From the NCBI GenBank assembly GCA_021324155.1, contig JAJPJQ010000051.1, forward strand, positions 62,001 through 126,000: 64,000 bases of DNA, given 5' to 3'. The number at the start of each line of letters is the position of its first letter. Position 1 is the first letter of the stretch. Positions 1-64,000 of this stretch are shown here, one piece after another. The DNA comes from Pseudomonadota bacterium. Lineage in GTDB: Bacteria; Desulfobacterota; Binatia; UBA9968. Below the pieces are notes generated by a model. That model worked only from the letters and a program-made list of their open reading frames with translations, did not search any database and was not told the DNA's origin. The position numbers and the translations under genes are program-made.

Positions 1-196
1 GGCTTGTAATTTTTTAAGTCGCGCGTTTCGAAAAACCTTAGGTAGTCATTTTCATACAGTCCGATCCCGATTCATACAGCCGCGGGTCACAAACTGTGAT
101 CGAGAGTTCGTCTTCACCGGGGCAAGGCACGGTCTGCATCTTCCCTTTTTGGATTCATCTGATAAATCCCAAATACCCATGTTAGTCGGCATCCGT

Positions 197-1387
197 ATGG
201 GCAACAAAGCTGCAGCGGTCGCTTGGATTTTTTTCGGTGTTGTCTCCGCCATCTTTACCTCCGCCTGCTATTCCGTACCTTCCACGGGAATAACGTCGGG
301 CAGAACCGGCCGTATCGAGCTGAGTGACGCCTTCAAAAACGGCGACGCACGGCTCGGGTGTCAAATGCAGTGTGCGGTCACCTGGGGGCTTTACCGCGAC
401 CGCGCGAAAGCCTTGTATAACGCGCGTGCCTGGAACGACCTCGCGACAAACGTGTTAAGAATCGGCTACGCCGACGATTTGTCGTACTTCTATCTCGGCA
501 AAGCCGCGGAAGGTCTCGGCCATTACCGAGCCGCGGAGAACTACTATCGCCTGAGCCGCGCCGCGCCTTTGAAATGCGTGGATATTTTCGGGGATTGTTA
601 CGGCTTCGTCTTCCCGCGCGACGCGCGCACCGCCGCGCCTGCTATCGCCAGCAACAAACCGCCGGAGGTGAAGCGACCGAATCCGCCGCCGCCACCGCCT
701 CCGCCCGTGCATGAGCCGAGCGTCCCGGCGCCGGAACCGCTAAACGAAGTCCAATCCGAGCATGCTCCGGTGGAGCCTCCGGCGAAGGAAGGCGGAGAAG
801 CGAAGTATCAGGCAAGCCCCTCCGTCCGCGGCGACAGCCAGCGCGCTGCCGGCGCGAAACCGTCCGCGCCCGAAAAGCGCCCGGTTCAGACGGCGGCAAA
901 AAAACCGCCGGCGGCGCGCAAGCCCGTGCAAGCGGCGGACGCCGGGAATTCGCACGCGGATGCGAAGCCGCCGCCCGAGCCGCCGCCTCCCGTCGCGGAA
1001 AAACCGACAACCGAGCCCCAGCCTTCGGCGCCTCCGCCGGTGTCCTTCGAAGAAGTGAACGACAAATTCGGCAACCATAGCCAGCTCACGGAAGCGCAAA
1101 AACGCGAGGAGTGGAAGAAATATCAGGGGCGCTGCGTTCAATGGGCCGGCGATCTGACATACGTCGGCGACAGTTTTCTTCGCGGCGTGACGCTGGGCTT
1201 CAAGCACGACCCTCGGACACTCACCTACGACGTGCTCGTCTCCGCGCCGGACGATCAGCGCAACTCCGTGCTGCGGATGAAAAAAGGCGGGCACTACACC
1301 TATCGCGGCACGCTGAAAAAATACGGCGGCGCGGTTCTGCCGATAAGTCTGAACTGGGGTTGCTCCACCGCGCAGGCTAAGCAGTGA
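197..1387 (+). CDS. proline-rich lipoprotein-like hypothetical protein with a TPR-like N-terminal segment
   Basis: ORF 149-1387; start at 197 gives a signal sequence with lipobox-like IFTSAC; repeat-like 'YLGKAAEGLGHYRAAENYYRLS', then a Pro-rich linker. Confidence 0.6.
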   Translation: MGNKAAAVAWIFFGVVSAIFTSACYSVPSTGITSGRTGRIELSDAFKNGDARLGCQMQCAVTWGLYRDRAKALYNARAWNDLATNVLRIGYADDLSYFYLGKAAEGLGHYRAAENYYRLSRAAPLKCVDIFGDCYGFVFPRDARTAAPAIASNKPPEVKRPNPPPPPPPPVHEPSVPAPEPLNEVQSEHAPVEPPAKEGGEAKYQASPSVRGDSQRAAGAKPSAPEKRPVQTAAKKPPAARKPVQAADAGNSHADAKPPPEPPPPVAEKPTTEPQPSAPPPVSFEEVNDKFGNHSQLTEAQKREEWKKYQGRCVQWAGDLTYVGDSFLRGVTLGFKHDPRTLTYDVLVSAPDDQRNSVLRMKKGGHYTYRGTLKKYGGAVLPISLNWGCSTAQAKQ

Positions 1388-1435
1388 GCGCGCAAACGCC
1401 GGGAAAATAGATTCTGCCGACTCGCGCGCAGGTTC

Positions 1436-2554
1436 TCACTTCCGCGGGAACAGCACATCCATCATCAATCTTTTGTGGTGCGCCGGCGTGCCGAGGTATT
1501 GATACATCGTGTGCGCGAGCACACTGTGCGCCATGAGCGGATGCCCGTAATCGGTTCCGGGTCCGGCGAACACCATATGCGCGTAGTTGCACGCGTGGTG
1601 ATATCCTTCGCTGGCGATCGCTTTTGCCTCGTGAACGGTAGCCTTGGCCGGCTGGCCGGTGTCGAGCATCCAGAGCGCCTCGTACGCCGCCCAGCGCGCG
1701 GCGTCGAGATGGATCGAGATATCGACACAGTGGTCCTGAACGCGCTGGAAGCGGCCGATGGGCTGGCCGAACACCACGCGCGAGCGCGTATACTCGACAG
1801 TGAAATCGAAGATCTCTTGACAGCCACCCACTTGATAAGCGCATAGGACCGGCAGCGTTTTTTCCAGCGCCGCGTCGAGAACGCGCCAGCCGCTTCCTGC
1901 GGAAAGGACATTTTGGCTTGCGATGCGCGCCTGATCGAAAACGACCTCGCCGGCGGAGACGGTGAAACCGATCAGCCGATTGACGGAAACGCCGGCGCTT
2001 TTCCGATCGATCAGCACGAGCGCGATCTCGCCGTTGTCCGTGCGCGCGGCGACGATGAAATGCGTCGCCGCTTCCGCGTCGAAGACGAACCGCTTCTTAC
2101 CGGTGAGAGTCAAACCGTCTCCGCTCTTCGCGAGACGCGTCTCGACGCTCTCCGGCCCCCACGCGGCCGCCGTATCGGCGAGCGCGGGCACTGGAATCAT
2201 ATTGCCGGCGCAGATTTGCGGCAGCCAGCTTTTTTTCTGCTCCTCGGAACCGCCTTCGAAAACGATTTGCGCGCCGAGCGTACCCGCGGAAAAGAGCGGC
2301 CCCGGCACGGGGCCGCGGCCAAGCTCCTCGAAGACGACCGCGCAGTCGGTGTAGCTCGCGCCCGCGCCGCCGTACGCCTCGGGCAGCAGCATGCCGACCC
2401 AGCCGAGCCCGGCCGCTTTGCGATAGATTTCAGGCCGGAACGTTTCCTTGAGTTGATACCATTGCGTCATCTGATGCGCGGGGACTTCCGCCTTGACGAA
2501 GTCCGCCGCGACCTTTTTAAGCATCTCCTGGGTTTCGCTCAGCGTTAGATCCAT
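1436..2554 (-). CDS. acyl-CoA dehydrogenase family protein
   Basis: 372 aa, ACAD-type N-terminus and 'TRSRVVFGQPIGRFQRVQDHCVD' core. Confidence 0.9.
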   Translation of the reverse strand: MDLTLSETQEMLKKVAADFVKAEVPAHQMTQWYQLKETFRPEIYRKAAGLGWVGMLLPEAYGGAGASYTDCAVVFEELGRGPVPGPLFSAGTLGAQIVFEGGSEEQKKSWLPQICAGNMIPVPALADTAAAWGPESVETRLAKSGDGLTLTGKKRFVFDAEAATHFIVAARTDNGEIALVLIDRKSAGVSVNRLIGFTVSAGEVVFDQARIASQNVLSAGSGWRVLDAALEKTLPVLCAYQVGGCQEIFDFTVEYTRSRVVFGQPIGRFQRVQDHCVDISIHLDAARWAAYEALWMLDTGQPAKATVHEAKAIASEGYHHACNYAHMVFAGPGTDYGHPLMAHSVLAHTMYQYLGTPAHHKRLMMDVLFPRK

Positions 2555-2576
2555 AAATCCCTCGCTCGTCGATGCG

Positions 2577-3791
2577 CTAAATCGTCTCCGGCGCCTTCTC
2601 TACCAGCGGCCTGCCGATGCCGACCCGGCGCGCGAAGACGAGCCGGTCGGTGTCGAGCGTGCCGCCGCCGTGGAGCTGTCCCGGTCCCGTGCGCACGGCG
2701 TACTCGAAATCCACCACCTCGTGGACCGAGAGGTCCTGAACCAGCGCGTCGATGCCCATGATCTGCTGCAGCCGGTCGCCGTTGCGAAGGCGCGCCATGC
2801 GCTGGAAATAACGCTGCTGCACCCCGCCGTACGGGTGCGGCTTGCGCGCGAAGCGATGGTAAAAATTCCGCTGGTTGAAGCGGCGGAGCGTGTTCAGCTC
2901 CAGCACGATGTCGGCGATCGTATCGCGGATGCGCTCGTCTTCGATCAGTTTTTGCCCCGCGATTCCGTTTTTCTGGCAGTATTCGACGACGCGCTCGACC
3001 AGCGGATCGACCCCGATGCGGCCGTCGCCGCCATGCTCGAGCTCGAGGTGCGTATTGGCGACTTTCCACCCGTTGTTCTCGCCGCCGACGAGGTACTTCG
3101 CCGGCACGCGCACGCCGTCGAAGAAAACCGCGTTCTTGATGCCCATCATGAGATGCATGTGCTGGATCTCGATGCCGGGAAGATTAGCCGGAATATGGAT
3201 CCAGCCGAGATTTTCGTGCCGCTTCCCCTGCGGGTTCGTGCACACGAGCGTCCAGAGATAATCGGGCGGCACATGGTGGCCGACCATGACCTTTTGTCCG
3301 GTGACCACGTAATCATCGCCGTCGCGGATCGCCTTGGTCTGACAATTGGCGACGTCGCTGCCTCCCTGCGGCTCGGTCAGCACCTGCCAGATGGAGATTT
3401 CTCCGCGCGTCATCGGCGGGAGCAGCTCGCGCTTTTGCTCTTCCGTGCCCCACTTGAGCACGACCGGCGCGACGATGCGCGCGAGCGTGTAAAACACATG
3501 CGAGAGGTTGAGTCCGTATTTGATCAATTCTGTCTCGAGCACGATCTGATGGTCGATCGTGAGGCCTGCCCCGCCGTATTCTTTCGGAAACATCGGAAAG
3601 AGCCAGCCTTTCCCGCCGAGCTTGTTCGCGAGCTTGCGGCGGAAGCGGTACTCCTCCTCGTTCTCGCGCGTCGACCACGACGCCGACCAGCGGAGATGCT
3701 CGCCGCCGCGCATATTCTCGGCCATCCAGGCGGAAACCTCGCGGCGGAAATCCGCGAGCTCGGGCGGGTCTTCGTGCAGGTTGAAATCCAT
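2577..3791 (-). CDS. acyl-CoA dehydrogenase family protein
   Basis: 404 aa, 'FPKEYGGAGLTIDHQIVLETEL', 'TEPQGGSDVANCQTKA' motifs. Confidence 0.92.
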   Translation of the reverse strand: MDFNLHEDPPELADFRREVSAWMAENMRGGEHLRWSASWSTRENEEEYRFRRKLANKLGGKGWLFPMFPKEYGGAGLTIDHQIVLETELIKYGLNLSHVFYTLARIVAPVVLKWGTEEQKRELLPPMTRGEISIWQVLTEPQGGSDVANCQTKAIRDGDDYVVTGQKVMVGHHVPPDYLWTLVCTNPQGKRHENLGWIHIPANLPGIEIQHMHLMMGIKNAVFFDGVRVPAKYLVGGENNGWKVANTHLELEHGGDGRIGVDPLVERVVEYCQKNGIAGQKLIEDERIRDTIADIVLELNTLRRFNQRNFYHRFARKPHPYGGVQQRYFQRMARLRNGDRLQQIMGIDALVQDLSVHEVVDFEYAVRTGPGQLHGGGTLDTDRLVFARRVGIGRPLVEKAPETI

Positions 3792-3815
3792 GTGCGTCTC
3801 CTTTTTCTCGACTAT

Positions 3816-4997
3816 CTATATCACGCCGGCGGCGCGCAGCTCCGCGATCGCGCGCGTGTCGTAGCCGAGCCGGCCGAGGATTTCCTCGGTGTGCTCGCCC
3901 AGAACCGGCGCCGCTCGATAAAATTTCGGCGGCGTGCCGGTCAGGTCGATCGGACTGCCGACGAGATTGCTCGCGCCCATCGCAGGATGATGGATCGCCT
4001 TGGGAATTCCCATGTGGCGGATCTGCGGATCGTCGAAGACCTCGGCGATCGTGTTGATCGGCGCGTTGGGAATATCGTTTTCGTCGAGCCGCGGCAGCCA
4101 GTAGCTCCGCGGCTTGGCGCGAAATTTCTCGCGCAGAAATGCGACGATCTCGTTGTGCCGCTCCGTGCGGTGGCGGCGCGAGGCGAAACGGGGGTCGCCG
4201 ATGAGATGATCGAGCTCGGCGGCCCGCAGCAGCCCCTCCCACGCTTTATTATGGCCGGAGAGATGGACCATGAACGGCTTGCCGTCGCAATCGAGCAGGC
4301 TGTAGATGCGGCCCTTGGGGAAATTCTCGCGCGAGACCGCCTCGCCGCCGTTCAAATAATCCGCGACGTGCGATTCGATGAAGGCGACGGCGACCTGCAG
4401 CAGCGACACATCGACGAACTGGCCCTGCCCCGTTTTTTGCCGCGCTAACAGCGCCGCCATGATTCCGTGGGCGGCGAAGATTCCGGCGGAATGATCGACG
4501 AACGACACGCCCGCGACCTTGGGATCGTCGAGGTCGGTGACCAGACTTATCATGCCCGAGAGCGCCTGGCCGATCGTGTCGAAGCCGGGCTTGTCGCGGT
4601 ACGGGCCGCTCTGGCCGTAGCCGGAGATCGAGCAGTGGATCAATTTGGCGTTGAGCTTCGCGAGCTCCGCGTAATCGAGGCCGAGCTTCTGCCGGGTCGA
4701 CGGCCGGAAGTTTTCTATGAGGATATCGGCGGTCGCGAGCAGATCGAGAAGAATTTTCTTCCCCTCGCGCTCGCGCAGGTTGAGCGTGATGCTCTTCTTG
4801 TTGCGGTTGAGCGCGCGAAAGCTCGGGCCGTAGCCTTCGTATTTCGGATTGCGGCCCCGATGCGTATCGCCCTCGCCCGGCAGCTCGACCTTGATGACTT
4901 CGCACCCCAAGTCGCCGAGGAGACTGCCGGCGTACGGACCGGCGACGTGCCCGCTGACGTCGATGGCCCTTGTTCCGTCGAGCGCACCGTTGATCAT
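3816..4997 (-). CDS. CaiB/BaiF family CoA transferase
   Basis: 'GTRAIDVSGHVAGPYAGSLLGDLGCEVIKVELPGEGD', 'NRNKKSITLNL', 'ENFRPSTRQKLGLDYAEL'. Confidence 0.95.
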   Translation of the reverse strand: MINGALDGTRAIDVSGHVAGPYAGSLLGDLGCEVIKVELPGEGDTHRGRNPKYEGYGPSFRALNRNKKSITLNLREREGKKILLDLLATADILIENFRPSTRQKLGLDYAELAKLNAKLIHCSISGYGQSGPYRDKPGFDTIGQALSGMISLVTDLDDPKVAGVSFVDHSAGIFAAHGIMAALLARQKTGQGQFVDVSLLQVAVAFIESHVADYLNGGEAVSRENFPKGRIYSLLDCDGKPFMVHLSGHNKAWEGLLRAAELDHLIGDPRFASRRHRTERHNEIVAFLREKFRAKPRSYWLPRLDENDIPNAPINTIAEVFDDPQIRHMGIPKAIHHPAMGASNLVGSPIDLTGTPPKFYRAAPVLGEHTEEILGRLGYDTRAIAELRAAGVI

Positions 4998-4998
4998 T

Positions 4999-6018
4999 TC
5001 ATTTCTCGTAAAGCGTTTTAACGAGGCCGCTCGCTTCGATGTCCTTGAGTAGGCTTTCGTCGACGAACGATTTCGGATCCGCGGACCTCGCCTTCGGGTT
5101 CTCGACGAAGCCGAGAACGGTCTCGACGCCTTTCATCGAAGGATAAGGTATCGTCTCGTAATATTTCGCCGTCAGCAGATCATAGGCGCGCTCGAGGTTT
5201 CCCTGCTGCGCCTCCGTGATGCGGAGCTTTTTTTTCACGATTTCGAGGCTCTCGTCTCGGTGCTGCTTGAAATAGGCGATGCCTTCGAGATAGCCGAGGA
5301 GAAATCTTCTCGCACGGTCGCGTTGCGCGCGGAGATAACTCCGCGTCGTCACCATCATCGCGTGCAGATACGAAATGTTGAGGTCGGCGAGATCGGCGAG
5401 CGTCCGGTAGCCGCGGTCCTCGGCGACGAAAATCGAAGGAAGCGTCAACACCGCGCCGCTGATGCCGCCTTTGTCGAGGCTCGTGAGCATGTTGGGCGAT
5501 GAGCCGACCTGAATGACCTGCACGTCGTTCTCCGTCATGCCCCAGCGGCGGAGGATGATCAAGAGCGCCGCGTGCGACACGGCGCCGATGCGCGTCACGC
5601 CGATCTTCTTGCCCTTGATATCAGCCTGACTTCTGATCTCCGGCCTGGCGACGAGCCGCTGGAGACCGCTGTTGATGACGCCGGCTACCATGACGGTGTC
5701 GCCGCCCCGCAGGTTGGAATTGATGACCGCATCGCCCGCCGCGGTAGCGAACTGGATATCGCCGGCGAGCAGCGCGCTGACGGCCATCGGCGCGGCGCCG
5801 CCGATGACGATGATCTCGGGGTCCAGACCGTGTTTGCGAAAAAGCCCTTTCTGCTCCGCCACCCACACCGCGCTGTGGATCGCGCTTACCGAGCTCAAGC
5901 CGAGGCGGATTTTTTCCTGCGACCACGAAGGGACGGCGGACAGGACCACCGCCGCCAGGATCGCCGCTATCGCGCTCGCTCGTTTCATCGGCTCGCCGCA
6001 CGAACAGTCGAGAGTCAA
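4999..6018 (-). CDS. ABC transporter substrate-binding protein, NMT1/TauA-like
   Basis: signal peptide, 'WVAEQKGLFRKHGLDPEIIVIGGAAPMAVSALLAGDIQFA'. Confidence 0.9.
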   Translation of the reverse strand: MTLDCSCGEPMKRASAIAAILAAVVLSAVPSWSQEKIRLGLSSVSAIHSAVWVAEQKGLFRKHGLDPEIIVIGGAAPMAVSALLAGDIQFATAAGDAVINSNLRGGDTVMVAGVINSGLQRLVARPEIRSQADIKGKKIGVTRIGAVSHAALLIILRRWGMTENDVQVIQVGSSPNMLTSLDKGGISGAVLTLPSIFVAEDRGYRTLADLADLNISYLHAMMVTTRSYLRAQRDRARRFLLGYLEGIAYFKQHRDESLEIVKKKLRITEAQQGNLERAYDLLTAKYYETIPYPSMKGVETVLGFVENPKARSADPKSFVDESLLKDIEASGLVKTLYEK

Positions 6019-6108
6019 CGTTCTTATCGCAATCGAAATATTTTGCCAACGAGGATTTGAAGCCCTCGGGCGAAACGCCTATGGTGAGCGCTGCAAAGGG
6101 AGGACTCT

Positions 6109-7146
6109 ATGGCGTTATTGCTCAAAGCGGAAGAATTGAAGGGGCTGATCTCGATCGAGGAGGCGATCGGCGCGGTCGAGCGCGGCTTTCGCGATCAGGC
6201 GCACCACCCGCGCTTCAGCCTGCCGCGTCAGCGCATGACCGCCGGCGACCGGCGCATCAATATCCATTCCGGCGGCTCGGTCGACCTCGGCATCGCCGGC
6301 ACATTCATCCACTACGAGCGGCATCGCTTCACGAAGGCGGACCAGACCTACGCCGCCGCGGGAAAACGCGTGTATCTCGCTTACGACAGCGAGAGCGCGG
6401 CCCTGCTCGCCATCATCGTCGGCTGCATTCCGCTCTACGATTTCGACGACAACGACATTGCCACCGAGACGGCGATCACGAGCGCCGTCGGAACGAAGCG
6501 GCTCGCGCGCGACGACTGTCGCGTGATGGGCCTCTACGGAACGGGGCGACAGGCCCGGCGGCATTTAAAAGTCATGTGCACGCTGCGGCCGATCCGCAAA
6601 GTCAAAGTCTTCAGCCGCAGCGCCGAAAACCGCCGCGCGTTCTGCGCGCTCATGCAGCCGCACGTCGACGCCGAGCTCGTCGCCGCCGCCAGCCCCGAGG
6701 AGGTCGCCCGGGGATCGGATCTGATCGTCTGCGCAACGGGCAGCAACGTGCCCGTGCTGCACGGGGAATGGCTCGAGCCGGGTCAGCACATGACCTCGAT
6801 CGTCGCGAGCAACAAAGAGATCGTTCAAGAGGGATTGCTCGACCGGCCGCGCCGCGAATTGGACGACGAGGTGCTCCGGCGCGCGGATGTCATCGTCGCT
6901 ACCCTGCGCCAGCAGGCGGTCTATGACGAGCAGGGAGATTTCGTCGAGCCGGTCGCGAATGGAGTCATCGAATGGGACGAGGTCGTCGACTTGAGCGCCG
7001 TATTGGCGGGCGAGGCTAGCGGACGGACGGACGGCAACCAGATCACACTCTTTAAGCAGAACAGTGATCAGGGCGTGGGCTTCATGGCGCTCGCGCGGCT
7101 CGCGCACGACAAAGCGCGCGCGGCCGGAGTCGGCCGCGAAATTTAG
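6109..7146 (+). CDS. ornithine cyclodeaminase / mu-crystallin family protein
   Basis: 'GLYGTGRQARRHLKVM', 'ADQTYAAAGKRVYLAYDSESAALLAIIVG'. Confidence 0.88.
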   Translation: MALLLKAEELKGLISIEEAIGAVERGFRDQAHHPRFSLPRQRMTAGDRRINIHSGGSVDLGIAGTFIHYERHRFTKADQTYAAAGKRVYLAYDSESAALLAIIVGCIPLYDFDDNDIATETAITSAVGTKRLARDDCRVMGLYGTGRQARRHLKVMCTLRPIRKVKVFSRSAENRRAFCALMQPHVDAELVAAASPEEVARGSDLIVCATGSNVPVLHGEWLEPGQHMTSIVASNKEIVQEGLLDRPRRELDDEVLRRADVIVATLRQQAVYDEQGDFVEPVANGVIEWDEVVDLSAVLAGEASGRTDGNQITLFKQNSDQGVGFMALARLAHDKARAAGVGREI

Positions 7147-7192
7147 AAAAATAGCCCGCGCGGCAGGCATCAGCCCACCGCGCCGGCTACAA

Positions 7193-8578
7193 TCAATTGA
7201 TCGATAATCCGCCAGGCGGGCTTGGCGGAGTCGTATTGAAAGCCGCTCCGACGGACTTCGCGGCGTCGACCGTGACGACGCACGCGCCCGCGCCGGTGCA
7301 CGCCCCGCTCCAGCCCGCGAACGTTGAGCCGGATGCGGCGGTGGCCGTAAGCGTCACCGAAGTTCCGACCGTATAATTGGCCGAGCAGGTCGAGCCGCAG
7401 TTGATGCCCGCCGGGGAGCTGGTGATCGTTCCGGCGCCCGTGCCGCTCTTCGTCGCCGTAAGCGCGAACGTTTGCAGGTTGAATGTCGCCGTGACGGATT
7501 TTGCCGACGTCATCGAGACCGTGCATGCGCCTGTCCCGGTGCATGCGCCGCTCCAGCCGCCGAAAGTCGAGCCCGATGCAGCCGTTGGCGTGAGCGTTAC
7601 GGAAGTTCCGCTGTTGAAGCTGGCCGAGCACGTGGCACCGCAATCGACTCCAGCCGGAGAGCTGGTCACATTGCCGCTGCCCGCGCCGGCCTTGGTGAGC
7701 GTCAGCGCAAAGGTCTGCAGGTTAAACGTTGCGGTTACGGATTGCGCCGACGTCATCGAGACGACGCACGAGCCCGTCCCGCTGCACACGCCGCTCCAGC
7801 CCGCGAACGTCGATCCGGACGCCGCTGTTGGCGTCAGCGTGACCGACGTACCGTTGTTGAAGCTTGCGGAGCAGGTCGCGCCGCAATTGATGCCCGACGG
7901 CGAGCTCGCCACGGTGCCGGTCCCCGCCCCGGCCTTGGTAAGCGTCAGATTAAAAGTCTGCAAAGTAAATGTCGCGGTCACCGATTGTGCCGCGGTCATC
8001 GTGACTACGCAGGTGCCGGTTCCGGTGCATGCGCCACTCCAGCCGGTGAAAACGGATCCCGCCGATGGCGTCGCCGTCAGCGTCACGGAAGCTCCCGCCG
8101 AGTAGCTCGCGGAACAAGTCGAGCCGCACGTGATGCCGGACGGCGTACTGCCCACACTGCCGGTGCCGTTGCCGGCTTTGGCGAGCGTCAAGGTCGCGGT
8201 CGTGGTCGCGCAAGCCGTATTGGTATAGCCCGAATCGCCGCCGGTATTGTAAGCGCGGACGCGGTAGCAGAACTGCGTCGCATCGGCCAGCCCCGTATCG
8301 GTATACGTGGCTACGTTGGTGAGGACCGTAGCGATCTGCGTAAAAGGACCGCTCGTCGATGCGCCGCGCTCAATTTTAAACCCGTCCTCGTTCGTCGAAT
8401 TATCGGTCCAGCTCAACTGCAGCTGGGCCGCGCCGGCTTCGCTATGACAGAACGACAACGCGAATGCCAATAGCGCAACGCGAAACGTTTGCTTGCACAG
8501 GGTATGCAGGAAGTGCATCGGTTCCTCCTCACCGGACCACAAGCCGGCGTTCCGAAAATCTCGGGGAACCTTGAGCAA
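7193..8578 (-). CDS. secreted fibronectin-III plus four tandem Cys-containing bacterial-repeat (InlB B-repeat-like) domains
   Basis: signal peptide, FN3-like 'LQLSWTDNSTNEDGFKIERG', four repeats of about 78 aa each with 'FxGWSGACTGTGxCVVxM'. Confidence 0.85.
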   Translation of the reverse strand: MLKVPRDFRNAGLWSGEEEPMHFLHTLCKQTFRVALLAFALSFCHSEAGAAQLQLSWTDNSTNEDGFKIERGASTSGPFTQIATVLTNVATYTDTGLADATQFCYRVRAYNTGGDSGYTNTACATTTATLTLAKAGNGTGSVGSTPSGITCGSTCSASYSAGASVTLTATPSAGSVFTGWSGACTGTGTCVVTMTAAQSVTATFTLQTFNLTLTKAGAGTGTVASSPSGINCGATCSASFNNGTSVTLTPTAASGSTFAGWSGVCSGTGSCVVSMTSAQSVTATFNLQTFALTLTKAGAGSGNVTSSPAGVDCGATCSASFNSGTSVTLTPTAASGSTFGGWSGACTGTGACTVSMTSAKSVTATFNLQTFALTATKSGTGAGTITSSPAGINCGSTCSANYTVGTSVTLTATAASGSTFAGWSGACTGAGACVVTVDAAKSVGAAFNTTPPSPPGGLSIN

Positions 8579-8908
8579 ACGTTGTGCCGCGTAAAATGCC
8601 GTTAAGCGGCATAGAAAACAGCGTCAGCTGTTACCATGCGAGGGGCTTTTTACGACACGCTTTGTCAGGACTGCCGCTGATGCCCGCTGCCGCGCAATGC
8701 GATTCCGAAAAGAACATCGCTTTACCTTATTGCGCTAGCGAACGACACTCGGTGTGGACAACTGAGCTTACAAGTTGTGTACGTCGCGCCGCGAATTAGA
8801 ATCGCGCCGCGTTGAGCGGAGGCTTGCTTTTATGGTGTATTCGGGAGTCCGGAAGCGGATTTCGAATCGGCACGGCGGGCGGGTTGCTGTGCGGAACCCT
8901 TTTACTTC

Positions 8909-9940
8909 CTATCGTGATAGCGTCTTAGCGCCCAGGGCTTGGTCGAGAAAACCGCTCTTTTCAAGATCGCGCAGGATCGTCTCGTCGACAAGCCGGTCGA
9001 GCTGGAGGTCGGCGATCTTGGGATTGCGCGCTTTCATGAAGCGCTGGATGTTCTTCAGTCCGTCGATCAAGACGAACATGCGCCGGTCGACGCGGCGGAC
9101 ATAATCCTCGTAGCCATCGCTGGCCGCGACCTGATCGGTCATGCCAAGCTTCTTGCTCATGAGCTCTATGACCGACGCCTTGTTCCCGGGGTTGAGGACG
9201 TATCCGTGCGCTTCGAGAAGAGACTTCAGCACATTCCGCACGGTGCCAAACTGCGCTGCGAGATAGTCGGACTTCACGATCAGGCTCGTGCCCACGAGAG
9301 GAATCTTTTCCATATCACCGATGAAATGGTAGCCCGCGCGTTGTAGCCGCCGGCCGAATACGCCGGCGAGCGACGCCGCCTGAATCGTGCCGCTTTCCAG
9401 CGCCTGGCTGATAACACGCTGATCGCCGAACGCGGCGAGGGAAATTTTGTCGCGCTCGGGGTTGAGGCCGACCTGCTCCAACCCGAGCATCGCCGCCATC
9501 CAGCCGGTGCCGCCGATGCTCGTAACGCCGATGCGCTTGCCTTTCAAATCGGCGGCGGTTTTAATCTCCGGCCGCACCACCAGATCCGATTGGATATGGT
9601 TGGCGAAGGCGGCGACCATTTTGAGATCGAGCCCGCCGACGGCCGCGCCGAGCGTGGCGGTGCCGCCGGTGTAGCCGAACTGAACGTCGCCGGTATTGAG
9701 CGTCGCGATCAGCGTCGGCGAGCCGGGAATGAAGATCGCGGCGGCTTCGATGCCATTGCGTGCGAAGAAGCCTTTTTCCTGCGCCGCCCACAGCGTCGTC
9801 GCCACCGAGCTCATCGAGGCATAGCCGATGGTAACTTTGGCGCGCCCCTGGGCGATGGCCGGCGATGGCAGAAGCGCGAGAAGAAAAGCCGCGACGCGCA
9901 GTGTTTTCCGCATCGCGAGGCGCCTACAAGCCGAGGCCAA
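8909..9940 (-). CDS. ABC transporter substrate-binding protein, NMT1/TauA-like
   Basis: 'LWAAQEKGFFARNGIEAAAIFIPGSPTLIATLNTGDVQFGYTGG'. Confidence 0.9.
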   Translation of the reverse strand: MASACRRLAMRKTLRVAAFLLALLPSPAIAQGRAKVTIGYASMSSVATTLWAAQEKGFFARNGIEAAAIFIPGSPTLIATLNTGDVQFGYTGGTATLGAAVGGLDLKMVAAFANHIQSDLVVRPEIKTAADLKGKRIGVTSIGGTGWMAAMLGLEQVGLNPERDKISLAAFGDQRVISQALESGTIQAASLAGVFGRRLQRAGYHFIGDMEKIPLVGTSLIVKSDYLAAQFGTVRNVLKSLLEAHGYVLNPGNKASVIELMSKKLGMTDQVAASDGYEDYVRRVDRRMFVLIDGLKNIQRFMKARNPKIADLQLDRLVDETILRDLEKSGFLDQALGAKTLSR

Positions 9941-11015
9941 GAAGCTGAATGGCGTTTTCGCCGAGCACTTTTTTCTTATTCTCCGGCGAGATCTTGGCGC
10001 TCCGCGCGACGGGACCCGTCACCTCGCCCGGCTTGGACGAATCCCAGTGCGGCGAGTCGGTGGCGAGCACGAGGCGGTCGCCGCCCAGATATTCAATCGC
10101 CCATTCGAAGAGACTGTCCTCGAACGGCTCGCAGCCGACGTAGACGCTTTCATGGAAGATGTCGCTCGGCCGGCGCTTCTGCCACGGCACGAGATGCGGC
10201 AATTTTTCCCAATGCTCGTCCATGCGCGAGAGCCACCAAGGCATCTGCGACGCCCCGGTCTCCAGGCAGACGATTTTCAGATCGGGATGCTTCTCCATCA
10301 CGCCGCCGCAGAGATACACCATCAGACAGACCATCGATTCGATGGTGCGGCCGACCATGTGCGAAAAGAAAAAATTCTCCGCGAAGCGCTCTTGCCCCAT
10401 CGAGCCGAGCTTGGTGTCGTGGAAAATAATCGGCGTTTTCGTTTTTTCGAGTGCGTCGAAGATCGGGTCGAAATAGGGGTCCCACCATTCTTTGCCGGGT
10501 ATCGGGGTCGCCTTGACGTTGAGCGCCTGACTGCCGAGCGCGCGCGAGCGGTCGAGCTCCTTGACGGCTTCTTTCGGGTCCTGCAATGGGATCACGCCCG
10601 CCCACATGAGCCGCCCCGGCTGCTCGGCGGCGTAGGCGTTCATGTAATCGTTCTGCGCGCGCGCGTACGCGGCGGCGAGCTCGGGATCGTCGACGAACCA
10701 GAGCATGTCGAGGGCGGTCGAATTGGGCGAGAGCACGGCAACGTCGATACCGTCGAGATCCATGTTTCGCACGCGGCCCGCGGATGTGAGATCGTGCGGC
10801 TTCACCCATTCGAGCTTTTCTGCCTTCTGCCGGCCGAGCTCCGCGCCGATGAGGACGCGATTGCCGATGAGCGTTCTCCGCCGCTCGTTATCTTTCGTCG
10901 GCAGGCGGCGCGGGAGAAACTCTCTGTACCGGGGATCGATCGTCTGGCCCCAGTTATCCAGGTCGCCGACTAGATGGCTGTCCAAGTCGATCACCTTCAT
11001 GCCGTCGATCGCCAT
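9924..11015 (-). CDS. amidohydrolase family protein (ACMSD-like TIM barrel)
   Basis: 'VIDLDSHLVGD', 'LSPNSTALDMLWF', 'LVLATDSPHWDSSKPGEV'. Confidence 0.88.
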   Translation of the reverse strand: MAIDGMKVIDLDSHLVGDLDNWGQTIDPRYREFLPRRLPTKDNERRRTLIGNRVLIGAELGRQKAEKLEWVKPHDLTSAGRVRNMDLDGIDVAVLSPNSTALDMLWFVDDPELAAAYARAQNDYMNAYAAEQPGRLMWAGVIPLQDPKEAVKELDRSRALGSQALNVKATPIPGKEWWDPYFDPIFDALEKTKTPIIFHDTKLGSMGQERFAENFFFSHMVGRTIESMVCLMVYLCGGVMEKHPDLKIVCLETGASQMPWWLSRMDEHWEKLPHLVPWQKRRPSDIFHESVYVGCEPFEDSLFEWAIEYLGGDRLVLATDSPHWDSSKPGEVTGPVARSAKISPENKKKVLGENAIQLLGLGL

Positions 11016-11088
11016 ACATAGCTCCCTTCCCGGCTTTTCGTATGCGCTTGCGAAGGCTAAAGCAAATGCCGACGCATTACTTATGTAG

Positions 11089-11179
11089 TGGTGCCCGGAG
11101 CCGGACTCGAACCGGCACGGCCCCTTCCGGGGCCTCGGGATTTTAAGTCCCGTGTGTCTACCAATTCCACCATCCGGGC
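11089..11179 (-). tRNA. tRNA-Leu, anticodon UAA, CCA encoded
   Basis: minus strand: acceptor GCCCGGA/TCCGGGC, T-loop GGTTCGAGTCC, anticodon loop ACTTAAAAT, long variable arm, 3' ACCA. Confidence 0.95.
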
Positions 11180-11230
11180 GAGCGCTCCAACGCGTATCGC
11201 ACGCGTCGGAGCTAGATTACCTAACGGGAA

Positions 11231-11267
11231 TAAAAATGAAAACCGCGGCCGTGAGCCGGCCGCGGTT
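11231..11267 (-). terminator. intrinsic terminator downstream of hppA
   Basis: 11-bp perfect stem AACCGCGGCCG-N5-CGGCCGCGGTT, followed on the minus strand by TTTTCATTTTTA. Confidence 0.75.
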
Positions 11268-11282
11268 CGCGGGCGGAAGGTG

Positions 11283-13406
11283 CTACACAAATAAAGGCGC
11301 CAGCACGAGCGTGATGGTGGCGAGCAGCTTGATCAGGACGTGCAGGCTGGGGCCCGCGGTATCCTTAAAAGGGTCGCCGACCGTATCGCCGACGACGGCG
11401 GCTTTGTGGGTCTCGGATCCTTTGCCGCCGTATTTGCCCATTTCGACGAACTTTTTCGCGTTATCCCAGGCGCCGCCGCTGTTGTTGAGAAAAGTCGCCA
11501 TGAGAATACCGGCGATCGTGCCAACCATGAGCAGCGCCGCGACGGCCTCGGCGCCGACGCCAAGGAAGCGGAAGACGATTCCAACCGCGACCGGCATGCC
11601 GATCGCCAGGACGCCCGGCGCGACCATCTCCTTGAGCGCGCCCACCGTGACGATGTCGACGCAGCGGCCGTAGTCCGGCTTGGAAGTGCCTTTGAGGATG
11701 CCCGGGTTCTCCTTGAACTGGCGCCGCACCTCGTTGATGACGTAATAGGCGGCTTTGCCGACGGCGCGGATCGCGAGCGCGGAGAAGAGAAATACGAGCA
11801 TCGCGCCGAGCAGCCCGCCGACGAAGACTTCGGGCTTGGCGATGTTAACCGACTCGAGCTTCATACCGTAGTGCGCGACCTCGTCGAGATAGGCGGAGAA
11901 GAGCAGGAACGCGGCGAGCGCGGCGGAGCCGATCGCGTAGCCTTTGGTGAGCGCCTTGGTCGTATTGCCGACGGCGTCGAGCCGGTCCGTCTTTCTTCTT
12001 ACTTCCTCGGGCTGCTGACTCATCTCGACGATGCCGCCGGCGTTGTCGGTGATCGGGCCGAAGGTATCCATAGCGAGAATGTACGCCGCCGTGCCGAGCA
12101 TACCCATGGTGGCAACCGCCGTGCCGAAAAGCCCCGCGTGCGCCACGCCGCTCATCATCCCTAGATAATACGAGGCCACGATCGCGATCGAGATGACGAT
12201 CACCGGGATCGCCGTGCATTCGAGACCGACAGCGACGCCGGTGATGATGTTGGTCGCGGGACCCGTCTGCGACGCCTCGGCGATCGATTTCACCGGCCGG
12301 TATTTGTACTCGGTGTAATACTGCGTGATGTAGACGAACGCCTGGCTCATCGCGATGCCGATGACCCCGCAGAAGAAAAAGTAAAGCCACGCAGAGGTTG
12401 CCTCGGGGTGCGCCGCCGGATCGACAGTGAGCAGCCAGCGCGTCGAGATGAAAAAGCCGACGATGGCGAGAAAGGTCGTCACGTAATAGCCGCGGTTGAG
12501 CGCGTGCATCGGGTCGCCCTGCTCGTCGGTCTTGACGACCATGACGCCGACGATGGAGGCGATCAACCCGAAGGCGCGCGCGACGAGCGGAAACAAAATC
12601 CCGTTGAGGCCGAAGTAGGGAAACAGACCGACACCCAGGATCATCGCGCCGATATTTTCCGCCGCCGTCGATTCGAAGAGATCGGCTCCGCGGCCGGCGC
12701 AGTCGCCGACATTATCGCCGACGAGGTCGGCGATGACCGCGGGGTTGCGCGGGTCGTCCTCGGGAATACCCGCTTCGACTTTGCCGACGAGGTCGGCGCC
12801 GACGTCTGCCGCCTTGGTGTAGATACCGCCGCCGAGCTGGGCGAACAGAGCGACGAAGGAAGCGCCGAAGCCGTAGCCTACGATCGTGAACGGAATCTTC
12901 TGCGGGTCGTGGCCGAGCGCGTTGAGGAGCGTGTAGAGCCCGCCGACCCCGAGCAGACTCATCGCGACGACAAACAGTCCCGAGACCGCGCCGCCGCGTA
13001 GTGCGATTTGCAGTCCTTCGTTCAGGCTCGAGCGGACCGCTGCGGCGGTGCGGATGTTGGAGCGGATCGACACCCACATGCCGATGTACCCGGCGACGAC
13101 CGAGCAGGCAGCTCCTAGGATGAACGCGAACGTCGTCCAGAACGCCATCTCCAGCGGCGGCACCGGATCCGCAGGGCTCGGCGTGCGGACATAGCCGTAG
13201 AGAATAAAGATGAGCGCCGCCAGCACCACGGCGAGCGTCACGATGGTCTTGTTCTGCCGCGCCAGGAACGCTTCAGCGCCCTCCTTGATGGCGTTCGAGA
13301 TCGCCTGCATCGCCGCCGTGCCGGTGTCTTTGCTCAAGACGTAGCGCGCCAAAAAGACGGCGAACAGGAGTGAGGCAAAGCTAACGAGAATGACGAATGG
13401 GATCAT
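11283..13406 (-). CDS. hppA: membrane-bound proton-translocating pyrophosphatase
   Basis: 707 aa polytopic; 'ADVGADLVGKVEAGIPEDDPRNPAVIADLVGDNVGDCAGRGADLFES'. Confidence 0.97.
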   Translation of the reverse strand: MIPFVILVSFASLLFAVFLARYVLSKDTGTAAMQAISNAIKEGAEAFLARQNKTIVTLAVVLAALIFILYGYVRTPSPADPVPPLEMAFWTTFAFILGAACSVVAGYIGMWVSIRSNIRTAAAVRSSLNEGLQIALRGGAVSGLFVVAMSLLGVGGLYTLLNALGHDPQKIPFTIVGYGFGASFVALFAQLGGGIYTKAADVGADLVGKVEAGIPEDDPRNPAVIADLVGDNVGDCAGRGADLFESTAAENIGAMILGVGLFPYFGLNGILFPLVARAFGLIASIVGVMVVKTDEQGDPMHALNRGYYVTTFLAIVGFFISTRWLLTVDPAAHPEATSAWLYFFFCGVIGIAMSQAFVYITQYYTEYKYRPVKSIAEASQTGPATNIITGVAVGLECTAIPVIVISIAIVASYYLGMMSGVAHAGLFGTAVATMGMLGTAAYILAMDTFGPITDNAGGIVEMSQQPEEVRRKTDRLDAVGNTTKALTKGYAIGSAALAAFLLFSAYLDEVAHYGMKLESVNIAKPEVFVGGLLGAMLVFLFSALAIRAVGKAAYYVINEVRRQFKENPGILKGTSKPDYGRCVDIVTVGALKEMVAPGVLAIGMPVAVGIVFRFLGVGAEAVAALLMVGTIAGILMATFLNNSGGAWDNAKKFVEMGKYGGKGSETHKAAVVGDTVGDPFKDTAGPSLHVLIKLLATITLVLAPLFV

Positions 13407-13427
13407 CGAGTTTCCTTTCCAGTAATG

Positions 13428-14174
13428 TCAAGCATCGGTCGGCTCTTCGCGGTCCTTGCGCCAGACGTAAGCGACGCCGATGCTCAGCAGATACAAAAGC
13501 AGCATCGGCGCGGCGAGCAGCGTCTGGTTGATGACGTCCGGGGTCGGCGTCAAAATCGCCGCGGCGATGAAAATGAGCACGATAGCATAACGAAACGACC
13601 GCCACATCAGACGGTAGTTCAAAATACCCAGCCGGACGAGAAAAAACGTGAAGACCGGCAGCTCGAAGGTGATGCCGAAAGCCAGGATCATCCGGAAAAA
13701 AAAACTGAAATACTCCGCGATGCGGATTTCGGGCGAGACTCCGATCGACTGGTATTGCTCGACGAAATAACCGAACGCGACCGGCAGCACGACCCGATAG
13801 CAGAAATACGCCCCGACTAAAAAGAAAGCCGTCGCGCAGAAGACGAACGGAATGACCAATTTTTTTTCTTCGCCGAGCAGCCCCGGCGCGAGAAAACGCC
13901 AGATCTGGTAAAAAATGACCGGCGAGGCGACGAAGACGCCGCCGACCAACCCCACTTTCATCTCGATGAAAAACGCCTCGGCGACGCCCGTGCCGATGAG
14001 ACTCTGGCCGGGCTGCAAATTCTGCTTCAGCGGCGCGATCATGAATGCGAAGATCCTGTCCGACGCGACATAGCATATAATAAAGCCGACCGCGACGGCT
14101 GCGACCGACTTGATGAGCCGCCAGCGGAGCTCTTCGAGATGCTCCGTGAAGGTCATGTACGGCGTCGCGGCCAT
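13428..14174 (-). CDS. tatC: Sec-independent protein translocase TatC
   Basis: 'MTFTEHLEELRWRLIKSV...', 'SPVIFYQIWRFLAPGLLGEEKK', 'LTPTPDVINQTLLAAPMLLLY'. Confidence 0.96.
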   Translation of the reverse strand: MAATPYMTFTEHLEELRWRLIKSVAAVAVGFIICYVASDRIFAFMIAPLKQNLQPGQSLIGTGVAEAFFIEMKVGLVGGVFVASPVIFYQIWRFLAPGLLGEEKKLVIPFVFCATAFFLVGAYFCYRVVLPVAFGYFVEQYQSIGVSPEIRIAEYFSFFFRMILAFGITFELPVFTFFLVRLGILNYRLMWRSFRYAIVLIFIAAAILTPTPDVINQTLLAAPMLLLYLLSIGVAYVWRKDREEPTDA

Positions 14175-14340
14175 CGCGCAGGAAAAACGGTTCCTCTAAT
14201 ACGACAAAAATTATAGCTCACCACGAAGCGCGCGATCGACGATACGCGTGGAGCCGGCAACGGGGCAAAACTGCGCGCGCTGCGGCGGCTTGACACGCGA
14301 TAACGTAGATAGGCGTTTCGATCGGCTGGCCTAGTTGCAA

Positions 14341-14376
14341 AAAAAGGGGAAGGATTTTGGAATCCCTTCCCCTTTT
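14341..14376 (-). terminator. intrinsic terminator downstream of small lipoprotein gene
   Basis: AAAAGGGGAAGGATT / AATCCCTTCCCCTTTT stem with one bulge, poly-A run on the + strand side (U-run for minus-strand transcript). Confidence 0.7.
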
Positions 14377-14408
14377 CGGTTGCCAAACCAATCAGGCGAA
14401 TTGAAGCC

Positions 14409-14660
14409 TTACTTGCTCTTCTTCTCCGCCGACTTGTCAGGAGCCGCTGGTGTTGCCGGAGCCGCCGTCGTCGACGTATCCATCCCGCCTGGGGCCGGAG
14501 CCATCGCGCCCGGCTGTCCCGACGTATCAGGTGCCGGCGGCGCCGCTGGCGCTGGAGCCGGTGGAGGCGGAGGCGGTTCTTCTTTCTTTCCGCATCCGGC
14601 GAAAGCTAGAGTGAAGATAAAGACGCTCACCATTGACCATGAAGCAACTCGTTTTCCCAT
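14409..14660 (-). CDS. small Pro/Ala-rich lipoprotein
   Basis: 83 aa, signal peptide with lipobox LAFAGC, Pro/Ala-rich tail. Confidence 0.6.
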   Translation of the reverse strand: MGKRVASWSMVSVFIFTLAFAGCGKKEEPPPPPPAPAPAAPPAPDTSGQPGAMAPAPGGMDTSTTAAPATPAAPDKSAEKKSK

Positions 14661-14750
14661 CCTTGTTCACCTCCTTTCCACAACTCAAGAGCCTGCTTGC
14701 TACGAATTTGTATTACACAAGATCCAAATTCTTGCAAGGGGGTCAGAATT

Positions 14751-16835
14751 TTACCATGACGTCCGACTCGGACGTCCTTCGACAGGCTCCTCCGGGACTA
14801 CCGTAGGTTCGGTTTTCGGCAATGAATCCAATGCGGTAGGCGCCGAATCCTTGACCGGCGCCGGGGCCAGCGCGCGCCCCATGGAGACATAAGGAATTTT
14901 TGCGACCGGCGAACTCTCGAAAAGCGGCAGAGGATAGCGATCGCGGAGATTGACATCCATCCAGTTGATCCCTTCCGGGACGGCGAAATCCTCTTCTTCT
15001 TTGTCTGCGCTCGCCGTTTTCATGAACGAGAGCCATATCGGCAGTGCCGTGCTCGCGCCGGTTTCTTTATCGCCGATCGACCGGTGATCGTCGTAACCGA
15101 CCCAAACGCCCGCCACGAGGCTCGGGTTATAGCCGATGAACCAGTTGTCGCGATAATCGCTCGTCGTTCCCGTTTTTCCTGCGATATTTTTTCCCAGCTT
15201 GGCCGCCGCGCGCGCAGTGCCGCTTTGGACGACGTTTTTGAGCATGTCGGTCATGACATAGGCGATTTCCGGCGAGAGCACCGGTTTGACGCTCGACTCG
15301 CTTTCTTCGAGGATGCTGCCGTCGCGATCGGTAACCTTCAGAATGAAGAGCGGCTCGGCGAGCTTGCCGCCGCCGGCGAAAACACCGAAAGCGCGGACCA
15401 TCTCGAGCAGCGTTACGGAAGGCGAGCCCAGGGCGAGCGAAAGATTTTTTTCGATCGGGGATTCGATGCCGAGTTTGCGCGCCTGCTGGATCGTTCGCTC
15501 GACGCCGACGCGCTGCACCAGACGCACCGAGACGCTATTGAGCGAATGCGCCAATGCCGTGCGCAGCGTCACCGGGCCATGGAATTTATTGTCATAATTC
15601 TGTGGAGCCCAGACTTTTCCACCGGCTAGGCGGAACGAAAGCGGCCCGTCCTGCACGACCGACAATTCCGACAATCCCGCTTCCAGCGCCGCGGAATAGA
15701 TGATGGGCTTGAACGAGCTGCCGGGCTGCCGCTTCGCCTGGAGGGCGCGATTGTACTGGCTCGTCGTGAAGTCATAGCCGCCGACGAGGGCGCGCACCAT
15801 GCCGGTCTCCGGTTCCATTGCGAGCAGCGCGCCTTCGACCTCGCCTTCGCGCGCCGGAGCCTTCGCGCTCGATTTTTTCTTGACGCGCAACCGCACCTCG
15901 TCCAGCCCTTGCCGCACCGCTTTCTGCGCCGCGTCCTGTAGATTGGAATCGAGCGTCGTATAGATGCGCAGCCCGCCCTGCAGCAGCGGACGGAATCCGT
16001 ATTCATCACCTAGAACGCGACGCACGTGCTCGACAAAGTGCGGCGCGATCTGCGAATTGAGCGCCGGAGCGGGGTTCAAGCGGATAGGTGTCTGGAGCGC
16101 GTCCTGATAGACGGCGCGCGTGATGTACCCTTCCGCAAGCATGCGGCCGAGCACGTAGCGCTGGCGCTCGCGCGCGGCGAAAAAGTCGCGGTATGGCGAG
16201 TTGCGGCTCGGGGAGCGCGGCAGGCCCGCGAGCAGCGCCGCCTCGGCGATATTGATATCGCCGACACTCTTGCCGAAGTAGTCGCGACTCGCCGCCTCGA
16301 TGCCGTAATTGCCGTGTCCGAAGTAGACCTGATTCAGATAGAGATAGAGGATCTCATCCTTCGTATGATTTTTTTCCACGCGATAGGCGAGGATCGCCTC
16401 GCGGACTTTTCGCGAGAACGTCCTCTCCGGCGTAAGAAAAAATCCGCGCACGAGCTGCTGCGTGAGCGTGCTCGCGCCCTCATGTACGCCGCGGCGCCTG
16501 AGGTTCTTGAACGACGCGCGCACGATCGCATACACATCGATGCCGCGGTGCACATAGAAGCGCGAGTCTTCCGCTGCGAGCAACGCCTTGACGACGTGCT
16601 TCGGAATGCGTTCGAGCGGTACGACGATGCGGCGCTGCAGGTAGAACTCTCCGATCGGCTTTTCGTGCATGTCGTAAACCGTGCTGACGACTGCGGGCTC
16701 GTACGTGGACGCGAGATCGAGCCGATCGGGCAGGTCGTGGCCGTAATAATAAAGAATACCGCCGACGGCGACCGCGGCGATGATTAGCGCAGCGCCGATA
16801 GTGTACAGAAAAAAACGCATCATGGCGTAATTCAC
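14751..16835 (-). CDS. mrcA: class A penicillin-binding protein 1A (transglycosylase/transpeptidase)
   Basis: 'LLAAEDSRFYVHRGIDVYAIVRA', 'GASTLTQQLVRGFFLTPERT', 'KRQPGSSFKPIIYSAAL', 'GKTGTTSDYRDNWFIGY'. Confidence 0.95.
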   Translation of the reverse strand: MNYAMMRFFLYTIGAALIIAAVAVGGILYYYGHDLPDRLDLASTYEPAVVSTVYDMHEKPIGEFYLQRRIVVPLERIPKHVVKALLAAEDSRFYVHRGIDVYAIVRASFKNLRRRGVHEGASTLTQQLVRGFFLTPERTFSRKVREAILAYRVEKNHTKDEILYLYLNQVYFGHGNYGIEAASRDYFGKSVGDINIAEAALLAGLPRSPSRNSPYRDFFAARERQRYVLGRMLAEGYITRAVYQDALQTPIRLNPAPALNSQIAPHFVEHVRRVLGDEYGFRPLLQGGLRIYTTLDSNLQDAAQKAVRQGLDEVRLRVKKKSSAKAPAREGEVEGALLAMEPETGMVRALVGGYDFTTSQYNRALQAKRQPGSSFKPIIYSAALEAGLSELSVVQDGPLSFRLAGGKVWAPQNYDNKFHGPVTLRTALAHSLNSVSVRLVQRVGVERTIQQARKLGIESPIEKNLSLALGSPSVTLLEMVRAFGVFAGGGKLAEPLFILKVTDRDGSILEESESSVKPVLSPEIAYVMTDMLKNVVQSGTARAAAKLGKNIAGKTGTTSDYRDNWFIGYNPSLVAGVWVGYDDHRSIGDKETGASTALPIWLSFMKTASADKEEEDFAVPEGINWMDVNLRDRYPLPLFESSPVAKIPYVSMGRALAPAPVKDSAPTALDSLPKTEPTVVPEEPVEGRPSRTSW

Positions 16836-17274
16836 CTCAGCCGCAACAATCTCGGATCGCCGGATTCTACCAAAAGAATCCGAAAAATATAATTGTTTTC
16901 TGACGTTCGGATTGCACGAAAATGAAGTTCGTCACCGACTTGTCAAGTCGGAAACCCACAAAAGCTGTGCATAACTTGTTGATAACCGCTCGCGTGCACG
17001 TTTCGTAAGGCTGAAAATAGCTTATCGGAACGAATTGCACAAAATCTTCGCAAAGAAAGAATTGTAATTTCAATAACTTGGCAAAATTTCGTGATTATTG
17101 TTACCGAAGTATGAAACGCCGTACAGCGACGTTTGAAGGAACCTTCATCCCCGCCGCGGCGCACAAAAACCGTGTCACTTCGCAGAGTTTTCCTTCGACG
17201 ACAGCACTGCCGAGTCGCGTTGACTCCGTCGCACCCCCGTGATAAAGCCTTTGAAAACTTTGCGGAGGTTTCGT

Positions 17275-17538
17275 TTGGCTATTCATCAATCGGCGATCAA
17301 GCGCCACCGGCAGAGCCTGAAGAAAAGAGCGATCAACAAAGAGGCGCGTGCGAGGCTCCGAACACTGATCAAAAAAGCGCGGCAAGCGTTAGAGAAGAAA
17401 GACACCGAACAGATTTCCGCCGGGCTTCGCGAAGTCAGCAGCGCGCTGGGCAAGGCGGTGAGCAAGGGAATCGTGAAAAAAAATACCGCTTCGCGCTGGC
17501 TCTCGCGTCTTTCCCGCTCCGCCAGCCGCCCCGCGTAA
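17275..17538 (+). CDS. rpsT: 30S ribosomal protein S20, TTG start
   Basis: 'AIHQSAIKRHRQSLKKRAINKEARARLRTLIKKA'; TTG at 17275 preceded by GGAGG at 17264-17268. Confidence 0.92.
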   Translation: MAIHQSAIKRHRQSLKKRAINKEARARLRTLIKKARQALEKKDTEQISAGLREVSSALGKAVSKGIVKKNTASRWLSRLSRSASRPA

Positions 17539-17562
17539 TCCACTCCCGCCGCGGCGCGGCGC

Positions 17563-18162
17563 TCAAAACAGCTCCACCAGGCGCATGTGCAGGTCGTGCG
17601 CCGCCGATTGTACAAGGCGGCTACGAGCCTCGTCCTTTTGTGTCTCGGTGAGCTGCACGTCGGTGAAGCGACGCAAGTCCGGTGACTGGTACCCGAGGGC
17701 GCGCGACTCCGGCGAGGTCGTAACGACGGCGGCGCGCGAGCCCGCGTACTGATCGATAAAGCGCGCGCCCTGCGTTCGCCACAAGAGCTCGTCCGGCGCC
17801 CTGCGCCGCAGGTTCAGGTCGATAACCAACAGATACTCGTATTGCAGCGCCTCGTCGTGCCGGTTGATGCCCACGACGCGACTATCGAACGTGCGTATAA
17901 TGCCGCTGAGGATTGCATCGGCATCTTCAAGCCGATCGACGACGCGCAGCAGCCCCTTGCGATTGATCTCCGTCCTGAGCGCCATCGTCATTTCGCGGTC
18001 GATGCCGACCTCTTTCGTGCGATTGACAAGCGGATCGACGAACACCGTACGAACGTCGCTAGGAAAGGCTGCGCCGCGGCCGGTGAATTGATAGCCGCAG
18101 CCCGCCACGAGCGCGAGTAGGCAAATCTGAATTGCGACATATTTCCGGACGTGAAGCTTCAT
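17563..18162 (-). CDS. lptE: LPS-assembly lipoprotein LptE family
   Basis: lipobox 'LALVAGCGYQFTGRG', 'VDPLVNRTKEVGIDREMTMALRTEINRKG'; located after leuS. Confidence 0.8.
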   Translation of the reverse strand: MKLHVRKYVAIQICLLALVAGCGYQFTGRGAAFPSDVRTVFVDPLVNRTKEVGIDREMTMALRTEINRKGLLRVVDRLEDADAILSGIIRTFDSRVVGINRHDEALQYEYLLVIDLNLRRRAPDELLWRTQGARFIDQYAGSRAAVVTTSPESRALGYQSPDLRRFTDVQLTETQKDEARSRLVQSAAHDLHMRLVELF

Positions 18163-18208
18163 TTTCGACGAGACGCGGCTCCCGGCCGCTAACGCGAGTC
18201 GCTGCATC

Positions 18209-20782
18209 TCATCCCTCCAGCACGATGTTGACCAGCCGGCGCGGCACTTGGATGACTTTGTGAATGCCCTTGCCGGCGACAAAGCCCTTCACTTTCGGGT
18301 CGGCCAGCGCCATGGCTTCCACCGCTTCGCCGCTGGCGTCGGCCGGCACCGTGATCTTGCCCCGCACTTTGCCATTGACCTGGACTACGATCAAGAGTTT
18401 TTCTTGCTCCAGAGCCGCGCTCGAATAAGCCGGCCAGCCGACCTCGTCGAGCGGCTGCTTCTGCCCCAACGCGCTCCACAGCTCGCTCGCGACGTGCGGC
18501 ACGAACGGATAGAGCAGCGTGACGATTGCCACGAGCGCCTCCTTTACGACCGCAGCACGTCCATCGAGTGACTCTTTCTGCGCGGCCGCGATGACGGCGT
18601 TCAGCAACTCCATGATGGCGGCGATGGCGGTGTTGAAATGAAAGCGCGTCTCGATATCCTCGGTCACTTTTTTGATCGTACGGTGCACGAGCCGGTTGAG
18701 ATCCTTCAGATCTGCCGGGAGATCGGACGGCGCTCTCGCCGCCGCCAGCTGCTCCTGATTCTGCACGACGAAGCGCCACAGGCGCGTTAGAAAGCGGAAC
18801 GCGCCTTCCACGCCCTGCGAGTTCCATTCGAGGTCTTTTTCGGGCGGCGCCGCGAAGAGCGTAAAGAGCCGCGCCGTGTCGGCGCCGTATTGCGCGATCA
18901 GGTCCTCGGGGTCGACAATGTTCTTCTTCGACTTGGACATCTTCTCGACCCGGCCTTTGATCGCCGGCCGGCCGCATTTGGGACAGCGCCAGCCTTCCGC
19001 CTCGGAGCCGACGAGCTCGCTCGGAAAGAGCCATTCGTGCTCCTCGCAGCGGTAGGTTTCCTTGCTGACCATCCCCTGCGTCAGGAGGTTGGTGAAGGGC
19101 TCATCCGCTTTCGTCAGCCCCAGGTCGCGAAGCGCCTTGGTAAAAAACCGCGCATAGAGAAGGTGCAGCACCGCGTGCTCGACGCCGCCGATGTACTGAT
19201 CGACCGCCATCCAATAATCAGCTTCGGTCGGATCGAACGGCTTCGCGGCATAAGACGGCGACGTAAAACGCAGAAAATACCAGGACGAATCAACAAAAGT
19301 ATCCATCGTGTCGGTTTCCCGGCGCGCCGCAGCGCCGCAACCCGGACAGGTCGTTTCGACGAACGATTTGCTTTCCGCGAGCGGCGAGCCGCCCTTGCCG
19401 GTGAACGGCACATCGCGCGGCAGCGTCACGGGAAGATCCTTCTCCGGTACGGGGACAATGCCGCACTTGTCGCAATAAACGATCGGAATCGGCGTCCCCC
19501 AGTAACGCTGGCGCGACACGCCCCAGTCGCGCAGCCGGTAATTAATTTTGGCTTCACCCAGACCGCCCTCGACGAGCCAATCGATGGCGCGCCGCTTCGC
19601 TTCTTCGACGTCGAGTCCGTTCAGAAAGCCGGAATTGATCTTGACGCCCTCGCCCGTGTAAGCCTCGCCTGTCCAATCCGCCGGCCGTTGGACGGTCTCG
19701 ATGATGTCGAGTCCATACCGTTTGGCGAAATCCCAGTCGCGCTGATCCTCTCCCGGCACCGCCATGATCGCGCCGGTGCCGTAGCCTAACAGAACATAAT
19801 CGGCGATGAACAAAGGTATCGCCACGCCGGTGAACGGATTGGTGACGCTCGAGGAAAGCCTCAGGCCGCGTTTGGGGCGATCTTCGGCCGTTCGCTCCTG
19901 CTCCGATTGCTTAGAGACCTCGGCCCGGAAAGCTTCGACCTGAGCCCGCTCGCCGGCATCGGCTACAAGCTTGTCGACGAGCGGATGCTCGGGCGCGAGC
20001 ACGGCGTATGTCATGCCGAATGCCGTATCTGGACGCGTCGTGAAAATACGGACTTTCAGATCGTCGCGTCCGACGACGGGAAGATCGAACTCCGCGCCTT
20101 CGCTGCGTCCGATCCAGTTACGCTGCATCGTGACGACTTTATCGGGCCAGCCGGCGAGCCGGTCGAGATTGTTCAGCAGCTCCTCGGCATAAGCGGTGAT
20201 GCGGGAAAACCACTGCTCCAGCTCTTTTTGCACCACCACGGAATCGCAGCGCCAGCAGGCGCCCTCGATGACCTGTTCATTGGCGAGCACCGTCAGGCAG
20301 GACGGGCACCAGTTGACGAAAGAGCTTTTTTTATACGCGAGGCCGCGCTCGTAAAATTTTAAAAAAATCCACTGGTTCCAGCGATAATAATCCGGCTCGC
20401 ACGTCGCGATCTCGCGGTCCCAGTCGTACGACAGCCCCATGCGCTTGAGCTGCGTATTCATGTATTGAATATTGTCGCGCGTCCATGCCTCGGGGTGAAT
20501 GTTGCGCTCGATCGCCGCGTTTTCCGCCGGAAGGCCGAAGGCGTCCCAGCCCATGGGATGGAGGACGTTGAGGCCGCGCATCCGTTTATAGCGCGCGACG
20601 ACATCGCCGATCGAATAGTTCCGCACGTGGCCCATGTGAATGCGGCCCGAAGGGTACGGAAACATCTCAAGGACGTAATATTTAGGTCGCGCGTCGTCAC
20701 GGACCGCGCGGAAGCTTTTATTTTCTTCCCAGACGCGCTGCCACTTCTCTTCGACCGTTTGCGGGTAGTATCTGTCGTCCAT
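18209..20782 (-). CDS. leuS: leucyl-tRNA synthetase
   Basis: 857 aa; '[30 protein letters not shown]', '[16 protein letters not shown]'. Confidence 0.99.
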
Positions 20783-20797
20783 TGCTCGAAGCGCCGA

Positions 20798-21214
20798 TCA
20801 GCTCGCCTTGGGACCGCTCGCGGCGGCGATTTTATCCAGAATGCCGTTGATGAACGTGGAAGAGTCGGCGGCGCCGAAGCGCTTGGCGATCTCGATCGCT
20901 TCGTCGATGCTCACGCTCACCGGGATGTCATTACAGCAAAGCAGCTCGTAGCTCGCCAGGCGAAGAATGACAAGATCGACTTTTGAGATGCGATCGAGCT
21001 TCCAGTTCTCGGCCGTCTGCTCGATGCGGCGGTCGATCTCCTCACGATGTTCGAGCACGCCGGCGATGAGCCGCCGCGCGAAGTCCTTGGCTTCAGCGCC
21101 ACCCTCGAAATGGCTCAGGAACAAAGCCAGAGACTTCGCCGAGGCGTCGCCGGTCACTTCGACCTGATACAGCGCCTGCACCGCGAGCTCGCGCCCTTGT
21201 CGACGGGGTCCCAT
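20798..21214 (-). CDS. nusB: transcription antitermination factor NusB
   Basis: 'GPRRQGRELAVQALYQVEVTG', 'LASYELLCCNDIPVSVSIDEAIEIAKRFG'. Confidence 0.95.
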   Translation of the reverse strand: MGPRRQGRELAVQALYQVEVTGDASAKSLALFLSHFEGGAEAKDFARRLIAGVLEHREEIDRRIEQTAENWKLDRISKVDLVILRLASYELLCCNDIPVSVSIDEAIEIAKRFGAADSSTFINGILDKIAAASGPKAS

Positions 21215-21224
21215 AAAAAACAGG

Positions 21225-21310
21225 CATTGGGGGATGGGAATTGGGGATCGAAAAAACAGATAGGAGACTTGGAATAGTTTCCGACGCCAAAGCCCCAATC
21301 CCTAATTCCC
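21225..21310. repeat. degenerate heptanucleotide repeats, family NNNTGGG / AATYCCC, inverted
   Basis: CATTGGG GGATGGG AATTGGG ... AATCCCT AATTCCC. Confidence 0.6.
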
Positions 21311-21778
21311 AACGCTTAAGTCCTTCTTCAAATTCGCCATCTCGATCGCCGTCAGCGCCGCTTCGAAGCCCTTGTTCTGGGTCTTGTCGCCGGCCCGTTC
21401 CATCGCCTGCTCGACGTTGTTGGTCGTAAGCACGCCGAACGAGATCGGCAAGCGGTATTCCAGAGTGAGTCCGCCGAGACCGCGCGTCACCGCGTCGGCG
21501 ATATAGTCGAAGTGCGGGGTGTCGCCGCGGATGATCGCGCCGAGGCAGATGAGCGCGTCATGCTTGCCCGCCGCCGCTATCTGTTTGGCCGCGAGCGGAA
21601 TCTCAAACGCGCCCGGCACGCGGATGACGTCGATGTGGTTCTCGTCCGCGCCGTGCGCCTTCAGCGCCTCGAGCGCGCCGTCGAGAAGCCGATCGGTCAC
21701 AAAATCGTTGAAGCGGCTGACGACGACGGCGAACTTGAGGCCGCTGGCGTCGAGCCGTCCCTGGATCGCTTGCACCAT
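21302..21778 (-). CDS. ribH: 6,7-dimethyl-8-ribityllumazine synthase
   Basis: 'KFAVVVSRFNDFVTDRLLDGAL', 'ALICLGAIIRGDTPHFDYIADAVTRGL'. Confidence 0.98.
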   Translation of the reverse strand: MVQAIQGRLDASGLKFAVVVSRFNDFVTDRLLDGALEALKAHGADENHIDVIRVPGAFEIPLAAKQIAAAGKHDALICLGAIIRGDTPHFDYIADAVTRGLGGLTLEYRLPISFGVLTTNNVEQAMERAGDKTQNKGFEAALTAIEMANLKKDLSVGN

Positions 21779-21790
21779 GACGATGAGCGG

Positions 21791-23014
21791 CTACTTTCCC
21801 GGCTTGGACTCGAGCTTCGAAAGAAGATGACCCATCTTCCGCTGCTTGGTGCGGAGGTATTCGATATTCGTCGCCTGCGGTGCGACTTCGATCGGCACGC
21901 GCTCGACGACCTTCAGTCCGTAGCCTTCGAGGCCGATGATCTTCCGCGGATTGTTCGTGAGCAGGCGGATTTTTTGCACGCCGAGGTCGCGCAAAATCTG
22001 CGCGCCGATGCCGTAGTCACGAAGGTCTTCCTTGAAGCCGAGCTCGAGATTCGCTTCGACCGTGTCGAGGCCCTGGTCCTGCAACGCGTACGCCTTGATC
22101 TTGTTGGTCAGCCCGATGCCTCTGCCCTCCTGGTGCATGTAGACCAGCACGCCCTTGCCTTCCTGATCGATCATTCTAAGCGAGCGGCGGATCTGGTCGC
22201 CGCAGTCGCAGCGCATCGAGCCGAAAACATCGCCGGTGAGGCATTCCGAGTGCATGCGCACGAGCACCGGCTCGTCTTTGTGAATGTCGTTTTTCACCAG
22301 CGCCATATGCTCGTAGGCGTCGGCGGTGTTGCTGTACAGGATCGCCCTGTAGGCGCCGCCGTGAATCGTGGGAAAATCGACCTCGGCGAGGCGCTTAACG
22401 AGACACTCGCTTCGGAGCCGGTAAGCGATAAGATCCGCGATCGACGCGATCTTGAGCTTGTGCTTCGCCGCGAAGCGCTCGAGGTACGGCATCAGCGCGA
22501 CCGAGCCGTCGTCTTCGAGCATCTGGCAGATGACGCCGCCCGGCGCGAAACCGGCGATGCGCGCGAGGTCAACGGCCGCCTCGATGCGCGCCGAGCGCAC
22601 GAGAACACCGCCGTTGCGGGCCTGCACGGGAAAGATGTAACCAGGGACGGCGAGATCGCTGCGGCGCGTCTCTTTGGCGACAGCGGCGCGAAGCGTGCGC
22701 GCGCGGCTTGCGGCGGAAGCGGCCGAAGCGCCGTCGGCGCGAAGCGCGATCGAGGCGCCGAGCGAGCCCACGACCTTCGAACTGCTCTCCTGTAGCATGA
22801 GCGGGATACCGAGCTGCTTCATCCGCTCTTCCGGCAGCCCGAGGCAGATGAGACCGCGCGCATGAAGCATCATAAAATTGACGGCTTCCGTCGTGATCGT
22901 CTCTGCGGCGGCGCAGAGGAATCCCTCCCCTTCGGCGCTGTCGTCGTCGACGAGGATGATGAGCCGGCCGGCGCGGATCTCTTCGAGTATCTCTTCGATG
23001 GGAGAAATAGCCAT
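21791..23014 (-). CDS. ribBA: bifunctional DHBP synthase / GTP cyclohydrolase II
   Basis: '[31 protein letters not shown]', '[31 protein letters not shown]'. Confidence 0.98.
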
Positions 23015-23056
23015 GCTATATAAGCTTGAGACGCGATCGATGCGGACGAAGTGCAG

Positions 23057-23647
23057 CTATTCCCGCCGGAGCAGCCGCCGAACGTATTTTCCGATCAGAT
23101 CGGTCTCGATGTTGACTTTAGCACCTACCCTAAGGTGGCGCAAATTCGTGTGTTTTAACGTAAATGGGATGGCAGCGATGGAAAAACGCCCGCGCCCGCA
23201 CTCGTTCACCGTGAGGCTGATACCGTCGACGGCAACCGAGCCTTTGGCGACGAGCAGCCGCGAGAGCGGCGGCGAAACTCGGAAACTATAGAACGTATAA
23301 TCCCCTTTGGTTTCGATTTTCTCCGCGGCGGCGATGCCGTCGATGTGGCCTGTGACGAGATGCCCGCCCAAGCGGTCGCTGAGCTTCATCGGCCTTTCGA
23401 GATTCACCGCCGCGCCCTTTTCGAGGCCGCCGAAAGTCGTCCGCTTCAGCGTCTCGGGCGATACGTCGACCTTGAACGCGCCGCGGCTTTTCTGGGTCAC
23501 CGTTAAACAGGCGCCGTTGACGGCGATGCTCGCGCCGAGCTCCATTTGTTTGACAGAAAGTCCGGTGCGGACGACGAGAACACCCGCGCCGCCGCGCCGC
23601 TCCCAGCGCAAGACTTCGCCCACGTCTTCTATGATCCCGGTAAACAT
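23057..23647 (-). CDS. ribE: riboflavin synthase alpha subunit
   Basis: 'MFTGIIEDVGEVL', 'GASIAVNGACLTVT', 'GHLVTGHIDGIA'. Confidence 0.97.
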   Translation of the reverse strand: MFTGIIEDVGEVLRWERRGGAGVLVVRTGLSVKQMELGASIAVNGACLTVTQKSRGAFKVDVSPETLKRTTFGGLEKGAAVNLERPMKLSDRLGGHLVTGHIDGIAAAEKIETKGDYTFYSFRVSPPLSRLLVAKGSVAVDGISLTVNECGRGRFSIAAIPFTLKHTNLRHLRVGAKVNIETDLIGKYVRRLLRRE

Positions 23648-23693
23648 TCTAAGCCCAAGCGGATAACATGTCTTTCATTCTTACTTTTGACTT

Positions 23694-24785
23694 TTAATTA
23701 CCGAGATATCCCGTCAGCAGAATATCGTCACCGATCCTCTCCACTTCAACGCGCTTAACCGGCCGGCTCTGGCTCATATCCTTGGTCCCGATCTCCGACA
23801 GGATCGGAAGCCCGTCGCCGCCGACGATCTTCGGAGCATAGAAGAAGGCTATCTTATCGACAACCTTCGCCGCTAGAGCGAGGCCGGCGGTGATCGCGCC
23901 GCCTTCGATCATGACGCTCACCATCTCCCGCTCGGCGATTTTTTTCAGCACGGCGGCGAAGGACATTTCGTCGCGGCGCGAAGGAATGCGCCAGACTTCC
24001 GCGCCGAGGCGCTCGAGACGCGCAGCTTTTCGCTGCGGCGCGCCGAGGTTCGCCACAACGATCGTGCTCCCCTGCTCCGTCAGCATGCGCGAGGTAAGCG
24101 GAATGCGTAGCCGCGGGTCGAGAACGATGCGCACCGGGTTGCGACCACCGGGAATTCGGCAAGTGAGCTGCGGGTTATCGGCAATCACCGTTCCGACGCC
24201 GACGACAACGGCGTCGTAGCGGTTGCGCAGCTCGTGCACGCGCCGCCGCGCTGCTCGCCCGGTAACCCAGCGCGAGCTGCCGTTCGCAGTGGCGGTTTTT
24301 CCGTCGAGAGACGCGGCGGCTTTTAATAAGACAAACGGAAGCCCGCGAGTAATATATTTTATGAATGCTTCGTTGAGTTTCCGACACTCGGCTTCCATAA
24401 CTCCGGAGTGAACCTGCACTCCCGCCTGCCTAAGGCACCTGAAGCCTCGGCCCGAGACGAGCGGGTTGGGGTCCGCCATGCCGGCGACGACGCGTTTGAT
24501 TTTCGCCGCGATCAGCGCGTCGGCGCAGGGCGGCGTCCGGCCGTAGTGGCTGCAGGGTTCGAGATTGAGATAAAGAGTCGCGCCGCGCGCCTTTCGCCCG
24601 GCGCGTTTCAGCGCATCGATCTCGGCGTGATCGCCGCCGGCGCGGCGATGATAGCCGCTGGCGATAACTTTGCCGCTGCGCACCAGAACCGCGCCGACCA
24701 TGGGATTGGGGCTCGTCCGCCCGGAAGCTTTCTCGGCCAGATGGAGGGCCATGCGCATATATCGAATGTCGGCTTCATCGCTCAA
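23694..24785 (-). CDS. ribD: riboflavin biosynthesis deaminase/reductase RibD
   Basis: '[29 protein letters not shown]', '[13 protein letters not shown]'; likely TTG start at 24785 overlapping the nrdR stop (ATG alternative at 24759 region). Confidence 0.95.
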
Positions 24786-25291
24786 GACGAATGGCTCTCC
24801 TGCTTTTTCGGCTTCGGCGGCTTGTTCGACTGGCCCTTGCGCTCCTTCAGCAGCTCTTCGAGCTCGACCATGAACTCGTTGATGTCCTTGAATGAGCGGT
24901 AGACGGAAGCGAAGCGGACGTAAGCCACTTCGTCGATGTCGTGGAGCTCCTTCATCGTCGCCTCGCCGATGACGGAGCTTGGAACTTCCTTCTCTGCGCG
25001 CTCCTGCAGGCTGCGCTCGATGCGATCGGCGACCGCTTCGATCGTGTTGATGCTGACCGGCCGCTTCTCGCACGCGCGCTTGAGGCCGTTAACGACCTTC
25101 AGCCTGTCGTAGCTCTCGCGCCGTCCGTCTTTCTTGACGACGAGCGGCATCGTCTCTTCGACGCGCTCGTACGTCGTGAACCGTCGGCCGCATTTCTCGC
25201 ACTCGCGCCTCCGCCGGATCATGTTGGCGTCTTTGCTGAGGCGGGAATCGATGACGCGGTTCTCGGCTTCGTGGCAGAAGGGACACTTCAT
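24782..25291 (-). CDS. nrdR: transcriptional repressor NrdR
   Basis: '[45 protein letters not shown]'. Confidence 0.98.
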
Positions 25292-25298
25292 AAAGCGA

Positions 25299-25364
25299 GT
25301 TAGTGGGCAGTGAGTAGTGAGTAGTGCACGATTGGTTGTTTTCCACTCACTACTCGCTGCTCAC
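25299..25364. repeat. heptanucleotide repeats, family NNNAGTG, inverted
   Basis: GTTAGTG GGCAGTG AGTAGTG AGTAGTG -N17- CACTCAC TACTCGC TGCTCAC. Confidence 0.75.
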
Positions 25365-26617
25365 TTTCCTTGCCGCAGACGGTTGGGATAAATCGGAAAG
25401 CTTCTGCACAGCTCGCGGACGTCGTCGCCGACCGAGCGCAGCGCCGCGTCATCGGAGACGTTATTGAGCGCGCGTGCGATGAAGCCGGCGATGGTCTCCA
25501 TCTCTTTCTCTTTCATACCGCGCGTCGTGACCGCCGGCGTGCCGATGCGGATACCGCTCGTCACGAACGGCGAGCGTGCCTCGAACGGAACCGTGTTGCG
25601 GTTGACGGTGATGCGGGCCTTGTCGAGGGTTTCCTGCGCGACCTTGCCGGTCAGCTCGGACTGACGGAAATCCACGAGCATCAAATGGTTATCGGTGCCG
25701 CCGGAGATCAGTTTGAAGCCTTGCTTGACGAGCGCGGCGGCGAGCGCCTTCGCATTCCTGACGATTTGGCGCTGGTAATCTTTGAACTCCGGCGAAAGAG
25801 CTTCCTTCAGAGCCACCGCCTTTGCGGCGATCACGTGCATGAGCGGCCCGCCCTGGTTGCCGGGGAAGACCGACGAGTTGAGCGTTTTCGCGAACGCTTC
25901 GCGGCACATGATCATGCCGCCGCGCGGTCCGCGCAGCGTCTTGTGCGTGGTCGTGGTGACGAACTCGGCGTGCGGCACCGGCGACGGATGAACACCGGCG
26001 GCGACTAGGCCCGCGAAGTGCGCGATGTCGACCATGATGACGGCGCCGACTTCGTCGGCCGCCTCGCGAAAAGGACGGAAGTCGATCTCACGCGGATAGG
26101 CGCTGTAGCCGACGACGATCATCTTTGGCCGGTGCTGGCGCGCGAGCTCGCGCATGGCGTCGTAATCGATGCGCTCGTCCGAGCGGCGGACGCCGTACGG
26201 CACGACCTTGAAGAACTTGCCGGAAAAATTGACCGGACTCCCGTGCGTGAGATGGCCGCCGTGGGTCAGGTCCATGGCGAGAATGGTGTCGCCGGGCTGA
26301 AGCTGCGAGAAATACACCGCCATATTCGCCTGCGAGCCGGAATGCGGCTGCACATTGACATGGTCTGCGCCGAAGAGCTCCTTCGCGCGCGCGATCGCGA
26401 GATCCTCGACGATGTCGACGAATTCGCAGCCGCCGTAATAGCGCTTGCCCGGGTAGCCTTCGGCGTACTTGTTCGTCATTACCGAGCCTTGCGCCTCGAG
26501 CACCGCTTCGCTGACGGCGTTTTCGGACGCGATCAGCTCGAGGTTGTTCTCGAGACGCTCGGTCTCTTTTTCGATGGCGGCGAAAACTTCCGGATCGCTC
26601 TTTTGCAGAAACGACAT
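25361..26617 (-). CDS. glyA: serine hydroxymethyltransferase
   Basis: 418 aa; '[23 protein letters not shown]', '[18 protein letters not shown]'. Confidence 0.99.
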
Positions 26618-26630
26618 GAAAAATCTTCCT

Positions 26631-27101
26631 TTACTTTTTATTCTTCTCTTGCAGTCGGGTTCCGAGCTGCCGCTCGACCTCGGCGATCTTGTCGACGCGC
26701 CGCTGATGCCGTCCGCCGGCGAACGGGGTCTCCAGCCAAATGCCCAGGATTTTCTCCGCCATCGGTGGCTCGACCACGCCGCCGCCGAGCACGAGCACGT
26801 TGGCGTCGTTGTGCTCGCGGCTCATCTGCGCGCCTTTCGGCTCGTGGACGAGCGCCGCGCGGACGCCCGGATACTTGTTTGCGACCATCGACATGCCGAT
26901 GCCGCTGGTGCATAGGAGAATGCCGCGCTCGGCGCCGCCGCTGGCGACCTTCTCGGCCACGCGCCGCCCGAAGTCGGGATAATCGACGGAATCGCCGCCG
27001 TGCGTGCCGACGTCTTCGACGTCTACGCCGCGCGCGCGGAGCTTCTCGATCAGAAAATCTTTGAGCGCCACGCCGCCGTGGTCACAGCCGATGACGATCA
27101 T
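26631..27101 (-). CDS. rpiB: ribose 5-phosphate isomerase B
   Basis: '[21 protein letters not shown]', '[28 protein letters not shown]'. Confidence 0.97.
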
Positions 27102-27263
27102 CCGAGCGCTCCCTGTGCCGGCCGGGAACATGCCGGACGCTTGCTGGCTTTCAATAAAAGAAAATCGCAGGAGAATGGCGCCCGGCCATTCGTAGCCCCT
27201 GCGATCGCCTTTTGTAGGCTGCGGCGGGCGCCCGATGGCGAGCACCTCCGCGGCCGTGAATAT

Positions 27264-27500
27264 CTACTTATGGGCTTCGATGTAGGTGATGACGTCCTGA
27301 ACAGTCTTGATCTTCTCAGCGTCTTCGTCGGAGATCTCCATCTCGTACTCTTCTTCGAGAGCCATCACTAGTTCGACGATGTCTAAAGAATCGGCGCCTA
27401 GATCCTCGATGAACGAGGCATCGGGCGTCACCTCATCTTCGCTGACGCCCAGTTGCTCGCAGACGATCTCTTTAACTCTGGCCTCTACCGATGATGCCAT
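27264..27500 (-). CDS. acpP: acyl carrier protein
   Basis: 78 aa; '[35 protein letters not shown]'. Confidence 0.98.
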
Positions 27501-27524
27501 TCGCTCACCTCCTCTGACCTTTCT

Positions 27525-28271
27525 TTACGCCATCAACAGTCCGCCGTTCACGCCGATCACCTGCCCTGTAATATATCCGGCTGCGGGGCTGGCGAGAAAC
27601 GACACGACGGCGGCAACCTCAGCGCCGCTGCCGAACCGCCCCAAAGGTATGGACCGCAGAAATTTTTGCTTCAAATCCTCCGGAAGCTTGTCCGTCATAT
27701 CCGTTTCGATATATCCCGGCGCCACCGCGTTGACGGTGATGCCGCGTGAGCCCAACTCCCGCGCCATCGCGCGGGTAAATCCGATGATGCCCGCCTTCGA
27801 AGCAGCATAAACCGATTGACCCGCGTTCCCTGTCTGGCCGACGACCGAGGTAATATTAATGATCCGGCCGTAGCGTTCCCGAAGCATGCCGAGGCAGACG
27901 GCCTTGGTGCAGTGGACCGTTCCCTTCAGATTGATGCCAAGAACACGGTCCCAATCTTCCGCTTTGAGGCGCACGAGAAGATTGTCTGAGGTCACCCCGG
28001 CGTTGTTGACTACAATATCAATTTTTTTGTGCTGGTCAACGACTTTTTTCACGCCGGAATCGACCTGTCGCTCGTCCGAGACGTCGAAGAGAGCCAGCTC
28101 TCCGGAGCCCCCGGACTCGACGATCGCCCTGACCGTCTCCTGGGCCGCGGCTGCATTGGTCGCATAATTAACGACGACATGCGCGCCGAGCTTCGCCAAG
28201 TCCAGCGCGATCGCGCGGCCGATCCCGCGGCTCGCGCCGGTGACCAATGCAACCTGACCTTGCAATATCAT
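27525..28271 (-). CDS. fabG: 3-oxoacyl-ACP reductase
   Basis: SDR; 'ALVTGASRGIGRAIALDLA', 'YAASKAGIIGFTRAMARELGSRGITVNAVAPGYIETDMT'. Confidence 0.97.
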   Translation of the reverse strand: MILQGQVALVTGASRGIGRAIALDLAKLGAHVVVNYATNAAAAQETVRAIVESGGSGELALFDVSDERQVDSGVKKVVDQHKKIDIVVNNAGVTSDNLLVRLKAEDWDRVLGINLKGTVHCTKAVCLGMLRERYGRIINITSVVGQTGNAGQSVYAASKAGIIGFTRAMARELGSRGITVNAVAPGYIETDMTDKLPEDLKQKFLRSIPLGRFGSGAEVAAVVSFLASPAAGYITGQVIGVNGGLLMA

Positions 28272-28292
28272 GGACGATAAGCGCTTATTGCG

Positions 28293-29228
28293 TTAAGCGC
28301 TGACCTTCTTCAAATCGTCGGGCGTCTCTATATTATCCGCCTGGAGCTTTGGGCTGATGCGCTTGATGAGCCCGGTCAAAACTTTTCCGGGTCCGATCTC
28401 TAGAACGCGCTCAGGAGCCACAGCTTCGAGGCGCTTTACCGATTCTTCCCAGCGCACCGGGCTCACCGCCTGCCGCGCGAGCAAGTCTTTGACGCGGCTC
28501 GCGTCCGTATTGATATCGGCGGTTACATTGGTGATGACGCCGATGGAAAACGGCTTCACCTCAATGTTCGCCAGCACCGCTTTGAGCCCCTCCGCAGCGG
28601 GCTGCATGAGTGCGCAATGAAAAGGCGCGCTGACGGGCAGCTCCAGGACGCGCTTCGCGCCGCGCTCGCGCGCAAGCGTCATGGCGCGGGCAACGGCGGC
28701 CTTTGCGCCGGCGATAACGATCTGCCCGGCGCCGTTGAGGTTTGCCGCGGAGACTACCTCACCCTGCGCGGCTTCCCCGCAGATCTTTTCGAGGTCTTCA
28801 GCCGTAAGCCCGAGTACCACGGCCATCGATCCTTGACCCGCGGGCACGGCCTGCTGCATGAGACGCCCGCGCTCCCGTACTACCCTGACGGCGTCGGCAA
28901 ACGCAAGCGCGCCGACCGCGACGAGCGCGCTATATTCGCCCAGGCTGTGTCCGGCGACGCAGACCGGCTCGAGACCGTATTCAGCTTGCAGGCTGCGGAG
29001 GATGGCGATCGAGAGAGTCAGGATGGCGGGTTGGGTGTTCTCCGTGAGTTTCAGTTCGTCTTCCGGGCCGGCAAAGCATAGTTGCGTAAGCGGCGCGTGC
29101 AAGGCCTCCTCGGCTTCGGCGAAGGTCTCGCGCGCCGCCGCGAAGCGCTCGCAAAACTCCTTTCCCATGCCGACATATTGCGAACCCTGCCCGGGAAAAA
29201 CGAAGGCGAGCTTAGACTTTGCCGCCAC
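28293..29228 (-). CDS. fabD: malonyl-CoA:ACP transacylase
   Basis: 'FVFPGQGSQYVGMGKEF', 'VAGHSLGEYSALVAVGAL'. Confidence 0.98.
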   Translation of the reverse strand: MAAKSKLAFVFPGQGSQYVGMGKEFCERFAAARETFAEAEEALHAPLTQLCFAGPEDELKLTENTQPAILTLSIAILRSLQAEYGLEPVCVAGHSLGEYSALVAVGALAFADAVRVVRERGRLMQQAVPAGQGSMAVVLGLTAEDLEKICGEAAQGEVVSAANLNGAGQIVIAGAKAAVARAMTLARERGAKRVLELPVSAPFHCALMQPAAEGLKAVLANIEVKPFSIGVITNVTADINTDASRVKDLLARQAVSPVRWEESVKRLEAVAPERVLEIGPGKVLTGLIKRISPKLQADNIETPDDLKKVSA

Positions 29229-30306
29229 CCTTGGTCTCGCTTTCGGCGCCGGCTTTACCAGTGAACTTGGACTTCACCCGCTGCCAGATGCGCTGCGGCT
29301 CGGCAGGCGCGATAGCGCCGTCGGTCTGAACGAGCAGCTCCATAATACGGCGGTTGACGTCGTGCGCGACCGCTTCTTTCGCAACGCGGATCGCGTTTCT
29401 GATCTCTTTCTCGCCGGAGCCGCCGTGCGCGACGATCGCGATGCCGCTAAGGCCGAGAAGCGGCGCGCCGCCGTATTCGCGGTAGTCCAGGCGGCGATAG
29501 GCGCGCATGAGCGGACCGCGGCTCATGAGATAACCCACGCGGCTGAAAGCGGTTTCGTGAAACGCGTCTTTCAACATACGGCCGATGCAGGAGGCGAGCC
29601 CTTCCATAGTCTTGAGCGCGACGTTGCCGGTGAAACCGTCGCACACGACGACATCGACGCTGTCGTTGAAGATGTCGCGTCCTTCCACGTAGCCGATGTA
29701 ATTGAGCGGCGTGCGCGAAAGCTCTTCGCTCGCGGCGCGCGTCAGATCGTTGCCCTTCGATTCTTCCTCGCCGTTGCTGAGCACGCCGACGCGCGGCTTG
29801 GACACGCCAAGAATCTGCTCCGAATAGATCGATCCCATGGTCGCGAACTGCACGAGCTGGCGGGGTTTGCAGTCGACGTTGGCCCCGGCATCGATGATCA
29901 CGGTGCCTTTGCCGGGTGTGGGAATCACGACGGAGATCGCCGGCCGATCGACCTGCGGCAGCTTACCGACGACGAACATTCCGACTGCCATCATCGCGCC
30001 GGAGTTGCCGGCGCTGACGACCGCCTGCACCTCGCCGCGATTCATCAAATCGTAGGCAACCGCGAGAGAGGAATCGCGCTTGCGGATCGCGGCGCTCGGC
30101 GATTCATCCATGGCGACCGCTTCCGCCGCGTGGGCAATGCGCACCGCGGGCGCAAGCGAGCGATGCTCGAGCTTCGGCTCGATCGCCTCCTTGCGACCGA
30201 CCAAGACGATCTCAACGCCGAGCTCACGAGCCGCGGACAGCGCCCCGGCGACGATGGCGTCGGGGGCGTGGTCTCCGCCCATGGCGTCAACGGCGATTTT
30301 CACCAT
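29212..30306 (-). CDS. plsX: phosphate acyltransferase PlsX
   Basis: 'KIAVDAMGGDHAPDAIVAGAL', 'VVCDGFTGNVALKTMEGLA'. Confidence 0.98.
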   Translation of the reverse strand: MVKIAVDAMGGDHAPDAIVAGALSAARELGVEIVLVGRKEAIEPKLEHRSLAPAVRIAHAAEAVAMDESPSAAIRKRDSSLAVAYDLMNRGEVQAVVSAGNSGAMMAVGMFVVGKLPQVDRPAISVVIPTPGKGTVIIDAGANVDCKPRQLVQFATMGSIYSEQILGVSKPRVGVLSNGEEESKGNDLTRAASEELSRTPLNYIGYVEGRDIFNDSVDVVVCDGFTGNVALKTMEGLASCIGRMLKDAFHETAFSRVGYLMSRGPLMRAYRRLDYREYGGAPLLGLSGIAIVAHGGSGEKEIRNAIRVAKEAVAHDVNRRIMELLVQTDGAIAPAEPQRIWQRVKSKFTGKAGAESETKGGGKV

Positions 30307-30318
30307 ACGCGGGAAGGA

Positions 30319-30501
30319 TCAGCTCTCTTCGACGGGAAGCGCCTGTCTGCCGCGATAGTAGCCGCAGGCGGCGCACGCGCGATGCGGAAAAACGGCTTCG
30401 CCGCACTTGGGGCAACTCGTAAACTGCGGCGGCGTCAGCGCGTCGTGTGAGCGGCGCTTGTTCTTTTTGGTCTTGGAGGTCCTTCGCTTCGGAACCGGCA
30501 T
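30319..30501 (-). CDS. rpmF: 50S ribosomal protein L32
   Basis: 60 aa, 'MPVPKRRTSKTKKNKRRSHDAL...CPKCGE...HRACAACGYYRGR'. Confidence 0.97.
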   Translation of the reverse strand: MPVPKRRTSKTKKNKRRSHDALTPPQFTSCPKCGEAVFPHRACAACGYYRGRQALPVEES

Positions 30502-30563
30502 GTTGGTTTGTATCCCTTCTTTTCTCTCCGCGCGGGCGGAAGGAAAGGCGTATCAAAGGAGGG

Positions 30564-31091
30564 TTATTGATGCAACTTCATATCGCGGAAAACCGCCATC
30601 CGGGGATCGGCATGGGAATCGCCGCAGCGGCATTCGGCTTCGTTTAGGTCGGCGCCGCACCGCGGGCATAGCCCGTGGCATTCCTCGTCGCAGAGCGGAC
30701 GCGTGGGCAGCGCCAGCAGCGCCTGCTCCCGGATCAGCGGCTCAAGGCTGATCTCCTCGCCGCGATAGAAACTGAGACCCAACTCGTCGGCGTTGAGCTC
30801 CTTGTTTTTCGCCGCTGTCGAATCCGGCGCGAGAACGAAATCGAATTCCTTCTCGAGGGGAAAGGAATAGCTTTTCAAACAGCGGCTGCAATGCCCTTCG
30901 ACCACCGTCTCGACGCGGCCATGAAAGAAGAGGTCCGCGCCTGACCGATAATGTACGAGGTGGACGCGCAAGGGGTCGGGAAAGCTAAAATCCTTGTTCT
31001 CGCCGCTAAAAAGACGGTTCAGCTCGTCCGGAGTTTCGGCAAAATCGAGCTCTTTCGGAGTTTCGGTGATTTGGGAGATTAGCAACTTCAC
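30564..31091 (-). CDS. YceD/DUF177 family protein
   Basis: 'GRVETVVEGHCSRCLKSYSFPLEKEFDFV', C-terminal 'CDEECHGLCPRCGADLNEAECRC', upstream of rpmF. Confidence 0.9.
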   Translation of the reverse strand: MKLLISQITETPKELDFAETPDELNRLFSGENKDFSFPDPLRVHLVHYRSGADLFFHGRVETVVEGHCSRCLKSYSFPLEKEFDFVLAPDSTAAKNKELNADELGLSFYRGEEISLEPLIREQALLALPTRPLCDEECHGLCPRCGADLNEAECRCGDSHADPRMAVFRDMKLHQ

Positions 31092-31195
31092 GGGCCTATT
31101 TATTTCTATAGTGATTGTGGCCCGATTGTCAAGTTAAAGAACGCCCGGGCGCAGCGAAAAGCACGTGAAATTCTGCGTACTTCGGACGATTTTGG

Positions 31196-31627
31196 CTATC
31201 CGGGGGGAAGCGGTTCGAGGGCGAGAATGCGCGCAAGTACGGCAAAGAACTTCTCGTACGGCGCGGCCTCCAAGACCGCCGTGACGTCATAGCGCGCGAC
31301 GGCGCGGATAACCAGGCGATCAGCACCCGACGGCGCGGCCGTTACTGTAACGCGCATCAGATACTGGTCCGCTTTTACCCCGCTGACCGCGCCGGAAGCC
31401 AAGTCGGCACGGTCTACGATAAAATCGAGCTCCTGCAGCGCGGCGATCGCAGCGCGGAGCGCACTACGCATATCCGCGGTGGCGAACATCCGGCTGCGCC
31501 TCGCGGCGAGCATCGCGGCGCTCTCGGGCGGCTGTGAGAAATCGTGCAGGTCGGAAGTACAGCCGGATAGCGCGACGAGCGCGAGCGCCAAGCGAGCGAT
31601 CCGCGGCAGCAAAAATCTAGACCTCAT
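31196..31627 (-). CDS. hypothetical lipoprotein-like protein (paralog of the next gene)
   Basis: signal peptide with LSGC; shared 'R..F...D......AAIAALQELDFIVDRADL..G...G.K' pattern. Confidence 0.6.
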   Translation of the reverse strand: MRSRFLLPRIARLALALVALSGCTSDLHDFSQPPESAAMLAARRSRMFATADMRSALRAAIAALQELDFIVDRADLASGAVSGVKADQYLMRVTVTAAPSGADRLVIRAVARYDVTAVLEAAPYEKFFAVLARILALEPLPPG

Positions 31628-32159
31628 GCGCTTCGACGCCGGCGGCCTTGGCCAGCTTCGCGAAGAACTCAGCGTAGACCGCGGGATCGGTCACGAGCTC
31701 GGACTTGGAGTACGTGCCGTCGTGCTCCCAGACAACGCGCTGGAGCGTCACACGCACTACGACCGCGCCGGACGTCGCGGCGGGATGCGTCACAATCGAC
31801 GCGCGCATCGATTGATCCTTGCTGAACGCCGTTCCCGACCCGATGCCGGTAACCTGCGAGAGCAAGGTCGTGGCCGCGGCCGTCGCGATATCGCCGATAT
31901 TATAATCCGTGCCTTTCTTCGACGCCGCGAGCACGCCGAGCTCGTCGCTCCTGACATCCACCTTGAAGCCGAGCTCTTTCAGCACCGCCGCGCTCGAGGT
32001 GAGAAGCTTCGTCTCGTCGGTCGTGTCGAAGCTGCGGCTCTCGGCGCGCCTGCGCGCGGGATTTTCCTCGGCGAACTGCAGCGACTGCTTCGGGATCTCG
32101 CCCGGCATGCAGGCGGAGAGAAGCGCGAGAATGATCGCCGCGAGCCACCGCTGTCGCAT
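31617..32159 (-). CDS. hypothetical lipoprotein-like protein
   Basis: start at 32159 gives signal peptide with LLSAC; overlaps downstream gene by 11 bp. Confidence 0.65.
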   Translation of the reverse strand: MRQRWLAAIILALLSACMPGEIPKQSLQFAEENPARRRAESRSFDTTDETKLLTSSAAVLKELGFKVDVRSDELGVLAASKKGTDYNIGDIATAAATTLLSQVTGIGSGTAFSKDQSMRASIVTHPAATSGAVVVRVTLQRVVWEHDGTYSKSELVTDPAVYAEFFAKLAKAAGVEAHEV

Positions 32160-32261
32160 CGGCTCGATGATAGCGCGCGGAGTGCGCGCGAAGCAAACCT
32201 GGGTGCCGTGCGCCACAAAAACTTGACAAAGAGTCGGCAACCCTTTACATCAATTGATCTT

Positions 32262-32987
32262 ATGGTAGAGGTGCGCGGGCTCACGAAGTACTACGGCGAC
32301 TTTCGCGCGATCCACGACGTCACGTTCACCGCCGAGCACGGCGAGATTCTCGGTCTGCTCGGGCCGAACGGCGCGGGCAAGACAACGACGATGCGCATTG
32401 TGACCGGCTTCATGCCCGCGACCGAGGGCACGGTCTCGGTCGAAGGCTTCGACGTCGTCAAGGAGGCGCGTGAGGCGCGCCGCCGCATCGGCTATCTACC
32501 GGAGAACCCGCCGCTCTATCACGACATGACCGTAAGCTCGTATCTCAAGTTCGTCGGCCGCATCAAGGGCGTCGCCAAGAGCGAGCTCGACGACGCGCTC
32601 GAGCGCGTGCTCGACAAATGCTTTCTCACCGACGTCGCCGATCGCATCGTGAGCCGCCTCTCGAAAGGCTACCGCCAGCGCGTCGGCCTCGCGGGTGCGC
32701 TAATCCACAATCCGCCGGTGCTGATCCTCGACGAGCCGACGATCGGCCTCGACCCCAAGCAGATCATCGAGATCCGCACGCTTATCAAGGAGCTCGCCGG
32801 CGACCGCACCGTGATCCTGTCGACGCACATCCTGCCCGAGGTCTCCCAGATCTGCAGCAAGGTCGTCATCATCAACGAGGGGACGGTCGCGGTCGAGAAG
32901 AGTCTGAAGGAGCTCGCGCAGGGCGCGAGCCTGGAGGAGGTCTTCCTCCGGTACATCTCGAAGGAGAGCGCGGCGGCGGCGGTGTGA
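32262..32987 (+). CDS. ABC transporter ATP-binding protein (GldA/NatA type)
   Basis: Walker A 'GPNGAGKTTTMRI', signature 'LSKGYRQRVGLAGAL', Walker B 'VLILDEPTIGLDP'. Confidence 0.96.
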   Translation: MVEVRGLTKYYGDFRAIHDVTFTAEHGEILGLLGPNGAGKTTTMRIVTGFMPATEGTVSVEGFDVVKEAREARRRIGYLPENPPLYHDMTVSSYLKFVGRIKGVAKSELDDALERVLDKCFLTDVADRIVSRLSKGYRQRVGLAGALIHNPPVLILDEPTIGLDPKQIIEIRTLIKELAGDRTVILSTHILPEVSQICSKVVIINEGTVAVEKSLKELAQGASLEEVFLRYISKESAAAAV

Positions 32988-33056
32988 GCTAGCCATTCGT
33001 TTCCGCATACCACATAATAAGCCTGAGCGACCGAATTGATTCGATGGCCGAACTTA

Positions 33057-33084
33057 ACTTGAAACCTGAAACCCGAAACTCGAA
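33057..33084. repeat. heptanucleotide repeats, family ACYYGAA
   Basis: ACTTGAA ACCTGAA ACCCGAA ACTCGAA. Confidence 0.8.
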
Positions 33085-33096
33085 GCTGTTTTTCTA

Positions 33097-33873
33097 ATGC
33101 GCAACATCCTCGCCATCGCCGGCAAAGAACTCCGCTCCCTGTTCGTCTCGCCGATCGCATACGTCGTGCTGACCGGGTTCCTGCTGCTCGGCGGCTGGTT
33201 TTTCTTCAACATGCTCTTCCGCTTCAGCTATCTCCTTACCTTGTATACCGGCATCCAGAACGCCGGCGCGGTCCAGGCGCTTAACTTGAACGAATATGTG
33301 ATCGCGCCGCTGCTCAACGACTTCACGATCGTCCTCGTGATCATGATTCCGCTCATCACGATGCGCGCCTTCGCCGAGGAGAAGCGCTCCGGCACGTACG
33401 AGCTACTCCTGACTTCCCCGCTCACGGTCGCCGAGATCGTCCTTGGCAAGCTCCTCGGCCTGCTCGCCTTTGTGGCGATCATGCTAGGCCTCACGGGCAT
33501 CTACCCGCTGATTTTGATTTTCTATGGCAACCCCGAGTTGGGGCCGATTGCCGCCGGCTATCTGGGGCTTTTCCTCATGGCGTCGGTCTTTGTCTCGATC
33601 GGCCTATTCGCTTCGGCGCTCACCGACAACCAGATCATCGCCGCGGTCATCTGCTTCGTCGTGCTCTTGCTCCTCTATATTCTCTCGTGGCCGGCCGAGA
33701 CCGCCGGCGGCGGCATCGCCGGACTGCTCAAATATCTCTCCGTCGTCGACCACTTCAACGAGATGGTCAAGGGCGTGATCGACACGCGCGACCTCGTCTA
33801 TTTCCTGACGCTCCTGATCCTGAGCCTTTTCCTCACGCACCGCGCGGTCGAGGCCTCGCGCCAAGCTCAATGA
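33097..33873 (+). CDS. ABC transporter permease (GldF/ABC-2 type)
   Basis: 'KELRSLFVSPIAYVVLTGFLLLGGWFF', 'ITMRAFAEEKRSGTYELLLTSPLTVAEIVLGKLLG'. Confidence 0.93.
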   Translation: MRNILAIAGKELRSLFVSPIAYVVLTGFLLLGGWFFFNMLFRFSYLLTLYTGIQNAGAVQALNLNEYVIAPLLNDFTIVLVIMIPLITMRAFAEEKRSGTYELLLTSPLTVAEIVLGKLLGLLAFVAIMLGLTGIYPLILIFYGNPELGPIAAGYLGLFLMASVFVSIGLFASALTDNQIIAAVICFVVLLLLYILSWPAETAGGGIAGLLKYLSVVDHFNEMVKGVIDTRDLVYFLTLLILSLFLTHRAVEASRQAQ

Positions 33874-35405
33874 GCAAGCTGCTGCAAATCTCCGGCATCA
33901 TCGGCGTCGTCCTCATCGCGTTCGGCCTGATCGCGCTCGCCGTCACCGAGAACCCGGTCGATCCCTACGTCGTCACGCACATCATCCTCGGCGTCGTCTG
34001 CGTCGTCGCCTATCTCGTCACGCAAGGAAAAAATTTTCTTGCTTCCTTCGGAAAACGTTCGACCAAGTACGGCGTCAATGCCGCCGTCTACACGCTCGTC
34101 TTCATCGGCGTGCTTATCGTAGTCAATATTCTCAGCACAAAATACAACTATCGCTGGGATCTGACCGAATCGCAGGTCTACAGCCTTTCGCCGCAGACGG
34201 TGAAGCTGCTCGGCGGCTTGAGTCAGGACCTCGTCATCACCGGCTTTTTCGAAAAGGGCGAGAACCCGCGCGCGAGCGACCTCATCAAGAGCTACGCCTA
34301 CCATTCGCCTAGAGTGAAATTCACCGCCGTCGACCCCGATAGACATCCCGAGCTGGTGAAGCAGTACAAGGTGCAGCAGCTGAACACGCTGCACATCGCC
34401 TACGGCAACGAGTCGACCAACATCACCGACCCGACCGAGGAGAGCGTCACCAACGCGATCATCAAGCTCACCAAGGCGACGAAGAAAAACGTGTTGTTCC
34501 TGACCGGCCACGGCGAGCCACGGCTCGACGACAAGGAGAGTCCGAACGGCTACGCCGCCGCCAAGGCCGCGCTCGAAAACGAGAACTACCAGGTGAAGGA
34601 CATCCTGCTCTCGACGCAGCCCAAGGTTCCGGACGACACTTCGCTGCTTATCATCGCCGCGCCGGAGAAGCCGCTCGATCAGCACGAGACCGAGGCGATC
34701 GACGCGTATCTGAAAAACGGCGGGCGCATCATGGCGCTCATGCCGACGGCGCCGAACGACGGCGGCTTGAAAGCCTTGCTCAAGAACTGGTCCATCGAGG
34801 TCGGCGACGACATCGTCGTCGACCAGCAGATCCGCCTTTTCCAGGGCCCGACGCTCGGCGTAGAGCCTATCGCCGACAGCTACAACGGCGCGCACCCGAT
34901 CACGCGCGACTTCAAAGAGCGAACGATCTTCCCGTTCGTGCGCTCCGTCCAACCGGTAAAGGGCGGCAGCGCCGAAGCGGCGACGCTCGTCCAGACAAGC
35001 GACACGAGCTGGGCCGAGAAGGACGTCGCCGGCGTCTTCAAGCAGGGACGCGCCGCGCTCGGCCCAGACGACAAGAAGGGTCCGATCTCGATCGCCGTCG
35101 CGTCGACGGCGAGCTTGAAAAAACTGGGCGGCGACAAGCCGGGCGATGCCAAGGTCGTCGCGGTCGGCACGGCCGCCTTCGCCAACAACCGCTACATCAA
35201 TATCTTCTTCAACCGCGATTTTTTCCTGAACGCGTCCAACTGGCTCGTCGGCCAGGAGGAGATGATCACGATCCGCTCGCGCTCGATCCGCGCCTCGCGC
35301 GTGCAGCTCACCGAACGCGAGAGCGCGGCGATCTTCTACCTGTCCTTCCTTGCGCCCGAACTGCTCCTCCTCGCCGGACTCATCGTCTGGTGGCGGCGGA
35401 GATGA
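33870..35405 (+). CDS. GldG-family ABC-type auxiliary protein
   Basis: 'STKYNYRWDLTESQVYSLSPQTVKLLGGLSQDLVITGFFEKG', 'VLFLTGHGEP'; ATGA overlap with permease. Confidence 0.9.
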   Translation: MSKLLQISGIIGVVLIAFGLIALAVTENPVDPYVVTHIILGVVCVVAYLVTQGKNFLASFGKRSTKYGVNAAVYTLVFIGVLIVVNILSTKYNYRWDLTESQVYSLSPQTVKLLGGLSQDLVITGFFEKGENPRASDLIKSYAYHSPRVKFTAVDPDRHPELVKQYKVQQLNTLHIAYGNESTNITDPTEESVTNAIIKLTKATKKNVLFLTGHGEPRLDDKESPNGYAAAKAALENENYQVKDILLSTQPKVPDDTSLLIIAAPEKPLDQHETEAIDAYLKNGGRIMALMPTAPNDGGLKALLKNWSIEVGDDIVVDQQIRLFQGPTLGVEPIADSYNGAHPITRDFKERTIFPFVRSVQPVKGGSAEAATLVQTSDTSWAEKDVAGVFKQGRAALGPDDKKGPISIAVASTASLKKLGGDKPGDAKVVAVGTAAFANNRYINIFFNRDFFLNASNWLVGQEEMITIRSRSIRASRVQLTERESAAIFYLSFLAPELLLLAGLIVWWRRR

Positions 35406-36379
35406 TGCACCGCAACACGATCGCGCTAGCGGTTCTCCTCGTCGCGCTCGCCGGCTACTACTATTTCTTCGAGCGGGGGAAATCCGACACCAAGCCGAGC
35501 GACAGGCTGCTCAACTTCAAACCCGAGGACGCCGCCGGCGTCGCGCTCGATTTTCCCGGGCGCGCGATCGTGCTCCAGAGAGACGCGCAGGGACGCTGGA
35601 AATTGGCCGCGCCGCTCCAGGCGCCCGCCGACGAGCAGACGGTCGCCTCGATCGTCTCGATCCTCAGCACGAGCGATATCAAGCGCACGCTCGACAAGAA
35701 GCCGTCGCAGGAAGATCTCAAGAACTTCGGTCTCGCGCCGCCGACCGTCAAGGTAACGATCACGCTGAAGAGCGGCCTCACACTCCCCATCCTCAACGTC
35801 GGCGCAAAGACGCCGATCGGCGATTCCACCTACGCGCAGCGCGCGAACGATCCGGCGGTCTACTTGACCGACGGCAGTCTCTCGTTCGCTCTGGATCGCC
35901 AGCCCGAGGACCTCCGCGACAAAAGCATCCTGCCGCTGCCGCAGGAGCCGATCGCGCGCCTCGAAATCAACGCCGGCGGCAAGCCGCTCGTCCTGACCAA
36001 GGACGAGAAGGAGCAGTGGAAGATGGAGGCGCCGATTCAGGCGCCGGCGAACAGCGAAGCCGTGAACCAATACGTCTTCGGCCTCGCCCGCCTCCAGGCG
36101 CGGAGCTTCATCGACAACCCGTCGGACCCGCGGAAGTACGGCATGGACAAGCCCGCGGTCAAAGTCACGCTCGGTGGGGCGGGCGGTAAAACGCTCGCGG
36201 CGATCGAGGCCAGCAAAAGCGGCAACGCCTGGTTCGTCCGCCGCGACGGCGAGACCACGATCTTCGCGATCGACGAGAATTCTTATAAGTCGCTCGTCAA
36301 GCAGCCTGAGGATTTCAAAGCGCAAGAGAAGAAGCCGGAAGAGAAAAATACGGAGGAGAAGAAAGCGGAGAAAAAATAA
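35402..36379 (+). CDS. DUF4340 domain-containing protein
   Basis: 'TIALAVLLVALAGYYYFFERGKSD', two DUF4340-like repeats with 'WKLAAPLQAPADEQTV' and 'WKMEAPIQAPANSEAVN'. Confidence 0.85.
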   Translation: MMHRNTIALAVLLVALAGYYYFFERGKSDTKPSDRLLNFKPEDAAGVALDFPGRAIVLQRDAQGRWKLAAPLQAPADEQTVASIVSILSTSDIKRTLDKKPSQEDLKNFGLAPPTVKVTITLKSGLTLPILNVGAKTPIGDSTYAQRANDPAVYLTDGSLSFALDRQPEDLRDKSILPLPQEPIARLEINAGGKPLVLTKDEKEQWKMEAPIQAPANSEAVNQYVFGLARLQARSFIDNPSDPRKYGMDKPAVKVTLGGAGGKTLAAIEASKSGNAWFVRRDGETTIFAIDENSYKSLVKQPEDFKAQEKKPEEKNTEEKKAEKK

Positions 36380-36416
36380 CGGTGCGGCACGCCCGTGCCT
36401 CGACTCCGGACTTTCA

Positions 36417-36451
36417 CTCACGCCTCACCGCTCGTGCCTCGCGCCTTATGC
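36417..36451. repeat. heptanucleotide repeats, family CTCRCGC
   Basis: CTCACGC CTCACCG CTCGTGC CTCGCGC CTTATGC. Confidence 0.75.
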
Positions 36452-36521
36452 CCCCTTGACCCGTTCCCATGGCGAAGGCTATAAACCAGGACGTTCCAAA
36501 AAAACGAGATGCGGTGCCTTG

Positions 36522-36549
36522 AAGCTGAAACACGCTGTGTTTTAAGCTT
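36522..36549 (+). terminator. hairpin downstream of DUF4340 gene (possible terminator)
   Basis: AAGCTgAAACAC-GCT-GTGTTTtAAGCTT inverted repeat; no clean T-run. Confidence 0.35.
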
Positions 36550-36612
36550 TATTCGGTATCGTTTACTTTCTCGCGGCAACCCGGGTTGGCCGCGATGACC
36601 GAGACGGACTAA

Positions 36613-36921
36613 GTGGCGGCGAAGAAAAATCCCAGAACAGAAATTCAGATCCAGGACGAATTCAGGAAGAAAAGAAGGCTCTTCCGGCTGCTGGTGGTTG
36701 GACTGGTGGCCCTCATGATCCTTTATGGACGCCTCACTTCAGTCGAAGACCAGGCGGCGACGGGCAGTGTTTTCACTTTAGGGTGCGTCATCCTGCTTGC
36801 GGCGGCGGCATGGGCGGTCTTCCGCTGCCCGAGCTGCCGCGCGTCCCTGCGGCAAAGTCACTGGCTTCCGTGGCGCCGGACGTTCTATTGCCCGCAATGC
36901 GGCGTCAGATTCACGGGCTGA
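36613..36921 (+). CDS. small membrane protein with C-terminal zinc ribbon (paralog of 37620-37901)
   Basis: TM segments then 'FRCPSCRASLRQSHWLPWRRTFYCPQCGVRF'. Confidence 0.75.
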   Translation: MAAKKNPRTEIQIQDEFRKKRRLFRLLVVGLVALMILYGRLTSVEDQAATGSVFTLGCVILLAAAAWAVFRCPSCRASLRQSHWLPWRRTFYCPQCGVRFTG

Positions 36922-37189
36922 GAACTCCAAAGAAGGCAGAAGGAGTGCTTCGGCAGAGCCTGTCCTGACCCTGTCGAAGGGCCGATTCTAACAAGGGCAC
37001 GGCACGCCGTGGCCCTACGCTCCGGAAACAGAACCAGTCATAACAACTCACGCCTAATGCTCGCTATGGTATGATGCAGCTGTTGTGAAGAAACGGCTCG
37101 ATAGACTCAACTTGATTTTGCTTTTAGTTCTTTTACTTTATTTCCTGTTCCGCTTCTTCGAACCGGTCACGATGCATTAGCAAGGACCG

Positions 37190-37573
37190 ATGAGGGCCGA
37201 TCTCCGCATTCACCCAATAACGATCTTTCTGTTTATTACCGCGGCGCTCTGCGCCTGCTCGCTGTTCGGCGGCGGCTCCGCAAAATACGATTTCATCGGC
37301 ACGGTCGTCAGCATGAAGGACGACTTTCCGATTCCCGGCGTCAAAGTCACCGCCGCGTGCGAAAACCCGAAGCTCGACGCGAGCGAGACCACGACCAACG
37401 TCGACGGCAATTTCCACCTGGAGCGCGCGTTCGCCGGCGACATCGCCCGCTGCGACCTCGCCTTCGAGCATCCGAAGTACAGGAGCAGAGCGCTGCGCGT
37501 CGATGCGCGATTGGTGACCAGGGACGGAGCGAGCACGCTGTGGCGGATCAACGTCCGGCTCGAGCCGCGCTGA
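37190..37573 (+). CDS. lipoprotein with carboxypeptidase-regulatory-like (CarboxypepD_reg) domain
   Basis: lipobox LCAC; 'GTVVSMKDDFPIPGVKVTAACENPKLDASETTTNVDGNFHLERAF'. Confidence 0.7.
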   Translation: MRADLRIHPITIFLFITAALCACSLFGGGSAKYDFIGTVVSMKDDFPIPGVKVTAACENPKLDASETTTNVDGNFHLERAFAGDIARCDLAFEHPKYRSRALRVDARLVTRDGASTLWRINVRLEPR

Positions 37574-37582
37574 TCACTCCGG

Positions 37583-37610
37583 CTCACGCCTCGCGCCTCA
37601 CGACTCACGC
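37583..37610. repeat. heptanucleotide repeats, family CTCRCGC
   Basis: CTCACGC CTCGCGC CTCACGA CTCACGC. Confidence 0.8.
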
Positions 37611-37619
37611 CTGACTTAG

Positions 37620-37901
37620 ATGGAATTTCACGAGCAATTTAAGAGCAAGCGCAGAAGCTTCCGGCTGCTGATCGCCGCCCTCGCCATCCTCCTCTTCATC
37701 CACTATTTCACCAAGCCGGTCGAGGAATCGCTCGCCGGCGTCGGCAACGTCCTCTTTATCGGCGGCCTGGTCATGATCGCTCTCTATTCGTGGCTCGTCT
37801 TCCGCTGCCCCAACTGCCGCAGTTCTCTGCCTCAGACCTTCGCGCTGCCGTGGCGCAAAGAATGCAAATGCCCGGAATGCGGGGAGAGATTGACGATTTA
37901 A
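37620..37901 (+). CDS. small membrane protein with C-terminal zinc ribbon
   Basis: 'FRCPNCRSSLPQTFALPWRKECKCPECGERL', collinear with the 36613-36921 product. Confidence 0.78.
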   Translation: MEFHEQFKSKRRSFRLLIAALAILLFIHYFTKPVEESLAGVGNVLFIGGLVMIALYSWLVFRCPNCRSSLPQTFALPWRKECKCPECGERLTI

Positions 37902-37911
37902 CCGGCGCGCC

Positions 37912-38273
37912 TCACTTCGCCGCCGCAGGCTTGCCCTTCATCTCCACCACGACGACTTTGAAAGCCTTATCGCCCACATTCTCGGGCAGAAGCTTGGACG
38001 CGGCGTCCCATTGAGTCGTGCGGCCTTGATGGTCGAGTCATGCGCCTTCCGATCGGGCATGGCGCCGGTCAGGAACACGACCACGCTCGCCAAATGTGAG
38101 TGCATCACCGAGTTTTCGGCGGGCGCATAGCTGACGCAAGCACCCGGACCTGCGCCGTTTTCGAGCTCCACCTTGTAATGTTTCGAGTCGACTTTTGCGG
38201 CGTCCTGCGCCAGCGCCGGTGCTGCTGATGCGCCCATCAAAAACACCGCCAGCACGAAGAGCTTTCGTCGCAT
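37912..38273 (-). pseudogene. secreted cupin-like protein, apparent frameshift
   Basis: N-terminal frame 'MRRKLFVLAVFLMGASAAPALAQ...SYAPAENSVMHSHLASVVVFLTG'; C-terminal frame after about 38020 reads 'TTQWDAASKLLPENVGDKAFKVVVVEMKGKPAAAK*'. Confidence 0.65.
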
Positions 38274-38573
38274 GATTTCTCTCCCTAAATGGTTGGGGTC
38301 GACACAGCGGCGGCCTATGCCGGCGATCAAGCTGAGAAGTCTTAAGCTGTAGAACCCAAGTACCAACGGGCGAAAAATAGGAAGAAAAAAATGTCGGTGT
38401 TCTTTTCCCCCACCGCCTGATCGAAAATTTGGATTGGCATTATTTAAAAACTTGATTGATGCTTCCACGTTTCGGTAATTCTCGGAACGTCGAAAGATCG
38501 ATGAGAACGTCCGATGGGCTAGAGAAGGTGGGAAAGATCGAGCCTGCCGATGTAGCGCATCGTGCAGCCGCGA

Positions 38574-38771
38574 TTAAGCTTGCAGGAGTGTAAAAATCTG
38601 CCGGTAGAAAGTGTTGTCAGTGAACATCAGGCAACCCATGTACTCGCAGTCCTCATATTCCATGATGAGGAAAAAACGGTTTGACGGGTCGCCGCGAGAT
38701 GGACTGATTTCGGTGACAATACCAACCTCGCCCTGAACGTCTCTTATATTCCCCCGTCGCGCCAAATTCAT
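38574..38771 (-). CDS. small hypothetical protein
   Basis: 65 aa 'MNLARRGNIRDVQGEVGIVTEISPSRGDPSNRFFLIMEYEDCEYMGCLMFTDNTFYRQIFTLLQA'. Confidence 0.5.
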   Translation of the reverse strand: MNLARRGNIRDVQGEVGIVTEISPSRGDPSNRFFLIMEYEDCEYMGCLMFTDNTFYRQIFTLLQA

Positions 38772-38964
38772 ACCGGCGGCCAGTTCGCCACACCGGAACA
38801 GGACATAAGAGGATGGGGGCGCAGTTCCATGAACCCGGGGTATACCTTCGGACGGCCTTTGTCCGGGGATGGCTACTCGCGCCGTCCGACCGACCCTCCC
38901 GGTGGTGTTTCGCGCGGAGTTTTCCGCCCCCTTGTCCTCGGGGTGTTTTCCTGTACACTGTCGC

Positions 38965-39276
38965 ATGGCAAAAATCTGGTTTGTGAAAGAAGGTACGTTT
39001 CCCACGCGCGGCCACAAGCAGGCGGATCGGAGCGTCGCCTGGTGCGTGCGCCACCTCGGCCTCGCGCCGAAGCAGCGGGTGTCGTCAGCGGGCGTGATCG
39101 GCGGCGCCGATCTCTCGGGCTTCAAGGCCGAGCACGGCCGCGTGGTCGTGAGCATCGGCCGCGAGGACGAAGAGCCCGCCACCATGGATTGGCCGCAGGG
39201 ATTTTATCTTCTGGCGATCGATGCCGATACGGCGCGACAGGCGCTCGGCTTCACGCCGGGGTCCGAACCGATTTAG
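38965..39276 (+). CDS. hypothetical protein
   Basis: 103 aa 'MAKIWFVKEGTFPTRGHKQADRSVAWCVRHLGL...'. Confidence 0.55.
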   Translation: MAKIWFVKEGTFPTRGHKQADRSVAWCVRHLGLAPKQRVSSAGVIGGADLSGFKAEHGRVVVSIGREDEEPATMDWPQGFYLLAIDADTARQALGFTPGSEPI

Positions 39277-39351
39277 GCTCCCGCCGGGCGTTTCGCGAAA
39301 AGAACCGGAATTTTTAGACGAGCGCTCCCGAAATCGGGGGCGGCTGGACAC

Positions 39352-39585
39352 TCAGCGCCGCACGGGAAGCGGAAGCGCCGTCGGCGCGGGGACATCGGGC
39401 TCCGCAGCCCAGCGGACTTTACCCGCGGCGATCTCGCGCAGCGCCGTGACGATGTCGCGGTTGTCGCATTTGAGGAGCGGGCTCGCACCCTTCAGGAGCT
39501 GCCGCGCCCGTTTGGTGGCGAGGCTGACGAGCTCGAAGCGGCTGGAGACGCCGCCGAGGCAATCTTCGATCGTTATTCTAGCCAT
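39352..39585 (-). CDS. rpoZ: DNA-directed RNA polymerase omega subunit
   Basis: 'MARITIEDCLGGVSSRFELVSLATKRARQLLKG...NRDIVTALREIAAGKV'. Confidence 0.9.
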   Translation of the reverse strand: MARITIEDCLGGVSSRFELVSLATKRARQLLKGASPLLKCDNRDIVTALREIAAGKVRWAAEPDVPAPTALPLPVRR

Positions 39586-39645
39586 GGTCCACAGTACGCC
39601 TCGTGTCGCGGGAACACAACGGCAATCTGGTTTATTTTTTAAGCG

Positions 39646-39873
39646 TTATTTGTCTATTTTTATGGTGTGACGAGAAATCGGTTCGGATTTTTTCCGGTCG
39701 CGGATTTTGCCGCCTGGATGATTTTTCGGTGCTTTATCTTGGACGATGTGCGTGCGATGGCCGAGCGAACAGCGGTATTGCGAGATGGTTTCCTCGTTTT
39801 CGGGGCTCTCGAGTTCCAAAGGCATGCCGCATTCTTTGCGGTCGATGATCGCGAGACATCTCTTCGTTTGCAT
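39646..39873 (-). CDS. small hypothetical protein
   Basis: 75 aa ORF with 2 Cys and His-rich segment; no family recognised. Confidence 0.35.
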   Translation of the reverse strand: MQTKRCLAIIDRKECGMPLELESPENEETISQYRCSLGHRTHIVQDKAPKNHPGGKIRDRKKSEPISRHTIKIDK

Positions 39874-39902
39874 GGGTTTTCAACCGCAAATTTTATCGCG
39901 CT

Positions 39903-40604
39903 TTACCATCTCACCCCGCAGCAGCGTTTATATTTCTTGCCGCTACCACAGGGACAAGGATCGGCACGGTTGTTGGGCGGGGCGCTTGCGCTCGGGCCCG
40001 TCGATAAAAATGCGAAGGCTGGATGGTCCGAAGGAACGTCGTAACCCAAGGCGGCGTAGCAATTCAGATGATGGGTCGCCTCGGCCCGCGATCCCGCCCT
40101 CTGGTCCTTTTTGCTCGCGCTGTCACCCGACCTTGCGTCGAGCACGCGAACCGCTTCATGCAGCACCGCGACGCAGAGCTCTGTCTCATTTTCCCACAGG
40201 CTGGAGTTCCGGCGCAGAATGGTTATCGGATTCGTTGGCCCGCCCGCCCCGGTAAAAGGACCGACACCGTCCGCATCGGTTTCAACGTACCCCGTTCCCC
40301 GCACCGCGGCCACGAACATCGCCTTATCCAGATCCAATTCGTTCGGCTCTTTCAGCCGGCGATAGGCGGTGTGCACCGACGCGATCAATTTTTCTCGGCG
40401 CTCCGATGCGAGCGGATGCATGGTGATTTCTATTTCCCGCCCGTGCATGTCGCGGATCCGCGCGGAGCCGAAGTCAAGTCCGTAAGGGAAACGAACTGCT
40501 CGCAATTCGAGGCTGCCAAAGGCGCAGCGATCCGGATCCTTATCAAAGGTTTCGTTCGTGCGCTTTTCCAAAATCAGCACTCGTCCGAACGTCCTTTCAT
40601 CCAA
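39903..40604 (-). CDS. SEC-C metal-binding motif protein
   Basis: C-terminal 'NNRADPCPCGSGKKYKRCCG'. Confidence 0.75.
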   Translation of the reverse strand: MDERTFGRVLILEKRTNETFDKDPDRCAFGSLELRAVRFPYGLDFGSARIRDMHGREIEITMHPLASERREKLIASVHTAYRRLKEPNELDLDKAMFVAAVRGTGYVETDADGVGPFTGAGGPTNPITILRRNSSLWENETELCVAVLHEAVRVLDARSGDSASKKDQRAGSRAEATHHLNCYAALGYDVPSDHPAFAFLSTGPSASAPPNNRADPCPCGSGKKYKRCCGVRW

Positions 40605-40783
40605 ATCATTCTTAGTTCGGCCATGATAACCACAACGCCGGTGGCGAGGAGCATTGCCGCGGCAAGCTTCGGCCCCAGCGCAGCACTGCTTTGGATGTGC
40701 ATCGTTATCTCCGGAAAAGCAAAAACGGTCATTCCGAGAACGGTGAGGGTAGCGCCTACCAGCATTTTTCGAGTGACATACAT
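40574..40783 (-). CDS. small two-TM membrane protein
   Basis: 'MYVTRKMLVGATLTVLGMTVFAFPEITMHIQSSAALGPKLAAAMLLATGVVVIMAELRMIW'. Confidence 0.45.
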   Translation of the reverse strand: MYVTRKMLVGATLTVLGMTVFAFPEITMHIQSSAALGPKLAAAMLLATGVVVIMAELRMIWMKGRSDEC

Positions 40784-41060
40784 TGAATTTCTCCCTGCTC
40801 TTTGATCAATGGGCGGACCGAGGTTTTCCCAAGCGGGGCCCAAATGGTTTCCTTTTTTCAAAAAATCCTTCGCGCAACAGCTCGACAAAAGCCCGACGGG
40901 TGATCCGATAGGCATCTTGGCCATTTTCGGAGTATTGAAACGCCAGACCGCTCGCGATGGTCAGGAGCTTCCTGACACCAGCGTCGGCAATCTCGCCACG
41001 GGGGCTTGTTTTCCTTCGGTTCAATGAAATTTTTACGGCCGATTGCACGCGCGAGCTAAC

Positions 41061-41276
41061 CTAGAGGATGAACGGGCGGGAGTTTGCCGCGCGGTAGCCG
41101 ATGATCTGGTGGCGGCGCTCGCCGTGCATCGCCCCCGCCCCGGTATCCGGAGCGGCGCCGCACTTCGGGCAGCGCTTTTCTCGCGCCGCGGCGCCGGCGC
41201 GCTCGCGTTCGGTCAAAAGTAATTCGAAAGCGCTCTCACACTTGCGGCATCTGAACGTCCACGTCCCCGTGTCCAT
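41061..41276 (-). CDS. zinc-ribbon protein (paralog of 46318-46536)
   Basis: 'TWTFRCRKCESAFELLLTERERAGAAAREKRCPKCGAAPD...GERRHQIIGYR'. Confidence 0.65.
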   Translation of the reverse strand: MDTGTWTFRCRKCESAFELLLTERERAGAAAREKRCPKCGAAPDTGAGAMHGERRHQIIGYRAANSRPFIL

Positions 41277-41371
41277 GGCCCAGTATGGGCTCTCGACGAT
41301 CGATAAACAATACTTTGTCGGTAATATAATTAATGGCTCATGATATCGACGGTTTGGCGGCGCAGCGCGGC

Positions 41372-41406
41372 AAAAAAAGGGGGGCAAACCGACGGTTGCC
41401 CCCCTT
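41372..41406 (-). terminator. intrinsic terminator downstream of RRM gene
   Basis: AAGGGGGGCAA(A)CC-GAC-GGTTGCCCCCCTT stem flanked by a poly-A run on + (U-run on minus transcript). Confidence 0.75.
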
Positions 41407-41427
41407 CTGACTTTTAGCGCTGAGACT

Positions 41428-41745
41428 TTACCAGCGCTGGCCGCCGTTGCGGCTTCCGCCCTTGCCGTTGCGGCTGCCGCCGCCGTTGTCGCGGCGCTCC
41501 ATCGGCTTGGCCTCGTTGACAACGAGCGTGCGGCCGTCGAGCTGCGTGCCGTTCAAAGCATCGATCGCGCTCTGCGCCTCCTGGCTCGTGGCCATTTCGA
41601 CGAAGCCGAAGCCGCGCGATTGGCCGGTGAATTTATCGGCGATCAGGCGCGCGGACGCGACCGTGCCGTGCGGCGCGAAGACTTCCTCGAGCTTTCCTTC
41701 GGTCACCGAATAAGGCAGCCCGCCTACGTATAGTTTATTACCCAT
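41428..41745 (-). CDS. RRM-domain RNA-binding protein with Gly/Arg/Asn-rich tail
   Basis: 'KLYVGGLPYSVTEGKLEEVFAPHG', 'SRGFGFVEMATSQEAQSAI'. Confidence 0.95.
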   Translation of the reverse strand: MGNKLYVGGLPYSVTEGKLEEVFAPHGTVASARLIADKFTGQSRGFGFVEMATSQEAQSAIDALNGTQLDGRTLVVNEAKPMERRDNGGGSRNGKGGSRNGGQRW

Positions 41746-41986
41746 GTTCTCCTCCTATAAGAGAAACTGTTGATGTCTTTGACCCTGGAAGCTTGAGCTA
41801 AATGGAGCAGAACGGGCGTTGTAGCAGGCTCTGGTCGGTTTACCGTTTAGGCGAATTTCGCAAGGGAGAGACAGACGAGGCCTCGTTGCAGTAGATTCCG
41901 TTTTCAGGAGGCCTTTTACTGAAGTGGATAAGACATCGTATGGGTTTTCGCGCGCGTTGTCAACCGCCCGGGAAATAATTCGTGAT

Positions 41987-42415
41987 TTATTTTCGCGTGA
42001 GCCCCGGCGCGCCGCCGAAAAACTCCATCGACGGCGTAACTGGCGCCGCGCTTTTCTTTCCCGCCCTAGCGCCGCGACGCGCTCTGCCGCGCGCCGTAAC
42101 GGCGGCGCGTATATGCTCCGCGTCGAGATCGAGCGACTCGCAAAGCGCGACAAACGAGAAGACGCGATGCGACTTGCTGACAAACCAGCGAAGCGCCTCG
42201 TCCCTAAGCTCTGGGTGCTGCGCGTCGTCGAGGCACGCAAAGGCATCTTCTAGGACAGCGCAGAGGAGCGCAGTCTCCGGACAATCCAGCGCGCTCTGCC
42301 CGGAATCAAAAAACGGCGCCGGCGGGCGCGTCTTGAGCGGCTTCAGCCACGAGTGAGAATGTGCGCGCGCCCCGGCGGCTGCGGCTTTCGGTCGTCTACC
42401 GCGACGCCGCTTCAT
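41987..42415 (-). CDS. conserved-looking hypothetical protein, translationally coupled to carD
   Basis: start overlaps carD stop (ATGA); 'ALRWFVSKSHRVFSFVALCESLDLDAEHIRAAV'. Confidence 0.6.
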   Translation of the reverse strand: MKRRRGRRPKAAAAGARAHSHSWLKPLKTRPPAPFFDSGQSALDCPETALLCAVLEDAFACLDDAQHPELRDEALRWFVSKSHRVFSFVALCESLDLDAEHIRAAVTARGRARRGARAGKKSAAPVTPSMEFFGGAPGLTRK

Positions 42416-42930
42416 ACTCCGCTCCGCGCTTTTGGCCGCGGCCGGCCTCTGCCGCCTGCCGCCAGCGCATCGTCGATGCTCGCCTCGGCGGCGCTCTCGC
42501 TCTCGCCGAGAACTTCGGCTATCTCGCGCGCCAGCAGGCGGCGTGCCTTTTCGAGCAGGCCGTCGCCGTTGAAACGGTTGATGCCGGCGATATCTGTAAG
42601 CAGCGCTATGAGTTCGGCGAGGTCGAGCGCCGCGCCGGAGGCGAAAAGCCTCGAGTGATCGTGCGCGCGCAGTTTCCCGTTGGCGGCCGGCCGCGGCGGC
42701 TGTGCAAGACGATCGAGCACTTCGGAGATCTCGGATTTCGTTACCAGACGCCGCACGCCCGCCACGGGCGCCCGGCCGAACGGTACAAAGAATTCGGGGC
42801 CGCCGTCACCAAGCGGAATCAAATGGTGAAACTTGGCGCGCTCGCCGCCGACCACTTTGGTGACGACCGGTCCGATGAGACAAGGACCCTGAAGAGGATA
42901 GCTGACTTTAGTTCCCTCGCTGAGCCGCAT
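42412..42930 (-). CDS. CarD-like transcriptional regulator
   Basis: 'MRLSEGTKVSYPLQGPCLIGPVVTKVVGGERAKFHHLIPLGDGGPEFFVPFGRA'. Confidence 0.75.
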   Translation of the reverse strand: MRLSEGTKVSYPLQGPCLIGPVVTKVVGGERAKFHHLIPLGDGGPEFFVPFGRAPVAGVRRLVTKSEISEVLDRLAQPPRPAANGKLRAHDHSRLFASGAALDLAELIALLTDIAGINRFNGDGLLEKARRLLAREIAEVLGESESAAEASIDDALAAGGRGRPRPKARSGV

Positions 42931-42970
42931 TTTGAAGTCTCCGTTTTGAAAACACTCGCCCCAAAAGCAC

Positions 42971-43005
42971 AAAAAGGTGGTCGCCCGATGGATGTGCGAC
43001 CACCT
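42971..43005 (-). terminator. intrinsic terminator-like hairpin inside the carD 5' leader
   Basis: perfect 10-bp inverted repeat AGGTGGTCGC-N11-GCGACCACCT; minus-strand transcript continues CTTTTTGTGCTTTT. Confidence 0.7.
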
Positions 43006-43062
43006 CCGGAATACCCGGCGCTCCAGTAGCGGGACGCTCGCCCGGGACGCCAGTCGCTCAGT

Positions 43063-43071
43063 ATTATAGCA
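43063..43071 (-). promoter_or_regulatory. extended -10 promoter element upstream of carD
   Basis: minus strand TGCTATAAT (TGnTATAAT), about 133 nt upstream of the carD ATG. Confidence 0.5.
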
Positions 43072-43316
43072 GAAGCCAGTAAATAAGATAGAGCGCGGAC
43101 CGGCGGCTTATGGGACTGTTTTGCCCCGCTCCGTCGTCAAACCGCTGGTCCGGCGCGTCATCTGAAATTTCCGATGGCCGCAGGGTTATTTAAAAAATAA
43201 ATGACCGCAGGAATTTCAAGCGAGCCATCTGTGTTTCGGGAATTGCCGAGACATCGAAGGATTAATTGACATTAAGCTACCGGGATTTCCTTCCGTTGGA
43301 ATGATGGAACACGCGG

Positions 43317-43796
43317 TTAGTACGGCGACCCGTCCTTGTGTACGAAGTTCCACTTGCCGTCGACCATCAGCGCCTTGACGTCGTCGTCCGGATAGCTGCC
43401 TTCGTCGCCCGGAGTCCGGTCGCCGATCTCGAGGTAGACGACATCCTCGTCGGTCTCGTTGATAAGGCAGTGTCCGTTCCCGGTGCCCGCTTGGAACCCG
43501 GCTCACATTCCGGGCGCCAGGACCGTGCGCCCTTCGTCGGTATGGAGCGTCGGCCGCCCCTCGACAACGTAGATGAACTCGTCCTGCCGTGTATGCGCGT
43601 GGCGCAATGCCGAAGCCGCCTTGGGCGCGAGGCGAGTGAGATTGACGCCGAAATTGCTGAGGCCGAACAGGTCGCCGAGCGGGCGCTTCTCTCTTCCGGC
43701 CATGCGCGCGGCGAACGGCTCGGGATACGCCGAGGGCTTCGCGCGCGCCGGCGCGTCGGCCGCACGGATGGCGACGGGTCTTTTTTTCGCGGACAT
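43317..43796 (-). CDS. cupin-domain protein interrupted by one in-frame TGA at 43503-43505
   Basis: N part ends '...LHTDEGRTVLAPGM*', and the same frame continues for 61 codons as 'AGFQAGTGNGHCLINETDEDVVYLEIGDRTPGDEGSYPDDDVKALMVDGKWNFVHKDGSPY*'. Confidence 0.8.
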
Positions 43797-43804
43797 TCAG
43801 CCTC

Positions 43805-44155
43805 CTAAAGCTTGCCGTACTTATCGTTGAATTCTTCCTGCGTCATAGCGAGCAGCATGATGCCTTCGATGAAGCCGACGACGGCGGGTATGAAGGTCCA
43901 GAAAAAAATCGCATAGAGAATGCCCCAGCCGATCTGGCCGAGGTAGAACTTGTGGACGCCGAGAACGCCGAGAACGAGCGCGAGCAGGCCAGCGACGAGC
44001 TTGCTCTTGCCGTTGGGCGCGATGCCGGCCCAGGCATTCGGCGGCGGGAACTGGCGCACGCCGCAGCGCGGACAGATTTCGGCTTTCGCCTTGATGATCG
44101 CACCGCACTCCGAGCAGAACTTCTCGTCGGGGGCTTTGCGCGGCGGTTCCTCCAC
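43805..44155 (-). CDS. TM2 domain protein with N-terminal zinc ribbon
   Basis: 'FCSECGAIIKAKAEICPRCGVRQ', 'LVAGLLALVLGVLGVHKFYLGQIGWGILYAIFFWTFIPAVVGFIEGI'. Confidence 0.92.
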   Translation of the reverse strand: MEEPPRKAPDEKFCSECGAIIKAKAEICPRCGVRQFPPPNAWAGIAPNGKSKLVAGLLALVLGVLGVHKFYLGQIGWGILYAIFFWTFIPAVVGFIEGIMLLAMTQEEFNDKYGKL

Positions 44156-44507
44156 GATTTCGTCCTATACGCCGGCGCCGTGGGAATCAACGTCGCCGCG
44201 GCGGCTTGAAACAATTTCCAAAATACATCGCATCGTGATTGAAAGCGCTTTTAACGGTCTTATACCGCCGATAAGCATCATCGGGATCCTCCCCGTACTT
44301 GATTGATCCATCACAGGCAGCAGAGTTAGATTTTGTTACACCAATGATACAGATATATGTTTAGTCGCGCTCTAGAGGTAGTGTCTTGCCCAAGAAGTGC
44401 CACAAGAAGGCATGTCCATCAGATTTTACTTGACAGTGGCATAGGCAGTAAGGCAAACTGCCGCAAAAAAATTCTGTCCTTAAGGCGTAGGTGCTCGCTC
44501 TCTTAGA

Positions 44508-45778
<1,271 letters not shown>

Positions 45779-45885
45779 TCACAGTCCGTTCCGCTTGACG
45801 CGCGCGCTGGCGCGCGAATGGCGCCCGCGCCGCTGGCGCTTCGATAAATAATCCCGCTACCGGTTCTAAAACTTGGGAGTCTTCG

Positions 45886-46308
45886 ATGAAAGAATTGATG
45901 CGCTCGTGTGTTCTCGCGTCCGTGCTGCTCGTTGTGCTCGCAGGCGTCGCTTTCGCGCAGTACCAGGCGGCGCCGTACGGATCGCAGCCGTACAGCACGC
46001 CTGCGCCCTACGGGCAGCCAAACCCGTACGCGCCGGCGATGCAGCCAGGCGGTCTGATGCCATCTGCCACCTTCGCTGCGCTCGTCGCCGCGTACGAGGA
46101 GCACGCGCGCTACTGGAACAGCAAAGGCATGGCTCTGACGCCGCGCGAGCTACCTGCCAGATCTTGGGGCGTGCGGTATTCGCAGCCGAGCCCGGACCGC
46201 TTAAGCGTTTTGTTCCTTCCCGAATCCTCGTCGATGCGCGGCGGTGGCGTGGAGTACATTGTGGACTTGAGGACACTCCAGATCGTGGGGCGAAATTTCG
46301 AGCGGTAA
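45886..46308 (+). CDS. secreted hypothetical protein
   Basis: signal peptide 'LMRSCVLASVLLVVLAGVAFAQ', PYG-rich N-terminal linker. Confidence 0.6.
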   Translation: MKELMRSCVLASVLLVVLAGVAFAQYQAAPYGSQPYSTPAPYGQPNPYAPAMQPGGLMPSATFAALVAAYEEHARYWNSKGMALTPRELPARSWGVRYSQPSPDRLSVLFLPESSSMRGGGVEYIVDLRTLQIVGRNFER

Positions 46309-46317
46309 AGGCGCCTG

Positions 46318-46536
46318 TCAGACGAGATACGGGTGGGCGTTTTTCTCCATGCGGTAGCCGATGATTTTGTGCCAGCGTTCGCCGGGAGGCGATCCTCTCC
46401 CGGCGTCGGGCGCGTGGTCGCACTTGGGGCAGCGCTTCAGCTTGGCCGCGGCTGCGGCGCTTTCACGCTCGTACAATGCTAATTCGAAAACGCTCCCGCA
46501 GCTCCGGCATCGGAAGGTCCAAATTTCTGTGTTCAT
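46318..46536 (-). CDS. zinc-ribbon protein
   Basis: 'IWTFRCRSCGSVFELALYERESAAAAAKLKRCPKCDHAPD...GERWHKIIGYR'. Confidence 0.65.
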   Translation of the reverse strand: MNTEIWTFRCRSCGSVFELALYERESAAAAAKLKRCPKCDHAPDAGRGSPPGERWHKIIGYRMEKNAHPYLV

Positions 46537-46697
46537 GCTCTCGAATATGCTCCGCGCCGCGGAATACACAAGGTTTTTTGCCGAATCGTAACAAACAGTT
46601 CACGGGAACGACACGTTCGAGGCGCGCAGAGCGCTCGGCGTTCCTTTTTTGTCGGAATGTTAGGGTGCGTGATCGGAAATCGCGGAGAAGATGTCGG

Positions 46698-47237
46698 TCA
46701 GCGGCCGAGTTTGCGTCGTCCCTCTTCCAGCACTTCGGCGAAGCGCGCTTCGAGCGCGGCGTTGACGCGCGGGCAGTTAGCGACGACGGCGGCGGCCCAG
46801 TCGAGATATTCCTTGCGGCGCGCGACGTCCCACATCGTCGGCGGCGAGTGCGTCACGTCGACGACGTTGGCGATCTTGTCGCCGAGCTTGATCAGCACGG
46901 CGTCGGCCGCGAGGCCGTTCGCGTGCTCGACCTGAAGCTGCTTGCGCTCCGCTTTGCGGAGCGATTTGTCGTCGCTGACCGCCTCGACGAGCGCGCGTAC
47001 GCGCGCGCCGAAGGCGGCCTCGAGCTCGGCAGGCGTCGTCTCGGTATCTTCCAGCGTGTCGTGGAGGACCGCCGCTGCGAGAATCTCGGGATCCGTCACG
47101 CCGCCGACTTCGGCCAGGAGCATTGCAACCGCGAGCGGATGGTTGACGTAGGGCGACGCCTCCTCGTCCTTGCGTTTCTGCGTGCGGTGCTTGCGCGCGG
47201 CGAAGTCCGCGGCGCGGAGCAGGAGCAGCGGTTCCAT
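46698..47237 (-). CDS. HD-domain hydrolase, MESH1/SpoT-hydrolase-like
   Basis: 'AADFAARKHRTQKRKDEEASPYVNHPLAVAMLL', 'LAAAVLHDTLEDTETTPAEL', 'KLGDKIANV'. Confidence 0.88.
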   Translation of the reverse strand: MEPLLLLRAADFAARKHRTQKRKDEEASPYVNHPLAVAMLLAEVGGVTDPEILAAAVLHDTLEDTETTPAELEAAFGARVRALVEAVSDDKSLRKAERKQLQVEHANGLAADAVLIKLGDKIANVVDVTHSPPTMWDVARRKEYLDWAAAVVANCPRVNAALEARFAEVLEEGRRKLGR

Positions 47238-47274
47238 CCGCCGGATTGTCGCGGGCGCGGCGGCGATTGTCAAA

Positions 47275-47341
47275 CGCGGCTCGACAGGTCTGCCCCGAGC
47301 GAAGTCGAAGGGCTCACCACGAACGGATTGCATCCGTTCGC
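47275..47341. repeat. REP-like palindromic intergenic element
   Basis: 'GGCTCGACAGGTCTGCCCCGAGCGAAGTCGAAGGGCTCACCACGAACGGATTGCATCCGTTCG', includes perfect CGAACGGAT-TGC-ATCCGTTCG. Confidence 0.65.
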
Positions 47342-47429
47342 AAGGAGCGCGTCGCGGCATTCACTTCAATTGTCCTGCGCTTCTTGAGTCTCGCCGCGCG
47401 TTCTGTTAGCGTTTTTTTACCGCGCCGTC

Positions 47430-48425
47430 ATGAACTTTCCACCGCATCTCGCGCGCCGCTGGGGCGGCAAGCGCTACCACTCGCTCAACCGCGCGCTTAA
47501 GGATACTTTTCACGCGCGCGTTCATAAGATCGGTGTCCGCATGGACTTCACCTGTCCGAACCGCGACGGCGCCGTCGCCGTCGGCGGCTGCATTTACTGC
47601 AACAATGCGAGCCACACGCCGCAGGGCTTCCGCGCCGGAACGTCCGTGACCGAGCAGCTCGCGCAGGGCGCGGCGGCGCTCGCGCGCCGTCACCGCGCGG
47701 AAAAGTTCATCGCGTATTTCCAGAGCTACTCCAACACCTATGGAGCGCCGGAAAAATTGGCGCGCCTCTACCGCGAGGCGCTCGCTTTTCCCGGCGTCGC
47801 CGGGCTCGCCGTCTCGACGCGGCCAGACTGCGTCCCGGACGAGGTGCTCGATCTGCTCGCCGAGCTCGCTCATGGGACTTATCTCTGGCTCGAGATGGGG
47901 CTGGAATCGATGCACGACAAGACGCTCCGCTGGGTCAACCGCGGGCACGATCTTAAGGATTTCATCGAAGCGGTTGTGCGCGCTAAAAAGCGCGGGCTCC
48001 GCGTCTGCGCGCATCTGATCCTCGGCTTTCCGAGCGAGACGCGCGGCGAGATGCTCGAGACGGCCGGGCTCTTGAACGCCCTCGGGATCGACGGCGTCAA
48101 GCTGCACAATCTCCATATTATCCGCGACACGGCCCTCGCGGAGATGTACCTGCGCGAGCCATTTCCGCTGATGTCGCGCTCTGAATACGCCGATCTCGTG
48201 GTCGATTTTTTAGAGCGACTTTCGCCGGAGATTCTCATCCACCGCTTGTCGGGCGAGACCTACCGCGCGCTCACGGTCGCGCCCGAGTGGTCGATCGATA
48301 AGATCGGCACGCATAACGCGATCCAGCGCGCGCTCGAGGAGCGCGACGCCTGGCAGGGAAGATTATTCGAAAAAGTTTCACGTTTCGACTTTCACGGTTC
48401 AAGTTCGACGGAGGCGGCGCAGTGA
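47430..48425 (+). CDS. radical SAM protein, YhcC/TIGR01212-like
   Basis: 'MDFTCPNRDGAVAVGGCIYCNN', 'FIAYFQSYSNTYGAPEKLARLYREAL', 'VSTRPDCVPDEVLDLLAEL'. Confidence 0.93.
   Translation: MNFPPHLARRWGGKRYHSLNRALKDTFHARVHKIGVRMDFTCPNRDGAVAVGGCIYCNNASHTPQGFRAGTSVTEQLAQGAAALARRHRAEKFIAYFQSYSNTYGAPEKLARLYREALAFPGVAGLAVSTRPDCVPDEVLDLLAELAHGTYLWLEMGLESMHDKTLRWVNRGHDLKDFIEAVVRAKKRGLRVCAHLILGFPSETRGEMLETAGLLNALGIDGVKLHNLHIIRDTALAEMYLREPFPLMSRSEYADLVVDFLERLSPEILIHRLSGETYRALTVAPEWSIDKIGTHNAIQRALEERDAWQGRLFEKVSRFDFHGSSSTEAAQ
48375..48409. repeat. heptanucleotide repeats, family GTTTCNN (complement of GAAAC)
   Basis: GTTTCAC GTTTCGA CTTTCAC GGTTCAA GTTCGAC, inside radical SAM C-terminal coding sequence. 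Confidence 0.65.
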
Positions 48426-49324
48426 ACGGGAGCATGCGCCTGATCCATTCGGTGCTGCCGGCAACCGTCGACCTTCGCGTGACGATTCCGGAGAGCCATC
48501 CATCGGCGCGGAACCTCGGCGCAGAGCGCTCCGGCTCGGGTACGATCGTCGATTCCGACGGTTACATTCTCACCGTGCATTACATCACCGTCGGCGCGCG
48601 CTCGATCGTCGTCACCACCGCCGACGGCGAGGAGCTGCCCGGCACGCTGGCCGCCGACGACCAGGAGAGCGGCCTCGCGCTGGTGAAAGTTCCCGGCCGC
48701 GATCTGCCCTTCCTCAAGCCCGCGCCGCCGGAAAGCGTTCAGCTTGGCGCACCCGCGCTCATCATCGCGAGCGGCGGGGAAGGCCAGCGGCGTACGAGCG
48801 GCGGCTACATCACCTCGTTCGAGGGTTACGACGGCCACTGGGAATACATGCTGGAGAAGAGCATCCGCTTGACCGCGCCCAATCCCGGGATGGGTGGCGG
48901 CGCGCTGGTCGATTTCTCCGGCCGGTTGATGGGCGTCGTGTCGCTGAATCTAGGCGAGATCGCGAAGTGCACGCTCGCCATCCCGATCGAGCTTTATCTA
49001 AAATACGAATCGGAATTGAAGCAGTACGGGCGCGTGCGCAGCCGGCCGCCGCGGCCGTGGCTCGGCATTTATCCGCAGCACATGGGCGGCCACGTCGTAA
49101 TCGCGGGCCTAGTCCCAGGCGGGCCGGGCGAGCAGAGCGGCCTGAAAGAGGGCGATATTATCGTGAAGGTGGAGACGCAGGAGATCCGCTCGCGCGCGGA
49201 ACTCTACCGCGAGCTGTGGAAAAAGCGGCCCGGGGACCGCATCTCACTTAGGATTCTCCGCGAGGAGGAATCGCTCGAGCTCGCGATCGTCGGCGCCGAT
49301 CGGCGCGCGCGCTACGGACGCTAG
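48422..49324 (+). CDS. HtrA/DegP-like S1C fold protein with PDZ domain, predicted catalytically dead
   Basis: 'GSGTIVDSDGYILTVHYITVGA', 'DQESGLALVKV', 'GMGGGALVDFSGRLMGVVS', PDZ 'GLVPGGPGEQSGLKEGDIIVKVETQEIRS'. Confidence 0.85.
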   Translation: MNGSMRLIHSVLPATVDLRVTIPESHPSARNLGAERSGSGTIVDSDGYILTVHYITVGARSIVVTTADGEELPGTLAADDQESGLALVKVPGRDLPFLKPAPPESVQLGAPALIIASGGEGQRRTSGGYITSFEGYDGHWEYMLEKSIRLTAPNPGMGGGALVDFSGRLMGVVSLNLGEIAKCTLAIPIELYLKYESELKQYGRVRSRPPRPWLGIYPQHMGGHVVIAGLVPGGPGEQSGLKEGDIIVKVETQEIRSRAELYRELWKKRPGDRISLRILREEESLELAIVGADRRARYGR

Positions 49325-49686
49325 TCGTCGGAGCTGACTTTCTGAATTTCGCCCTTGCCGGTTACCTTGACGGACTGGGCGGGCAGGTAGGCGTCGGGCT
49401 CATACTTGATCATCGCTTTGTCGGTCCGCTGCAAGTCCTTCAACTTGACCTTCGAGCCGTCCTTCTCGATGTCGGTTTGATCGTCGACGCCGACGACTTC
49501 TTCGCGGATTTTGCCTTTGCGCTCGACCTGAAAGGTAATCGTGCGCTGGCCGACGGCGCTGATCACCGCCTCCACCTCGACGTCCTTGGCCTTTGCCTTC
49601 TTTTCCTTTTCTTCCTGCGCGAATAGCGAGCCCGCGAATCCCGCGAATAAGAGCGAAAAAACCACGAGCCATTTAGCGGTGTGCAT
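49321..49686 (-). CDS. secreted hypothetical protein
   Basis: 121 aa, signal peptide, Lys-rich. Confidence 0.6.
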   Translation of the reverse strand: MHTAKWLVVFSLLFAGFAGSLFAQEEKEKKAKAKDVEVEAVISAVGQRTITFQVERKGKIREEVVGVDDQTDIEKDGSKVKLKDLQRTDKAMIKYEPDAYLPAQSVKVTGKGEIQKVSSDD

Positions 49687-49774
49687 CGGTCCTCCCTTAG
49701 CCGTTTCCCGTGTGAAGCGTCAATGGAAAGTAACGAAAGATGAGTAGAGAGTCAAGGCGCGGCGGCGCCCTTGA

Positions 49775-51010
49775 CTATGGGTGGTAGTGCGCGGGAAACT
49801 TCATCCGGAACGTCGTGCCTTGGCCGAGCTCGCTCGCGACTTCGATCGTGCCGTGAAGCAGCTCCATCAGCCGCTTGGCGATCGCCAGTCCGAGGCCCAC
49901 GCCGCCCAAACTCCGCGTCGCCGAGCCCTCGACCTGCCGGAACGGGTCGAAGATGTAGGGGAGCGAATCCTTCGGGATGCCGACGCCGGTGTCGCGCACT
50001 TCGACGGAGATTCCCGCGCCGCCGTTGTACGGGGCGGCGGTGACGCGCACCTCGCCGCGGTCGGTGTACTTGACCGCGTTGAAAATGACGTTGCTCAAGA
50101 TTTCCTTCATTTTCATGCGGTCGCTGCTAAGCGTCGGCAGCTCGCCCTCGATCGTCCAGAAAAGCTCCACCGGTTTGCCGGAGAGGCCGACGCGGATGAA
50201 GGCTTCGAGGTCGTTCCAGATCTCCTCGAGGCGGAATTCCTCGGTATGGACGATGTACTGACCGGCCTCGAAGCGCGACAGATCGAGGAGGCTGCTCACG
50301 AGGCTCAGCGCCTCGCCGGAATTGCGCAGCGCGGTCTCGAGACATTTGCGCTGGCGCTCGGATAATTCTCCCAGGAAGCCGCGCAGGACGAGGTCAAGGT
50401 TGCCGATCACGATGTTGATCGGCGTGCGCATCTCGTGAGTCATCGTCGCCAGCACCTCGGCCTTGAGCCGCGCCGCCTCGGCCAACTCGTCGTGCAGCCG
50501 CTTCACCTCGCGAATGAGGCGCGCGTTCTCGAGCATTATCGCGACCGGGCCTGCGATCGCGCCCAGCATGTCAAGTTCCTTGTCGCCGAACGAGCCGGGC
50601 TTTTTGCTCACGATCTCGATGACGCCGGTAAGCTCGCCCCGGACTTTGAGCGGCACGCAGGCGATCGCGCGGGTCTTGAAGCCGGTGATCTGGTCGACGC
50701 GGGCGGAAAAACGCGACTCGCGGTTGACGTCGGAGACGACCATCGGCAGCCCGGTCTCGGCGACGAAGCCGGCGATCCCCTCGCCGCGCTCGAGCGCGAT
50801 GTTTTTGAGCTGCTCAGCCTTCTCGCCGAGCACGATGAAAAAGCTGAGATTGCCGCTGGGACGCTCGATCAGCAGAATCGACGAGCCGTCGGCGCCCATG
50901 AGGCCGGCGGTAAAGCGCAGCGCGGTCGTGAGGACGTCTTCGAAGGCCATGGACGTCCCCATGAAATCCGCGATGTGGGCCAGAATGCGCACTTCGCTGT
51001 CGACGTCCAC
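49775..51010 (-). CDS. GAF-domain sensor histidine kinase
   Basis: GAF region, HisKA 'VLATMTHEMRTPINIVIGNLDL', 'VRDTGVGIPKDSLPYIFDPFRQVEGSATRSLGGVGLGLAI'. Confidence 0.95.
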   Translation of the reverse strand: MDVDSEVRILAHIADFMGTSMAFEDVLTTALRFTAGLMGADGSSILLIERPSGNLSFFIVLGEKAEQLKNIALERGEGIAGFVAETGLPMVVSDVNRESRFSARVDQITGFKTRAIACVPLKVRGELTGVIEIVSKKPGSFGDKELDMLGAIAGPVAIMLENARLIREVKRLHDELAEAARLKAEVLATMTHEMRTPINIVIGNLDLVLRGFLGELSERQRKCLETALRNSGEALSLVSSLLDLSRFEAGQYIVHTEEFRLEEIWNDLEAFIRVGLSGKPVELFWTIEGELPTLSSDRMKMKEILSNVIFNAVKYTDRGEVRVTAAPYNGGAGISVEVRDTGVGIPKDSLPYIFDPFRQVEGSATRSLGGVGLGLAIAKRLMELLHGTIEVASELGQGTTFRMKFPAHYHP

Positions 51011-51022
51011 CGTAGTCTCCCT

Positions 51023-51850
51023 CTAAGCCTGTCCTTTGCCCAGTTCCTGCGAGCGGCGCGTCGCCTGCAGCACCGCCTCCATCACGGTGCCGCGGAGACG
51101 GCCTTTTTCGAGCGCGTAGAGTCCGGCGATCGTCGTACCGCCGGGCGAGGTCACTTCGTCGCGCAGCTCGCCCAGGTGCTTGCCGCTCTCGAGCGCCATG
51201 CGTGCGGCGCCGAAGACCGTCTGCAGCGCAAGCTTGAGCGCCACGTCGCGGCTAAGGCCCACCTGCACGCCGCCATCGGCGAGCGATTCGATGAAGAGAA
51301 ATACGTACGCCGGACCGCTGCCCGACAGGCCCGTGACGGCGTCGAGATATTTTTCTTCGAGCGGAAGGCCCACGCCGAAGCTGTTGAGGATCGCGCCGAC
51401 CTTTTCGAGATCGGCGGCCTCGGCGCTCGTCCCGCCGGCGTAGCCCGACGCGCCCGCCCCGACGACGCACGGGATGTTCGGCATGACGCGCACCACGCGC
51501 GCGCTCTTGGCGAGATTCTTTTCCAGCCGCGCGAGCGGCACGCCCGCCGCTACGGAGACGACGAGCTTCGTCCGGCCGACTTTCTTCGCGATTTCCTTCA
51601 CGACCGAATCGATCACCTGCGGTTTGACCGCGAGAACCACGATATCGGCGAAGTCGCAGAGTTTGAGGTTGCTGGGCGTCGCTTCGACGCCCAGCTCCGC
51701 GGCGAGCGCCTGGCGCAGCGGCTTGCTCACGTCGCTCGCCATGATTTGCTCCGGCCGGGCGAGGCCGGCGCGCACAATGCCGCGCGCGATCGCAGCGCCG
51801 ATCTTGCCGGCGCCGATGATGCCGATCTTTTCGTTGAGGGTTCGCGCCAT
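51023..51850 (-). CDS. proC: pyrroline-5-carboxylate reductase
   Basis: 'IGIIGAGKIGAAIARGIVRAG', 'VTGLSGSGPAYVFLFIESLADGGVQVGL', 'EVTSPGGTTIAGLYALEKG'. Confidence 0.97.
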   Translation of the reverse strand: MARTLNEKIGIIGAGKIGAAIARGIVRAGLARPEQIMASDVSKPLRQALAAELGVEATPSNLKLCDFADIVVLAVKPQVIDSVVKEIAKKVGRTKLVVSVAAGVPLARLEKNLAKSARVVRVMPNIPCVVGAGASGYAGGTSAEAADLEKVGAILNSFGVGLPLEEKYLDAVTGLSGSGPAYVFLFIESLADGGVQVGLSRDVALKLALQTVFGAARMALESGKHLGELRDEVTSPGGTTIAGLYALEKGRLRGTVMEAVLQATRRSQELGKGQA

Positions 51851-51885
51851 CGGTCAGTCTAAAATATTAAGAGTCGGTGGAATTC

Positions 51886-54800
51886 TCAATACCTTTTTCC
51901 GAGCTTTTGGAGCTCGCGCCAGGACTCCCAGTCGTCGGGGCTCGACGCCAGCGCTTCGCGGAACTTCCGTTCGGCTTCCTTCACTCTGCCGACCTTCGCG
52001 AGTGCGATGCCGAGCTTGCGGCGGAGCTCGACGTTGGTCCGCTTCAGCCTCAGAGCGCGCGTGTACGCGTCCACCGCCTCCGGCCACGCATCCATCTGTC
52101 GGCACGCCTCGGCGAGCGCGATGTAAAGCGCGTCGGACTTTTCGCCCTTGTCCCTGGCGCGCTCGAGCAGCGTCCGCGCCCGGGGCGCGTCGTTTTTCTC
52201 CAAAGCCAGGCGGCCCTGCGCGAGCAAGACCTTCTGGTGCTCCGGCGCGAGCTTGCCGGCCTCGGCGAGCCATTTCTCCGCCTCGGCAGCGTCATGCCGG
52301 TAGAGGGCGATATTGCCGAGGCCAAGGTACGGCTGATAATCCTTGAGTCCGAGCTGGATCGCTTTCAAGTATACCTGCTGCGCCTCGCTCAGATAAAAGT
52401 CGCCGGAGAGCGCGAGGATCGCGCTTACGGTCTGAGGCGATCTCTCGATCGCCGCCATCGCCGCCTTCAGTGCCTCGGGGTTCTTCTCCGCCTCGAGCAG
52501 GATATGCGTCTTTAGGACGTAGAAATCGGCGCGGTTCGGCTCGAGCTCGATCGCCTTCTGCACCTCTTCGAGCGCCTTGGCGTGCCAGCTGTTCGCCTCG
52601 TGCGCCTGGGCGAGATAAAAATGGCGCAGAGCCTCGGGAATCGGCGCGTCGAGCCATGGCGCCGCGCTCAAGTACGGCGTCATCAGCTTCCTATTGAGTT
52701 CGGAGGTCGCCCGGCCGAGGCTCTTCGGCGCGGAAAACTCCAACTGCGCGCCATCGTCGGTGTTGAACGACGCGCCCTCCGCGAACGCGACGGCGCCCTG
52801 CCGGCTCATGCGGTAGAAGCCGAGCACGGCGTACGGGTCGCTGAGCCCCAGATCTTCGAAGTCGGATTTGAGAGTCTCGTTTTTCGCGTAGACTTCCTTC
52901 AGCTCGGGATAGCGGAACACCTGCTCCTGCATCGTGCCGACCATCAGGAAGTCGCTCTCCTTCATGCCCCACACGGTGACGTACGGAAACGCGTCGGTGA
53001 AAGTGTGGAAGACCATTTTAAAATCGTCCGGCGACATCGAATAGTTGTGGAACCATTGGGCGAAGACGCCGTCCGGCGTGAGCTTCGACTTGATCGCCGA
53101 ATAAAACTCGCGCGTATACAGGTTCGCGATGCCGGCGATCCATGGATTCGACGGTTCGGCCGCAATGACGTCGTATTTTTTAGGAGTGGCGAGAATGTAG
53201 TTGCGGCCGTCGGTCGGAATCAGATGGACCTTGGGATTCTCGAGGATCTTGCCGTTCTTGTCGTTGAAGAAGGTCGTCGCCTCGCGCATCGCGGGCTCGA
53301 TCTCCAGGACCTCGACCTCTTTGATTGGAAATGCCGAGACCGCGCGCGTCGTCATGCCGGTGCCGAGACCGATGACCGCGGCGCGCTCGCCGCCCTTCGG
53401 CCGGAGCAGCATCGGAATATATCCGGTCATGAGCTGGCTCAGCGCGTCGCCGTACGAGCCGTCGATCTTTCCGTTCGTGCGAAAGTACTTGTATTCGCTT
53501 CCCGCGCTCTGATGGACACTGACGGTGGCCGTCAGTCCCTCCTTATAATAGAGAATGTCGTCTCGGCGCATCTCCTCGGCGCGGAGCGAATCGGTGTGCA
53601 GGCTCTCATAGCGATCGCTGTAGACCGTCACACCGCTGGTCATGATGCTCCTGTCCCAGACCGGCGTGCCGGTATAGATGAGCACGATCCCGGCGAGCAC
53701 GGCGGCGCCGATAGCGACGCGAGGCGTCTTCGACAGGCGCGGGTCGGCGACCATCAGCATCCAGCCGATCAACAGATTCAGCACGACCGCCAGCATGATC
53801 GAATTCTGCACGCCGATCAGCGGAATGAAGATGAAGCCGCCGGCGAAGGCGCCGATGATCGCGCCGACGGTGTTCGCAGCGTACGACGTCCCGACGCTGC
53901 TGCCGACGCGGTAGACGCTCTGCGTGAAGAGCCGCGCGACCAGTGGGAACGTCATGCCGAGCAGCAGCGTCGGCAGAAACATGACCAGCGCGGCGGTAAA
54001 CACCTGGATTGCCAGAAAGAGGTTAAACGAATCGCCGAAGCCGAGCATTAAGCGGAGGAAGATGAGCGGCAGTTTGCCGAAGAGCGGGATCGTCGCCAGC
54101 GCGCTGAGCCCGACGAGGATCTCGATCACGCCGAACGTCGTCAGGCGAACTTCCCGGTCGCCCATCAGGCGGCCGTAGAGAAAGCCACCGAGCGCCAGGC
54201 CGACGAGAAAGGTGACGAGCATCGTCGTGAAGGAATAGATCGAGCTTCCGATGACGAGCGTGAGCGCGCGCGTCCAGGCGTTCTCGTAAACGAGCGCCGC
54301 CATGCCCGAGAGGCCGAAGGCGACCAGCAGGATCCATTCGAGCCCCGAACGCTCGGCGGCGATCTCGCCCGAGGGTGCCGCCGCTTCCACTATCGGTGCC
54401 GCAGCGGCGACGGCGCCTTTGTCGCGCAGCCGGTCGACCATGAAAATGATCAGTGCGATGGTGAGGTTCAACCCGGCGGCGATGAAAACGGTACGCCTCA
54501 TGCCGAAGGTCTGAATGAGGTAATAGCCCGAGACCGCGGCGCCGAGGACGGCGCCCAGCGTGTTCATGCCGTAGAGGTCGCCCACGCGCCGTCCGATCTG
54601 CGCGTAGCTCCGGACGAAGAAACGGCTCAACACCGGCAGCGTCGCGCCCATCAGCATGGTCGGCAGAACGAGCAGAAAGAACGAGAGGACGAACAGCATG
54701 AGGTTGAACACGAAAGGCGCGGACTCGTTCAGATGGTACAGCGGGATGTAAATATGCCGGCCGGCGAGGAACAGCCACGGCACGGCGATGCCGTAGAGGC

Positions 54801-55074
54801 CGACGCCCGCTTCGAGGATGCCGTAAAGCAAGAAATCGTTCTTGCCGCGGTCGGCGATGCGTCCGAAGACATAGCTGCCGACGGCGAGACCGGCCATGAA
54901 AGCCGCGAGCACGGTGGCGATCGCGTATGTGGTATTACCGAAGATCTGCGTCAGCATGCGCGTCCAGACGACCTCGTAGATAAGGCCGGCGGCACCGGAG
55001 AGAAAAAAGCAGAGAAACGCTATCGTTAGCAGCGCGCCCTCGCGCGTGCGGCTAAATCCGCTCGGCATATCCAT
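51886..55074 (-). CDS. giant fused MFS-like / spermidine synthase-like / TPR protein
   Basis: 1062 aa; two multi-TM halves, 'GERAAVIGLGTGMTTRAVSAFPIKEVEVLEIEPAMREA', C-terminal TPRs. Confidence 0.9.
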   Translation of the reverse strand: MDMPSGFSRTREGALLTIAFLCFFLSGAAGLIYEVVWTRMLTQIFGNTTYAIATVLAAFMAGLAVGSYVFGRIADRGKNDFLLYGILEAGVGLYGIAVPWLFLAGRHIYIPLYHLNESAPFVFNLMLFVLSFFLLVLPTMLMGATLPVLSRFFVRSYAQIGRRVGDLYGMNTLGAVLGAAVSGYYLIQTFGMRRTVFIAAGLNLTIALIIFMVDRLRDKGAVAAAAPIVEAAAPSGEIAAERSGLEWILLVAFGLSGMAALVYENAWTRALTLVIGSSIYSFTTMLVTFLVGLALGGFLYGRLMGDREVRLTTFGVIEILVGLSALATIPLFGKLPLIFLRLMLGFGDSFNLFLAIQVFTAALVMFLPTLLLGMTFPLVARLFTQSVYRVGSSVGTSYAANTVGAIIGAFAGGFIFIPLIGVQNSIMLAVVLNLLIGWMLMVADPRLSKTPRVAIGAAVLAGIVLIYTGTPVWDRSIMTSGVTVYSDRYESLHTDSLRAEEMRRDDILYYKEGLTATVSVHQSAGSEYKYFRTNGKIDGSYGDALSQLMTGYIPMLLRPKGGERAAVIGLGTGMTTRAVSAFPIKEVEVLEIEPAMREATTFFNDKNGKILENPKVHLIPTDGRNYILATPKKYDVIAAEPSNPWIAGIANLYTREFYSAIKSKLTPDGVFAQWFHNYSMSPDDFKMVFHTFTDAFPYVTVWGMKESDFLMVGTMQEQVFRYPELKEVYAKNETLKSDFEDLGLSDPYAVLGFYRMSRQGAVAFAEGASFNTDDGAQLEFSAPKSLGRATSELNRKLMTPYLSAAPWLDAPIPEALRHFYLAQAHEANSWHAKALEEVQKAIELEPNRADFYVLKTHILLEAEKNPEALKAAMAAIERSPQTVSAILALSGDFYLSEAQQVYLKAIQLGLKDYQPYLGLGNIALYRHDAAEAEKWLAEAGKLAPEHQKVLLAQGRLALEKNDAPRARTLLERARDKGEKSDALYIALAEACRQMDAWPEAVDAYTRALRLKRTNVELRRKLGIALAKVGRVKEAERKFREALASSPDDWESWRELQKLGKRY

Positions 55075-55239
55075 CCTTATAAAGGCCCTCCGGTGAAAGT
55101 ATCCCGCACTGATATCAGCCCTATACTAAGGTGTAAAGAGAGCTCGAATATAGTCCGCTCGTCTCGCCGGTTGAAGGTAGAGGGCTTGTATCATAAAACG
55201 ATTAGACGTTTCGGACGGCGTTTCATAGGAGGAAAGATC

Positions 55240-56628
55240 ATGCCCAAGGACATGCGCACGTGGATCGACGAGCTCGACCGCGCCGGCGAGCTCATCCGCA
55301 TCGCCAAGCCCGTGCACCCGCACACCCAGATGGGCGCCCTGCTCTACCAGTCGCGCGAGAAAGCGCTGCTGTTCGAGAACGTGGCGGGCTTTCCGAAATG
55401 GCGCAGCCTGGGCATGGCGCCGGCGAACCTCCGGCACGCGGCGCTCGCCTACGGCACGACCGTCGAAAAGCTTCTTCCGACGGCCGCCGAGCGCGCGCTG
55501 TTGCGCCATCCGACCGAATTGGTCCGCACCGGGCCGGTCAAAGATGTCGTTCTGAAAGGCGACCAGGTCGATCTGACGAAGCTGCCGGCCCATGTCGCCG
55601 GCAGCGAGGAGACGCCCTACATCGCCGCCGGCCTCATGATCGCGTGCGACCCGGACACCGGGGTGCGCAACGTCGCGTTTCACCGCCTGCAGATCAAAGG
55701 TCCGCGCAAGATGGGCGCGCTTATCGTGCCGCGCCACACGCGCGCGATCCTCAACAAGCACGAGGAGCGGAACGAGCCGACGCCGATCGCGATCTTCATC
55801 GGCCACCATCCTTTATATTATATGGCGGCGGCGACGACCGGCGCGTTCGAGATGGACGAACTCGAATTGGCCGGCGGCCTCATCGGCGAGCCCGCGCGCG
55901 TCGTCAAGTGCGAGACCAACGACCTCGAAGTGCCGTACGACGCCGAGATCGTTCTCGAAGGGCGCATTCTCCCCAACGTGCGCGAGGAGGAAGGGCCGTT
56001 CTCCGAGTTCCACGACTACTACGTCGCCGGCATGGGAAAAAATCCCGTCATCGAGGTCGACTGCATCACGATGCGGCGCGATGCGATCTTCAAGGCGATC
56101 CAGAACGGCTCGGAGGTCGAGGGCTGCGTCTTCCATAAAGTCCCCTTCGGCGTCGCCGTATACAATCACATCAAGAACATCGGCGGCTACGTCAACCTGC
56201 ACAATCTTTTGGTGCTTCCGGGTCTGTTCGGCATCGTCGTGCAGATGACGCCGCGCTTCTACGGCGAGGCGAAGCAAGTATTGATGGGCGTGCTGTCAAG
56301 CCCGATCCTGCATCCGAAGGTCGCGATCGCCGTCGACGAGGACGTGAATATTTTCAACTATTGGGAAGTGCTGTGGGCGATCAACACGCGCTGCAACCCG
56401 TCGGAGGACATCACGGTCATTCCGGGCGTACGCATGCATCCGATGGATCCGACCGGCGACGAGCCGATCCCGCCCGGCGGCCCCTTCTGGCACCGCGTCG
56501 GCGGCAAAGTCATCATCGATGCGACCAAGCCGCCGCTCTGCGCCGGCGACGCCGCGCGATTGCCTTACCAGAGATTGAAACCGATGGGCTGGGAGACAGT
56601 GAAGCTGGAGGATTTTTTGCCGAAGTGA
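55240..56628 (+). CDS. UbiD family decarboxylase
   Basis: ATG 55240 with AGGAGG upstream; 'EEEGPFSEFHDYY', 'LHPKVAIAVDEDVNIFNYWEVLWAINTRCNP'. Confidence 0.95.
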   Translation: MPKDMRTWIDELDRAGELIRIAKPVHPHTQMGALLYQSREKALLFENVAGFPKWRSLGMAPANLRHAALAYGTTVEKLLPTAAERALLRHPTELVRTGPVKDVVLKGDQVDLTKLPAHVAGSEETPYIAAGLMIACDPDTGVRNVAFHRLQIKGPRKMGALIVPRHTRAILNKHEERNEPTPIAIFIGHHPLYYMAAATTGAFEMDELELAGGLIGEPARVVKCETNDLEVPYDAEIVLEGRILPNVREEEGPFSEFHDYYVAGMGKNPVIEVDCITMRRDAIFKAIQNGSEVEGCVFHKVPFGVAVYNHIKNIGGYVNLHNLLVLPGLFGIVVQMTPRFYGEAKQVLMGVLSSPILHPKVAIAVDEDVNIFNYWEVLWAINTRCNPSEDITVIPGVRMHPMDPTGDEPIPPGGPFWHRVGGKVIIDATKPPLCAGDAARLPYQRLKPMGWETVKLEDFLPK

Positions 56629-56642
56629 GGTTTATTACGCCC

Positions 56643-57092
56643 TCAGTTTTTTGTCTTATTGATCGTGTGTTCTGACTCGGTAACTTCTGCGATACGGCCG
56701 TCCTGAAGCCAAATCGCATCGAAGATATTGAACGCCTGCTGAGCCAGCGGCGTGCCGATGACCTCGTCTCGGCTTAGAGCTTTGCCGGCAAGCTTTTCTT
56801 GCGCGATCTTCCGGGTCCCGGCGTCGATGACCACCACGCCGAGCCCCGGCTGGTAGACGAGGGAAACTGCTTGCCGCTCGGCATCCTCTCTCCCTTCTGT
56901 CCATTTCCAAATGATAAGATCAAAATGCGCGCCGTGTTCGGCAACTTTGCCAAGCGACCAGTGCACATAATAAACGGCCTCTGCGGCATTGTCGCAATAA
57001 ACATATCCCCAGACGGTCCGGCTATTCGTGCCGCAACAATCGCAGGGACCGAAGTCGTGACTGCCGCTTAGTTCTATTGAGCGTTCTGCCAT
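56643..57092 (-). CDS. hypothetical protein
   Basis: start at 57092 'MAERSIELSGSHDFGPCDCCGTNSRTVWGYVYCDNAAEAVYYVHWSLGK'. Confidence 0.65.
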   Translation of the reverse strand: MAERSIELSGSHDFGPCDCCGTNSRTVWGYVYCDNAAEAVYYVHWSLGKVAEHGAHFDLIIWKWTEGREDAERQAVSLVYQPGLGVVVIDAGTRKIAQEKLAGKALSRDEVIGTPLAQQAFNIFDAIWLQDGRIAEVTESEHTINKTKN

Positions 57093-57475
57093 TATTGTTC
57101 TTCGCTCAGATGCTTCAACCCCGCCGCATTCCGCTCCCAATTTCTTCCATCGAACTTCTCGACCACCAATTCCTTCGGCTGCGGGTCGAGGCAGCGGACG
57201 TTCACGTCAATGCCGTCGGGATTCGAGCGTGGGATGTAGAACGACTTCACGCCGCAGGTCTTGCAGAATTTGTGCTGCGCGACGCCGGTGTTGAAGGTGT
57301 AGGTCGTGAGGCTGTCTTCGCCGCTTAGAAGTTTAAACTTCGACTTCGGCACGATCAGGTGCAGGAAGCCGAATTTCGCGCAGATCGAGCAGTTGCAGTC
57401 CTGCGAGATAATTTTCTCCTGCGCTTCGACCTCGAAGCGGACCGCGCCGCAGTGGCAGGAGCCGCGGTAGATCAT
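57092..57475 (-). CDS. GFA (glutathione-dependent formaldehyde-activating)-like zinc protein
   Basis: 'YRGSCHCGAVRFEVEA', 'DCNCSICAKFGFLHL', 'FCKTCGVKSFY'. Confidence 0.9.
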   Translation of the reverse strand: MIYRGSCHCGAVRFEVEAQEKIISQDCNCSICAKFGFLHLIVPKSKFKLLSGEDSLTTYTFNTGVAQHKFCKTCGVKSFYIPRSNPDGIDVNVRCLDPQPKELVVEKFDGRNWERNAAGLKHLSEEQ

Positions 57476-57491
57476 GGCGCTCAATTCCATC

Positions 57492-58040
57492 CTATTCGCC
57501 GGCGGTATCAAGCCGGCGCTCTTTGCGCATTTTTTGCCGCGGCGCTTTATCACTGCGGCTCTTGTGCGGGCTTTCCAGCTTGAGGAGAAATCGCTTTCTG
57601 TCCAAGCCGCCGCCGAAGCCGCAGAGATCGCCGTTTTTACCCATCACGCGGTGGCAGGGAACGACGATGGCCGCGGGATTCCTGCCGGTGCTCGTCCCGG
57701 CGGCGCGGATCGCGAGCGGCGCGCCCGCGCGTTCGGCCAGGTCGCTGTAGCTGACGGTTTCTCCGTACGGGATGCGCGCGATCTCGCGCCATACGCTGCG
57801 CTGGAAATCGGTGCCGGCCAGGCGCAGCGGCAGCGAGAAGCTTTTTCTCTTTCCGGCGAAATATTCCCGCAGCTGCTTCGCCGCCTCGCGTAGAACGGGG
57901 TGTCGCGCGTCGCGCGTCCAGCTGCTGCTCGCGGCCGGGAGTCGATCGCGGCCGGCAAAATAGACGCCGGTCAGAGCGCCGTCGTCAGCGACGAGCGTGA
58001 GATCGCCGACCGGGCTTTGAACGATCGAATAGTATTGCAT
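57492..58040 (-). CDS. ogt: methylated-DNA--[protein]-cysteine S-methyltransferase
   Basis: active-site 'NPAAIVVPCHRVMGKNGDLCGFGGGLDRKRFLLKLE'. Confidence 0.95.
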   Translation of the reverse strand: MQYYSIVQSPVGDLTLVADDGALTGVYFAGRDRLPAASSSWTRDARHPVLREAAKQLREYFAGKRKSFSLPLRLAGTDFQRSVWREIARIPYGETVSYSDLAERAGAPLAIRAAGTSTGRNPAAIVVPCHRVMGKNGDLCGFGGGLDRKRFLLKLESPHKSRSDKAPRQKMRKERRLDTAGE

Positions 58041-58119
58041 GTCTTTTTGCTTCCTTGCCTCTATACGTTTCATCTCGGCTCCTTTCATCTTCTCAATATA
58101 GCCGGGATCGGCGGAATTG

Positions 58120-58174
58120 CTCGCCATTTTCGGACATGTATATTAAAATAATTTCGCTGTCCGAAAGCGGCGAG
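58120..58174. promoter_or_regulatory. long inverted repeat between ogt and ada-alkA (candidate operator)
   Basis: CTCGCCATTTTCGGACA / TGTCCGAAAGCGGCGAG: 15 of 17 symmetric positions, 21-bp spacer. Confidence 0.6.
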
Positions 58175-58206
58175 CGCTGCCGGCTCGCGCGATGTATGCT
58201 CAACGT

Positions 58207-59694
58207 ATGAGACAGGAATCGAAATCGCTTTACAAGGCGCTGCTCTCCCGCGACCGCCGATTCGACGGGCTCTTTTTCGTCGGCGTAGCGTCGACCGGCA
58301 TCTATTGCCGCCCGATTTGTCCGGCGAAGCCGCCCAAAGAGGTCAACTGCCGCTTTTACAACACCGCGCAGGAGGCGGAGCAGGCGGGATTCCGTCCGTG
58401 CCTGCGCTGCCGGCCGGAATTGGCCCCCGGCAGCGCGCCGGTGGACAGCTCGCAGCGCATCGCCCACCTCGTCGTGCAAAAGATCGAAGAAAGCACGGCG
58501 GACGAGAAAAGCGCGCTGGAAACCATCGCCGCCGATTTCGAGTTGAGCTCGCGGCAAATTCGCCGCGTTATTCGAAAAGAGCTCGGCGTGGCGCCGATCC
58601 AGTTGATTCTCACGCGCCGCCTGCTGCTGGCGAAGCAGCTCCTCACGGAGACGAAGCTTTCGGTCACGGAGATCGCCTTCGCCAGCGGCTTTTCGAGTCT
58701 CCGCCGCTTCAACGATGCCTTTACCAACCGTTATGGAATGCCGCCGACGCGCCTGCGCAGAAAGGCCGTCGAAGACGTGAGCACCGTCGACGGCGCGGGC
58801 ACCTCGACCCTGCAGCTTTCTTATCGTCCGCCCTACGACTGGGCCGGCATACTGGCCTTTCTCAAGGCGCGCGAGATGAAAGGCGTCGAATGGGTGACGG
58901 AGGATTTTTACGCCCGCACCGTCCGGCTGGGCGACGCCAAGGGTTGGATCAGAATTACCCAGGGGGAAAAGAAAACCGCGCTGCTGCTGGAATTCACCCA
59001 CAGTCTGGCGCCCGTGTTGCCGGCTCTCTTGAACCGCGTGCGCAACCTCTTCGATTTGAACGCCCGGCCAGAAATCATCTCCAGACATCTCGCCGGCGAC
59101 GATGTCTTGAGCCCGCTGGTAAAAGCCAACCCGGGCATGAGGGTGCCGGGCGCATTCAGCGGCTTCGAAATGGGCCTGCGCGCGATTCTCGGACAACAGG
59201 TCACCGTTAAATCCGCGACCACCGTTGCCGGCCGCCTCGCCGCGGCGTTCGGCGATCCCATCGTCACGCCGTTCCCGGAGTTGAACCGCCTGACGCCCGC
59301 GCCGGAGCGGATCGCCGCGGCGCGCGTCGATCAATTCGCCAGGCTCGGGATCACCGGCGCACGCGGCAAATGCATCATGGGCCTAGCGCAAGCGCAGGCG
59401 TCCGGCCGGCTTTCGCTCGACAGCGGCAATCATCACAGTCCCGAAGCCACGATCGAGCGTCTGGTCGAGTTGCCTGGCATCGGCCGCTGGACGGCGCACT
59501 ACATCGCCATGCGCGCCCTGCGCTGGCCGGACGCCTTTCCCAAGGAGGATATCGCCGTGCGCAATAATCTCGGCGGCGTTACGTCCAAACAGGCGGAAGC
59601 GATGTCGCAGGCGTGGCGGCCGTGGCGCAGCTACGCTGTCCTACATATATGGAGACATCCGATGCAGCGGGCCAAGGAAACAAAACCCGCCTGA
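58207..59694 (+). CDS. alkA: fused Ada metal-binding/AraC HTH/AlkA DNA-3-methyladenine glycosylase II
   Basis: 'YCRPICPAKPP...RPCLRCRPE' (Ada), AraC HTH 'LSVTEIAFASGFSSLRRFNDAFTNRYGMPPTRLRR', HhH 'LVELPGIGRWTAHYIAMRAL'. Confidence 0.95.
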   Translation: MRQESKSLYKALLSRDRRFDGLFFVGVASTGIYCRPICPAKPPKEVNCRFYNTAQEAEQAGFRPCLRCRPELAPGSAPVDSSQRIAHLVVQKIEESTADEKSALETIAADFELSSRQIRRVIRKELGVAPIQLILTRRLLLAKQLLTETKLSVTEIAFASGFSSLRRFNDAFTNRYGMPPTRLRRKAVEDVSTVDGAGTSTLQLSYRPPYDWAGILAFLKAREMKGVEWVTEDFYARTVRLGDAKGWIRITQGEKKTALLLEFTHSLAPVLPALLNRVRNLFDLNARPEIISRHLAGDDVLSPLVKANPGMRVPGAFSGFEMGLRAILGQQVTVKSATTVAGRLAAAFGDPIVTPFPELNRLTPAPERIAAARVDQFARLGITGARGKCIMGLAQAQASGRLSLDSGNHHSPEATIERLVELPGIGRWTAHYIAMRALRWPDAFPKEDIAVRNNLGGVTSKQAEAMSQAWRPWRSYAVLHIWRHPMQRAKETKPA

Positions 59695-59703
59695 TCGCTG
59701 CGC

Positions 59704-60657
59704 TTATCGCCGCTCCAGCTCCTTCAGCGCCTGGCGCGCGAAAGAAAAGTCGCGGATTTCGTCCAGCGGCCGTTTTTTGTCGCTCAATCTCTCCATCTGA
59801 AATTCCAGCTCGGCGTCGGTCATCTGGCCGTCCTTCGTGAGCGCCTTGAGCTCGAGGTCGTAGGAGCGCGCGGCCGCTTCGGCGCTTTGCGGCACCGCGG
59901 CCATCATGACGCGGATGGTCTCGTCGCGGTGCTCCTCGATGAAGCGGTTCGCCTTGAACATCGCCCGCAGCGTGCGGCGGAGCACCTGCGGGCTTTCTTT
60001 GATGAAGCGGTCGGCGGCGAACAGACCGGATGCCGGATTGCCGATTTCCGGCGGTCCTGAAATCGCTTTGAGACCCATCTTTTGCAGGATGACATCGTGC
60101 GGCGGCGAGACCGCGACCGCCTGCACGGCGTTGGTCAACACCGCCTGCGCGCGCAGCGTCGGCTCGCCCACGGCAATCGCCTGCACCGTATTCGGATCCA
60201 GCCCTTTCATGCGCATAAGCTCGCTCGCGATAATGTGGTCGCCGGCATTCACGCCGCTGACGCCGACCTTCTTGCCCTTCAAGTCCTGAACGTCCTTGAT
60301 GACGTCCGGACGGACCATCAGAAAATAGACGCCCTTCTTCAGCACGACAAAGACCGTTTTCATCGGCAGCCCCTGGACGATGCCGCGAAAGGTGCTGAAG
60401 AACGAGGTCGTATACGTCACGTCGCCGCCGAGCACGGCGACCGCGCCGAGCCGCGGGTTGATCTGGATCAGCTCGACGTCGAGCCCTTCTTCCTTGAGAA
60501 AGCCTTTCCGTTCAGCAACGTAGAAGGTCGTGGCCGTGTTGCTGCGGCTCGAAATCGCGATGCGGATCTTCTGCGTCTGCGCGTGCGCCGCGACGGCCCA
60601 CAACGCGACGAATAGCACTGTCAAAGCCAGCATGAGTCGGATATTCAGCGCATTCAT
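59704..60657 (-). CDS. ABC transporter substrate-binding protein, NMT1/TauA-like
   Basis: 'FYVAERKGFLKEEGLDVELIQINPRLGAVAVLGGDVTYT'. Confidence 0.88.
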   Translation of the reverse strand: MNALNIRLMLALTVLFVALWAVAAHAQTQKIRIAISSRSNTATTFYVAERKGFLKEEGLDVELIQINPRLGAVAVLGGDVTYTTSFFSTFRGIVQGLPMKTVFVVLKKGVYFLMVRPDVIKDVQDLKGKKVGVSGVNAGDHIIASELMRMKGLDPNTVQAIAVGEPTLRAQAVLTNAVQAVAVSPPHDVILQKMGLKAISGPPEIGNPASGLFAADRFIKESPQVLRRTLRAMFKANRFIEEHRDETIRVMMAAVPQSAEAAARSYDLELKALTKDGQMTDAELEFQMERLSDKKRPLDEIRDFSFARQALKELERR

Positions 60658-61719
60658 TTATTTCCCCTGTCTCATTTCACGATAGACAGCGTCGATGAAT
60701 CCTGCCTTATCGAGCTCGGCGACGAGGCTCGCGTCGACGACGTCGTCGGCGCCGATTTGCGCCACCTTGGGATTGAACTTCGCGAGAAAAGTAATCAGCG
60801 CTGCGACGCCTTCCTTCGTCGGATACGGTTTGCGGATGCTCGTCGCATACCCGCGGAGCGCCTTGTACGCGTCCTCGGTCTTGGCGGCATCGTCGAACTT
60901 CAAATACTTGCCGAGAACGCGCTTCACTTCCGCGCCGTTGCGCTCCTGCGCGATGAAGGCGATGCCTTCGACGATGCCCTTCACCGCTTTCAGCGCCGTG
61001 TCGCGGTGCTTCGCCAGGTAGGCCTTGCTGCTGTCGAGCGACTCGTGCTGGTAGGGAATGCCTAGTTTTCCGAGATAGCCGAGGTCCTTGTAGCCTTCTT
61101 TGACCATGAACGTGACGAAACCGGGGTCGACCAGCGTGGCGTCGATGGAGCCCGCGCGCATGCCGGCGACGCGCGTCGTCATCGTGCCGCTCTGCACGAA
61201 CGTGATGCCATCGCGCTTGGGGTCGATCTTGAAGTGCTCCAGCGCGATCTCGACCGCGGCGTGCGACGAGCTGCCGATGCGACTGACGCCGATTCTCTTT
61301 CCCTTGAGGTCGGCGATGTCCTTCACCTGCTTGGTCGAGACCAGGTTGTATTCGAGCGAGTTCACCAGCCCCATGATGATCGTCTCGCCCGAGCCCGACG
61401 CGTTCGAGATGATCGCCGGCGCGCCGGCGTTGTCGGCGATGCCGATCTCGCCCGACGCCAAGGCCTGCGACGTCAGCGTGCCGCTCTCGATCAGGATGAT
61501 CTCCGCGTCGAGGCCATATTTCCTGAAGAACCCTTTCTCACGCGGAATCCACAGAAACGCCGTGCTCGGACTAAGCGCGGAGTAGCTCAACCGGATCTTC
61601 TCCTGCGCCGAGACAAGGCGGATGGAACCGGCAAAAAGCGCGACCGCGAGAACGATCAGGGCGGTCGCTCTCAACAGCGTTCTCATGGCTCCCTCCTCGC
61701 GCGCTCGTCGCGTCTTCAT
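60658..61719 (-). CDS. ABC transporter substrate-binding protein, NMT1/TauA-like
   Basis: 'LWIPREKGFFRKYGLDAEIILIESGTLTSQALASGEIGIADNAG'. Confidence 0.9.
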   Translation of the reverse strand: MKTRRAREEGAMRTLLRATALIVLAVALFAGSIRLVSAQEKIRLSYSALSPSTAFLWIPREKGFFRKYGLDAEIILIESGTLTSQALASGEIGIADNAGAPAIISNASGSGETIIMGLVNSLEYNLVSTKQVKDIADLKGKRIGVSRIGSSSHAAVEIALEHFKIDPKRDGITFVQSGTMTTRVAGMRAGSIDATLVDPGFVTFMVKEGYKDLGYLGKLGIPYQHESLDSSKAYLAKHRDTALKAVKGIVEGIAFIAQERNGAEVKRVLGKYLKFDDAAKTEDAYKALRGYATSIRKPYPTKEGVAALITFLAKFNPKVAQIGADDVVDASLVAELDKAGFIDAVYREMRQGK

Positions 61720-61763
61720 CTTGGTGCCGGCATTTCGACTTCGAACCGGACAGCGCGGCTTAG

Positions 61764-62438
61764 TTACAACGTAACCGAATAGATTTCGATACTCGTAAAA
61801 TTGTCGTCTCTCTCGGTCCAGTCAAAACTTAGATAATAATGGAGATAATCGAGCGCCTGCTCATTCGAGTCGAACAAACCGTGTTCGTTTAACTTGAAAA
61901 AGTGATCTCGAAACAGCATCCCTTCAGGGTCGGTCCCGTGCCAGATAGGAATGAACAAGGCGTCGCAGATACAACTAAAATGGTCCGAGCAAAAGTATGC
62001 GACGTCGCAGCCGAGAAACAGCGCGCCTTTTGGAGGCAACGCAGGATCTCCAAACTCTTTGCCGAAAATGACCTCGTACTTATTCTGCCCACCACCCAAC
62101 GCGTTCCAAACACACTCAATATCGTTCGCTGAAGTAACCCAGCCGTCTTCACGTCCAGTGCTCAACTCGATCTTGTTCAGCAGTGCCGTCGCTTCGCTCG
62201 CTACGGAAGGCGTGCCCGCTTCGGTAAAGAATTTAGCTTCCTCGTACGACAACGCTCGAAGCGGATCTCGATTAATCCCTCGATAGCGCGGAAAATTTGG
62301 CGGAAGTATTGCACGGCTCTTATGTGGAACACCGTAAATCGGCTTCGTCGTATTAGGGTTATTGTCGTATCTTCCGCTTCGAAGCGCCGCGTCGTAGAGC
62401 AACTCGAAACGAGTGGCTATCAAATACCCTGATGCCAT
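61764..62438 (-). CDS. hypothetical protein
   Basis: 224 aa, no recognised family. Confidence 0.55.
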   Translation of the reverse strand: MASGYLIATRFELLYDAALRSGRYDNNPNTTKPIYGVPHKSRAILPPNFPRYRGINRDPLRALSYEEAKFFTEAGTPSVASEATALLNKIELSTGREDGWVTSANDIECVWNALGGGQNKYEVIFGKEFGDPALPPKGALFLGCDVAYFCSDHFSCICDALFIPIWHGTDPEGMLFRDHFFKLNEHGLFDSNEQALDYLHYYLSFDWTERDDNFTSIEIYSVTL

Positions 62439-62458
62439 TACTCACCTAACATCTACGG

Positions 62459-63466
62459 CTACGGCACGTACATCCCATCGATCAGCCCTGCCGCTTCTTT
62501 CGGGAACATGCCGAGATCGACGCCTTCGCGGAGCCATGTTTTCTCGCCTTTGAGCGTCGCGGCGTCGGGCCAGGTGAAATCGGCGGGCAATAAAAACATC
62601 TTTGTCCGCGGCCAGGCCGCGGCGATCTCCTCCGGTTTTTCCAGGCCGAAGAACTGCTTCGCGTATTTTTTGAAATGCCCCTCGTCGCTTTGTAAGCCTT
62701 TATATGCTTCCGTCCACGCCGCCCGGAGATGCGGAACCATCGCGCCGTTCTCTTTCACCCATGGCTCCAGCGCGGAGAGCCAGATGACCGGCAAGACTTT
62801 GACGTTCAGCAACCGCGACAGCTCGTCTCGGAACCCGAGGATCGTCTTATACTTGCCGCCGCTCACGAGGCGCGACACGTGCGCCTCCCAGAGCAGCCCG
62901 GCCTCGACATCGCCTTTTTCCAGCACGGCGACGATCGCCGGCGCGCCCAATTTCTTCAGCTGAAAATCTTTCTCGATATTCATGCCGCGCTTGCGCATGA
63001 TGAAATCGAAAAGATTGTAAAGCGTCGTAACTTCCGCGGTGAGCGCGATGGGCTTGCCCTTCAGGTCTTCGACTTTGTTGTACGGCGAATCGCTTCTGAC
63101 GACGACATACATGTGGGTCGACTGGTACGGCTGCACGAGACGGATCGGCACGCCGGCTTGATTGGCGCGCAGGCCAGCCTCAGGCGTCATCAGGCCGACC
63201 GAAATCGCCTTGATGCCGAGCAGCCGCTGGATCTCCGGCACGCCCGCCCAGCGCGGCTTCATCACGAAGCCGTTCTTTTTATCCAGGCCTTTGTCGAGAA
63301 TGTACTGCCCGCCGAGGCCGAACAGCCCGTCGTCCGGCAGGCCGATCTCAATCGTCGGCGGTTCGGCGGCGTGAAGATTCACGGCAAGAATACACGTAGC
63401 CAACATACCGACAAGTATTTGCATTCCTCTAGCCTCGCGCCTCACGCCTCGCGCCAGTTTTATCAT
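62459..63466 (-). CDS. ABC transporter substrate-binding protein (start probably at the later Met of 'MQILVGMLATCILAVNLHAAEPP')
   Basis: signal peptide, 'DGLFGLGGQYILDKGLDKKNGFVMKPRWAGVPEIQRLLG'. Confidence 0.8.
   Translation of the reverse strand: MIKLARGVRREARGMQILVGMLATCILAVNLHAAEPPTIEIGLPDDGLFGLGGQYILDKGLDKKNGFVMKPRWAGVPEIQRLLGIKAISVGLMTPEAGLRANQAGVPIRLVQPYQSTHMYVVVRSDSPYNKVEDLKGKPIALTAEVTTLYNLFDFIMRKRGMNIEKDFQLKKLGAPAIVAVLEKGDVEAGLLWEAHVSRLVSGGKYKTILGFRDELSRLLNVKVLPVIWLSALEPWVKENGAMVPHLRAAWTEAYKGLQSDEGHFKKYAKQFFGLEKPEEIAAAWPRTKMFLLPADFTWPDAATLKGEKTWLREGVDLGMFPKEAAGLIDGMYVP
63427..63454. repeat. heptanucleotide repeats, family CTCRCGC
   Basis: CTCTAGC CTCGCGC CTCACGC CTCGCGC. Confidence 0.75.
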
Positions 63467-64000
63467 GCATCCTCCTGCCCGATGAGTTTGAGCACGATGT
63501 TCAGCAACGTCTTCTTAAAGCCGATGAACTCCGCTTCGTCGGGGTCGCGCGCGCTAGTCGGCAGCGGATTGTCCAGCACCTCGACGATGCGCGCGGGCCG
63601 CGCCGAGAAGATCACGATGCGGTCGCCCATGTAGGCGGCTTCTTCGACGTCATGCGTGACGAGCAGCGCGGTTTGATTCAAACGCGCGCAGATATTGAGT
63701 GTGTCGCGGCGCAGTTTGCGCGCGGTCAGCTGATCGAGCTTGCTGAACGGCTCGTCCATCAACAAAACCTCGGGCTCGATCGCAAGAGCGCGCGCGAGCC
63801 CGACGCGCTGGCGCATGCCGCCGGAGAGAAACAGCGGATACTGCCGGCGGAATTCCGCGAGGCCGACCAGGCCGAGATACTTCTCGAGCCGCGGCTTCCA
63901 TTCGTCGCGCGGCACGCTCATGCCTCTGAACGCGAACGTCAGGTTGCCCTCGACGCGCTTCCAATTCAATAGACGGGGATCCTGGAATACATAACCGAGT
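63463..64000 (-). CDS. ABC transporter ATP-binding protein (TauB/SsuB-like), 5' end beyond window
   Basis: 'LGYVFQDPRLLNWK' reads through the window edge; 'LFLSGGMRQRVGLARALAIEPEVLLMDEPFSKLDQLTARKLR'. Confidence 0.95.
   Translation of the reverse strand, partial: LGYVFQDPRLLNWKRVEGNLTFAFRGMSVPRDEWKPRLEKYLGLVGLAEFRRQYPLFLSGGMRQRVGLARALAIEPEVLLMDEPFSKLDQLTARKLRRDTLNICARLNQTALLVTHDVEEAAYMGDRIVIFSARPARIVEVLDNPLPTSARDPDEAEFIGFKKTLLNIVLKLIGQEDA

Follow-up and report, generated by a model that had tools for sequence, protein, structure and literature searches.

The interrupted cupin frame

The window analysed here, a stretch of 64,000 nucleotides, is part of contig C32; the draft assembly comprises 53 contigs and 4.8 Mb. 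On its minus strand, direct reading gave a cupin frame of 159 codons that runs from an ATG at 43796, with GGAGG just 5ʹ of it, to a TAA at 43317, and that holds one internal stop, a TGA at 43503–43505 (codon 98). The gene read through this TGA (43317–43796, minus strand) matched the Pfam profile Cupin_2 (PF07883) at 56.9 bits (E=1.7e-15; cut-off, 27.2 bits) in a stretch that spans the stop, residues 53–124, and aligned over its full length with relatives of up to about 80% identity. These results bear out the first-pass annotation, which had described a minus-strand cupin frame that stays open past the TGA to the TAA and had taken the downstream part for the rest of the cupin fold. The motif PGMCAGF.AGTGNGH, given there for related cupins, is also what the relatives read.

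The profile match and the conserved metal-ligand pattern, HxH...E and H...N, place the protein among the Cupin_2 domain proteins. It matches the single-domain members of that family (PF07883) over its full length and shares their ligand pattern, and it differs in being interrupted by one TGA, which no relative examined has at that position; the gene was full-length ancestrally and is intact apart from this one premature stop. The nearest solved structure was 3i7d, a ‘sugar phosphate isomerase’ (E=3.3e-33), with a Cys at the position equivalent to the UGA. No family for the protein was found in NCBIfam, and at E <= 1e-8 only one other similar gene was found in the genome, 28% identical to the cupin.

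If the TGA terminates translation, the product is a protein of 97 codons (43503–43796, minus strand; from the ORF listing and column conservation), which retains the first cupin motif and lacks the second (His109 and Asn113), as the TGA precedes it. It is highly improbable that this 97-residue fragment works as a short protein, or that the downstream part is reinitiated to give a split cupin. The coding constraint kept in both halves of the gene would suit such a product. However, the stop parts two cupin motifs of one barrel, and no relative is split here by a stop, all of them being single full-length frames except for a few frameshifted ones. Moreover, no in-frame start codon follows closely after the TGA, and the next in-frame ATG lies deep in the last third of the frame.

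Adjoining the cupin is a 352-codon open frame (44508–45566, plus strand) that, judged from the ORF list only, consists mostly of collagen-like Gly-X-Y repeats. Two similar small zinc-ribbon-like frames, about 5 kb apart, lie at 41061–41522 (minus strand) and 46318–46569 (minus strand); they contain 'TWTFRCRKCESAFELLLTERERAGAAAREKRCPKCG' and 'IWTFRCRSCGSVFELALYERESAAAAAKLKRCPKCD', respectively, and are apparently duplicates of each other.

Selenocysteine decoding in the genome and SECIS tests

The genome is fully selenocysteine-competent. It encodes tRNA-Sec (74.8 bits; anticodon tca by ARAGORN), SelA, SelB, and SelD, all outside the window, and three bona fide UGA-containing genes, namely two formate dehydrogenase (FDH) alpha genes with one TGA each, also outside the window, and selD itself (L102; G000 C16:68287-69216, minus strand), which carries one TGA. 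The first-pass annotation had proposed a search for selA, selB, selC, and selD and had named a lack of sel machinery among the findings that would speak against a selenoprotein. Since the complete machinery is present elsewhere in the genome, this objection does not apply. That UGA98 of the cupin is read as selenocysteine by the SelB and tRNA-Sec of this genome, via a non-canonical SECIS, is nevertheless very unlikely in our judgement, for reasons that begin with the RNA downstream of the UGA.

The model of bacterial SECIS elements that we used has an apical loop of 3–9 nt, an upper stem of 4–16 bp, a G in the first two loop positions, a UGA-to-loop distance of 16–37 nt, and an MFE <= -7.5 kcal/mol (PMC13188914); the same review cautions that some bacterial elements fall outside it (PMC13188914). 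No hairpin after the cupin UGA fitted this model, even when the energy limit was eased to -5, and GU was absent from the allowed loop zone. The family yielded 11 FDH elements, and every one of them has a GU loop and a stem of 5 bp or more. The FDH genes of this genome served as controls and both passed the model, one with a GUU loop on an 8-bp stem and the other with GGUCU on 6 bp.

The hairpin GUUCC-N12-GGAAC (43476–43497, minus strand), put forward in the first-pass annotation as compatible with a SECIS, does exist in the sequence but failed the model on distance, loop size, loop G, and energy: the loop, 12 nt long and beginning with AA, is reached 10 nt past the UGA, and the helix by itself gives -3.5 kcal/mol. 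The best SECIS-like alternative, a hairpin at 43467–43490 (minus strand), has a GGAA loop 22 nt after the UGA and combines a 3-bp upper stem, an internal loop, and a 4-bp lower stem at -9.5 kcal/mol. It falls just short of the model, which is a point in favour of selenocysteine, and fails on the length of the upper stem. Against it, this near miss was equalled by 40% of synonymous recodings and was mid-ranked among relatives without UGA. The same recoding test gave 54% for the FDH gene L095 and 60% for selD; as it does not distinguish these known genes, the test has little power.

The SECIS-like hairpin of selD in this genome is weak and unmatched in Rfam, and it shows that a genuine element can lie at the margin of the model. 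The hairpin has a GUA loop on 4 bp, 33 nt after the UGA, and -5.9 kcal/mol in the trimmed calculation, and it passes only with the relaxed limit. In addition, 39 of 126 relatives without UGA passed the model by chance. Given these two results, the SECIS test is moderate and not decisive. When the 40–63 nt after the cupin UGA were folded and compared with shuffles, no excess structure was found (z about +0.6 to +0.8). Rfam gave no SECIS match for the cupin, and both FDH genes matched SECIS_3 below the gathering score; as Rfam finds no SECIS for SelD either, the missing match of the cupin is weak evidence.

Column 98 in the relatives

Relatives were drawn from several sources: 67 loci came from GTDB genomes, and others from plasmids, from genomes of the family and order to which the window's genome belongs, and from two class-wide samples taken around carriers of relatives. 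The six peptide patterns used for the GTDB genomes, one of which contains the Cys, and both class-wide samples give a sampling of the relatives and not an exhaustive collection. Among 123 distinct readable relatives, column 98 held Cys in 96, Met in 8, Val in 7, Phe in 6, Ala in 3, Ile in 2, and Arg in 1, and it ranked 54th of 110 columns in conservation. By comparison, H66, H68, E73, and N113 were invariant, and H109 was kept in 93%. Among relatives at least 70% identical to the window cupin, 16 of 17 had Cys. The nearest relative within the family (G012, 76%) has TGC at this column, though its genome has selA. The UGA thus aligns with Cys homologues, and the first-pass annotation was right on the Cys/UGA column; the column is often not Cys, with another residue in 27 of the 123 relatives (22%).

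This tolerance extends to genomes that carry selA. Of the nine carriers with selA above the cut-off, five have Cys at column 98 and two have Val, and Phe and Arg occur once each. With 22% of the relatives carrying Val, Met, Phe, Ala, Ile, or Arg here, four from genomes with selA among them, the column does not look like the site of a redox-active Cys, and neither redox-type nor functional conservation of a Cys/Sec position was found. No TGA occurred at column 98 in any of about 170 relatives examined; matches in one of the two class-wide samples included one TAA and no TGA. The recurrence of UGA in relatives, by which the first-pass annotation had proposed to check its candidate, was therefore not observed. 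Viral contigs yielded no cupin relatives.

Compared with the established selenoproteins FdhA and SelD of this genome, the cupin shares a UGA at a mostly-Cys column, a Sec-competent genome, and constraint on the downstream frame, but it has no model SECIS, no relatives with UGA, and a column in which a thiol is not conserved. It also resembles the singletons of a selenoprotein survey, in which new candidate families had to have at least two Sec sequences per cluster (PMC2398784). Lone TGA sequences were left undecided by the authors of that survey because sequencing error was possible (PMC2398784). The cupin is likewise one TGA sequence without TGA relatives, and it differs from those singletons (PMC2398784) in that its genome is shown here to be Sec-competent. 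No Sec-containing cupin was found or named among selenoproteins in the open-access literature searched. If the cupin were a selenoprotein, a fold without a Sec member in that literature would gain one, with Sec near a metal site and outside the thioredoxin-like folds.

Age and origin of the stop

The first-pass annotation had suggested comparing selection before and after the UGA, and this comparison showed no relaxation downstream. The pN/pS values before and after the UGA were 0.18 and 0.18 against G012. Against the five close relatives other than G012 in this comparison, the value was lower after the UGA, for example 0.21 before and 0.11 after it against Methylovulum. Constraint on the frame is as strong past the UGA as before it, which supports readthrough as selenocysteine, with the limit that pN/pS equal or lower past the stop would also be seen after a very recent change, which would leave no trace. 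In the gene tree, the terminal branch of the window cupin is short (0.16; median 0.4) and lies inside a group whose members all have Cys; the ancestry of the gene is of the Cys type. The short branch and the intact constraint are compatible with selenocysteine, with a base-call error, or with a very recent mutation.

The position of the stop is the one real surprise for an ordinary stop. Of the 42 single-base changes that would create a stop within the gene, 1 hits codon 98 (about 2%), and a random nonsense change would give TGA at any of its Cys codons in 4–5%. That the TGA falls exactly on the mostly-Cys column is accordingly a point for selenocysteine. On that reading, the gene would be a selenocysteine cupin in which the Cys that shortly precedes the second metal-binding motif was converted to Sec in this lineage, and its UGA would be decoded through an atypical SECIS whose GGAA loop tops an upper stem of 3 bp, a history to which we give very little credence. 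Other points against an ordinary stop are that the genome decodes UGA as Sec elsewhere, that there is no sign of decay after the stop, and that such lesions are uncommon in this genome. The last point comes from a sample of about 464 kb of the genome, with hits judged by eye, in which no other mid-gene stop was found and the remaining hits looked like a gene end followed by a same-frame neighbour.

Nevertheless, we regard UGA98 as very probably an ordinary stop, whether it arose very recently by nonsense mutation or reflects an error of base calling or assembly; this estimate covers both origins together. This reading best fits the absence of a model SECIS where both FDH genes pass, the lack of any TGA relative, the tolerant column, and the short terminal branch. 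Of the two explanations offered by the first-pass annotation, it was thus the nonsense mutation or error, given there as the alternative, that fitted best, whereas the selenoprotein fared poorly on the SECIS, the recurrence of UGA, and the Cys column. Our confidence in an ordinary stop and our low estimate for selenocysteine are judgements and not computed values. The case is also a warning that, even where a genome is Sec-competent, a UGA aligned with a Cys column may be no more than an ordinary stop; deciding such cases needs SECIS geometry, recurrence, and the tolerance of the column.

For the ordinary stop, we propose the following course of events. The gene encodes a small single-domain cupin with its start, ribosome-binding site, and reading frame intact, and one base would have changed codon 98, ancestrally Cys, to a UGA that is presumably read as a stop. 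If the stop is real, translation would halt after 97 residues and the second metal-binding cupin motif would remain unmade, while the remainder of the frame would not yet have had time to decay. The truncated cupin would then probably be non-functional, since a 97-residue product without His109 and Asn113 is likely to have lost its function.

Within the ordinary stop, a base-call or assembly error, with Cys as the true codon and the gene intact, is a possible origin, though less likely than not; it is a branch of that reading and not an additional one. The draft state of the assembly in 53 contigs, the short terminal branch with no other sign of decay, and the isolated frameshifts in draft assemblies of relatives all point this way. 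Against it, the lack of any other mid-gene stop in about 464 kb indicates that the error rate is not high; by the same result, lesions of this kind are not common in the genome. Three relatives are frameshifted (L072, L087, and L093) and one has a TAA, indicating that isolated disruptions occur in the cupin family.

The distribution of the gene is patchy. At E <= 1e-20, the cupin was absent from all but three of 35 genomes of the order, and at E <= 1e-30 it was absent from 394 of 395 sampled genomes of the phylum, while copies in Pseudomonadota and Cyanobacteriota are 67–81% identical to the window cupin. The cupin therefore looks horizontally mobile. In one genome of the same order (G033), the frameshift of L093 (1501–1886) falls right after PGMCTGFPA, near the site of the UGA in the window.
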